Part shown: in pieces, positions 1-39,746 of the stretch
How the letters are laid out: every line of letters begins with the position of its first letter
Position numbering within the stretch: position 1 is the stretch's first letter
Origin: Desulfobacteraceae bacterium
Lineage (GTDB): Bacteria > Desulfobacterota > Desulfobacteria > Desulfobacterales > RPRI01
Length of the DNA: 39,746 nt
Direction: 5' to 3'
Assembly: GCA_003818505.1 (NCBI GenBank)
Contig: RPRI01000035.1
Location: 1 to 39,746, forward strand
The notes under the pieces: model-generated
The model's input: the letters and a program-made list of their open reading frames with translations, nothing else
Told to the model about the DNA's origin: nothing
Database searches by the model: none
Translations under genes and position numbers: made by a program

Positions 1-216
1 CACCTGAACAGTTTTGACGTCAAAATAGGGCAGATGGTTGAAAAAAGCGGTATTGTGGGACGCTCAGGAAGCACGGGACTTGCAGCCGGAGATCATCTGC
101 ATTTCAGTATACTGGTAAACAACATATTTGTGAATCCCTTGGAATGGTGGGATGCTTCATGGATATCGAATAACGTTACTGGAAAAATTGAGGCTGTCAA
201 ATCCGGTTTAAATTAG
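1..216 (+). CDS. M23 (LytM-type) metallopeptidase, C-terminal fragment
   Basis: The open frame enters from the left edge of the window, so only the last 71 residues are present and the start lies outside. The visible part carries the end of the LytM/M23 fold: a G-x-S-G-x-T-G-x-x-x-G turn followed by HLHF, the second zinc-binding HxH motif, then the usual FVNPLEWW tail. Family members cleave peptidoglycan cross-links, or act as LytM regulators of amidases, in the periplasm. The intact HxH argues for an active enzyme, but the first zinc ligands are outside the window. The stop is TAG at 214-216 and a repeat element follows directly. Which M23 subfamily it belongs to cannot be told from this fragment. 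Confidence 0.85.
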   Translation, partial: HLNSFDVKIGQMVEKSGIVGRSGSTGLAAGDHLHFSILVNNIFVNPLEWWDASWISNNVTGKIEAVKSGLN

Positions 217-450
217 GATGCGGATTTTCGCCGATAAACGCAGATAATTATTCTATTAGTGTTTATGAATTACCCCCGCAGAATACCCCGTCCTGTGGAC
301 GGGGATGAATGCGGAGCAGGGGCATTGGGGGATGCAATCCCCCTCCTCAAGTTTTATAAAGATGCCCCGCCCTGTGGGCGGGTTAATTCACATTAAAAAA
401 TCCGGACAATCTGCGTTCATCTGCGTCCTAAATGCAAATTCCTATACTAT
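212..450. repeat. Intergenic repeat copy 1 with nested hairpin insertion
   Basis: The gap between the M23 gene and the homocysteine gene is filled by a repeat whose ends are inverted: TTAGGATGCGGAT near 214 and ATCTGCGTCCTAA near 420-432. A second copy lies at 3838-3955. Compared with that copy, this one has about 118 extra bases (roughly 271-389) bounded by GAATTACCCCCGC and GCGGGTTAATTC, themselves imperfect inverted repeats. The extra piece holds three perfect hairpins: CCCCGTCC-TGT-GGACGGGG at 286-304, GGGGGAT-GCA-ATCCCCC at 327-343 and CCCGCCC-TGT-GGGCGGG at 366-382. No ORF of interest is present. Confidence 0.7.
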
Positions 451-513
451 TGAATTTAATAAAATTTATGTTTTAGGATAGACACTGACTTGGCTGTAGC
501 AGGAGAAGGGATT

Positions 514-1683
514 ATGAAGGAGTATAAGGTTAAGAAGAGTTATTCTGAGATCAACGAGAAGATCAGATCCGGTAAAGTTGTTGTGGTTACTGCCGGAGAA
601 ATGATTGACATAGTTAAAAACGACGGATCGGTTAAGGCCGCAAAGCGTGTTGATGTTGTTACCACCGGAACCTTTTCTCCCATGTGCTCTTCGGGCGCAT
701 TTATCAATTTCGGACATTCAGTTCCTACCATAAAAGCATCGAGAGTCTGGCTTAACAATGTGCCTGCATACGCGGGAATTGCAGCCGTAGATTGTTATAT
801 AGGCGCCACAGAAACATGCGAAGATGATCCTTTGAACAAGGTCTATCCCGGTGAGTTCAATTACGGCGGCGGACACGTTATACAGGATCTTGTGGCAGGG
901 AAAAAAGTGCATCTTAAAGCTACCGCATATGGCACTGCATGCTATCCGGGCCGCCTTGTGGAAAAGGAGATTTCTATTGCGACTCTACCACAGGCCACCA
1001 TTTGCAATCCGAGAAACGGATACCAGAACTATAACTGCGCAGTTAACCTGACAGATAAAATAATCTATACTTACATGGGCGCTTTGAAACCGAGAGCCGG
1101 GAATGCCAATTACTGCTCGGCCGGGGAGTTCAGCCCCCTGTTCAACGATCCTCATTATAAAACTATCGGTCTTGGGACAAGAATATTCCTCGGCGGAGGA
1201 ACTGGATATGTTACGTGGCACGGAACACAGCACAAGCCGACAGCGCAAAGAAACGAAAAAGGGGTACCGGTTACTCCCGCAGGCACAATGTGGGTCATGG
1301 GAGACCTTAAAAATATGAACCAGGACTGGCTTGTAGGTGTGAGCATACAGGGCTATGGCTGCTCCCTCGCGGTCGGGCTCGGAGTACCTATTCCGGTGTT
1401 GAATGAGGAGATTGCATCATATACGGGCATATCTGATGATGACATATTCACTCAGATTACCGACTACGGGAATGATTACCCGAACGGAATTTCAAAATCA
1501 TACGGCCAGGTCAGCTACGCTCAGTTGAAAAGCGGATTTATAACCTTCAGGGACAAAAAGATTCCTACGGTTCCTCTTTCAAGCTTTTCGAAGGCCCGCG
1601 AAATAGCGGATATATTAAAGGAATGGATTTCAAAGGGAAGGTTCTTCCTTGGCGAACCGCAGTTTACTCTGCCGGATGTGTAA
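514..1683 (+). CDS. Homocysteine biosynthesis protein (DUF39/COG1900, aspartate-semialdehyde sulfurtransferase type)
   Basis: The 389-residue protein matches the DUF39/HcyBio family throughout. Recognisable stretches are the N-terminal KSYSEINEKI and KVVVVTAGEM segments, the Cys-containing FSPMCSSGAF loop, the YGGGHVIQDLVAGK segment and the GGGTGYVTWHGTQH motif. In methanogens and sulfate reducers this family, with a ferredoxin/NIL-domain partner, converts aspartate semialdehyde plus sulfide to homocysteine without the usual acetyl/succinylhomoserine route. No NIL/ferredoxin partner is adjacent here, so it must be elsewhere or not needed. An upstream in-frame TTG at 490 exists, but ATG 514 has AGGAG at 501-505 and starts with the usual family N-terminus (MKEYKVKK). 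It appears to be a single-gene unit. Confidence 0.88.
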   Translation: MKEYKVKKSYSEINEKIRSGKVVVVTAGEMIDIVKNDGSVKAAKRVDVVTTGTFSPMCSSGAFINFGHSVPTIKASRVWLNNVPAYAGIAAVDCYIGATETCEDDPLNKVYPGEFNYGGGHVIQDLVAGKKVHLKATAYGTACYPGRLVEKEISIATLPQATICNPRNGYQNYNCAVNLTDKIIYTYMGALKPRAGNANYCSAGEFSPLFNDPHYKTIGLGTRIFLGGGTGYVTWHGTQHKPTAQRNEKGVPVTPAGTMWVMGDLKNMNQDWLVGVSIQGYGCSLAVGLGVPIPVLNEEIASYTGISDDDIFTQITDYGNDYPNGISKSYGQVSYAQLKSGFITFRDKKIPTVPLSSFSKAREIADILKEWISKGRFFLGEPQFTLPDV

Positions 1684-1691
1684 TTAATATC

Positions 1692-1914
1692 GGCCATGTC
1701 AGGGTATGGGCTCATATGATCCGCCGGAAAACATGCGGAAATATTATCCACGCCCCCAATTGGTCGATAAAGATCAGACAGGCAGAGACGAATAAAGGCT
1801 TCGTGAGCATTTATTCTCTGGGGCTGTTCGGATCTGATGGATGCGGATTTGCTGCCGTTGCAGGAAAAAGGAAAAAATCCGGCAGAGCATATGAGCCCAT
1901 ACCCTGACATGGCC
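1692..1914. mobile_element. MITE-like element with 37-bp terminal inverted repeats
   Basis: The left arm 1692-1728 and right arm 1878-1914 are inverted copies. The outer 27 bp (starting GGCCATGTCAGGGTATGG) are identical and the next 10 bp contain two mismatches. The arms enclose 149 bp with no convincing gene. The element fills most of the gap between the homocysteine gene and thpR and ends 27 bp before the thpR start. No transposase is present and no target-site duplication is obvious, so it could be a non-autonomous transposon remnant or a large cruciform/hairpin element. Confidence 0.7.
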
Positions 1915-1941
1915 TTGATCAGATGTTATGCAGGTCTCAAT

Positions 1942-2505
1942 ATGAGAGCTTTTATAGCAATAAAGCTTCCGGAAAATATATTGTCTTCCATAAATAATAT
2001 TCAGGAAGATTTGAAGCAATACAGGTTTCCGGTACGATGGGTCCGGCCCGGACACATTCATCTTACCCTGAAATTTTTCGGAGACATAAGCGAATCTGAT
2101 ATAAAAAGCATAGAGATTGCAATGGATGCCTGTGCAGGCATCTGTCCGCCTGTAACGCTTTCTGCAAAAGGGATAGGCGTGTTCCCGTCTCTTGCTCGCC
2201 CGCGTGTAATGTGGGCCGGGCTTTCAGGCCAGGTATCCATGCTTTCGACTCTTCAGGATGCTCTTGAAAAAAATCTGGAGAAATACGGTTTTATAAAAGA
2301 AGAGAGGCCGTTTAAGGGACATCTGACTATAGGCCGTTTTAAAGACAAGGTTAACAGTGAGCAACTGATTGAAGCAATGAGAAAGCATAAGGATTTCAAT
2401 ACGGATGTTTTTGTTGCAGCGGAGATTATTCTGTTTAAAAGCGATCTTTTGCCTGCAGGTCCTGTTCATACGGAGCTTTTGAAAGTACCATTAACGGCTT
2501 CTTAA
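1942..2505 (+). CDS. thpR: RNA 2',3'-cyclic phosphodiesterase (2H superfamily)
   Basis: The 187-residue protein has both hallmarks of the 2H phosphoesterase/LigT family: HLTL at residues 40-43 and HLTI at residues 127-130. These are the two catalytic HxTx motifs. The N-terminus MRAFIAIKLPENI is the standard ThpR start. An upstream in-frame ATG at 1837 would run through the inverted-repeat element and is rejected. ThpR opens 2',3'-cyclic phosphates on RNA ends in the cytoplasm; its physiological substrate is not settled. No clear Shine-Dalgarno is visible; the best is AGGTC at 1932-1936. It lies upstream of recA but is separated from it by about 260 bp of repeat, so a shared transcript is uncertain. 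Confidence 0.92.
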   Translation: MRAFIAIKLPENILSSINNIQEDLKQYRFPVRWVRPGHIHLTLKFFGDISESDIKSIEIAMDACAGICPPVTLSAKGIGVFPSLARPRVMWAGLSGQVSMLSTLQDALEKNLEKYGFIKEERPFKGHLTIGRFKDKVNSEQLIEAMRKHKDFNTDVFVAAEIILFKSDLLPAGPVHTELLKVPLTAS

Positions 2506-2610
2506 AAAGCCATTCTGCTTAAGTTGCGCTTCATCTTTCGTCATTGCAGCGTACTTATATGTACGCTTCATTCCTCAAGATTTGCGCGCCTTGCATAATG
2601 AGCTTTTTAC
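2503..2610. repeat. Long imperfect palindrome (interspersed-repeat type)
   Basis: Starting at the thpR stop codon, about 108 bp form an imperfect inverted repeat. It is centred on the perfect palindrome GCGTAC-TTATAT-GTACGC (2549-2566). The outer ends TAAAAAGCCATT and AATGAGCTTTTTA pair with one bulged base, and TTGCGC near 2524 and GCGCGC near 2584 also sit symmetrically. It may act as a transcription terminator or RNA stem between thpR and recA, or be a member of a genome-wide palindromic repeat family. Confidence 0.55.
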
Positions 2611-2768
2611 TTTGCCGTTGGAATTGAAGATCTCAGCCGCAGAGCGAACGGGGAAGCTTCGTTTCGGTTCAGACTTTTTATTTACTATCAGGAATAACGA
2701 TTTCATACCGGGTTTAGTGTAAAAACCGATCAGATGTTTTTCAGATACACAGGAAGAGAGGAGGGATT

Positions 2769-3809
2769 ATGAGCAATTCAACAGATAAGGAAAAAGCGGT
2801 TGATACCGCAATAGGGCAGATAGAGCGCCAGTTCGGGAAAGGGTCCATTATGAAGCTGGGCAGCAGGCCTGTAATAGACGTTCCTGTAATATCTACCGGT
2901 TCGCTTGCGCTGGATAAGGCACTTGGTGTGGGAGGTATCCCAAGGGGAAGAGTTATAGAGATTTTCGGGCCTGAATCATCGGGCAAGACAACTCTTGCTC
3001 TTAATGCCGTTTCTGAAGCCCAGAGACAGGGCGGGATTGCCGCTTTTATAGATGCGGAACATGCCCTTGATACAGGTTATGCAAGAAGAATCGGAGTCAA
3101 CTGCGACGAACTTCTCGTAGCCCAGCCCGATACCGGTGAACAGGCCCTTGAAATTACCGATATGCTGGTCAGAAGCGGGGCTATAGATATTCTGGTGATC
3201 GATTCCGTTGCCGCTCTGGTTCCAAGGGCGGAAATTGAAGGCGAAATGGGCGATTCCCATATGGGACTACAGGCAAGACTGATGTCCCAGGCCTTAAGGA
3301 AACTGACCGGAACAATCGGCAAAACGATGACCTCGGTTATTTTTATAAATCAGATAAGGATGAAGATAGGTATTGTATTCGGAAATCCGGAAACAACTAC
3401 CGGAGGAAATGCCCTGAAGTTCTACTCGTCAGTAAGACTTGATATACGTCGTACCGCTTCAATCAAAGAGGGACAGGATGTTGTCGGGAACAGGACAAAG
3501 GTCCGGGTTGTCAAAAACAAGATGGCTCCGCCTTTCAAAGAGGCTGAATTCGACATAATGTACGGAGAAGGGATATCGAAGATAGGTGATGTCGTCGATA
3601 TGGGGGCGGAGCTCGGGGTAATCGACAAAAGCGGAGCGTGGTATTCATATAACGGCGAAAGAATAGGTCAGGGCCGCGAGAATGTTAAGAAATTTTTGAA
3701 AGATAATGCGGATATATTCAACAGCCTTTATGCAAAAGTTAGAGAGACGATCGGGCTTGCACCTGCAAAAGAAGAAATTCAGGAGGAACAAGCCGCTGTA
3801 AAAAAATAA
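2769..3809 (+). CDS. recA: Recombinase RecA
   Basis: The 346-residue protein is a full-length RecA. It has the N-terminal helix with [20 protein letters not shown], Walker [10 protein letters not shown] at residues 67-75, the Walker B strand [10 protein letters not shown], the DNA-binding loop region with [15 protein letters not shown], and the acidic C-terminal tail. RecA polymerises on single-stranded DNA, catalyses strand exchange, and stimulates LexA self-cleavage. The start ATG 2769 follows a strong AGAGGAGGG ribosome site. No recX gene follows, although recA-recX-alaS is a common order; the gap to alaS holds only a repeat. I could not recognise an SOS box upstream. Confidence 0.98.
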
Positions 3810-3837
3810 AGCAGTTATTTTGTGACAGCTCCTAATA

Positions 3838-3955
3838 TTAAATTAGGACTCAGTTTTTGCCGATATCAGCAGATAATTATTTAGTGCTTTATATTTAAAA
3901 TCCCTAAAATCTGAGTTTATCTGCGTCTAAAAGGCAAATTTATATACTATCAAGT
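3838..3955. repeat. Intergenic repeat copy 2
   Basis: The recA-alaS gap holds a shorter copy of the repeat seen at 212-450. Shared blocks occur in order: AAATTAGGA, GCCGATA, GCAGATAATTATT, TTAGTG, ATCTGCGTC and a CAAATT/TATACTAT end. The 118-bp hairpin insertion is absent here. Part of the left half also occurs in reverse orientation at 11516-11560. Its ends are loosely inverted, so the transcript could fold back on itself. Confidence 0.65.
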
Positions 3956-3998
3956 TGCAGGAATAAATTTACATCTGAAAACAAATATGGAGTTATGA

Positions 3999-6629
3999 AT
4001 GACAGGCAGCGAGATTCGCAGGGAGTTTCTGGAATATTTCAAAAAGCACGATCATCAGGTGGTAAGAAGCTCATCCCTGGTTCCGTCGGATGATCCCACT
4101 CTGCTCTTTACAAACGCCGGAATGGTTCAGTTCAAAAGGACCTTTCTCGGAGAGGAGAAAAGAAATTATGTGAGGGCTACAACCTCCCAGAAATGCGTGC
4201 GCGCGGGAGGAAAACACAATGATCTTGAAAATGTCGGATATACAGCAAGGCACCATACCTTTTTTGAAATGCTCGGCAATTTTTCATTCGGTGATTACTT
4301 CAAGGAAAAGGCGGTAGAATTCGCGTGGGATCTTCTTACAAACGGTTATGGCCTCCCGGCCGACAAACTGTGGGCTTCGGTTTATCTTGACGATGATGAG
4401 GCCCATAACCTCTGGCATAAAAATATCGGTATTCCGGAAGACAGGATAGTCAGATTCGGTGAGAAAGACAATTTCTGGTCGATGGGAGATACCGGACCTT
4501 GCGGGCCGTGTTCTGAAATACTCATCGACAGGGGAGAAAAGTACGGCTGCGGCAGGCCCGAATGCAAAGTGGGCTGTGACTGTGACAGGTATCTTGAAAT
4601 ATGGAACCTTGTTTTTATGCAGTTTAACAGGGACGCTTTCGGGAAAATGACTCCGCTCCCTAAACCGAGCATTGACACGGGAATGGGTCTTGAGCGCATT
4701 GTCGCTGTGGTCCAGAATGTGCCGACAAACTATGATACCGATCTTATTGTTCCGATTATAAAAAGGGCGGGAGAGCTTTCAGGAAAGAGCCTGGGCGAGT
4801 CTGCGGCGTCCGATGTGGCGCTGAAAGTAATCGCAGATCACAGCAGGGCTGCAGCGTTTCTTATCTGTGACGGGATACTTCCGTCAAACGAGGGCAGGGG
4901 ATATGTGCTTCGCAGGATAATGAGAAGGGCGATACGCTACGGACGGAATATCGGACTTGTTAAACCTTTTCTGCATGAGACTTCCGGAGTTGTTGTTGAA
5001 TCCATGAAAGAGGCTTATCCGGAATTTAACGGGGCGGAAGCATTTATTGCCAATGTTATAAAAAATGAAGAGGCACGTTTTTCAGAAACTCTTGATAACG
5101 GGCTGAAACTTTTAAATGATGAACTTTCTGAAGTAAGGGCAAGAGGCGCGGATACGGTTCCGGGTGATGTTATCTTCAGGCTGTATGACACCTACGGATT
5201 TCCGGTTGATGTTGTGCGCGATATAGTGAGGGATGAGAAACTTTTTCTTGATATGGACGGATTTAATGCCGCAATGGAGAATCAGAGGGAAAAGTCAAGA
5301 TCGGTTGCCGTTTTTACCGGAATCAGCGAAGCATATAAAAATCTTTCTGCAAAAAGGCTGATACCCAGATTTGTAGGATATGAGAGCCTTTCATATGATT
5401 CCAAAGTTCTTCTTATCGTGGAAAACGGAGAAGAAGTAAATAAAGCCTCAGCAGGCAGAGATATCGAAATTGTCACAGAAGAGACGCCTTTTTACGGTGA
5501 ATCAGGCGGCCAGGCCGGAGATACCGGTTTTATTAAATCGAAAGGCCTTGAGATAGAAATCACAGAGACGGTAAAAGACCCGACGGGAATAATAATTCAT
5601 AAGGGAAAGATTGTAAAGGGCAGTGTTGCCGCCGGACAGATAGTAACTCTTTCAGTTAACAGCAAAAGGCGGAATGCGACAGCCCTCAATCATACCGCCA
5701 CACATATACTTCATTCGGTTTTAAGGAGGAATTTGGGCGACCATGTGAAGCAGGCCGGCTCTCTTGTCTCGCCCGACAGACTTCGTTTTGATTTTACCCA
5801 TTTTTCAGGTATTGACAGGGAAACGCTCAACAGGATCGAATCGGAAGTAAATGATAGAATCAGGGAAAATGCTTCAACATCGATCGAAGAGATGGATGCC
5901 GAGAAAGCTTTCAAATCAGGCGCAACGGCCCTTTTTGAAGAAAAGTACGGCGATGTGGTAAGAGTTGTTTCTCTTGCCTCTTTCAGCAAGGAGCTTTGCG
6001 GGGGCACACACACCAACCGGACTGGGAATATAGGCCTATTCAGGATAATCAGCGAATCAGGCATCGCATCCGGGGTCAGGCGTATTGAAGCTTTAACCGG
6101 TGAAGCGGCCGTAAATTATACGCAGCAGAGCGAAAATATTCTGCAGGCGACCGCCCGTCTTTTAAAAGAAAAGCCTGAAGCATTGCTCCAAAGAATCGAA
6201 AAAATGATTTCCCGGGAGAGACAGCTTGAAAAAGATCTCGAAAAAGCAAAGGCTAAAATCGCGTCAGGAGCAGCCGATGGAATCGATGAGGAGATAAAAT
6301 CCATAAACGGAGTCAGGGTTCTTGTCAAAAAAGTTTCAGTGGAGACACCGGCAGCGCTTAGGGATCTTGCCGACAGGTTCAGAGATAAGGTTAAATCCGG
6401 AATCGTAGTTCTGGGAAGCGCGGCAGGTGATAAGGTGCTTCTTATTGTTGTCGTAACAAAAGATCTGATCGGGAAATACCATGCCGGAAATATCATCAAA
6501 CAGATATCAGCAATAGTCGGGGGAGGCGGCGGAGGAAGGCCCGACATGGCCCAGGCCGGCGGGAACATACCCGGGAAGCTTGATGAAGCCCTGTCTATGG
6601 TCTATGATGTAATAAGCGGAAAGATTTGA
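3999..6629 (+). CDS. alaS: Alanyl-tRNA synthetase
   Basis: The 876-residue protein has the complete AlaRS architecture. The class II catalytic core is at the N-terminus (FLEYFKKHDHQVVRSSSLVP, then FTNAGMVQFK and RYLEIWNLVFMQFNRD). The editing domain has HTATHILH near residue 564 and CGGTHTNR near residue 667, which supply the zinc ligands. A coiled coil and a glycine-rich C-Ala end (VGGGGGGRPDMAQAGG) follow. It charges tRNA-Ala and hydrolyses mischarged Ser/Gly-tRNA in the cytoplasm. ATG 3999 gives the usual MTGSEIRREF start; an overlapping ATG at 3995 is in another frame. The ribosome site TGGAG is modest. Nothing looks broken or unusual. Confidence 0.98.
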   Translation: MTGSEIRREFLEYFKKHDHQVVRSSSLVPSDDPTLLFTNAGMVQFKRTFLGEEKRNYVRATTSQKCVRAGGKHNDLENVGYTARHHTFFEMLGNFSFGDYFKEKAVEFAWDLLTNGYGLPADKLWASVYLDDDEAHNLWHKNIGIPEDRIVRFGEKDNFWSMGDTGPCGPCSEILIDRGEKYGCGRPECKVGCDCDRYLEIWNLVFMQFNRDAFGKMTPLPKPSIDTGMGLERIVAVVQNVPTNYDTDLIVPIIKRAGELSGKSLGESAASDVALKVIADHSRAAAFLICDGILPSNEGRGYVLRRIMRRAIRYGRNIGLVKPFLHETSGVVVESMKEAYPEFNGAEAFIANVIKNEEARFSETLDNGLKLLNDELSEVRARGADTVPGDVIFRLYDTYGFPVDVVRDIVRDEKLFLDMDGFNAAMENQREKSRSVAVFTGISEAYKNLSAKRLIPRFVGYESLSYDSKVLLIVENGEEVNKASAGRDIEIVTEETPFYGESGGQAGDTGFIKSKGLEIEITETVKDPTGIIIHKGKIVKGSVAAGQIVTLSVNSKRRNATALNHTATHILHSVLRRNLGDHVKQAGSLVSPDRLRFDFTHFSGIDRETLNRIESEVNDRIRENASTSIEEMDAEKAFKSGATALFEEKYGDVVRVVSLASFSKELCGGTHTNRTGNIGLFRIISESGIASGVRRIEALTGEAAVNYTQQSENILQATARLLKEKPEALLQRIEKMISRERQLEKDLEKAKAKIASGAADGIDEEIKSINGVRVLVKKVSVETPAALRDLADRFRDKVKSGIVVLGSAAGDKVLLIVVVTKDLIGKYHAGNIIKQISAIVGGGGGGRPDMAQAGGNIPGKLDEALSMVYDVISGKI

Positions 6630-6714
6630 TCGTTTCATAAAAAACAATGCAAAAGCAGGAGTCAGGCAAAAGTTTAACAGCAGTCCGGAATCAGCATATG
6701 ATTGGAGGGATAAA

Positions 6715-7029
6715 ATGACGGATATGAGCAATAAACCTGAAAAAGGCATTAATGTGTCTGAAGATGAAATGGTTTATAAAAAAAAGTTTCAGCAGTTGCT
6801 TGATGCAACCAGATCTATCTGTCATGAATTAAGCCAGCCTATAACTGTTATTTCAGGATATTCCGAATTACTCTTGTTGAAAAAGACGGAAAAGGATCCG
6901 CAGTATGAAAAATTGCTTGAAATAAAAAAGCAGGCGGATATAATCGACGGCACTATAAGGCGGCTGCGCAGTGTTTTGAAATACTCCATGAGCAATGGCT
7001 TGCCCGGAAATGAAATAATAGGAGGATAA
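6715..7029 (+). CDS. Lone HisKA (DHp) domain protein, no kinase ATPase domain
   Basis: This 104-residue protein has an N-terminal linker and then a histidine-kinase dimerisation/phosphoacceptor helix, RSICHELSQPITVISGYSELL. The H-box His is at residue 37. The second DHp helix follows to about residue 95 (KQADIIDGTIRRLRSVLKYS). There is no HATPase_c domain: the frame ends in GG-stop and the next gene is convergent. It may be a phosphotransfer or dimerisation partner for another kinase, or a remnant of a full kinase. ATG 6715 has a good GGAGG at 6703-6707, so it is probably expressed. The function is not known. Confidence 0.7.
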   Translation: MTDMSNKPEKGINVSEDEMVYKKKFQQLLDATRSICHELSQPITVISGYSELLLLKKTEKDPQYEKLLEIKKQADIIDGTIRRLRSVLKYSMSNGLPGNEIIGG

Positions 7030-7048
7030 GGTTCATCCGCTTCGCCTT

Positions 7049-8041
7049 TCAGGCAACCTGAAACAGGTCGATCTCTTTGACTCCACTCCCCTCTGATAAC
7101 TGTGGATTTTCAAACCTTGCGGTCAAAACACGGTTTACAGAACCTAAAGTGATATCTAAAAATGTTTGCTGCCGGTTTGTCCGCTGCAACCGGTTGCGTA
7201 TCTCATCTTTCAGGTCCTCTTCAATCACTCTGTATGACTTACGATTGCCGGGAGATCCGCTCGAGTTGATGAAAACCCATCGCCCGTCTTTGCGGTCAAT
7301 AATTCCTGTGTGCCCGATATTCCGGGATGAAAAAGAGAGGATAGCGCCTTTTTTCAAGTGAGGTTCAATTTTGTTCCAGATTTCCTCAAAAGAAGTGTCT
7401 GTTACTCCGGAGACCTTGATTTCAACAGGGTTATCGCACAAAAGCCGGGTTATGCCTTCCCCTGTCAGAAAAGCGTTTTGTTTCATGCCAAGGCTGCGCG
7501 CCTGATCAATTAAAGTGCTGCCAACTCCATTGATGCCGTAATAGGAGATTCCGTTATCTTCCAGAATTCCGGCAAGAAATTCATAACAATCCTTATTCAA
7601 GAGTTGCCTTAATCCGGGCGCTTTCGGATTATCGATCTGACTTACGGTCTCAGGGTTCCTGTTTTCAGCCGTTGTTACAGGCGTGTTGTCACCGGTAGTT
7701 TCATTAAATATGGGGTTTTTAAACTGATGACTGTTGTAAAGATTAACTCCTTCATTTTTAAGCTGGTCGGTTAAAAGGTCAAAATGCTTCCGACCCTCTT
7801 CGGTAGCCGGGATCTTTCCTGTAACATAATCGTGGCGTTCTAAAACAAGCCGGGCAATTTTGCCTGCCCTGGATGGATCATTCCGCCGTATTTGTTTCCA
7901 TTTTTCATATTGCATAGTATCTTTGAGCAGAGTGTCAGTCAGGCTGACAGAAAAAAGTTCGTTAAAGCCTGAACGGGCGGGATGTAATTCCCTGTGGGCC
8001 GTTATGGCATCAATTTTGTTTGTATGATAGATGGGAAGCAT
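7049..8041 (-). CDS. Uncharacterised protein with papain-like (NlpC/P60-type) C-terminal domain
   Basis: I do not recognise a named family for this 330-residue protein. The second half looks like a cysteine-peptidase fold: Cys152 at the start of a helix (KDCYEFLAGIL), His244 in GHTGIIDRKDGRW, and Asn259 in FINSSG. That is the order Cys, His, polar residue used by NlpC/P60 and other papain-like enzymes. The first 140 residues are charged, with no signal peptide visible. NlpC/P60 proteins cut peptidoglycan peptides, but other members have unrelated roles. The gene stands alone, convergent with the HisKA gene 19 bp away. ATG 8041 has a weak AAAGGA upstream. The assignment rests on motif order only. 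Confidence 0.6.
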   Translation of the reverse strand: MLPIYHTNKIDAITAHRELHPARSGFNELFSVSLTDTLLKDTMQYEKWKQIRRNDPSRAGKIARLVLERHDYVTGKIPATEEGRKHFDLLTDQLKNEGVNLYNSHQFKNPIFNETTGDNTPVTTAENRNPETVSQIDNPKAPGLRQLLNKDCYEFLAGILEDNGISYYGINGVGSTLIDQARSLGMKQNAFLTGEGITRLLCDNPVEIKVSGVTDTSFEEIWNKIEPHLKKGAILSFSSRNIGHTGIIDRKDGRWVFINSSGSPGNRKSYRVIEEDLKDEIRNRLQRTNRQQTFLDITLGSVNRVLTARFENPQLSEGSGVKEIDLFQVA

Positions 8042-8699
8042 CCGCCTCAGATTCCTTTAATAATTTCGTAAATCTACTTGCACCCCTCAGGGGGGATTCT
8101 GAAAAAAATTCCCGGGAAAGGGTTAGGCGCGTTAACGAAACCGCCAATGTTATTTTGTTTCATTATGGCAATTTATGCCTTTTACTGCGTCCAATATTCC
8201 GGTTTTTTTTTAACGACGGTTTAGGACTCCATATGCCATTTTTAATAACCGAGAACTACTTTATTCTTTTTCTGCGGCTTAAAAAATCAGAATACACTGG
8301 AAATAAGCAAAATAAGTGCCATTTGAAGATCCTGGCATCAAGTTGATGGTTATCTTAGACCGCAGGGGAATTGGAGTCTGTTTGAAGTTTGATAGCAAAC
8401 CAGGCTGCAGGCAGCAAAAAGTTTTGAATAGATTGTAATACCTCATTATTACAGTAATTTGATATGAATGATTGGTGGCATATTGTCGGATTAATTCTAT
8501 AAGTAGCCGATAACAGATGCCTGTTATGGTGCATGAGTATTTTTATTTTGATTCATTGAGATCCGTCGTTAATTTGTCGATAAGTGTCAATATCCTGGCA
8601 TCAATATACGGAAAAAAAGTTTTAAAACGGCAAAAAAAATATGGGGGAAAAGATAAAAAGGGAAAATAATTAGAGGTGCAGTACAATATTCCGAACAGG
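8042..8699. other. 658-bp intergenic region without a recognised gene
   Basis: This AT-rich gap separates two minus-strand genes. Near its left end, 8077-8102 (CTTGCACCCCTCAGGGGGG) is a short GC-rich hairpin sequence that recurs in related form at 9558-9582. An ORF of 108 codons on the plus strand (8020-8346) has no ribosome site and non-protein-like composition. I see no tRNA, riboswitch or promoter that I can defend. Confidence 0.5.
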
Positions 8700-9443
8700 T
8701 TAGATACCTTTTGATACCAAGCGGTTGTGATTTCTTAATCTTTCGAGCATTTTATCCATATTGTCGGCAGGAAGGATTCTCTTTTCGATGAAGTATTCTC
8801 CTATCGGGCGATGGAACATCCTTTGTTTACCTAAAAGGGCTAATAACTCGTAGGAAGTTATGTATCCCTTAAGCCGGGCGTATTCACCGAACCGCTTATG
8901 AAAATTCCGCTCAAGGCTACGTTGTTTAAGAATAGCTTGAATATCGTATTCGCTGAGTATTCCCCATTTCATAGCTATCTGTCCGATAGGCGGGCGCTGC
9001 CTTTTTTGCCAGGATATTGCTTCAATTAGCCTTCCCCATGAAACAATGCCTGAATAATATAGAAACTGGCCGATTAATAATCTGTGTTTTGGAATTCGTC
9101 CCCTGTAATAAAGGTCGGACGCATTATTGAGGTTAACCGTATCGGTTGTTCTCCTGCCGAATACTCTCCTGATATGGTCATTGTATCCTGCACCGTTTGA
9201 ATGAAGATTCTTCAAGGCAGACTGCAGAATCTCGTATGCCAGAGTTACCTCCACAAAACAGCCGTTCATTTCATTTTCCATTTTTCCGACTATCAATGAT
9301 CGGTCAGGATGAGTTTCAAGCGCTTTCCTGCGATATGCGGTTTTAAGTGCCGACGGGTGAAGATGCCTTAAAATATCAACTGAAGTACCTACAGAGGAAC
9401 CGAATATAACATTATAGGCATTCAGAATCTCTTGATTCAGCAT
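8700..9443 (-). CDS. J-domain protein with C-terminal repeats resembling T2SSE/MshE N-terminal modules
   Basis: The first ~80 residues of this 247-residue protein form a J domain with the HPD motif at residues 45-47 (ALETHPDRS), which stimulates DnaK-type Hsp70s. The rest (from about residue 120) has two helical repeats of the pattern IGQ/IGE-x(7-8)-G-I-x(8-9)-L-x-x-(I/A)-L...Q. Examples are PPIGQIAMKWGILSEYDIQA and RPIGEYFIEKRILPADN. This resembles the N-terminal modules of GspE/MshE ATPases, some of which bind c-di-GMP, though the similarity is by eye. There is no Gly/Phe region or zinc finger, so it is a type III J-protein, probably recruiting Hsp70 to a specific partner. ATG 9443 lacks a well-spaced ribosome site. 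Confidence 0.72.
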   Translation of the reverse strand: MLNQEILNAYNVIFGSSVGTSVDILRHLHPSALKTAYRRKALETHPDRSLIVGKMENEMNGCFVEVTLAYEILQSALKNLHSNGAGYNDHIRRVFGRRTTDTVNLNNASDLYYRGRIPKHRLLIGQFLYYSGIVSWGRLIEAISWQKRQRPPIGQIAMKWGILSEYDIQAILKQRSLERNFHKRFGEYARLKGYITSYELLALLGKQRMFHRPIGEYFIEKRILPADNMDKMLERLRNHNRLVSKGI

Positions 9444-9491
9444 AACAGACGACAGAATTCACCTCTCTTAGCGTTAATAATCCGGGTATTA

Positions 9492-9531
9492 TGAACCGAA
9501 ACAGCAGAAATATTCACAGCTGCCTGCAGCG
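9492..9531 (+). repeat. 40-nt direct repeat, copy A
   Basis: TGAACCGAAACAGC is followed after 13 variable bases by GCTGCCTGCAGCG. The same two blocks with the same spacing occur at 11398-11437. The two copies bracket the diguanylate cyclase gene. The second block is a self-complementary hairpin (GCTGC-CT-GCAGC). Confidence 0.6.
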
Positions 9532-9761
9532 AAATCTTGTACTACATCCCCAGCTTGCTTACACCCCTCAAGGAGGTACTGATAAAGTCCCGTTTATCGG
9601 GGTCAATCCTAAATCACTATATACCATATAATGTCATTGGTAAAGAGTTTATTTCATCATATGGTGGTTTGATCCTTCTAAACTATCCGGGATAAAGATT
9701 AAACTATAGCCCCGGCCTCAAGCAGATGGTTTTTCTCCAATTCTCAAAAGGGATAATAATT

Positions 9762-9777
9762 TGGCATATTTATTGCT
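9762..9777 (+). promoter_or_regulatory. Sigma-54 (-24/-12) promoter
   Basis: TGGCATATTTATTGCT matches the sigma-54 consensus TGGCAYR-N4-TTGCW at every defined base. It points toward the diguanylate cyclase gene with a leader of roughly 160 nt. Sigma-54 promoters need an ATP-driven enhancer-binding protein, which would place this gene with the flagellar or other developmentally timed genes. Confidence 0.75.
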
Positions 9778-9945
9778 TTAATTTTAACCATTCTGATCTC
9801 CAGGATCATGTAAATTTTGGAGTATGCCGGTGGAATAAAATATTCATCTGAGTTAACGCAGAAAATAATCTCTTATTTACTAAACAGCGCGCATTCTTGC
9901 CACTTGCGGAGTGGAGCTTTAAAAAAAAAATAAAAGGTGACATAG

Positions 9946-11391
9946 ATGGCTGAAAGAGTGTTTGTTGTCAGTGACAAGGATAATGACCTTGATATTATTA
10001 AAAAAACTCTTGGATCAAGGGGATTTGGCATTTATGCTTCGTCTGTGCTGTGCGACAGTGATAATATTATCTCAAACAAAGGTATAGAAGTTATTCTTGC
10101 CGACTACGATTTTGCGGGTGAAAAAGTTGCCGGCTGGATGAATATGCTCCAGGAAAAAAAGTCCAGGTCATGCCTTATTCTTTATGGAGAAAAAAGCAGT
10201 CCTGCCAATATAGCTGAATTACTTCAGAAAGGAGCCTATGGTTTTATACCAAGAGAACTGCTTGCCGATCGGGTTTATGATACCCTCATGGATGGTCTTG
10301 AAAACCGCAAGGCGTTTGTTGAAATACTATCAATGATGGATGAAATGAAAAATATCAACGAAAAGCTTGAAATGGAAAAGAGAGCGCTTAGAAAAAGAAA
10401 CCAGGAACTCGATTTCATCAATCGGTTCAGCTATGAAGTCTCATATGATTTGGACTGGAACCGGATACTTCAAAGAATGATTGATGCCGGATTCCTCGAA
10501 ATAATAGATTCCAAAGCAGTCTCTATTCTGTACCGGCTTGATTCCAGATGGAATTTTGCCTGCTGCATGCCGGGAGGGCAAAGCAACGGGAAGACTGCAG
10601 AAAGACTGAAGATAGAAGCCAAACAAGCCGCCGATAAGTTCTTTTCAATATTCAGTAAAGGAGCTTCCCGGGCAGAACCTGTTTTCTTTTCTGATAGATT
10701 GATTCTTCCGTTGAGCCCGGAAGGTGAGTTACGGGGAGTTCTGGTTATTATCCCGAAAAACAGAAAATCGGATATAAACGATAATTATGAAATTTTGTCC
10801 ACCATTTCAAATATCCTATCCATGTCTTTGGATAATGCTGAAAAATATCATAAAGTTAAAAAAATGACCGTCAGAGATGGCCTTACCGGCATCTACAATC
10901 ATATGGGCTTTAAGGAGTTTATGGAAAGCGAGTTCCTTAAGGCGAGAAGATATAAAAAACCGCTCTCTCTGATCATGATTGATGTAGACAGGTTTAAAAT
11001 AATCAATGATTCATTAGGTCATCTGGCCGGTGATTACGTTCTTAGGGAATTGGTCAATTGCTTGAAAAGAAATCTGAGGGAGACAGATATCATGACAAGA
11101 TACGGAGGAGATGAGTTCGCAATAATTCTTCCTGAGACCGATAAGCAAATGGCTGAGATGCTCATGAAAAGAGCGCTGTCAGCATCAGGGAATTACTCTT
11201 TCGAGTGGAAGTCGGAAAAGATTAAAGTGGATATAAGCTTCGGTATTGCATCGATAGGTGAACTTGGGGATGAAGACGGTACCGAAGAATTGATCGCAAG
11301 GGCAGACTCTAGAATGTATTCCAAAAAGCGTTCACAGGATATGTTTTTTATCACGGATAAAGAGAGCTTTCAAGTTTCAGCGGTTTTATGA
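9946..11391 (+). CDS. Diguanylate cyclase with degenerate receiver and GAF-like domains
   Basis: This 481-residue protein makes the second messenger c-di-GMP from GTP. Residues 1-120 resemble a CheY receiver: an aspartate lies where the phosphosite is expected (D53 in LADYDF), but the conserved Lys position reads IPREL, so phosphorylation may be lost. A coiled coil at 125-155 leads to a GAF-like domain (about 160-300). The C-terminal GGDEF domain has an intact active site GGDEF at 387-391. The inhibitory I-site RETD at 378-381 has the standard five-residue spacing, so product inhibition is likely. ATG 9946 follows AAAGGTGA. A consensus sigma-54 promoter lies 168 bp upstream. The gene is followed by a CheD-HDOD fusion and sits beside the late flagellar genes, suggesting a role in motility control. 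Confidence 0.9.
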   Translation: MAERVFVVSDKDNDLDIIKKTLGSRGFGIYASSVLCDSDNIISNKGIEVILADYDFAGEKVAGWMNMLQEKKSRSCLILYGEKSSPANIAELLQKGAYGFIPRELLADRVYDTLMDGLENRKAFVEILSMMDEMKNINEKLEMEKRALRKRNQELDFINRFSYEVSYDLDWNRILQRMIDAGFLEIIDSKAVSILYRLDSRWNFACCMPGGQSNGKTAERLKIEAKQAADKFFSIFSKGASRAEPVFFSDRLILPLSPEGELRGVLVIIPKNRKSDINDNYEILSTISNILSMSLDNAEKYHKVKKMTVRDGLTGIYNHMGFKEFMESEFLKARRYKKPLSLIMIDVDRFKIINDSLGHLAGDYVLRELVNCLKRNLRETDIMTRYGGDEFAIILPETDKQMAEMLMKRALSASGNYSFEWKSEKIKVDISFGIASIGELGDEDGTEELIARADSRMYSKKRSQDMFFITDKESFQVSAVL

Positions 11392-11397
11392 TTTAAT

Positions 11398-11437
11398 TGA
11401 ACCGAAACAGCGAGCGCCTTCCTCGCTGCTTGCAGCG
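11398..11437 (+). repeat. 40-nt direct repeat, copy B
   Basis: TGAACCGAAACAGC, then 13 bases, then GCTGCTTGCAGCG, in direct orientation relative to 9492-9531. It begins 6 bp after the diguanylate cyclase stop codon. The GCTGC/GCAGC hairpin has no U-run, so it is not a standard terminator. Confidence 0.6.
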
Positions 11438-11515
11438 GGGTTAGCAAGTGAATTAAAAGTGGATGGGCAAGTTGGCTAATAGCTTTCAGCCTGAAGTCTA
11501 AACAACCTGAGTAGT

Positions 11516-11560
11516 TAATAATTATCTGCGGATATCGGCGAAAATCGGCGTCCTCATTAA
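11516..11560 (-). repeat. Partial inverted copy of the intergenic repeat family
   Basis: Read on the minus strand, this stretch gives GAGGACGCCGATTTTCGCC followed by GATATCCGCAGATAATTATT. This matches the left halves of the repeats at 212 and 3838. The right half is missing. It lies just upstream of the CheD-HDOD gene. Confidence 0.55.
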
Positions 11561-11593
11561 AAACAGTATAAATATATTTATAAGGATTAACCT

Positions 11594-12940
11594 TTGTTAA
11601 AAAACCTTGTATTTCCAGGAAACTACGTTGTCAGCAAAGAAAAAGAACTGGTGCTTGAAGCCTGTCTTGGTTCATGTATCGGTGTAACGATTTGTGATGA
11701 GAAAGCCAAAGTGGGCGGGTTGATCCATTTGCTGCTTCCAGAGTGGACAGGTTGCCGTCAGACCTATAAACCCGAACTATATGCCAGAACCGGTCTGCCC
11801 CTCTTTATTAATGCCTTGTGCGAGGCCGGCGCCGACAAGACCCGTATGAAAGCATGCATGGCAGGAGGCGCGCTGGTGGGGCAAGTATCTCAAGTAGATC
11901 TGGATCTGGACATCGGCGGGAGAACCGCGGAAATTGCACGTGAAATCCTTTCAGGTGAGTCGATACCCGTTCATCAGTCTGAAACCGGCGGATATTTAGG
12001 ATATCTTCTTAGTCTTGATTTAAAGTCATTCAACAGTTCGATTAATCTCTCCGTTGGCAGGCCTTCCGATATTCACAAAGTATTCAGGAAACCTGAACCG
12101 GATGATATCGCCAGGGCTGTGAGCGCTGTTAAGCCGATTCCCCAGATAGCTCTTAAGATCATCCGTATGATGAATGACGGAAACTATAATATGAACGCAG
12201 TTGCGGACGAGATTAAAAAAGATCAGATAATCAGCGCGGGCATTATCAGGATGTGCAATTCATCATACTTCCGCATGAAGAATAAAATTGATACTATTGA
12301 CCGGGCGTTGTTCATCCTGGGTGAAAGACATCTTTTCCAGATGATTATTTCATCCTCGCTGGAAAATTCTTTTTCCGATGTAAAACAAGGATATTCACTT
12401 TGTAAAGGGGGGCTTTTCCGGCACTCTATAGGTACCGCGCTAATTTCAGAGGAGCTGGCCAGGTTTACCGGGGTCGTTAAACCCGATATCGCATATACTG
12501 CCGGGCTTTTACATGATATCGGAAAGGTTGTGCTGGACCAGTATCTATCATCTGCATATACATTATTTTATCGGCGTACGCAGTTAGATATGATTGAACT
12601 CAGTGAAGCCGAAAAAGAAACTCTCGGCATTACACACACTGAAGCCGGAAAAATACTTGGAGAAAGCTGGTCTCTGGATGAACGCCTTATAGATACGATA
12701 AGATATCATCATCAGCCGGAACTCTCATCCGTGGATACCAAACTGGTTCATGTTGTTTATCTTGCCGATTTATTGATGAGCAAATTCAAGGCCGGGCAGG
12801 AATTGGGATTTCTGAACAATGGCGACTTATCATCAAGGCTAAAAAAAATCGGGCTGGTACCATCCCGGTTCTCCTCCATTGTCGATCTTATTCCGCAGAA
12901 AATATGGGAAGAGGCTGGGTATCAAAACGATATGTGCTGA
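11594..12940 (+). CDS. CheD-HDOD fusion protein
   Basis: The 448-residue protein joins two signalling domains. Residues 1-155 are CheD, the chemoreceptor glutamine deamidase. The catalytic Cys28 (LGSCIGVTI) and His45 (GGLIHLLLPE) are both present, as are the AGGA and GGRTAEIAREIL segments. Residues about 165-400 are an HDOD domain (VKPIPQIALKII, ALFILG, GLLHDIGKVVLDQY, RYHHQPE), a relative of HD phosphohydrolases used in bacterial signalling whose biochemical activity is poorly known. CheD normally interacts with receptors and the phosphatase CheC; neither is present here. The start is a TTG with AAGGA eight bases upstream, and no better ATG precedes the CheD core. It follows the diguanylate cyclase by about 200 bp and is convergent with the flagellar operon. 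Confidence 0.87.
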   Translation: MLKNLVFPGNYVVSKEKELVLEACLGSCIGVTICDEKAKVGGLIHLLLPEWTGCRQTYKPELYARTGLPLFINALCEAGADKTRMKACMAGGALVGQVSQVDLDLDIGGRTAEIAREILSGESIPVHQSETGGYLGYLLSLDLKSFNSSINLSVGRPSDIHKVFRKPEPDDIARAVSAVKPIPQIALKIIRMMNDGNYNMNAVADEIKKDQIISAGIIRMCNSSYFRMKNKIDTIDRALFILGERHLFQMIISSSLENSFSDVKQGYSLCKGGLFRHSIGTALISEELARFTGVVKPDIAYTAGLLHDIGKVVLDQYLSSAYTLFYRRTQLDMIELSEAEKETLGITHTEAGKILGESWSLDERLIDTIRYHHQPELSSVDTKLVHVVYLADLLMSKFKAGQELGFLNNGDLSSRLKKIGLVPSRFSSIVDLIPQKIWEEAGYQNDMC

Positions 12941-12982
12941 CCGGCATTTCTATTCAGCGCGGATAAAATAGGACGAACGGAA

Positions 12983-14542
12983 TTAAAGAACACTCATCAG
13001 CCCTGAGTAGCTGGAATGACAGTGCGCTTGCACTTTTTCCCCATTATTGCCCTGTACCGGGCGTATCCTGTTTTGCCGATAAGCGTCGAAAAAAGCATTT
13101 ACCACTTCCGGGTCAAACTGTTTGCCAGAGCTTCTCCTGATGATATCTAATGCGTCATCTTCCTGCATTCTTTTGCGATAAGAACGATCTGATGTCAGTG
13201 CGTCATAAACATCCGCAACGGAAAGAATGCGGGAGAGCAGAGGTATTTCTTCCCCTTTAAGGCCATCCGGATATCCTGTGCCGTCGAATCGTTCATGATG
13301 GTGCCTTATTATAGTCTGCTCATCAATCCACATGCCGAAGTGTCCGATAATATTACTTCCGGTAATAGGGTGTTTTTTGATTATGTCGAACTCATCATCC
13401 GAAAGTACTCCCGGTTTCAGGAGAATATGATCGGGAGTTCCTATCTTTCCGATATCGTGCAATAGGCCGGAGACATTAAGCTTGTCGATTTCTTCCTGTG
13501 TACGATTCATAGTGCCTGCAATCGACATAGAATAAAGGGATACCCTGTGTGAGTGTTGCTTGGTATAAGAGTCCCTTGCCTCGATTGTTTCCACAAAAGC
13601 ATAAAGCGATGAAATAAGGTTTTCGAAAATGTTCTCATATAGAGCAAAATTTTCTACCAGAGAGGATGCCTTCTTTAACAAAAAATTTATAAAATACAAA
13701 TCCTTTCTTTGAAAATGACATCCATGGTCATTTATGAATAATACAAGAACACCAAAGACGTTGGATTTTATTATAAGAGGAACGGCCATGGTGCTGAAAT
13801 TGTTGCCGTTACCATTGATAATAAGGGGAATTTTGTCATCCACAACCTTTTTGATGTTGTGCGATGCTATCTTTTCTGTGCCTGATGCCGATTTGCTGTT
13901 TGACCGGGAAAAAACCGCAAGGATTGAGGGGTCGGTACGATTATTAGCAAAGTTGCAGAAATAGGCTTCATCGCACAGAGTGATATCACCAGCCAGATCT
14001 ACCAGCATATTAATAAGATAATTGATGGTCGTTGCCTGATCCAGTTTCTGAAGGATCAGGCTTATTATTTCCACATCTTTCAGTTTCTGTTGCAACTCTT
14101 GATTAATATTAAGAAGTTCATGGTTTTTTTGAGTTAACTCTTTCAGCAGGAGACTGTCCACAAACATGGACCGTTCTTTCATCACGCGCTTAATGATCTG
14201 CGGGATTTGCAGTATATCTATCGGTTTTGTCAAAAAATCGACAACCCCGGTCTTTAAGGTTTTTATTGCATTGTCAGCCGACGGGTTGCCGGTCATCATA
14301 ATTATCGGTATTGTTTTATCATGAAAGTGTATCTGTTTCGCAAGGTCGACCCCATCAATTACGGGCATGGAAATATCTAAAAAGCAGCAGTCGATTGAAT
14401 GGCTTTTGATTATTTCGAGGGCAAGAAGCCCGTTGCTTTCGGTAAAGACCTGGTAGCTGGTTGTTGCGTTAAGATACTCACTGAAAATATTCAAAATTGA
14501 CTTTTCGTCATCAACTACCATTATATTCAAATTTTCGTTCAT
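12983..14542 (-). CDS. Response regulator with GAF-like and HD-GYP domains (c-di-GMP phosphodiesterase)
   Basis: The 519-residue protein starts with a complete CheY receiver (acidic pocket DDE at 11-13, phosphosite D56 in FLDISMP, K in FLTKPID). A coiled coil and a GAF-like region follow at about 130-310. The HD-GYP domain has HD in LLHDIGKIG near residue 362 and the HHE-FDGTGYPDG motif near residue 420. HD-GYP enzymes hydrolyse c-di-GMP, and all recognisable metal ligands are intact. Its start overlaps the preceding REC-SHOCT gene by 32 bp, so it is the last gene of the fliD operon. An HD-GYP in a flagellar operon fits c-di-GMP control of flagellar function. The final 20 residues are low-similarity tail. 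Confidence 0.93.
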   Translation of the reverse strand: MNENLNIMVVDDEKSILNIFSEYLNATTSYQVFTESNGLLALEIIKSHSIDCCFLDISMPVIDGVDLAKQIHFHDKTIPIIMMTGNPSADNAIKTLKTGVVDFLTKPIDILQIPQIIKRVMKERSMFVDSLLLKELTQKNHELLNINQELQQKLKDVEIISLILQKLDQATTINYLINMLVDLAGDITLCDEAYFCNFANNRTDPSILAVFSRSNSKSASGTEKIASHNIKKVVDDKIPLIINGNGNNFSTMAVPLIIKSNVFGVLVLFINDHGCHFQRKDLYFINFLLKKASSLVENFALYENIFENLISSLYAFVETIEARDSYTKQHSHRVSLYSMSIAGTMNRTQEEIDKLNVSGLLHDIGKIGTPDHILLKPGVLSDDEFDIIKKHPITGSNIIGHFGMWIDEQTIIRHHHERFDGTGYPDGLKGEEIPLLSRILSVADVYDALTSDRSYRKRMQEDDALDIIRRSSGKQFDPEVVNAFFDAYRQNRIRPVQGNNGEKVQAHCHSSYSGLMSVL

Positions 14543-15242
14543 CGACGCTTTTCTCCGACTCCGTTTTATTATCCAGTATTTTCAGATAATGTTTTTTGAA
14601 CGCCTTGAACTCGCCTTCAGTCAGCATCCCTTTCTCTTTCAAAGATGCCAGCGTCTGCAAATTGTCAACATAGTTATCGGGCATGGTATTATTATAAAGA
14701 TGGTGTATTCCAACCGTGCTTGAAGGGAAAATATTTAAACTTGCCGCTTTTTCGGTTTTATCTCTTACCTTGCTTAATATTATTAATTCATGACAGGCTT
14801 CCTGTAATTTCCTTAACAATTCTTTGTTTTCTCTGTTGAGTTTTATCGTATCTGTGGCCCTGTTAATAACAATTTTGATCTCATCAAGTTTACACGGCTT
14901 CATTATATAATCATAAGCACCCTCTTTAATGGCAACTATGGCCGTTTCCAGCGAAGCATAGCCGGTGACAATAATTACTAGGACGGCCGGGTTAATTTTT
15001 TTTGCAAACCTCAGCACTTCCATTCCATCTGTAATAGGCATCTTCAGATCAGTTATAATCAAATCAAAAAAACTATTTCTGAGCATGTCGACAGCTTCGG
15101 AGCCATCGTAGCAGACAGACACAGATCTTTCCTCTTCAGGCGAAGAAGCAAGGTCTTTTAATATATCAGCGATTACTTTATCATCATCTACGATCAGTAT
15201 TCTGATGGGATGATCCATATTTATGATCTTTAATTCCTGCAT
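14511..15242 (-). CDS. Response regulator with C-terminal SHOCT-like domain
   Basis: From the chosen ATG the protein is 243 residues. An intact receiver covers about the first 130 (RILIVDDDKV, phosphosite in IITDLKMP, conserved Thr in VTGYAS, Lys in IMKPCK). A coiled coil follows, and near the C-terminus the segment LASLKEKGMLTEGEFKAFK has the SHOCT pattern. SHOCT is a short helical module thought to mediate oligomerisation. There is no DNA-binding or enzymatic output domain, so it probably acts by protein contact. The frame stays open upstream to 15305, but that would overlap flaG by 53 bp. ATG 15242 starts 10 bp after the flaG stop; ATG 15218, with AGGA upstream, is a second possibility. 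Its 3' end overlaps the HD-GYP gene by 32 bp. Confidence 0.82.
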   Translation of the reverse strand: MQELKIINMDHPIRILIVDDDKVIADILKDLASSPEEERSVSVCYDGSEAVDMLRNSFFDLIITDLKMPITDGMEVLRFAKKINPAVLVIIVTGYASLETAIVAIKEGAYDYIMKPCKLDEIKIVINRATDTIKLNRENKELLRKLQEACHELIILSKVRDKTEKAASLNIFPSSTVGIHHLYNNTMPDNYVDNLQTLASLKEKGMLTEGEFKAFKKHYLKILDNKTESEKSVDERKFEYNGS

Positions 15243-15252
15243 AGCATTTGTT

Positions 15253-15606
15253 TCAGGCTTTTTGGTCGAATATAAGACCGATAGCTTCCTCAAGTTTGGT
15301 CGCAAGATCCAGTAACTCCTTGGACGGGATTTCTCTTATGATCTCACCTGTATCCTCGTTGACGACCGTGACCATTATATTCCCTGAAGCCTCATGGACT
15401 GAAAAATTCAAATCAACATTGTGAAGCACCTGCATTTTATTCTGCAGATCCAAGGCTATTTCCGCGATTTGGGATAATTCCACAGACTTCTTTTTTTCTT
15501 TGGATTCACCTTTTATTTCGGGAAGAATCGTGCCTTGAACCGCAATATTTGCCGGTGGTAAAGTATTCGGACTTTTTCCCGACATAGATACGCTTTCTAA
15601 TAACAT
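15253..15606 (-). CDS. flaG: Flagellar protein FlaG
   Basis: The 117-residue protein has a variable, charged N-terminal half and the conserved FlaG core at the end: LNFSVHEASGNIMVTVVNED, TGEIIREIPSKELLDLATKL and GLIFDQKA. FlaG proteins affect filament length and are usually found next to fliD and fliS; their exact role is unclear. An in-frame GTG exists at 15615, but ATG 15606 has GGGGGTG at a suitable distance and is preferred. It lies in the fliD operon, separated from the FliT-like gene by about 200 bp that include a 39-nt repeat. Confidence 0.88.
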   Translation of the reverse strand: MLLESVSMSGKSPNTLPPANIAVQGTILPEIKGESKEKKKSVELSQIAEIALDLQNKMQVLHNVDLNFSVHEASGNIMVTVVNEDTGEIIREIPSKELLDLATKLEEAIGLIFDQKA

Positions 15607-15632
15607 CTGAATCACCCCCTTTTTTAGACATC

Positions 15633-15671
15633 TATCTGACAGGATTTACAGGATTTGACGGATCAACTGCA
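15633..15671 (+). repeat. 39-nt direct repeat, copy A
   Basis: This stretch contains TACAGGATTTGACGGAT and differs at only two positions from 20037-20075. The internal unit ACAGGATTT is itself repeated in tandem. It lies in the flaG upstream region. Confidence 0.75.
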
Positions 15672-15805
15672 AAAGCAAAATTCTGTCTTGATTTCTGCCG
15701 AAGGTCCGCTCTGGCGGAATCCCCGACCTAACTCGTTCTTCGATATTCGATGTCCGATATACCCGTGTAACGGGCACGATATACTGCTTTCCGCCTTCCG
15801 GCCCC

Positions 15806-16324
15806 CTATCTTTTGGCATCCAGATATCTGGGATTGTACGTTCCTCTATTACCATAGCTTTTTGCGCCATGCCTTCCATTACTTATTTTCAGCAGCTCCG
15901 CTTTAATGTCCCGGCTTTCTTCTTCCACCATCACCATTACCTCGGCATCTATAGGTGCAATTTGTTCAAGAAGACTTTTAATGCCTTGCAGATAACCGTC
16001 AAGTGAACTTTTTAACTCATCTGTAATACGGGAAAGTTCGTCTGCGCCTGCATTCATGAGCTTTTGAATAGACAGGTCTGTTTTTTGGATCATGTTGATG
16101 CAGTCCTGGCGTTTTGATAAAAATTTTAACAGGTTAATTTCATTTTTAAGCATTAGTGTCTCTTTTATCGATTTTGTAATGGAAAGATACCGGGTCATAA
16201 GAGAAACCTTCTGTTCCATAAAAAAGCACAGGTGTTCAGGTTGAAGACTTAAAGCTGATGTATCTTTAGGTGATCTTAATAAAGCACTTTCCTCAATGCC
16301 CCGAATTTTTGCGTGATCATGCAT
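15806..16324 (-). CDS. fliT: FliT/FlgN-like flagellar export chaperone
   Basis: The 172-residue protein is almost entirely alpha-helical and coiled-coil in character. It follows fliS directly, the usual place for fliT. The C-terminal end YGNRGTYNPRYLDAKR resembles the short conserved tail seen in FlgN-type chaperones (Y...P.fiD.k). FliT binds the FliD cap protein before export and FlgN binds hook-filament junction proteins; which of these applies is inferred from position, not sequence. The ATG at 16324 has a strong GGAGGGG 4 bp upstream. An overlapping 77-codon frame (15646-15879) is judged a shadow. Confidence 0.65.
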   Translation of the reverse strand: MHDHAKIRGIEESALLRSPKDTSALSLQPEHLCFFMEQKVSLMTRYLSITKSIKETLMLKNEINLLKFLSKRQDCINMIQKTDLSIQKLMNAGADELSRITDELKSSLDGYLQGIKSLLEQIAPIDAEVMVMVEEESRDIKAELLKISNGRHGAKSYGNRGTYNPRYLDAKR

Positions 16325-16351
16325 ATTCCCCTCCGCCTATAAACAGAACAA

Positions 16352-16789
16352 CTACATTCTGACAGCCTGCCGCGGCCTTTCTTCATTAAATTCAATTGAT
16401 TCGGGCTGAAATTTTCTGCTTTGTCCGGCAACAATCTCTTTCCATGCGGATAAAAGTTCCGTCAATATTCCGATAACTTCATCGACTCCTTCGATATTTC
16501 TATTAACATCAGCCTGGAGGAGCCTGTTGGTCATGTAATTATAGAGTGTCTGAAGATGCCGTGCAATATCGCCGCCTTTTTCAAAGTCGAGTGAGCATAA
16601 AAGCTCGTCGATATAATCCATTGCATTTGTCAGAGCCTTATACTTGGCTTCATACTCTTTTCTCTCGTATTTCATTTTTGCAATTTTAAGCTGATTGATC
16701 GCCCCTTCATAACACATTATTATCAGTCTTCCCGGATCTGCAGTGATTACAGTCGTTTTCCGATAAGCCCGAAGACCATGACTATTCAT
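16352..16789 (-). CDS. fliS: Flagellin chaperone FliS
   Basis: The 145-residue protein matches FliS. The N-terminal segment has AYRKTTVITADPGRLIIMCYEGAI, followed by the four-helix bundle with MDYIDELLCSLDFEKGGDIARHLQTLYNYM and a terminal helix ending in ELLSAWKEI. FliS binds the C-terminal region of flagellin in the cytoplasm, preventing early polymerisation and handing it to the export apparatus. The ATG has AGGAGG at ideal spacing. It sits 47 bp downstream of fliD and 27 bp upstream of the FliT-like gene, in the standard fliD-fliS-fliT order. The C-terminal 20 residues (after AGQSRKF) are an extra charged tail. Confidence 0.95.
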   Translation of the reverse strand: MNSHGLRAYRKTTVITADPGRLIIMCYEGAINQLKIAKMKYERKEYEAKYKALTNAMDYIDELLCSLDFEKGGDIARHLQTLYNYMTNRLLQADVNRNIEGVDEVIGILTELLSAWKEIVAGQSRKFQPESIEFNEERPRQAVRM

Positions 16790-16836
16790 TCAAAACCTCC
16801 TTTAAATTTTATTCAGATTGGGATTAACCACTACAT

Positions 16837-19800
16837 TCAAACTCCGTTTAATCCATCTATCTGAGCGGCAAGCCAACTGCTCTGATTTTGCATTCTGGCG
16901 AGAGCCGTTTCCGTAGCTACAAACCGGTTTATCATAGATTCCATCTTCCTGTTTAAACGCTCTTCCATCTGCTCGATCTGTGTTCCGAAACTGTTTATGC
17001 TATTCTGAAGAGATTCCTGTTTAAATCCGACATAGCCTTCGATGGAATCCGTAATGTTGAACAATGTTCGGTCAAATAGTTCAGCTATACCCAGAGTAAG
17101 CGTCACGTTTCCTGCAAGTCCAGTTGCGGAACCTGTATACGTTACAGCAAGACCATCCACATTAGTCTCACCGCTGTTTCCTGTGAGAGTTTGACCTGAA
17201 CCTGTTGCAGCTTCTCCGTTAATCGTTCCTTCAACATCCAGACCATTATCAACATTTACGGGGGTTGTCTGACTTCCTGTCCAGAGCCCTGTATTTGTAT
17301 CTTCCTCGATCGTAAAACTGTAGCTGCTTCCGTAGCTGTCGTGAGTGAGTTCAAGATGGTCGGTCCCGTCATGGGATGCTGTTATATCGATTGCCCACCG
17401 GCCTTCCTGGCCGCCTGAATTATCCTCCGAGACAGATCCGAATATATCCACCTGATTTTCAGTTCCTGTGTAATCGAACGTCAGGGCTATGCTGCTTGCT
17501 CCCTCTGTCTTATCGGTGATAACTATCTGTCCGGTGGAGTCGATCTCCGCTGTGACCTGACTGTTGTAGGCGGCCTCAATCGCTGAAAGCAACCCCTGGA
17601 CCGAATCTGTGCCGGTATCTGAGATTGTATAGGAGCCCGAGACCGTTGAACCGTTTCGTGTTGTCCCGCTGAAGGCGATGACATCGTCGTTTACCAGGTT
17701 TCCACCGTCAATGTTGTTCCAGGCAGTTTCAGATATAATGGGAATAATGCCGCCAGTTGTTTTGACCAGTGCGCTTCCAGCCAGTTTTTGTGTATATACG
17801 GTATCCATTTCCGTGTTGACGGCATTTATAATGTCGGAGATGGTCATACTGGTAGTGAGAGATATGGCGGCTGATTTGCCGTCTTGTGTAATGGTCAGAG
17901 TTTCATCATGGCCCAAAGTACCAGGGATTGCCGTATCGCTTGTTTCGGTGCTCTGTGAGGCAGCCTGGGTGATATTGACCTCGTATTCTCCTGCCTGAGT
18001 CTCGCTGGAACTTAGAATGTAGTCCAGATCACCCGAATCAGATATGCCATTAGCGGAAAATAAAAGCTTTATGTCATTAAAACGCGTTTCCAGGTATTCC
18101 CCGAGTTGATCGTCATCGATATTAAGCTGACCATCCGTGTCCACCTCGATACCGGCTAGCCCCAATGTGGAGAGATCCGATGCAACGCCCCATATCTGTT
18201 GGGTGAGAAGGGATGTGAGGTCCGATTTTACTGAAAAAAGAGTGCCGTCACCGAAGAGGATACCGCCCGTTTCTTCACTCTCCTGATCATACGATTGCTG
18301 CTCCTTCAAATAGGCGGAGACGACATTGTAAGAGGATACAAAACCCTCGATATTATCCATTACAGCATCAATATCCCGGGCAACATTCAGGGTTAAAGTG
18401 GTTCCCGGATCTGCCTTCAGGAGATTAAGGGTTACTCCTGAGAGAACGTCTTCGACGGAGTTGTCGCTGCTCGTAACGTTGACGTCATCTATCCAGATAG
18501 ATGCATCCGCGCCTTCAACAATCTCTCTATTCCGCACTTCACTAAGGGCGGTGAAGGCGCCCCAGTCAAGAGAAGAGTATGTGTCACCGATAGTTGATTC
18601 CATGGTTGCCACAATGCTGCTTGCTCCTGTCTCCTGGTCGGCTATCTGGATCTTCCCGTCCGACGTAAGAGAAACCGATACCTCATCGCCGTTTGCTTCA
18701 TAAGCAGTTTTAATGGCGTCCAGGAGATTCTGTACCGTGGTTGTTTCTGTTATAACCAGAATATCTCCGCTTACATCATTGCCGCTATGATCACGGGATG
18801 CAGCTCCGAGAGAGATCTTGTCTCCGGCGGTATACTGGTTGTATCCATCGATTTCGGTAAGAAGTGTGCTTGAATTGATAATTTCGCCGTTTTCGGTCAT
18901 GCTGTTTCCGGAGGTAGTTCCATGAACCGCCGAAACGCCGTTTTGAAGAACACCAAGAGTGCCAAGGATGTTCTGTGCATCCAAAAAATCCTGACTCCCA
19001 TTTATCTGGAGTTTATAGTTAGTTGTATTTTCTGTTGTTACTGCTATAATAGAGGCTGTTACGCCCGTGATGGCTGCGTCATTAATGGCTGTTTTGATGG
19101 CTTCAAGGGAGTCAGCGGAGAAATCGATACTGATGTTCTGGTAAACACCAAGCCCGTCCTTTAACTGTATGGTGCCTGACTGGGTTGTTGAAAGATCTAA
19201 AAGACTCTTTATGCTCTGCGTCGAACTGGAAAATTCATCTGACTCGGCGCCGCCGGTTATATCGTTTTTGAGCGAAGATGTTTTATCTTTCCATCCGAAC
19301 AGTTGCACAAGATCTGATCCGGATCCGTTTTGAAGACCGATTCCATCTGCCCCGGTGTTGTCACTGGTAAGAATCAGCCTGTGGTCGTTTGTTCCATATG
19401 TAATTATGGATGCTGTAACTCCGGTGGGGTTTGTACCGCTATTGGCGTTGTTGATAGTATTTCGCACGTCTGCCAGGCTGTCGGTTGCATTTATGCTGAT
19501 GGCGCTGCCATTGATAATAATATCTCCCGCATAGGAGGCGCCCAGGGCTTCGGAAAAAACCGAGAAGGAACCGGAGGAAAGCTTTTGAGCTTTAGCAAGT
19601 GAGTCGATTACGATATTATAGGAGCCGCCGGATGCAGAGGAGGTGGTGGTAACCGACAAAAGATCGGAGGCATTTACAGCGCTGTCATCAGATGTAAGGC
19701 TGGATTTATAGATATCAAAACTTTCTGGATCATTCAGATTCATGGCGGACGTTTTAAGGGCAAGAAGTTTTGTATTGAAGGATTGCCATTCGGTAAGCTT

Positions 19801-19932
19801 TGACTCATATTCGGACTTTCGGTTCTCCACCAGATCTACTCTGCGATGTTCAACCGCGATGAGCTGGTCGATCATCGTACGCCAGTCAAAACCACTTGAA
19901 AGTCCCGCTACCTGGTTTGTACTTAAAGCCAT
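16837..19932 (-). CDS. fliD: Flagellar filament cap protein FliD, enlarged
   Basis: FliD caps the growing filament and promotes flagellin folding at the tip. The N-terminal FliD domain (GLSSGFDWRTMIDQLIAVEHRRV) and the C-terminal domain (GYVGFKQESLQNSINSFGTQIEQMEERLNRKMESMINRFVATE spread over about 45 residues) are typical. At 1031 residues it is about twice the usual 450-600. The extra length is a Thr/Ser/Gly-rich middle with repeated modules: about residues 350-450 and 735-830 share the plan G-D-x-I-x-x-(G/S)...G-(D/S)-x-x-I-(S/T)-(E/D)-T...LL-x-A-I-x-x-A-Y...G-x-I-x-I-x-D-x-x-x-G-A-S-S-I. The ATG has GGAGG at 6 bp. A sigma-28-like promoter lies 64 bp upstream. Confidence 0.95.
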   Translation of the reverse strand: MALSTNQVAGLSSGFDWRTMIDQLIAVEHRRVDLVENRKSEYESKLTEWQSFNTKLLALKTSAMNLNDPESFDIYKSSLTSDDSAVNASDLLSVTTTSSASGGSYNIVIDSLAKAQKLSSGSFSVFSEALGASYAGDIIINGSAISINATDSLADVRNTINNANSGTNPTGVTASIITYGTNDHRLILTSDNTGADGIGLQNGSGSDLVQLFGWKDKTSSLKNDITGGAESDEFSSSTQSIKSLLDLSTTQSGTIQLKDGLGVYQNISIDFSADSLEAIKTAINDAAITGVTASIIAVTTENTTNYKLQINGSQDFLDAQNILGTLGVLQNGVSAVHGTTSGNSMTENGEIINSSTLLTEIDGYNQYTAGDKISLGAASRDHSGNDVSGDILVITETTTVQNLLDAIKTAYEANGDEVSVSLTSDGKIQIADQETGASSIVATMESTIGDTYSSLDWGAFTALSEVRNREIVEGADASIWIDDVNVTSSDNSVEDVLSGVTLNLLKADPGTTLTLNVARDIDAVMDNIEGFVSSYNVVSAYLKEQQSYDQESEETGGILFGDGTLFSVKSDLTSLLTQQIWGVASDLSTLGLAGIEVDTDGQLNIDDDQLGEYLETRFNDIKLLFSANGISDSGDLDYILSSSETQAGEYEVNITQAASQSTETSDTAIPGTLGHDETLTITQDGKSAAISLTTSMTISDIINAVNTEMDTVYTQKLAGSALVKTTGGIIPIISETAWNNIDGGNLVNDDVIAFSGTTRNGSTVSGSYTISDTGTDSVQGLLSAIEAAYNSQVTAEIDSTGQIVITDKTEGASSIALTFDYTGTENQVDIFGSVSEDNSGGQEGRWAIDITASHDGTDHLELTHDSYGSSYSFTIEEDTNTGLWTGSQTTPVNVDNGLDVEGTINGEAATGSGQTLTGNSGETNVDGLAVTYTGSATGLAGNVTLTLGIAELFDRTLFNITDSIEGYVGFKQESLQNSINSFGTQIEQMEERLNRKMESMINRFVATETALARMQNQSSWLAAQIDGLNGV

Positions 19933-19995
19933 GTTGCCTCCGTTTTAAAACCGTGCTCAAAAATGGCCGGAAAATTATTCCGTTCCATATTCTGT

Positions 19996-20023
19996 TTATC
20001 GGAAAATATTGCTCAAAACTTGA
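19996..20023 (-). promoter_or_regulatory. Sigma-28 (FliA)-type promoter of fliD operon
   Basis: On the minus strand, TCAAGTTT is followed after 12 bases by TCCGATAA. This resembles the FliA consensus TAAAGTTT-N11-GCCGATAA, with one extra spacer base. The flagellin promoter has the same spacing and the same TCCGATAA box. It lies 64 bp before the fliD start. Confidence 0.65.
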
Positions 20024-20036
20024 GTGTTAAAAAACT

Positions 20037-20075
20037 TATCTTACAGGATTTACAGGATTTGACGGATAAACTGCA
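20037..20075 (+). repeat. 39-nt direct repeat, copy B
   Basis: Near-identical to 15633-15671 (two differences over 39 nt). It lies just upstream of the fliD promoter, so the two copies bracket fliD-fliS-fliT in direct orientation. Confidence 0.75.
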
Positions 20076-20215
20076 TCAGGTATCCGATTCACAAAAGTGA
20101 GTAATCGCAGGCAAAATCATGTCATAACTTGTTTCTATTCTGACAGCTGAACCCTAACGACAACTGTTAATTTCCTGTTCCAATGAATTTAAAAGCAAAA
20201 AGCCTGCCAGAATAC

Positions 20216-20256
20216 AAAAACCCGCTTTCGAAGATCCGAAAACGGGTTTTTTTGTT
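20216..20256 (-). terminator. Rho-independent terminator downstream of flagellin
   Basis: A 15-bp stem with one mismatch (AAAAACCCG...TTTCG pairing with CGAAA...CGGGTTTTT) encloses the loop at 20231-20236. Runs of T follow on both strands, so it can end minus-strand transcription after flagellin. It would separate the flagellin transcript from fliD. Confidence 0.85.
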
Positions 20257-20321
20257 TTTTCCTGAATCGCAGAGACCGCAAGGTTCTGCGTCTCTGCTTT
20301 GTTAAATTGTTTTAAGACGGA

Positions 20322-21431
20322 TCATCCGCCGAATAAGGACAACAGATTCTGCGGGGCCATGTTTGCCTGGGCAAGCATCGCAGTGCCAGCCTGAAGCAGT
20401 ATCTGGTTCTTTGTGAAGCTCGTCATTTCAGCCGCCATATCAACATCACGAATGACCGACTCGGCTGCCTGAACATTTTCAACTGTTGTTGCAAGGTTGG
20501 CAGCAGCATAACTTAGCCGGTTCATTGTTGCGCCGATTTCTCCACGGCTTGTTGCAAGTGTATCGATCGCGGTATTGATGAGATCAAGATCGCCAAGCGC
20601 TGTGCCTGTGACAGCTGTAAGAGTCAGGTCCGACGCTGAAACCTTGTCAATACCGACGTTGATATAATGGTTTGAATCATTCTTTATACCGGTGATGAAG
20701 TTGCCTCCTGCCGCTGTAAAGACAAGAGTTGCGGCATTCAATGCAATGGCTGTCGCGACATAATTCGCTCCAAGGCTAAGCGTAATGCCTATGGACTCGA
20801 AATTAACTGTTTGGGCTCCGTTTGCAATTACCGCCGAAGTTTCGCTCTCGCCGGTTGTGCCGTTTGCAATTGTGAGCCTGCCGGTCGTGGCTGCGGTGAC
20901 TGTATAAGTTACGTTGTCCGTAACACCGCTGGTGCTGATGCTCGATAACCCTACCGTGGTGCGTTCCGCAGCAGTGTCAATAGTATCGCCGTAGGCCTGA
21001 ACTGCTGTGCCATATCCTCTGAGAACGGCTGTTCCGTTATATTCTGTCGCATTTGCGATACGGTCAAGTTCGTTCTTTAACGCCGTGACTTCGTTTTGTA
21101 TGTCCGTCGAGTTTCCTGAAGCGTTTGCTGAAGTTCCCTGGGTCGTGAGTTCTTTCAGACGGGTTAATATGTTCGAAATCTGGTCATAAGCACCTTCAGC
21201 CACCTGAAGTAATGCGATAGCTTCAGAAGTATTTCTTGAAGCAACTTTATAACTGGCGATATCCGCACGCATTCCTGAAGAAACAGCAAGACCGGCTGCG
21301 TCGTCCGCAGCAGAATTGATCCTGTAACCGGATGACAGTCTCTGAAGCGATTTGCCAAGACCGGCATCTGCAATACTCAACTGCCTGTGTGCGTTTATTG
21401 CCGCGATGTTGTTTTGAATTCTAAGTCCCAT
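20322..21431 (-). CDS. fliC: Flagellin
   Basis: The 369-residue protein has both conserved flagellin ends. The N-terminal D0/D1 starts MGLRIQNNIAAINAHRQL and includes LQRLSSGYRINSAADDAAGLA; the C-terminal D1/D0 has VENVQAAESVIRDVDMAAEM and ends in LLSLFGG. The short central domain (about residues 150-280) is rich in Ser and Thr, the usual targets of O-linked nonulosonic acid, and would be surface-exposed. It has no cysteine. The ATG has AAGGAGGA at good spacing. Transcription probably starts at the sigma-28-like site 153 bp upstream, and a strong terminator lies downstream, so it is a single-gene unit. The neighbouring Maf and sugar genes indicate that this flagellin is glycosylated. Confidence 0.97.
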   Translation of the reverse strand: MGLRIQNNIAAINAHRQLSIADAGLGKSLQRLSSGYRINSAADDAAGLAVSSGMRADIASYKVASRNTSEAIALLQVAEGAYDQISNILTRLKELTTQGTSANASGNSTDIQNEVTALKNELDRIANATEYNGTAVLRGYGTAVQAYGDTIDTAAERTTVGLSSISTSGVTDNVTYTVTAATTGRLTIANGTTGESETSAVIANGAQTVNFESIGITLSLGANYVATAIALNAATLVFTAAGGNFITGIKNDSNHYINVGIDKVSASDLTLTAVTGTALGDLDLINTAIDTLATSRGEIGATMNRLSYAAANLATTVENVQAAESVIRDVDMAAEMTSFTKNQILLQAGTAMLAQANMAPQNLLSLFGG

Positions 21432-21438
21432 GGTTTAA

Positions 21439-21552
21439 TCCTCCTTGATTTTGTTTTTTTGTTGCCGCTGATGCGGCTGTTTGAATTAGGGCTTCCCTGC
21501 CCGAGGTTTCCGACCCATTACGCGAAAGATTAAATTATCGCCTCCTTCCTTT
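21439..21552 (-). promoter_or_regulatory. Flagellin mRNA leader with two AGGAGG motifs and a hairpin
   Basis: On the minus strand the leader contains AAGGAAGGAGG (21541-21551), a GCCGC-ATCA-GCGGC hairpin (21464-21477) and the true Shine-Dalgarno AAGGAGG (21440-21446). Paired GGA motifs, one over the ribosome site, are the layout of CsrA-controlled flagellin leaders. The upstream AGGAGG has no ORF after it. CsrA binding is an inference. Confidence 0.35.
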
Positions 21553-21583
21553 GAATATTGGATCGCTTCAACCTTTGAATCTT

Positions 21584-21611
21584 TTATCGGAAGAAGGAAT
21601 GATTTACTTTA
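21584..21611 (-). promoter_or_regulatory. Sigma-28 (FliA)-type promoter of flagellin
   Basis: On the minus strand, TAAAGTAA is followed after 12 bases by TCCGATAA, close to the FliA consensus. It lies about 153 bp upstream of the flagellin start, giving a long leader. Confidence 0.7.
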
Positions 21612-21710
21612 GAATTTTTTTTAACTGATTTTAAAAATGTTGGATGAGAATCATTTTACGGATGGGTCGAGTCGGGGATTGTGATTAAAAACGGTAAAAA
21701 TATATTGAGG

Positions 21711-22694
21711 TTACGCACATTTTAATCTGTGCAGACTGACCTGACTATCAAGGTGGTAGGCCTTAAAACAACCACCCAGACATTGTTCAAGATGGTCGCA
21801 TTGTCCGCACTCGTTGTCGGTTTTTAGCAGTTCAAATTTGGAATCTTTTGCTTTTTTATACATGGCTGAGAGGGATTCAATGGTGGTGTTCTCAGAAATC
21901 TGACCACACCGGACCGGGAACTGGTTACAGTGCCTGACGGTTCCGTCTATTCCGATCCAGCTGGCACAGTTTGGAGAAAGGCAACGAGTGGTTTTATTAT
22001 TCTTCAGATGAATATCAAGATACTTTCGGATGGCATCTCTGGTCCAGAAACAGACCGGAATATGATGATCGCGTGAAACGTTTACAAAACCCCAGAGTTT
22101 AAGTCTCCTTACAACATTATATAATATAATCTGTAATTTTTCTTTGTTATGGAAAATATTCTCCTGAGTATCCAGACTCAGGGCGATTCCACAACGCGCT
22201 TTAACATGTTCCTGCTGTTTTTGCAGGAGACCGGCAAGATTTCTTAATTTAACATATAACCTCTGAAAATCGGTCCGGGTGTTCACTACAACATGGAAGG
22301 TACGGTTGATGTCTTTATCAAAGAGATAGTTCTGGTTTGTTAATTTTCTGTTTGCGACAAAAAAATTATATGCGACCCTGTCATCCGGAAGCCATTTTAT
22401 CTTTTCGAGGACATCCTTTTGCAGCCCATTCGTAAAAAGTCTAACCTGTGAAACTTTTTTGTGGCAGGCGTCAAATATTTCAAGCAGATCAGGATGCAGT
22501 GTCGGTTCACCGCCCATCAGCTTAATCGCCCCGGCATCGACAAGCGACAGTGCCTTATGGAAAGTTTCCATGGGCATGTGCTTGCCGACTCTCATATTGG
22601 CATTAAAGCAATGGGGGCAGTTCGCGTTGCAGTCTTCGGTCAGAATGAGTCTGCATGTGTTTTCTATTTCAGACAGGTATTGAATAGTAGTCAT
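21711..22694 (-). CDS. Radical SAM/SPASM-type protein next to flagellin
   Basis: The 327-residue protein begins with the radical SAM cluster motif C-x3-C-x2-C at residues 22-29 (CNANCPHC). The GGEPTLHPDL motif of the SAM-binding region follows. The C-terminal third has a SPASM/twitch-like cysteine set (CLSPNC, GTVRHCNQFP, CGQCDHLEQCLGGC) expected to hold further iron-sulfur clusters. SPASM proteins often modify peptides or proteins by radical chemistry. The gene sits between flagellin and the glycosylation genes on the same strand, so flagellin or a glycan precursor is a plausible substrate, but nothing in the sequence proves it. The ATG has AAGG upstream. Confidence 0.85.
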   Translation of the reverse strand: MTTIQYLSEIENTCRLILTEDCNANCPHCFNANMRVGKHMPMETFHKALSLVDAGAIKLMGGEPTLHPDLLEIFDACHKKVSQVRLFTNGLQKDVLEKIKWLPDDRVAYNFFVANRKLTNQNYLFDKDINRTFHVVVNTRTDFQRLYVKLRNLAGLLQKQQEHVKARCGIALSLDTQENIFHNKEKLQIILYNVVRRLKLWGFVNVSRDHHIPVCFWTRDAIRKYLDIHLKNNKTTRCLSPNCASWIGIDGTVRHCNQFPVRCGQISENTTIESLSAMYKKAKDSKFELLKTDNECGQCDHLEQCLGGCFKAYHLDSQVSLHRLKCA

Positions 22695-22761
22695 ATTTTA
22701 CCTTAATTCTTTTAAACTTAAAATGGCGAACTCCTTCCACGCGCCTTACAGCATTATCCTT

Positions 22762-23742
22762 TCAATTATGCCCGGAGGTCATCTCTTGCCAGGCGTTGTC
22801 AAGGGCGACGTATTCGCTTCTCCAGATTTCTTCGGGTATTCTTAAGGGGTCGGGTTGATAGTTCTCTCCCTGTAAATTATTAAGCCAGACCCGTGCAGCT
22901 TCTGTTTCAACAGTTTCCCCTTTTATTAAATTAGGTATCCGGGAAAGCGATTCCAGATCACCGTTAAAATAATCGGTCTGAAACAGGAGATACTCAAAAC
23001 GGTCTGTTCCAAGTAATTTACCCTTTAACTCGATCAGCAGATCTTCGGCTTCGGCAAATTTTGATGATATCATGGCAATGTTTGCCGAAATGAGGATCAG
23101 GGCCGGGTCCCGGCCCAGTTGATTCATGACCTCTGATAGGTATTTTTCAGCAATATAAAGATTCCCAGCAATTATTTCAGTCTCTATCAGTCCTGTATGC
23201 GCCGGGATCCATTCCGCATTGCAGCCAACCGCCTCCTTGTAGAAATGCCGGGCTTCTTCAGTTTTGCCCCAGCTCTGGTAGAGATTTCCCATGGCTGAGT
23301 TCTTCCGATAGGTATATAAGCCCCGGCAGAATTCTTTGTCCGGGAAGGAGATGTCGTTTTTACCAAGTTGTTTAAATATCCGGTCGGATAATTCAAACTG
23401 GTTCAGCTGTATCAAACATTCTCCATAACCGAGACGTAACTCATCGGATTGCGGAAATACTTGCAGGCCTTCCTGATATAAATCTGCCGCTGCCCTTAAT
23501 TCTCCTTCCCTGATATGGTTTTCCGCCATAAGCGAATATGCTTTTGACAACTGAAGGCTTTTTTTTAATGTTTCAGGATCAATACCGCGGATAAAACCGA
23601 CAAGCAGATCCAGCACATTGCCGCATTTCGCATGATCCTGCTGTTGTTCCAGCAAAGAGATTAACTGATGGAAAGTCTCTATTGTTTCAGGCTCTGGCAC
23701 CTGACCATATCGGGTTGACCTGTTGACTATTTCATCTGGCAT
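22762..23742 (-). CDS. TPR-repeat protein in flagellin glycosylation cluster
   Basis: The protein (326 residues from ATG 23742) is built of helical tetratricopeptide repeats, for example AYSLMAENHIREGELRAAAD and GNLYQSWGKTEEARHFYKEA, with a less regular C-terminus. There is no signal peptide or catalytic motif. It overlaps the 3' end of the Maf gene by 11 bp, so the two are probably translated together and may interact; TPR proteins often hold glycosyltransferase or export complexes together. An in-frame TTG at 23769 is possible but has no ribosome site. The specific role is unknown. Confidence 0.75.
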   Translation of the reverse strand: MPDEIVNRSTRYGQVPEPETIETFHQLISLLEQQQDHAKCGNVLDLLVGFIRGIDPETLKKSLQLSKAYSLMAENHIREGELRAAADLYQEGLQVFPQSDELRLGYGECLIQLNQFELSDRIFKQLGKNDISFPDKEFCRGLYTYRKNSAMGNLYQSWGKTEEARHFYKEAVGCNAEWIPAHTGLIETEIIAGNLYIAEKYLSEVMNQLGRDPALILISANIAMISSKFAEAEDLLIELKGKLLGTDRFEYLLFQTDYFNGDLESLSRIPNLIKGETVETEAARVWLNNLQGENYQPDPLRIPEEIWRSEYVALDNAWQEMTSGHN

Positions 23743-25624
23743 AAAAGTTTTTTTCCCTTTTAACTGCAAAAAATGTGGAAAGAATAAGCTGTCCTACAAC
23801 GGCAAACCAGTCTTTTAAAAGCAGAAATGATTTCAATGTCGCGAACTCTGCATTATAATACCGGTCAATGGTAAAATTCCTTTCCATTTCAATTTCGAAA
23901 TGGCTGCTCTGAATGACCATTTCGAATATTTTAAATGCAGGCAGAGATATAATGCCAGTCCTGATACCATAAAGTATTCCGGAAGCACCGGTGATCCGGT
24001 TGAGCAGATCCGGATTGGGCCTTTCACCTATCAGCATCGCGTGATTATCCAGAACAGATTCAATTATCTCGATGCCTTTCCTGCATTCTCTTATCGCGAT
24101 TTCCATTTCCGAAAGGCTGTTATCTATGACAGCGCCTATCCGTTTGATTTCGCCTTCCGTGTCTTTCTGTCCTGATTTTTCGGTATTCCATATCTCTTTT
24201 AGGTGGATCAGGGGATCAAAGGATGTTTTGCAGTATGTATCAAGCGCGCACCTGAGATCGAGCAGCAGGGAGCTCCTGATCCTGGCGCCACCTTCCGTGG
24301 CGTTGATACAGAGGCCGGTGTAACATTCAATCTGAACCTCAAAAGCTTTTCGCCCCTCCTCGAAGGATCTTGTGGTAAGAAGAATATCCTCATAATTGCC
24401 TTCAACCTCAATCGCGTCTTTCTGATATGCATCGAGGCAGTCGAAAACCATGCCTTTTACATGGGTCGATCCCGCTGGTTTAAATGAAAGATCCTGACCT
24501 ACCAGGATAATCGGAGAACATCCTATATACTGAGCAATGTTAAATGCGAAATTACCCACAAGAGGTCCCCCGGTAAGCGAGCCTTTGGGTATGTTGAGCC
24601 AGTGCATCAGTTCTTCATAACGATGTGCAATGATCTTGGGACCTTTATACGCATCATATGTTTCCGATGGAACAACCGGAGAGAACACGAAAAAAGTATC
24701 TTCAAGGTTGCCTCTGTCACGGAAAAACAAATCCTGACCGGGTCGTCTTTCGATGTTTGTCACAATATGGGGCCTTATGCCCGCCTCCAACAGAGGTTTT
24801 AAAGCAGCATCAACAGAAATCAGAACCGCTTTCTGCCGCGCTTCTTTCAACAGGTGAATATTCTTGTTCAGTGAGGGTCCGGCGCCGATCACGATTCCAG
24901 GTTTTCCGGCGAAGATGTTTTTGAATGCGATGATGCCCGGATCTTCAATAATCGGCCGGAGATTTGAGATTGTATGATAAATTCCTATCAGAGAATCATA
25001 CGGGTCATTTCCGATATGCTCGAACACATGGTTGATAGCATCCTGAAAAGACCGGGCTGCGTTTTCGTAATATTCTCCTTCAACCCGGTGAACGGCGGGC
25101 AGTATGATTATCTTCAGGTTCCTGGTATATTCCAGTACCCCTGGATTTCTCGCAAAATAATTTATGAATTCAACAAACAGCTCCTGTGGTTCCATGCCAA
25201 CGAAAAGATGGATCGCGGGGTGCATGATTGCCTTGCTGAAATCGAGAATTTCAAGGGCTTTTTTAAAAAGCCGGATATCTTTTTCGATAATCAGCATGTG
25301 CCGGATTTTCAATACTTCTGAAAAATCGTTCAGAAGGGTTACAAGCTGATACCCAAGGCCGAACCCGAACAGGGTAAGGAACGGAGCGAATTTGAGATCA
25401 AGCGATCTGATGTAATCGCCGCAATAATCAACGGGGTTCTTATTATCATAGCAGAGATATTCTTTCCCCCTGTCGCTGAACAGAATATCGGGCAGCGGGT
25501 CGTTCTTCCAGATCCTTATGACGGCAGGCGCAGGGCCGGGAACAGTTTCTCTAACTTCAGCGGAAAGTTTAGGGTATCTGCCCTGCAGTGCCAGTAAATT
25601 TTTTTCGTATATAGAGTTCATCAT
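23732..25624 (-). CDS. maf: Motility accessory factor (Maf), DUF115 flagellin glycosyltransferase
   Basis: The 630-residue protein belongs to the MAF_flag10/DUF115 family, whose members transfer pseudaminic or legionaminic acid onto Ser/Thr of flagellin in the cytoplasm. The central domain carries the signature AGKPGIVIGAGPSLNKNI near residue 246, then AVLISVDAALKPLLEAGIRPHIV and VGQDLSF. The N-terminal region (LTLFGFGLGYQL, HMLIIEKD) is also typical. Length fits the family (about 600-700). It lies downstream of a full set of sugar-activation genes and upstream of flagellin, all in the same direction. No ribosome site is clear before the double ATG (25624/25621). Sugar specificity cannot be read from the sequence. 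Confidence 0.92.
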   Translation of the reverse strand: MMNSIYEKNLLALQGRYPKLSAEVRETVPGPAPAVIRIWKNDPLPDILFSDRGKEYLCYDNKNPVDYCGDYIRSLDLKFAPFLTLFGFGLGYQLVTLLNDFSEVLKIRHMLIIEKDIRLFKKALEILDFSKAIMHPAIHLFVGMEPQELFVEFINYFARNPGVLEYTRNLKIIILPAVHRVEGEYYENAARSFQDAINHVFEHIGNDPYDSLIGIYHTISNLRPIIEDPGIIAFKNIFAGKPGIVIGAGPSLNKNIHLLKEARQKAVLISVDAALKPLLEAGIRPHIVTNIERRPGQDLFFRDRGNLEDTFFVFSPVVPSETYDAYKGPKIIAHRYEELMHWLNIPKGSLTGGPLVGNFAFNIAQYIGCSPIILVGQDLSFKPAGSTHVKGMVFDCLDAYQKDAIEVEGNYEDILLTTRSFEEGRKAFEVQIECYTGLCINATEGGARIRSSLLLDLRCALDTYCKTSFDPLIHLKEIWNTEKSGQKDTEGEIKRIGAVIDNSLSEMEIAIRECRKGIEIIESVLDNHAMLIGERPNPDLLNRITGASGILYGIRTGIISLPAFKIFEMVIQSSHFEIEMERNFTIDRYYNAEFATLKSFLLLKDWFAVVGQLILSTFFAVKREKNFYAR

Positions 25625-25689
25625 TTTTCGTTTAAAGAAATAACCGAAACAATGTAGTTGTTATTTCGTATAAGTTCCTATGCGCATTT

Positions 25690-28122
25690 TTAAGCCGGCG
25701 TTATTTGCGCCATGGGTGTAATGGTTGAAGTAAAATACTCAGCCGACCGTAAAAGTACTTTTCCGGCGTCCGTCTGACCATATTTCGCAGCAACTTCCGC
25801 GATATCTCCGATCAGCCGGATAAAACCCGCGAAGTCGTCGATAGTGCTCCTGATGGGGATATTCCGCTCCCGAATCCATTTATCAAGAACCGCAATAGCC
25901 GCATCCAGGTCCTTCACCCTGATCGCTTTATAAAAAGATACGGCACGTGCCGTATCGGCCGTCTTATTGTCCATTGAAAGCAAGTCAAGCATGCTGTCGG
26001 ATGTCTCATAATCATCCAGTTCAAGACTTGCCATTGAAAGCATCAACCAATTATTCCGCATTAAATCATGATCCCGGGCATTATGCGGGGGCTGATACTC
26101 AGGCGAGGCCAGCTTTTTTAATAGTTCAGCCGCCTGACTATATTCTTTGAACCTGTATAGACAGTCTGCGCACAGAGATGCGATGCGGTATGAATTTCCA
26201 TAGCGGGACAGGAGTTCCCTGAAAATCCGTGAGTCCGGGCATATCTTCCCGTTTAAGGCGAAAGATGAAAAAAGCCGGCAGATAATATCAAGGTATTTTC
26301 TGTCACCGTCGGCTTTTATAACGGCACCTTCGAACCAATCCGCAGCCTCCAGAACGTTACCGGCATCAAGCCAGAAGATGGTGTTTCGGAAAAAGTCCTC
26401 CGGGCGATGGCTTGCTGTTCCGCTTTTGAACATGGCCGATATTTTGCGCCTGTTTCTAAATTCATTATTATCGTTGTGATGCTTGATAAATATGTTTTCT
26501 GCAAAAATGACAGGGATCTTTGCTGCTGCCAGAGATTGTTCAACTGTCTCAAAAATATTTCCCTGAAACCTCACCGTTTTTAGGTTCGGAAAGATACTGG
26601 TTCTTTTTATGATGTCAGTGGGCGGAATTCCTAAATTTGTAGCTTCCAGTGACCCGAAAAAACACTTTACGTCGAAGATTACGGCCTGCTTTTCGTTGAT
26701 AGGGAGCAAGTGTTTAAAGACATAGAAAGATAGCCTTGTTTTATCTTCAAGAAACTCGTCTGCGTCCATCCAGAAGACATAGTCATGCGTGACATGATCG
26801 AGTCCGGCATTTCTTGCTTCCGAGAAATCATCATTCCAGGGATGGCGGATTATCTTTGCTCCGTTCTTCTCAAGAATCTCGAGAGATTTATCAGTGGATC
26901 CCGTGTCGACTGCTATGATCTCATCAACGAGATCTTTCACGGACTTGAGCGCTCTTTCCAGATACTCCTCCTCGTCCCGGCAAAGCATCAGAAGCGAAAT
27001 TCCGGCGGTTTTCCCGGATTTGTTTTTAATGGCCTTAAGGATGTATTCATTTTCCGGAGTCAGACCGTGGATATCCCTCACTTTTTCAAGCACAACAATT
27101 GCTTCGTTTAATCGGCCAGAAGCAATTAAAACCCTTGCCAGATCCGATAAAGTTGTTTTGTCTTTGCCGTTTTGCTCAAGGGCTTTTTTCATCGATTTTT
27201 CAGCATCCACCAGGTTAAGAGTGTAAAAAAAGGCGATTCCCCTGAGGTGCCATATCTCATAATTGCCGGGAAACCGGCTTATGACCTTTTCAGCTAAACT
27301 GACAGCAAGGTTATACCTTCCTTTTTTTATCAACTGGTGAACCGCCCAGTTGAAAAGATTAATGCTACCGAATCCCATTTCAAGACCCGCCTCGAGGGAA
27401 GGCAGATCTTTTTCCGATATCAGGGAAAACCCTACTGTTCCAAATATATTCATTTCCGATGCATTATTTCCGCCGGGAATCTCTTCGTCCTGATGTGTAA
27501 ATCGCATAAAATCTTTTCGATGGTTCTCTTCCTCCCGGGCTCCACCCGTATACGCTTCAGCATCTTTTTGTGTAATAAGCCGGATTCCGCTGTGAGCGAT
27601 TCCACGATGATTGTCGATCAGGTTTATATGGATGGAATCATCGCAAACTGAGAATATTTTTTTAAAAACGCTTTTTTGAAAAAAACGAATTTCCATTGCG
27701 GGAATGTAGCCGGCAATTTGCACCTTACGGTTTGAATATTTTCCCTTGTTAGCGATTCTTTCATATTTGCCGAGCGCTCCTGGTTCAAGTTTATTCTGAG
27801 CGATCAGATAATAAGCCTCCACGGCATGATTCCGGGATAACCGCTTCACGGCCTCACAGTCTGAAGAGGAGATATTTTCATTACTGGTAAGCATAAGAAT
27901 CCAGTCACCGGTTGCCTTTTTCACGGCCTTTCCGGCTGCTGCGGCAAGATCAGCTTCTGCGGGAATAAATATTACTGGCATCGGTGGTTTTATATCCCGG
28001 CTGAAAAACTCTTGACAAACCACGATGAATTCATCGCCCAAAGCCCGGACGAGTGAAAGCATTTTGTTAATATTCCGCTCGTTTGAATTACATATTATGC
28101 AAATGGTTATTTTCGAATTCAA
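25690..28122 (-). CDS. Tandem family-2 glycosyltransferase with TPR repeats
   Basis: This 810-residue protein has two GT-A-like regions. The C-terminal copy (about 370-590) has the GT2 hallmarks ISLLMLCRDEEEYLERALKS, VDTGSTDKS and the metal-binding MDADEF (DxD) near residue 450. The N-terminal copy (1-190) has the same start (ITICIICNSNE) but reads MLTSNENIS where the DxD should be, so it is probably inactive. TPR-like helices lie at about 250-350 and from 600 to the end. It probably extends or modifies the flagellin glycan. The start is a TTG whose bases overlap the stop of the upstream GNAT gene (TTGA), with AAGG eight bases before, indicating translational coupling. Confidence 0.85.
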   Translation of the reverse strand: MNSKITICIICNSNERNINKMLSLVRALGDEFIVVCQEFFSRDIKPPMPVIFIPAEADLAAAAGKAVKKATGDWILMLTSNENISSSDCEAVKRLSRNHAVEAYYLIAQNKLEPGALGKYERIANKGKYSNRKVQIAGYIPAMEIRFFQKSVFKKIFSVCDDSIHINLIDNHRGIAHSGIRLITQKDAEAYTGGAREEENHRKDFMRFTHQDEEIPGGNNASEMNIFGTVGFSLISEKDLPSLEAGLEMGFGSINLFNWAVHQLIKKGRYNLAVSLAEKVISRFPGNYEIWHLRGIAFFYTLNLVDAEKSMKKALEQNGKDKTTLSDLARVLIASGRLNEAIVVLEKVRDIHGLTPENEYILKAIKNKSGKTAGISLLMLCRDEEEYLERALKSVKDLVDEIIAVDTGSTDKSLEILEKNGAKIIRHPWNDDFSEARNAGLDHVTHDYVFWMDADEFLEDKTRLSFYVFKHLLPINEKQAVIFDVKCFFGSLEATNLGIPPTDIIKRTSIFPNLKTVRFQGNIFETVEQSLAAAKIPVIFAENIFIKHHNDNNEFRNRRKISAMFKSGTASHRPEDFFRNTIFWLDAGNVLEAADWFEGAVIKADGDRKYLDIICRLFSSFALNGKICPDSRIFRELLSRYGNSYRIASLCADCLYRFKEYSQAAELLKKLASPEYQPPHNARDHDLMRNNWLMLSMASLELDDYETSDSMLDLLSMDNKTADTARAVSFYKAIRVKDLDAAIAVLDKWIRERNIPIRSTIDDFAGFIRLIGDIAEVAAKYGQTDAGKVLLRSAEYFTSTITPMAQITPA

Positions 28123-28667
28123 TTTCTCTGCCTTGCAATTCCCAGAAGAACTTCGTCTATGTAATCGCCTTTATAAAAACGGTGTTTTATCTTAAGACCC
28201 TCCTCGCTGAAACCGGCTTTTTTAAAAGCCTTGACCGAGCCCGCATTGTTCGCGTAAATGTTGGCCGAAAGTTTATGCAGGTTCAATGTGTTGAATGCAA
28301 AATCAACAATCAGGCTTATGGCTTCAGTACCATATCCTTTGCCCCAGCATTCTTTTTGTCCAATCACTATTGATACTTCAGCATGCCGGTGATACTGGTC
28401 GATTCTATGTATTTTGATATTTCCGATATGCCTGTCGCTCGCTTTATCAATAATGGCCATAAATACGCTATACGAATTCTCTGATTCGCGTCTGACATAA
28501 GCCTGAATCTTCTCTGTTGACTGAGGGGCGAACCGGCTTTCCATGTACTGAATTACATCGGGATCGTTCATCCAGCGGTAATAATTCTCAGAAACATCTG
28601 AAACGCGAACTTCGCGTAAATATAATTGTTTGCCTTCAATGAAGTTAGAATTATTGTTATCTCTCAA
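28119..28667 (-). CDS. GNAT N-acetyltransferase (RimJ/RimL type, PseH/LegH-like role)
   Basis: From the TTG at 28667 (182 residues, AGAGGAAG upstream) the protein is a GNAT of the RimJ/RimL group. It has the N-terminal LYLREVRVSDVSENYYRWMNDPDV, the acetyl-CoA-binding ECWGKGYGTEAISLIVDFAF and the ending VKAFKKAGFSEEG. In nonulosonic acid clusters this family acetylates the 4-amino group of the UDP-sugar intermediate (PseH, LegH, SpsD); that role is inferred from context. A longer frame from TTG 28700 would overlap the upstream gene and lacks a ribosome site. It is coupled to the downstream glycosyltransferase by a 4-bp overlap. Confidence 0.82.
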   Translation of the reverse strand: MRDNNNSNFIEGKQLYLREVRVSDVSENYYRWMNDPDVIQYMESRFAPQSTEKIQAYVRRESENSYSVFMAIIDKASDRHIGNIKIHRIDQYHRHAEVSIVIGQKECWGKGYGTEAISLIVDFAFNTLNLHKLSANIYANNAGSVKAFKKAGFSEEGLKIKHRFYKGDYIDEVLLGIARQRN

Positions 28668-28686
28668 AATATGTCTTCCTCTTTTT

Positions 28687-29550
28687 CTATGCCGATCCAA
28701 TATGGAAAATCTGATAGTGTGAGTAATAATCTATCTCTAATTCGTAAAATGCAATTGTACCTTCCGGCAACAAATTGGTTTTTACCGGCCACATTGATTG
28801 AGCTGATTCTTTGATCAGGTTTATAGGTAATGTAGTAAGATATTCCTCAGACCAGATAGGCCTGACATCTATCGGAATTAAAATGAAACCCATATTTATC
28901 GGGGTATCCAAATCGATTTTTCCGATGGGCAGGTTACCGTATATCGAACTTTTGTCTAAGCAGCTTCCCAGGCAAACCCAATCGTCATTATTTTCAGCAT
29001 CTACACGCAATTCAAATTCATTAATCTTTCCGTCTAATATTTTGTCATTAAGAGTTTGCCCGGTAAGGGCATAGTTGACTTTTTTCTCAATTTTTTTAGA
29101 ATAGCATTGGAACCAAAAAACAAAATCGGCTCCTTTAAGATCAACATTATGACCACGAATTTTCCCCCGTATCTTCATATTACGCATATCGGGATAACAG
29201 AGGCTGAGATCAAAACACATATGCTGATCTTTTTGATCCGGACGCAGAAGACAATGAAAGACAAGAGACAAGAAACCATATCCAGGGCTGGAATGGTTGG
29301 CATCTATCCACCATGGGCCGACAGAGAAAAGAAAACGTCGTCCAAGAGTATCTTCTTTTGAATAAAGCGCCGGAAGAGGGTACCCGTTACCGGCAATTCT
29401 ATCGTTGCCTGTATATGTCATCCAGGGAAACCCGCGGGAGGCATTTAAATTATATTTTTTCCGGACCGGGATATCCGATCTTTTGACAGCGTATGCTTTC
29501 CCGTCAAGTATGAAGCGATATCCGGTTTGATCATTCACGATATTTGTCAC
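28687..29550 (-). CDS. Uncharacterised protein in glycosylation cluster
   Basis: I do not recognise this 287-residue protein. It starts at GTG 29550 with a weak GGTAGA upstream. It is rich in aromatic residues and beta-strand-like segments (FLFSVGPWWIDANHSSPGYG, DFVFWFQCYS, DDWVCLGSCLDKSSIYGNLP), with no signal peptide, no transmembrane segment and no known catalytic motif. The pattern of Trp/Tyr-rich strands suggests a beta-sandwich, as in carbohydrate-binding or lectin-like folds, but this is only an impression. Base composition looks more AT-rich than in the adjacent sugar genes. Position, just upstream of the acetyltransferase and glycosyltransferase, suggests a part in glycan synthesis. 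Confidence 0.6.
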   Translation of the reverse strand: MTNIVNDQTGYRFILDGKAYAVKRSDIPVRKKYNLNASRGFPWMTYTGNDRIAGNGYPLPALYSKEDTLGRRFLFSVGPWWIDANHSSPGYGFLSLVFHCLLRPDQKDQHMCFDLSLCYPDMRNMKIRGKIRGHNVDLKGADFVFWFQCYSKKIEKKVNYALTGQTLNDKILDGKINEFELRVDAENNDDWVCLGSCLDKSSIYGNLPIGKIDLDTPINMGFILIPIDVRPIWSEEYLTTLPINLIKESAQSMWPVKTNLLPEGTIAFYELEIDYYSHYQIFHIGSA

Positions 29551-29572
29551 TAATTCTACCTATATTTGTTTT

Positions 29573-29614
29573 GCCGGTTATGAACGCTTGTATACCATTC
29601 TGGTAATGACCGGC
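29573..29614. promoter_or_regulatory. Nested palindrome upstream of the uncharacterised gene
   Basis: GCCGGT (29573-29578) and ACCGGC (29609-29614) are inverted and enclose a second small palindrome, ACCA-TTC-TGGT. It lies between the HisF-like gene and the unknown gene, and could be a weak stem that ends the upstream operon or an operator. No U-run follows. Confidence 0.3.
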
Positions 29615-29688
29615 TCTGTTTCATCAATATAATTTCAGATTTTAGAAACCGTTCTTTTGTTAAACCTTCGTCAAATTAAAAATTAATC

Positions 29689-30477
29689 TTAACTGTGCAG
29701 GCGGATCGGAATGCCGGCGTTAAGGATCTGAGAACGCGTCTGCATGGGATTTTCATCTTTGAAACAGAAATATGTCCCTGCTGCAACCGCATCTGCGCCG
29801 GCTTCGATAAAACCATCCACAAAGTGGGAGGCCAGACCGCAGCCGCCTGATGCGACAACCGGGATCGAAACCTCTTTTGCCACTTCGCGGATAACCTGCA
29901 GATCCAGGCCCAGTCGGGTGCCGTCGCGGTCGATGCATGTCAGCAGGATTTCCCCAGCTCCCCGCCGTTCACCTTCAACAGCCCAGCGGACTGGATCCAT
30001 ATCGGTTTTTACTCTTCCGCCTTTTATGTACACCTGGTTCGTGCCATTGCCGTTTGCACGATAATCAATACTCAGAACGACGCATTGAGTTCCGAAGCTG
30101 TCTGAAGACCTGCGGATCAGGTCCGGGTCTTCAACCGCCGCGGTATTTATGCTGACTTTGTCGGCGCCGCTGGAAAGAAGCTGACGGAAATCCTCATTGC
30201 ACCGGATACCCCCGCCCACAGTGATCGGCATGAAAATTTCTTCAGCAATACGGCTGACAAGTTCCGTGAGTATTGCCCGCTCCTGGAGAGCGGCATCGAG
30301 ATCGAGAAAAATCAGCTCGTCGGCTGCCTGGGCTTCATAAATTTTAGCCTGTGATATCGGGTCTCCTATTTCAATAAAATCTTCAAACCGGATCGTTGTC
30401 ACCAGCACCATTCGTGGCTTCGTCCCGTTTCGGGTCTGTTTTATCTGGAGTTTTGGAATCAGGCGCCGCTTCAGCAT
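29689..30477 (-). CDS. HisF-like subunit of sugar amidotransferase system
   Basis: The 262-residue protein is a HisF-family (beta/alpha)8 barrel, but not a normal histidine enzyme. In HisF the catalytic Asp11 lies in IPCLDV; here the segment reads IPKLQIK, with Gln at that place. The second catalytic Asp is kept (VLSIDYRANG), as are the phosphate loops TVGGGIR and ASGGCG. Paralogues of this kind accompany WbpG/PseA-type enzymes and HisH, where the pair supplies ammonia rather than making imidazole glycerol phosphate. ATG 30477 overlaps the HisH-like stop by 7 bp; a longer frame to 30573 lies inside the neighbour and is rejected. Confidence 0.87.
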   Translation of the reverse strand: MLKRRLIPKLQIKQTRNGTKPRMVLVTTIRFEDFIEIGDPISQAKIYEAQAADELIFLDLDAALQERAILTELVSRIAEEIFMPITVGGGIRCNEDFRQLLSSGADKVSINTAAVEDPDLIRRSSDSFGTQCVVLSIDYRANGNGTNQVYIKGGRVKTDMDPVRWAVEGERRGAGEILLTCIDRDGTRLGLDLQVIREVAKEVSIPVVASGGCGLASHFVDGFIEAGADAVAAGTYFCFKDENPMQTRSQILNAGIPIRLHS

Positions 30478-31094
30478 GATGACTTCCAGTTGATGAAATT
30501 TTCCAGTAACTTCATCCCGTAATCCTGGCTTTTCTCCGGATGGAACTGGGTTGCGAAAATATTTCCCCTGCATATCGCGGCTGTTAACGGTTTGCCATAG
30601 TCACAGGTTGCGACAATATCAGTATCATCGTCGCACTTCAGATAAAAGGAATGGACGAAATAAAAGTCAGGAGCGGCCGGCAACCCTTCAAACAGCGGGC
30701 ATTCAGGATTGAACCGGATATCGTTCCAGCCTGTATGGGGCACCCTCAGGGAAACGTCTGACGGTTGCAGGTGCACCACATCGCCGTTGATCCATCCCAG
30801 GCCCTGATGTTCCCCGCCTTCAAAGCTGCGACGCGCCATTGCCTGCATTCCCAGGCATATTCCCAGAATCGGTTTGCCCTGGACAAATACAGCCTGGTGG
30901 AGTGCGTCTATGAAACCGCCTGCCCGCAGATTGCGGATGCAATCCTTGAAAGCGCCGACTCCTGGCAGTACAATCCTTTCGGCATTGGCTAGATCAGCCG
31001 GATTATTACATATAGTTACCTCCGCCGCGATCATTTCAAAGGCATGATAGACCGACCGAATGTTGCCCATGCCATAATCAATGATTCCGATCAT
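30471..31094 (-). CDS. HisH-like glutamine amidotransferase subunit
   Basis: The 207-residue class I glutaminase has the full triad: Cys80 in GICLGMQ, and His185 and Glu187 in FHPEKSQ. It releases ammonia from glutamine for its synthase partner. Together with the overlapping HisF-like gene (7 bp) and the amidotransferase gene 3 bp upstream, it forms the three-part system known from Pseudomonas WbpG-HisH2-HisF2, where the product carries an acetamidino group. A role in histidine synthesis is less likely because no other his gene is near. The ATG has a strong GGGGG upstream. Confidence 0.9.
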   Translation of the reverse strand: MIGIIDYGMGNIRSVYHAFEMIAAEVTICNNPADLANAERIVLPGVGAFKDCIRNLRAGGFIDALHQAVFVQGKPILGICLGMQAMARRSFEGGEHQGLGWINGDVVHLQPSDVSLRVPHTGWNDIRFNPECPLFEGLPAAPDFYFVHSFYLKCDDDTDIVATCDYGKPLTAAICRGNIFATQFHPEKSQDYGMKLLENFINWKSSC

Positions 31095-31097
31095 CGT

Positions 31098-32315
31098 TTA
31101 TCCCCCTGCCGCCGCTCTTAAAAATACTTCATTACGGCGATTCCAGCGCTCCAGTTGAATTTCAGCCTGCTTGCGCGGCATAGCGCCATATCGGGGCCAC
31201 GAATCAAAATCGTGAACCTTTTTTCCCGGCATGGTCTTTCCTGTATCATGCTGGTAAGGTGACACCTGATGGCTCAGGGCGATCTCCATGAATTCCTGTT
31301 CGGTAAGTCCTATATATTCAAGTAAAATCCCGAGGCTCGGGGGACGCTTGCCCTCATGTGTTTCAATCATTCCCATGGCTTCATCTCTTTTCAGGCGGTG
31401 ATTGCGGATGTCAATGGAAGCCAGATGGCACGGCCGGCTATAGCCCCGTTTAATGAATTTGATATAATCCCTGGTTCCCTGAAGATAGCACTCGATTTTT
31501 TCATATTCATAGCCCTTCGGAACGTTCTCGACTTCGTCCCCTTTCCATCCCAGCTCCCGGCTTATAATTTCTGACTGCCGTTTGACGTCCCACGGGATAA
31601 AGGAACCCAGGCAGACCGAACGGTAGTTGAGTTTTCGCAGTAGCTTGAGGGGTGGATAAGAAAAGGGCTTCAAATCCCGTTCGGCGACGTCGCCTTCCAG
31701 CCGGACAAACATGTCTTCAGCTGTGATACCGAGATTGATATAGCGGTTAAAACGTTTTTCATCGACTTCTTCCGCCTGACCATAGCTGTAGTAAGCAGTG
31801 TACTCGGCTGAAGGTTCTCCCCAGAAAACCAGCGGAATATTATAATTGACAGCGACCCACATGGGGTAGGAGAAAATGCCTGCGTGACAGTGCCAGCAGA
31901 AATCTCCTTTTTCCAGAAAGCTTTGCAGCATGAGTTTCTGTACAACTTTCCAGTTGGGTGTGAAGACATGCATATCGACTCCCAGCTCGCGAACAGTCCG
32001 GAGGGTGTTCTCAATGAGATTAGGTCTCAGAAAACCGTGATCTAATCGAACGACGAGGGGTTTGAGCCCATATTCTCTGACCAGATGATAAAGTGTCCAG
32101 GTACTGTCCTTGCCGCCGCTGAAAGGGACAATACAGTCATAATCGTATCTGCCCCGGTAAAGATCAATCAGATTTTCAAGGTCTTTTTTCCTGGCCTGCC
32201 AGTCGATGACGGTTTGCTTGTATTCATGCTGGCGGCAGATATTGCAGACACCTTCATTATCAAAGACGATGGTTTCGTGGGTTTGCGGCAGTACGCATCG
32301 AGTACACCGTTTCAT
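31098..32315 (-). CDS. N-acetyl sugar amidotransferase (WbpG/PseA/LegX family)
   Basis: The 405-residue protein has an N-terminal four-cysteine knuckle (C4, C7, C24, C27) and an ATP pyrophosphatase PP-loop, SGGKDS, at 66-71. It is a typical match to the WbpG/PseA/LegX family. These enzymes activate an N-acetyl group of a sugar with ATP and add ammonia, turning acetamido into acetamidino. In Campylobacter, PseA modifies pseudaminic acid on flagellin. Ammonia would come from the HisH/HisF-like pair immediately downstream. The ATG has AAGGGAG. The likely substrate is the nonulosonic acid or its precursor made by this operon. Confidence 0.93.
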   Translation of the reverse strand: MKRCTRCVLPQTHETIVFDNEGVCNICRQHEYKQTVIDWQARKKDLENLIDLYRGRYDYDCIVPFSGGKDSTWTLYHLVREYGLKPLVVRLDHGFLRPNLIENTLRTVRELGVDMHVFTPNWKVVQKLMLQSFLEKGDFCWHCHAGIFSYPMWVAVNYNIPLVFWGEPSAEYTAYYSYGQAEEVDEKRFNRYINLGITAEDMFVRLEGDVAERDLKPFSYPPLKLLRKLNYRSVCLGSFIPWDVKRQSEIISRELGWKGDEVENVPKGYEYEKIECYLQGTRDYIKFIKRGYSRPCHLASIDIRNHRLKRDEAMGMIETHEGKRPPSLGILLEYIGLTEQEFMEIALSHQVSPYQHDTGKTMPGKKVHDFDSWPRYGAMPRKQAEIQLERWNRRNEVFLRAAAGG

Positions 32316-32379
32316 TGCTTTAAACTCCCTTCAAGTTTGAATCTGTATCGCTGTACGTAATCGGCAGATGAATTATTTT

Positions 32380-33687
32380 TCATGTTAAACGATGGAATCC
32401 CGAATGTGCCACCGGGCCTTTCAGGTGCTGTTCGATTTCCCCTTTTTCCAGCAACCCCGCGATAAAGACAAAAGTTTCATTAACCGCATCAAAATATTTT
32501 TCAATATGTGATTTACTGTGAGCATAAGTAGCATAAAACCTGCCGGATGCGAGAAAGCCCCGTTCGAGCATCATCTGGGTAAACAAAGTTATTATGGCTT
32601 GTCCGTTTTCGTATTCAAACGAAAAATGGCTGAGTGGAGGAATTCCACTGACATATATTTTCAGTCCTGCCTGCCGGGCAGCAAGCTCCCATCCCGACTG
32701 GATCCGGTTCCCGACATCTATAAGATGTTTTGACACATCCAGTCTCTGGTGTTTCCTGATCGTGGCCAGGGCTGCTACCGGGCCGATCCTTTCGGTCCAG
32801 TAAGTGCTGCTTATGAAAGTGGATTGGGCTGACTGCATTACAGCCTCTTTACCGATGACCGCGCCCATTGGATAACCATTGCTGATTGCTTTGGCGAAAA
32901 CGGCCATATCGGGCTCAATCCCAAAGACCAGGTGGCTCCCGCCTGAATTTAATCTCAACGCTGCCGTTATCTCGTCAAAAATCAGCACGGCCCGGATTTC
33001 CGAAGCAAGCTCTCTCACCTTTTCAAGAAAACCGGCTTCCGGATAACGATCACGAACCGGTTCCATCACAATAGCGGCAAGATCGTTTTTGTTTTCAGAT
33101 ATGATTTTTTCCAGATCTTCAATATGATTATAGCGAAAAGGAAGGGCGGTTCCCGCAAGGCCGCCTGGTACACCCAGCGGATCCAGTCCGGGCAGCAGAT
33201 GCTGATCCAGCCGGTTGCCTTTTCCAAGATTTGCGGCAAGGTACCAGTCATGCCAGCCATGGTATCCGCAAAAGGCTATCTTGTCGCGCCTGGTATGGGC
33301 GCGCGCTATTCGCACCGCTATGGCCATGGACTCTCCGCCGCATCGCGCATAGCGGACCATATCCGCCCATCCGTGAATCCGGCATAACAAATCCGCCAAT
33401 TCAACCTCTTCGGGGCAGTTTAATGAGCAACTGGTTCCGGAGTCGATTGCGGCATGAACCGCAGCATTGACATCCGGATCAGCAAATCCAAGGACACATG
33501 CACCAATACCGTTTATGCTCATGTCGATATATTTTTTCCCGTCAAGGTCCCATGTTTCAGCGCCTTTCGTCCTTGTATAGTAGCCGGGCCACTGTCCGGG
33601 CGCAAACATCTCCGGGCGTTTTGAAAGCAATTGGGTGCCACCGGGAATGCGCTTCCGCGCTCTTTGCTGCATCAGAATATTTTTCAT
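32380..33687 (-). CDS. Class III (GSA-type) aminotransferase
   Basis: The 435-residue PLP enzyme belongs to the class III family near glutamate-1-semialdehyde aminomutase. It has the PLP-phosphate region RCGGESMAIAVRIAR, Asp238 in LIFDEI, and the Schiff-base Lys266 in VFAKAISNGYPMGAVIG. A GSA aminomutase for haem is unlikely because the gene lies inside a sugar operon, 7 bp after the cytidylyltransferase. Class III members in such clusters probably aminate a keto-sugar; the substrate is not known. The ribosome site is weak and translation may be coupled to the upstream gene. It is a second aminotransferase besides the DegT protein. Confidence 0.88.
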   Translation of the reverse strand: MKNILMQQRARKRIPGGTQLLSKRPEMFAPGQWPGYYTRTKGAETWDLDGKKYIDMSINGIGACVLGFADPDVNAAVHAAIDSGTSCSLNCPEEVELADLLCRIHGWADMVRYARCGGESMAIAVRIARAHTRRDKIAFCGYHGWHDWYLAANLGKGNRLDQHLLPGLDPLGVPGGLAGTALPFRYNHIEDLEKIISENKNDLAAIVMEPVRDRYPEAGFLEKVRELASEIRAVLIFDEITAALRLNSGGSHLVFGIEPDMAVFAKAISNGYPMGAVIGKEAVMQSAQSTFISSTYWTERIGPVAALATIRKHQRLDVSKHLIDVGNRIQSGWELAARQAGLKIYVSGIPPLSHFSFEYENGQAIITLFTQMMLERGFLASGRFYATYAHSKSHIEKYFDAVNETFVFIAGLLEKGEIEQHLKGPVAHSGFHRLT

Positions 33688-33694
33688 ATAATTA

Positions 33695-34480
33695 TCAAAT
33701 TACCGTTTCGGTAAATCCCTCGATTTTATCCTTTTCAAGGGCTGGTTTCCAACCCTGGTTAGGAACTATATGGGTATTAATTTTTTTTATATCCGGATTA
33801 GCATCCAGAAAAGCGATTACATCTTCCATGGTAAATACGGGGTTAATTTTATAAAAATTTGATATTAATATGCATATCAGTTCAAAATCTTCAGGATAAT
33901 CCACTGTCAGGCGGTATTCTCCCCAGTTTACGGCCAGATCCTTTCGGAATGTTGAAAAGAATCCTCTATTTTTCCAGAAATAGAAAGTAACATGCTCCCG
34001 GTCGGAAGGCTTTTTTGCATCTTTCCATGCGCGTTCGAGCGCTATACAGGAAAAAACCTCCACATCCATTCCATCGGGATATGTTTTGCCCTCCGGAGGA
34101 GCGGTATTGGCAACATAATCATAGTTTCCTGAATGGTACGTGCCAATCATACTATCGATGATATTTGGATCAATTAAAGGGCAGTCGGCAGTTAAGCGTA
34201 TTATGGTTTTGCACTTGAATTCTGTTGCTGCATGATAATACCTTCCAAGAACATCCTCCAGACTGCCCCGGTAACAAAAAACAGCTTCTTTTTTGCAGAA
34301 ATCATAAATTGCATCATCCTGCGGCTCGCTGCTGGTCGCAACAATAATTTTATCCACACTCTTTGCCGATCCGACTCGTTCAAGCATATAGGAGAGCATC
34401 GGGCGGCCGTTGATATTTAAAAGGACTTTTCCTGGCAGTCTGCTTGAATTCATTCTTGCCTGTATAATTGCGTCTATCAT
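33695..34480 (-). CDS. SpsF-like cytidylyltransferase
   Basis: The 261-residue protein starts with the nucleotide-binding signature IIQARMNSSRLPGKVLLNI and has DYVANTAPPEGKTYPDGMDVEV, as in the SpsF/NeuA-related cytidylyltransferases. In nonulosonic acid pathways this enzyme activates the sugar acid with CTP to give the CMP-sugar used by Maf-type transferases. The gene is 15 bp downstream of the formyltransferase gene and has GGGAGAGG before its ATG. Catalytic Asp and Arg positions look intact. Sugar specificity cannot be assigned from sequence. Confidence 0.9.
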   Translation of the reverse strand: MIDAIIQARMNSSRLPGKVLLNINGRPMLSYMLERVGSAKSVDKIIVATSSEPQDDAIYDFCKKEAVFCYRGSLEDVLGRYYHAATEFKCKTIIRLTADCPLIDPNIIDSMIGTYHSGNYDYVANTAPPEGKTYPDGMDVEVFSCIALERAWKDAKKPSDREHVTFYFWKNRGFFSTFRKDLAVNWGEYRLTVDYPEDFELICILISNFYKINPVFTMEDVIAFLDANPDIKKINTHIVPNQGWKPALEKDKIEGFTETVI

Positions 34481-34495
34481 TTCCCTCTCCCGCCT

Positions 34496-35422
34496 TTACT
34501 GAATCTTCTGACCGATTTTGAGGTAAACATTCCGCTCGATATCATCCATCGGAGGAAAAATATCATAATCTTCAATGATAATAACATCGTCCACTCCGCT
34601 GACAACGATTTTGGTTTTCTTGCCCGGGATCAGATCAAGTATCTTGCCGGGTCCTTGTAAGAGATAGCCGTTCTGGGAACCGAGGCGCGCTTTCCAGATG
34701 ATCAGGTGCTTGTTCAGAAACTTGGATTCCACTCCGGCGTATGGTTTCGAGAAGACCCGAATCTGGTTCACAATCCGACGGGCGGGTGTGCTCCAGTCGA
34801 TTCGGTTTTGCTGATCGGTCAGGGGGCCATAGTAGCTTCCGTTGACCGGCTGCGGGATTCGCGGTGCTGTGCCTGACAGGATATCGTCTATGACCTGTTC
34901 GAAAAGTTCGGCTCCGACTCTCATGCAGCGGTTATAAAGACTGAATCCGGTATCTTCTTCCGTTATCGGGACTTTATTTTGTACTATCATGTCGGCCGAG
35001 TCAATTTTCCCATCTATGTAATGGATGGTGACGCCGGTTTCCTTTTCACCGTTTAACAATGCCCAGGCAGTAGGCACGCAGCCGCGATAGTGGGGCAAAT
35101 ACGAAGGGTGGATGTTTACAATACCCAGGGGCGGTATAGCGACGAGCTCTCTGGGAAATATCTTGCGATAATAAATTGAAAGAATAACATCCGGTTTGAG
35201 CGCTTGTATGTCGGTGATATAATCCCTGGTCAATTGCTTGGGCATATCGCACTGAATCTTATTCTCTGAAGCAATCCCTTGGACCGACTTGTATCCATAG
35301 ACTTTATCCAGGAGCAATTCATAAGTCACGATACGGGGAATCTCGACTTCTTTTCTTAATAATGTTTCGATACAATCAACAGCTATTTGCTGACAACCGA
35401 ATACGATTACACGACGTTTCAT
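34496..35422 (-). CDS. Sugar N-formyltransferase (methionyl-tRNA formyltransferase fold)
   Basis: The 308-residue protein belongs to the formyl_trans family. The catalytic residues are present: Asn103 and His105 in VNIHPSYLPHYRG, and Asp141 in IDGKIDSADM. The C-terminal half (GSYYGPLTDQQNRIDWSTPA, VFSKPYAGVES) resembles sugar formyltransferases such as ArnA-N and WbtJ rather than Fmt. They use N10-formyl-tetrahydrofolate to formylate an amino sugar. Its place between the cytidylyltransferase and NeuB-family genes points to an N-formylated nonulosonate or precursor. The ATG has GGAG. Confidence 0.9.
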   Translation of the reverse strand: MKRRVIVFGCQQIAVDCIETLLRKEVEIPRIVTYELLLDKVYGYKSVQGIASENKIQCDMPKQLTRDYITDIQALKPDVILSIYYRKIFPRELVAIPPLGIVNIHPSYLPHYRGCVPTAWALLNGEKETGVTIHYIDGKIDSADMIVQNKVPITEEDTGFSLYNRCMRVGAELFEQVIDDILSGTAPRIPQPVNGSYYGPLTDQQNRIDWSTPARRIVNQIRVFSKPYAGVESKFLNKHLIIWKARLGSQNGYLLQGPGKILDLIPGKKTKIVVSGVDDVIIIEDYDIFPPMDDIERNVYLKIGQKIQ

Positions 35423-35435
35423 AATATTACTCCTT

Positions 35436-36278
35436 TCAGTCCGAGGGGCGGCGCAACCAGAAGAATTGGGCTTCCGCTTTACTCGGGTCGATCCGACCTT
35501 CGCCGCACATGATGTTTACTTCCCTGCAATTTCGGATCATATCGGACATTTGCCCCGGGTCTACCGAGAGGCTATGATCAGGCCCCTCCATGTTCCTGTC
35601 CAGCGTGAAATGCTTTTCGATGATCCTGGCTCCGACCGCCACCGCGATAACCGGCGCATGAATTCCCAGGGTGTGGTCCGAATAGCCGATGGGACAGGGG
35701 TACAATTGCCCGAGGTTCCGAATGACATTCAGGTTCACGTCTTCAAGCGCTGTGGGATAAGCTGAAACACAGTGCAACAGCGCATAGGGAACATGATTTT
35801 CCGTAAAGATATCAACAGCCGCATCGATTTCAGAACGACAGGCCATCCCGCGCGAGGCTATTACCGGCTTGCCGGCCGAGGCAATCTTGCGTACCAGCAT
35901 CAGATTGACCAGTTCGAACGAGGCAATTTTAAAAGCGGGGACATCTATGCCTGTCAGGAAATCGACGCTGTCAGTATCAAACGGGGTCGAGAAAAAAGTC
36001 ACGCCTTCGGCTTCCGCAAAAGCCTTCAGGTTCGCCTGGACTTTAAAGGAAAGTTCACATTTTTTAAGTATCGCAAAAATAGGGCTGTCCTGTTTGATCC
36101 GCTTTTCGGTGATATAGGTCTGGAATTTTACGGCATTCACTCCGGACCTTGCCGCCGCCCGGATGAGCTTTTCTGCGATACGGGCATCTCCGTTGTGATT
36201 GATTCCGACCTCTGCTATGAAATAGACCGGTTGGCCGTCACCGATGGGTTGTCTATTGATTTCAATTTTTCGATCCAT
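35436..36278 (-). CDS. NeuB-family nonulosonic acid synthase lacking the SAF domain
   Basis: The 280-residue protein is a complete NeuB barrel: AEVGINHNGD near residue 23, VNAVKFQTY, FFSTPFDTDSVDFL, KIASFELVNLML, LLHCVSAYPT, IGYSDHTLGI and IEKHFTLDRNMEGPDHSLS. Such enzymes condense a six-carbon amino sugar with phosphoenolpyruvate to a nine-carbon acid. PseI, LegI and NeuB usually have a C-terminal SAF (antifreeze-like) domain, for about 340-350 residues. Here the frame ends at FFWLRRPSD, where SAF would begin, and the next gene follows 13 bp later, so the domain is really absent. SAF normally covers the active site and contacts the sugar, so specificity may differ. The ATG has GAGGAA. Confidence 0.9.
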   Translation of the reverse strand: MDRKIEINRQPIGDGQPVYFIAEVGINHNGDARIAEKLIRAAARSGVNAVKFQTYITEKRIKQDSPIFAILKKCELSFKVQANLKAFAEAEGVTFFSTPFDTDSVDFLTGIDVPAFKIASFELVNLMLVRKIASAGKPVIASRGMACRSEIDAAVDIFTENHVPYALLHCVSAYPTALEDVNLNVIRNLGQLYPCPIGYSDHTLGIHAPVIAVAVGARIIEKHFTLDRNMEGPDHSLSVDPGQMSDMIRNCREVNIMCGEGRIDPSKAEAQFFWLRRPSD

Positions 36279-36361
36279 GGTTTCCTCTTTATTTTATTGG
36301 TTCAGACCGTCGCTCCTGATGCTTATTCAGGGATAAAGACGGTTTTCTTTACCTCTTTTGA

Positions 36362-37147
36362 TCACCAGCAGCTCAGGCCGCCATCGACGACAAGGTTCTG
36401 CCCTGTTGTGTATGTTGCGGCTGAAGAAGACAAATAGAGTATTGCCCCGATCATCTCTTCCGCATTTGCCATACGCTCCATGGGGCATCTGTATGCGTAA
36501 TTGTCGACAAAATTTTTCCCCTGCGGTGATTCCGGATTAAAAATTCCCCCCGGTGAAACGCAATTGACCCTTATTCCGCATGATGCAAGATGCACGGCAA
36601 AATAGCGTGTCATCTGGATGATCCCGGCCTTTGTGGCGCCATATACCTCCGAGTTTCTGCGCGCACAATCGGTGTATATACGGTAATCGGGGCTGACCAG
36701 GCCATAAACGGATCCTATATTAACTATGTTCCCGCTTTGTTTATTTCCCTTTAGCTTTCCTGCAAAAGCCTGGGTGCAAAAAAAAGTTCCTTTCAGATTG
36801 ACGTCTGTGACCCAGTCAAATGATTCTTCCGGCCTCTCCTCGAAAGGTTCAAAGCAGCTTACCCCCGCATTATTAACAAGAATATCGAGTCGTCCCCGGT
36901 CGGAAAATATCCGGTTGACTGTACATGCTACCGAAGCTCTGTCCGTGATATCCCCCTGGTAATATGCGACACGGCTGGAATGAACCATCTTCTCTTCGTT
37001 AAGCCGATTATCTGTGCCGAATACGACGGAGCCGGCTTTATCGAATGCTGCGCATATTTCATGTCCAAGCTGGCCGGTGGCTCCGGTTACCCAGACGATC
37101 CTGTTTTTCAGACTGAATAGTTTGTCCAGATAATTCTCATGAGGCAT
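36362..37147 (-). CDS. Short-chain dehydrogenase/reductase (PtmA-like)
   Basis: The 261-residue SDR has the cofactor motif TGATGQLG at 21-28, NNAG at 92-95, Ser146, and the active-site Y-x3-K at 169-173 (YGATK). It ends with VVDGGLSCW. The best parallel is PtmA of Campylobacter legionaminic acid clusters, an SDR required for sugar synthesis, whose exact substrate is debated. The start lies inside the end of the MNIO-like gene (11-bp overlap) with AAGGA upstream, so translation is coupled. It probably oxidises or reduces a sugar intermediate with NAD(P). Confidence 0.87.
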   Translation of the reverse strand: MPHENYLDKLFSLKNRIVWVTGATGQLGHEICAAFDKAGSVVFGTDNRLNEEKMVHSSRVAYYQGDITDRASVACTVNRIFSDRGRLDILVNNAGVSCFEPFEERPEESFDWVTDVNLKGTFFCTQAFAGKLKGNKQSGNIVNIGSVYGLVSPDYRIYTDCARRNSEVYGATKAGIIQMTRYFAVHLASCGIRVNCVSPGGIFNPESPQGKNFVDNYAYRCPMERMANAEEMIGAILYLSSSAATYTTGQNLVVDGGLSCW

Positions 37148-37922
37148 TGAAATAATCCTTCAGTCTGTTGTATCTCTCCAGCTCCCGTATAATGCCGTCA
37201 TGATCCTTGTAAAATTCCACCGTTAAATATTTTACCGGAAACATCTCAATCATTGACTGAACCTCCCGGTATATTGATTCATCGGGCAGATCGTGGGCAT
37301 CGTAGGCAATATTGTTCGAATCGATTCCATGGCCGGAGATATGCAGCTGAATCATGTTATTAATCGGAAGTGTCGCCAGATAGTCCCGGTAATCGATTTT
37401 TTTATTGTATGCCGTAATTTTGCCGTGGGCGATATCAAGCAGAAGGTGTATATTATTTTTTGTGACAACATCCGTTATAAAATCACTTTCTGTGATATAG
37501 CAGTATGCCGGTGTCGGAAAATAATTCGTGTTTTCAACCCCGATCTCTATTCCTTGCGGTAAAAACGAACGAAGCCATTTAATATTCATTGCCGCATTTT
37601 CCAGCAATTCTTTTCTTGAATACTGCCTGCCGCCCGGCTGATACATTCCGTTCCGGACCAGTGGCATGTCACAGCAGGCTGCCATGTGAAAGGTGACAAG
37701 CTCCAGTTCCGGCTTGGAGAGAATTGAGTTATTAATATATTGTTTTATTTCGTTATTCCAGTTGTGAATAATATTGACATCAAAGTGTATTAATTCCTGT
37801 TTGGGAAGTTGTGTCTGGATGCACCACTCTCTGCATTCCAGACAATCGCTGAGCATGATGATTTGTTCAGCATATTTGCCCTCTTTGAATAAATGCGATA
37901 TAGGCGCAGCCAGTTTGAGCAT
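37137..37922 (-). CDS. DUF692/MNIO-like TIM-barrel protein
   Basis: The 261-residue protein is a xylose-isomerase-like TIM barrel that best resembles the DUF692 family (multinuclear non-haem iron oxidases such as MbnB and TglH). The expected ligands appear in order: His79 (VTFHMAA), Glu130 (GVENTNY), Asp163 and His166 (LLDIAHG), His194 (LHISGHG), Asp208 and His210 (YDAHD), and Glu236 (TVEFYKD). The same ligand set also occurs in sugar isomerases and endonuclease IV, so the call rests on the LP...QLHISGH...DAHD.P pattern. MNIOs modify peptide Cys, Asp or other residues, usually with a partner protein, which is absent here. The gene overlaps the SDR gene by 11 bp. The substrate is unknown. Confidence 0.62.
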   Translation of the reverse strand: MLKLAAPISHLFKEGKYAEQIIMLSDCLECREWCIQTQLPKQELIHFDVNIIHNWNNEIKQYINNSILSKPELELVTFHMAACCDMPLVRNGMYQPGGRQYSRKELLENAAMNIKWLRSFLPQGIEIGVENTNYFPTPAYCYITESDFITDVVTKNNIHLLLDIAHGKITAYNKKIDYRDYLATLPINNMIQLHISGHGIDSNNIAYDAHDLPDESIYREVQSMIEMFPVKYLTVEFYKDHDGIIRELERYNRLKDYFNAS

Positions 37923-37970
37923 TAATAAGTGGTTCCCTTAGCCGGTACAAACAAAATCATATTCTCTCAT

Positions 37971-39254
37971 TTAAAGATTGGCGGAGCGGCTGTTTACGGC
38001 CCAATCCCGCGATTTATCTATGGTTGTCCGGATATTTTCCGGTAATATGGCAGTTCGGGGAGTTTCAATATACGCTTTCCTGCCCAGACTTTTTTCTTTT
38101 AACAAAGATCGGACAGTGTCGGCGACGTAGCTTGCATCCTCGATGGTCAGTTTGGCAGAGAGCGGCAAGCTGACTGTCTGTCGCCCGATTTGCATTGCGT
38201 TGGGGTAATCCGTCGGTTGCCACCCGAAGGTTTTACGGTAATAGGGATGCTCAGGTATGCTTAAATAGTGGACCCCGACGCCGATTTTATTTCTGGTCAT
38301 CCCATCTATAAACTGGTCTCGGCTTAAACCGGTCCGGACGCTATCGATCAAAATCGTGTATAAATGATAGGCATGGCGAGTATCTTTTTCAGGTTCGGCC
38401 GGAAGTTTCACGGGCAGATCACTGAATGCCGCCTGATAGAAATCCCAGATTTCTTTTCGCTTACGCCAGTTCTGTTCCACGCGCATCAATTGATGAATTC
38501 CGATTGCCGCCTGAAGATCCATCATGTTATATTTAAAACCGCATTCAACAACTTGGTAATGTTTATAGCCGGAATCACTGAAGCGGTGCCATGCATCTTT
38601 ACTCATTCCGTGCAGAGCCAGGGTCTTAATTCGGGCGGCATCTTCTTCACGTCGGGTAATAACCATACCGCCCTCGCCGGTTGAGACATTTTTTGTAACA
38701 TAGAAACTGAAACATCCGAAATCTCCGCCAGTTCCTGCCTTTTCTCCCTTGTACTCAGTTTCAACCGAATGGGCGCAATCTTCAATGATTTTCAAACTAT
38801 AACGTTCGGCAATATCGTGCAGCCTGTCGAGGTTACAGGGGCGTCCTGCTAAATGAACCGGAAGTATCGCGCGGGTTCTGTGAGTAATTTTTTCTTCAAT
38901 ATTATCCGGGTCAATATTCATCGTCACAGGGTCGACATCTGCCAATACAGGGGTTGCACCTGCATGAATAATCGCATTAATTGTCGCACTGAATGTCATC
39001 GGTGTTGTTATAATTTCATCTCCAGGGCCGATTCCCGCAACAAGAATACTGAGATGAAGTGCTGCTGTACATGAGTTTAGTGCTACCGCGTATGAACCAC
39101 CTTTGTAGGTACAGAAATCCCTCTCAAATCTGGCCACTTTGGGGCCTGTTCCCAACCAGCAACTTTTCATGCTTTCGACCACTTCCTGAATTTCTGCATC
39201 CTCAATTGCAGGTTCTCCGAAGACCAGAAAATCCTTTCGAACAGAATGTGTCAT
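37971..39254 (-). CDS. DegT/DnrJ/EryC1-type sugar aminotransferase (PseC/LegC-like)
   Basis: The 427-residue PLP enzyme belongs to the DegT/StrS family. Signatures are LNSCTAALHLSILVAGIGPGD, Asp159 in IIEDCAH, and the PLP Lys188 in CFSFYVTKNVSTGEGG. The family adds an amino group to 4-keto sugars such as UDP-4-keto-6-deoxy-hexoses, as PseC and LegC do in pseudaminic and legionaminic acid synthesis. It is the first gene of the operon: a consensus sigma-54 promoter lies 73 bp upstream, and the ATG has AGGAG. The C-terminal ~40 residues are an extra tail. No PseB/LegB dehydratase or PseG/LegG hydrolase is in the window. Confidence 0.93.
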   Translation of the reverse strand: MTHSVRKDFLVFGEPAIEDAEIQEVVESMKSCWLGTGPKVARFERDFCTYKGGSYAVALNSCTAALHLSILVAGIGPGDEIITTPMTFSATINAIIHAGATPVLADVDPVTMNIDPDNIEEKITHRTRAILPVHLAGRPCNLDRLHDIAERYSLKIIEDCAHSVETEYKGEKAGTGGDFGCFSFYVTKNVSTGEGGMVITRREEDAARIKTLALHGMSKDAWHRFSDSGYKHYQVVECGFKYNMMDLQAAIGIHQLMRVEQNWRKRKEIWDFYQAAFSDLPVKLPAEPEKDTRHAYHLYTILIDSVRTGLSRDQFIDGMTRNKIGVGVHYLSIPEHPYYRKTFGWQPTDYPNAMQIGRQTVSLPLSAKLTIEDASYVADTVRSLLKEKSLGRKAYIETPRTAILPENIRTTIDKSRDWAVNSRSANL

Positions 39255-39326
39255 TTAATAGTTCTCCTAATTGTTTCCAATTGAAAGAAATGCAACTATA
39301 ATATTTAAATTTTAAATATAGGATGT

Positions 39327-39342
39327 TGCAATCACTGTGCCA
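39327..39342 (-). promoter_or_regulatory. Sigma-54 promoter of the nonulosonic acid operon
   Basis: On the minus strand TGGCACAGTGATTGCA fits TGGCAYR-N4-TTGCW at every defined base. It is 73 bp from the DegT aminotransferase start. An enhancer-binding protein of the FlrC/FleQ/NtrC type should be needed, and two candidate binding sites lie about 165-235 bp further upstream. Confidence 0.8.
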
Positions 39343-39505
39343 TAATTGTTGCCATATAATTTACCGGTAAATCAATGTGTTGATAAAATAAACTTATGGC
39401 AAAAAATAGCGGGCGGCAAATTTTTCCGGATATTTAACCGTTAATTTAATCGAAACGTGTTTTTGACAACTGCTGCAACAACAGAAAAAACACACTTTGG
39501 GGACG

Positions 39506-39519
39506 GTCAATAGCTTGAC
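39506..39519. promoter_or_regulatory. FleQ/FlrA-like palindromic box 1
   Basis: GTCAATAGCTTGAC is a palindrome with arms GTCAA/TTGAC. It agrees closely with the FleQ box as I recall it (GTCaNTAAAtTGAC). It lies about 165 bp upstream of the sigma-54 promoter, a usual distance for an enhancer site. Confidence 0.5.
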
Positions 39520-39546
39520 TGGGGGGTGTTGGAATGTTCAACTTTG

Positions 39547-39576
39547 CGCTTAATGTCAAATGTTTGACATCAAGCG
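39547..39576. promoter_or_regulatory. 30-bp palindromic box 2
   Basis: CGCTTAATGTCAAA and TTTGACATCAAGCG are inverted, with one mismatch over 14 bp and a 2-bp centre. The core GTCAAATGTTTGAC has the same GTCA-N6-TGAC frame as box 1; the two centres are 49 bp apart. A dimeric regulator is expected to bind. Confidence 0.55.
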
Positions 39577-39676
39577 ACAAAATTGACTCAAAACAGGTGA
39601 CATAAATTGTTTAGAATAAAGTAACTTAGTTTCCATCCGGAAATGGCCCTTTTGTGCGATCTCTGTGTCAATCTGC

Positions 39677-39722
39677 GGGATTACTTGTGCGGCATACATT
39701 GCGTATGCCTCCGCGCAATCCC
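39677..39722. repeat. Imperfect hairpin repeat at the window edge
   Basis: GGCATAC-ATTGC-GTATGCC (39691-39709) is a perfect 7-bp stem, nested within GGGATT (39677-39682) and AATCCC (39717-39722). It has the look of an interspersed palindromic repeat or a stem at the end of the neighbouring transcript. What lies beyond cannot be seen. Confidence 0.5.
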
Positions 39723-39746
39723 TTGATTTTCTTGAGCTTGCCCAAA

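Follow-up and report, generated by a model that had tools for sequence, protein, structure and literature searches.

On balance, we favour the view that the gene at positions 37137..37922 on the minus strand of the window (the whole 39,746-nucleotide stretch analysed) encodes a metal-dependent TIM-barrel enzyme from a distinct branch of the DUF692/multinuclear iron oxidase (MNIO) superfamily, which is dedicated to nonulosonic-acid (NulO) biosynthesis and supplies the aldose used by NeuB. The analyses establish its fold family, the conservation of its ligand positions, its linkage and fusion to NeuB, and the local absence of the hydrolases NeuC and PseG; from these we infer that metal is bound, that the enzyme acts upstream of NeuB, and which types of bond change are plausible.

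The DUF692 gene belongs to a series of sugar genes on the minus strand and stands close to the upstream end of that series, whose members are transcribed in the order DegT, DUF692, SDR, NeuB, formyltransferase, cytidylyltransferase, HemL-like aminotransferase, WbuX, HisH and HisF. Beyond the sugar genes the same strand carries a Maf-like gene, then flagellin, FliD and FliS genes, the last three being named from their open reading frames (ORFs). The features are as follows.

37971..39254, minus strand: DegT-family aminotransferase, ArnB/PseC-like (NCBIfam 354 and 350 bits, both below cut-off)
37137..37922, minus strand: DUF692/MNIO-superfamily protein of the nonulosonate-linked branch (261 aa, ATG start; PF05114 60.3 bits, AlphaFold2 model, Foldseek)
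37215..37787, minus strand: stretch with the nine putative metal ligands (alignment, column counts, residue check)
36362..37147, minus strand: short-chain dehydrogenase, SDR (NCBIfam SDR matches, those shown all below cut-off)
35436..36278, minus strand: NeuB-family nonulosonate synthase, 280 aa (TIGR03569 298.8 bits, below cut-off; PF03102 over cut-off)
34496..35422, minus strand: formyltransferase (NCBIfam 212 bits, below cut-off)
33695..34480, minus strand: cytidylyltransferase, KdsB-like and presumably SpsF-like (PF02348 120.6 bits)
32380..33687, minus strand: class III (HemL-like) aminotransferase (PF00202 137.7 bits)
31098..32315, minus strand: N-acetyl sugar amidotransferase WbuX (TIGR03573 334 bits, over cut-off)
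30471..31094, minus strand: HisH-like glutaminase (TIGR01855 234.9 bits, over cut-off)
29689..30573, minus strand: HisF/WbuZ-like protein (TIGR03572 285.8 bits, just below cut-off)
23732..25624, minus strand: candidate Maf-type flagellin glycosyltransferase (PF01973 142.7 and PF20157 36.6 bits)
20322..21431, minus strand: flagellin (named from ORF reading, no profile)

An initial sequence-only reading of the window had set the DUF692 gene between the SDR and DegT genes with an 11-bp overlap; the overlap applies on the SDR side only, since the DegT gene is 48 bp apart from it. The window and the contig both end at 39746, so the upstream view is confined to the short stretch before DegT. The closest relative, at locus L030 (61% identical), has the same DegT-to-WbuX gene order; a GNAT gene comes next, and HisH/HisF homologues were not found at that locus. 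The window ORF at 28687-29550 (minus strand), for which Pfam gave no match at E<=0.01, has a 278-aa homologue at a similar place in L030, and is a conserved protein without assigned family in the flagellin-sugar cluster.

Profile and structural comparisons assign the window protein to the DUF692/MNIO superfamily, in agreement with the sequence-only reading. PF05114 matches it at 60.3 bits (cut-off 25), over residues 104-237 only, and PF01261 at 19.6 bits (cut-off 31.1); within the window's genome the DUF692 gene is the single PF05114 match. All 49 aligned sequences (49/49) match PF05114 at E<=0.01, and 23/49 match PF01261, with a best value of 5e-7. The AlphaFold2 model (pLDDT 97.6, pTM 0.93) is a TIM barrel, as had been proposed, and Foldseek places TglH (8hi7, E 2.5e-11), 3BWW and MbnB first, followed, after the DUF692 chains, by ketose 3-epimerases, other presumed sugar isomerases and endonuclease IV. 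The model of L067, from the second of two clades in the branch, gives a similar picture, with TglH, 3BWW and MbnB again at the top. The comparison that the sequence-only reading had put forward as a check, PF05114 against PF01261 together with Foldseek, hence came out with PF05114 ahead by ~40 bits and MNIO folds nearest; the contrary outcome it had named, a better match to a sugar-isomerase profile, did not occur.

In searches of PDB sequences, the only significant matches of the family profile were DUF692/MbnB chains; up to E 1 the remainder were mevalonate diphosphate decarboxylases, at E 0.3 or worse, with no isomerase. Profile comparison with eight canonical-type MNIOs gave a probability of 99 and E 4.6e-18, whereas the value against the endonuclease IV Nfo was E 0.079 (seven-sequence set) and the corresponding hhalign probability of 1.0 was insignificant. 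The branch thus resembles the known MNIO/DUF692 enzymes (MbnB, TglH, ChrH, HvfB, BufB, ApyH; PF05114) in its best profile (49/49), in its best fold (for one member per clade) and in eight of nine metal-ligand positions, but differs from them in having His for the Fe3-site Asn, a partial PF05114 match, linkage to NeuB and no precursor seen. It shares the superfamily fold with endonuclease IV and with the PF01261 isomerases/ketose 3-epimerases, the window protein being, unlike the PF01261 isomerases, below the PF01261 cut-off. Scores against curated equivalogs are far from the cut-offs (ApyH 64.5/400, HvfB 53.3/360 and BufB 50.6/310 bits), and in a midpoint-rooted tree with eight sampled BufB/HvfB-like MNIOs, the nonulosonate-linked branch stands apart from the MNIOs with 100/100 support.

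A motif scan of genome contigs returned 56 loci, or 57 with the window; the scan required a motif around E130-N131-N133-P136-T137, which in part imposes conservation at those residues and leaves out any relatives that lack it. A single-sequence scan of genome contigs gave no relative. The plasmid search returned 49 records, each with <60% identity and with less than 80% of the query covered, and a plasmid search with a second-clade domain gave no match. The branch spans more than 10 phylum labels, those of the tree loci including Omnitrophota, Campylobacterota, Fidelibacterota, Verrucomicrobiota, Planctomycetota, Bacteroidota, Acidobacteriota, Bdellovibrionota, Pseudomonadota, Doudnaibacteriota, Parcubacteria and Thermodesulfobacteriota, together with a Myxococcota label given to records titled Deltaproteobacteria. 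Two records of the branch are titled as archaea. The DUF692 proteins of L044 (in a record named Euryarchaeota) and L046 (Neomarinimicrobiota) are nearly identical, reflecting either recent transfer or a binning error.

NeuB is present in 50/57 loci, i.e. 21/25 in the window clade and 29/32 in the second clade, related genomes and MAGs making these locus counts non-independent; in the seven loci without it (L038, L044, L045, L052, L064, L068 and L080), the contig breaks off inside the gene or a short way past it, in the direction in which NeuB is expected. The exact order DegT-DUF692-SDR-NeuB is found in 15/25 window-clade loci, an SDR homologue (>=40 bits, i.e. at least 40) in 24/25 and a HemL-like aminotransferase in 16/25. 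The fetched second-clade stretches contain SDR, DegT and HemL homologues in 0/32 cases, with NeuB kept; ORF reading of five of them (L004, L006 and L025-L027) reveals that NeuB adjoins the DUF692 gene and that a NeuA-like gene follows downstream, in 4/5 with an intervening methyltransferase-like gene, and Pfam confirms the NeuB-DUF692 pair of L025. At two second-clade loci, L023 (on the same contig as L058) and L065, NeuB-SAF-DUF692 forms one open frame. No NeuB was found within ~1.5 kb in 11 loci of other PF05114-type proteins (L010-L020). The branch recurs as a component of nonulosonate (sialic-acid-like) loci, and the recurrence of the same gene beside NeuB in many bacterial groups makes a sugar-pathway enzyme most likely. 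This conserved linkage backs two earlier suggestions, that the gene is set in a flagellin nonulosonate cluster and that its product acts on a sugar. Cassettes of the type DegT-DUF692-SDR-NeuB-HemL are also borne by five IMG/VR contigs (L100-L104), whose fetched flanks appear glycan-like by eye.

The nine putative ligands of the window protein, H46, H79, E130, D163, H166, H194, D208, H210 and E236, align with conserved residues of canonical-type MNIOs, and in part with those of TglH and MbnB. The TglH iron ligands are listed in PMC10880893 as H71, H107, E151, D184, N187, H216, D229, H231 and E258; by motif order the window residues correspond to these, the first two through a presumed match to the TglH numbering. 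Columns were counted over the window and 48/56 loci (49 sequences; L073, L075, L076, L079, L080, L082, L083 and L084 left out). The alignment was also repeated with L048 substituted for L021, which lies on the same contig. H46, E130, D163 and H166 occur in 49/49 sequences, H194, D208 and H210 in all rows except one truncated, and E236 in all except the two truncated rows (L038 and L052) and L065 (V), such that eight of the nine positions are invariant or nearly so. The H79 column has His in 22/25 and Gln in 3/25 window-clade sequences and Asp in 24/24 of the second clade, L054, which has Asp, being placed there by the tree after it was first counted with the window clade (26 vs 23 rows). Because E130 is inside the search motif, the scan itself accounts for part of its invariance; the remaining ligand positions are outside the motif, and, judged from the aligned columns, ligand conservation is more than chance.

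The order of the ligands, which the sequence-only reading had taken as the complete MNIO set, is less informative: all the residues it listed are there, together with a His that it had missed, but at the nine positions we take to be the metal ligands of E. coli Nfo the letters are H-H-E-D-H-H-D-H-E, an order identical to that of the window protein. Ligand order is hence non-diagnostic, cannot by itself separate oxidase from hydrolase, and was rejected as proof of an MNIO. The assignment as a canonical MNIO oxidase was not borne out either, given the unreached equivalog cut-offs, His in 49/49 sequences at the Fe3-site position (TglH N187, window H166) vs Asn in 8/8 canonical-type MNIOs, and Asp throughout the aligned second clade in place of the Fe1-site His of MNIOs. 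These substitutions bear on the proposal that the protein is a working multinuclear iron oxidase acting on a NulO or its precursor, e.g. to form a ketone, with the product used by the SDR or the HemL-like aminotransferase. Such an activity would suit the nearest profile and folds, the presence of possible ligands at all nine positions in the window protein, and the frequent SDR and HemL-like genes of the window clade, but fits poorly with the two altered iron sites and with a second clade whose fetched stretches show no SDR, DegT or HemL homologue yet keep NeuB. Many, though not all, carriers belong to anaerobic groups, Pelagibacteraceae being aerobic, and an oxidase would leave the absence of NeuC and PseG unexplained; we regard it as unlikely.

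NeuC/PseG hydrolases were found in 0/57 branch loci, many of them truncated, vs 25/40 control NeuB loci from the window's phylum, with NeuC and PseG profiles made from 3 and 2 seeds, respectively. The controls, 40 loci from 39 genomes, comprise 30 NeuB loci and 10 lower-listed ones picked for short NeuB frames (284-309 aa), contributing 23/30 and 2/10 matches, of which that at L174 is weak (55 bits). When the comparison is restricted to loci where NeuB is flanked by 4 kb or more in each direction, as it is in only 25/57 branch loci, the counts are 0/25 vs 18/30 (Fisher p 8e-7). Three controls (L146, L149 and L153), with DegT, HemL, PseG, NeuB, WbuX, HisH, HisF and GNAT homologues, resemble the window cluster but have PseG and are without DUF692 or SDR. 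The exclusion is local, since NeuC reaches its cut-off elsewhere in 6/17 carrier genomes and PseG in 1/17; in the window's genome neither hydrolase is found at cut-off, with two weak NeuC matches, and the same holds at cut-off for the seven second-clade genomes that were searched. In other loci an additional gene separates NeuB from the cytidylyltransferase; it was considered as a decayed PseG and rejected, WecD-type acyltransferases being the best matches and the PseG model absent (7/13 members scanned).

PseB-type dehydratases are also rarer in branch loci, at 3/25 vs 17/30 controls with full flanks (p 0.0007) and 2/12 in the window clade alone (p 0.04), with a profile from which one seed with an internal stop was dropped and with L054 counted in the window clade in these full-flank data. 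Two strong PF02719 matches on other contigs of the window's genome mean that a dehydratase could sit elsewhere in it; as a genome-wide PseB test PF02719 was rejected, because it matches 17/17 genomes and 14/14 controls, as was an extended-SDR profile, whose matches probably include the SDR gene. The rarity of PseB-type dehydratases leaves room for a nucleotide-free route. It is a tentative and, in our view, doubtful possibility that DegT, DUF692 and SDR constitute a new upper half of NulO biosynthesis replacing PseB/LegB, PseC and PseG/NeuC, maybe nucleotide-free, with the DUF692 protein as the first small-sugar enzyme of the MNIO superfamily.

As a supplier of aldose to NeuB, the DUF692 enzyme would catalyse the step immediately ahead of NeuB, with a small sugar or nucleotide sugar as substrate, through isomerisation or epimerisation (e.g. 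2-epimerisation) of a hexose derivative or through hydrolysis of a nucleotide sugar. It would thereby stand in for NeuC or PseG, and in the window clade it would work with the adjoining DegT aminotransferase and SDR. The local mutual exclusion suggests the same pathway slot as that of the NeuC/LegG and PseG nucleotide-sugar hydrolases, whose fold is unrelated to that of the DUF692 protein, and the finding of NeuC/PseG in 0/57 loci points to sugar supply rather than oxidation. The isomerase-type folds that follow the DUF692 chains in Foldseek also count in favour, as do sugar-enzyme domains of other kinds in further NeuB loci with no NeuC/PseG nearby. NeuB-SAF-AP_endonuc_2 fusions occur at L159:7893-9770 and L180:5512-7764, a PF01261 TIM barrel lies beside DegT as a separate gene at L154, and at L183:5921-7420 NeuB is fused to a cupin resembling mannose-phosphate isomerase. 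The NeuB-PF01261 fusions are like the DUF692 branch in having a TIM barrel joined to NeuB and a local D-x-x-H motif, but belong to another Pfam family with weak profile similarity (23 and 10 bits). According to PMC9000132, a Serratia marcescens strain whose capsule contains KDN and Neu5Ac depends, for making sialic acid, on a NeuB that carries an added COG1082 isomerase-type domain; this requirement would fit aldose supply. NeuB is fused to a cytidylyltransferase at L182:2-1504.

Counting against aldose supply, the closest solved relatives by sequence are MNIOs, not isomerases or hydrolases, and 15/40 controls are also without NeuC/PseG, 13 of them without a profile-detected TIM barrel (L154 and L159 have one). 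To our knowledge, at the level of abstracts, the described DUF692 members modify peptides. Action on the product of NeuB would yield the same NeuB linkage, and an epimerase working after NeuB on a NulO or CMP-NulO, of which 8-epi or 4-epi legionaminic acids are epimerised examples, would accord with the isomerase-like fold family and with the SDR-NeuB-DUF692-KdsB order of L050, L051 and L053, where an acyltransferase-like gene precedes KdsB in two. We consider such a role quite improbable, given that it explains neither the 0/57 count for NeuC/PseG nor the source of the NeuB substrate in second-clade genomes.

The kind of protein is already known; we found no account of the branch, the residue change or the pathway, and the literature searched, mostly outside subscription journals, contained no description of a DUF692 protein in NulO biosynthesis. 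MNIOs are mined as peptide-modifying enzymes, and the PF05114 label, 'RiPP precursor modification enzyme', would misannotate the NeuB-linked branch. If the branch supplies the sugar for NeuB, it would fill a gap in the NulO pathway of uncultured bacteria, and perhaps archaea; the MNIO-type metal site would then also serve ordinary sugar chemistry, which bears on an origin of the oxidases from isomerase- or endonuclease-IV-like ancestors.

A peptide substrate is unlikely for the branch, and its members are probably not peptide oxidases. The genes flanking DUF692 on either side encode enzymes and leave no space for a precursor, no partner protein is seen beside it up to the contig end at 39746, and a 38-aa Cys-rich ORF upstream of DegT (39394-39510) is not conserved, comparison with 61 related loci giving nothing better than E 1; RiPP modification was rejected on these grounds, in line with the initial observation that no precursor is seen. 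The further suggestion of action on flagellin is not supported, the NeuB linkage and the NeuC/PseG pattern favouring a sugar. We judge it highly improbable that the protein modifies flagellin or another peptide like known MNIOs and lies in a glycan operon through association with flagella: kinship to MNIOs and flagellin homologues in the window and 3/32 second-clade stretches would suit such a role, but the window itself accounts for the 1/25 in its own clade (counts on fetched stretches with the window flagellin as sole query, which distant or divergent flagellins would escape), whereas NeuB is nearly always there and in two cases fused. A radical SAM gene at 21711-22694 (minus strand; PF04055 45 bits) adjoins the flagellin gene of the window, and has a possible role in flagellin or cofactor modification.
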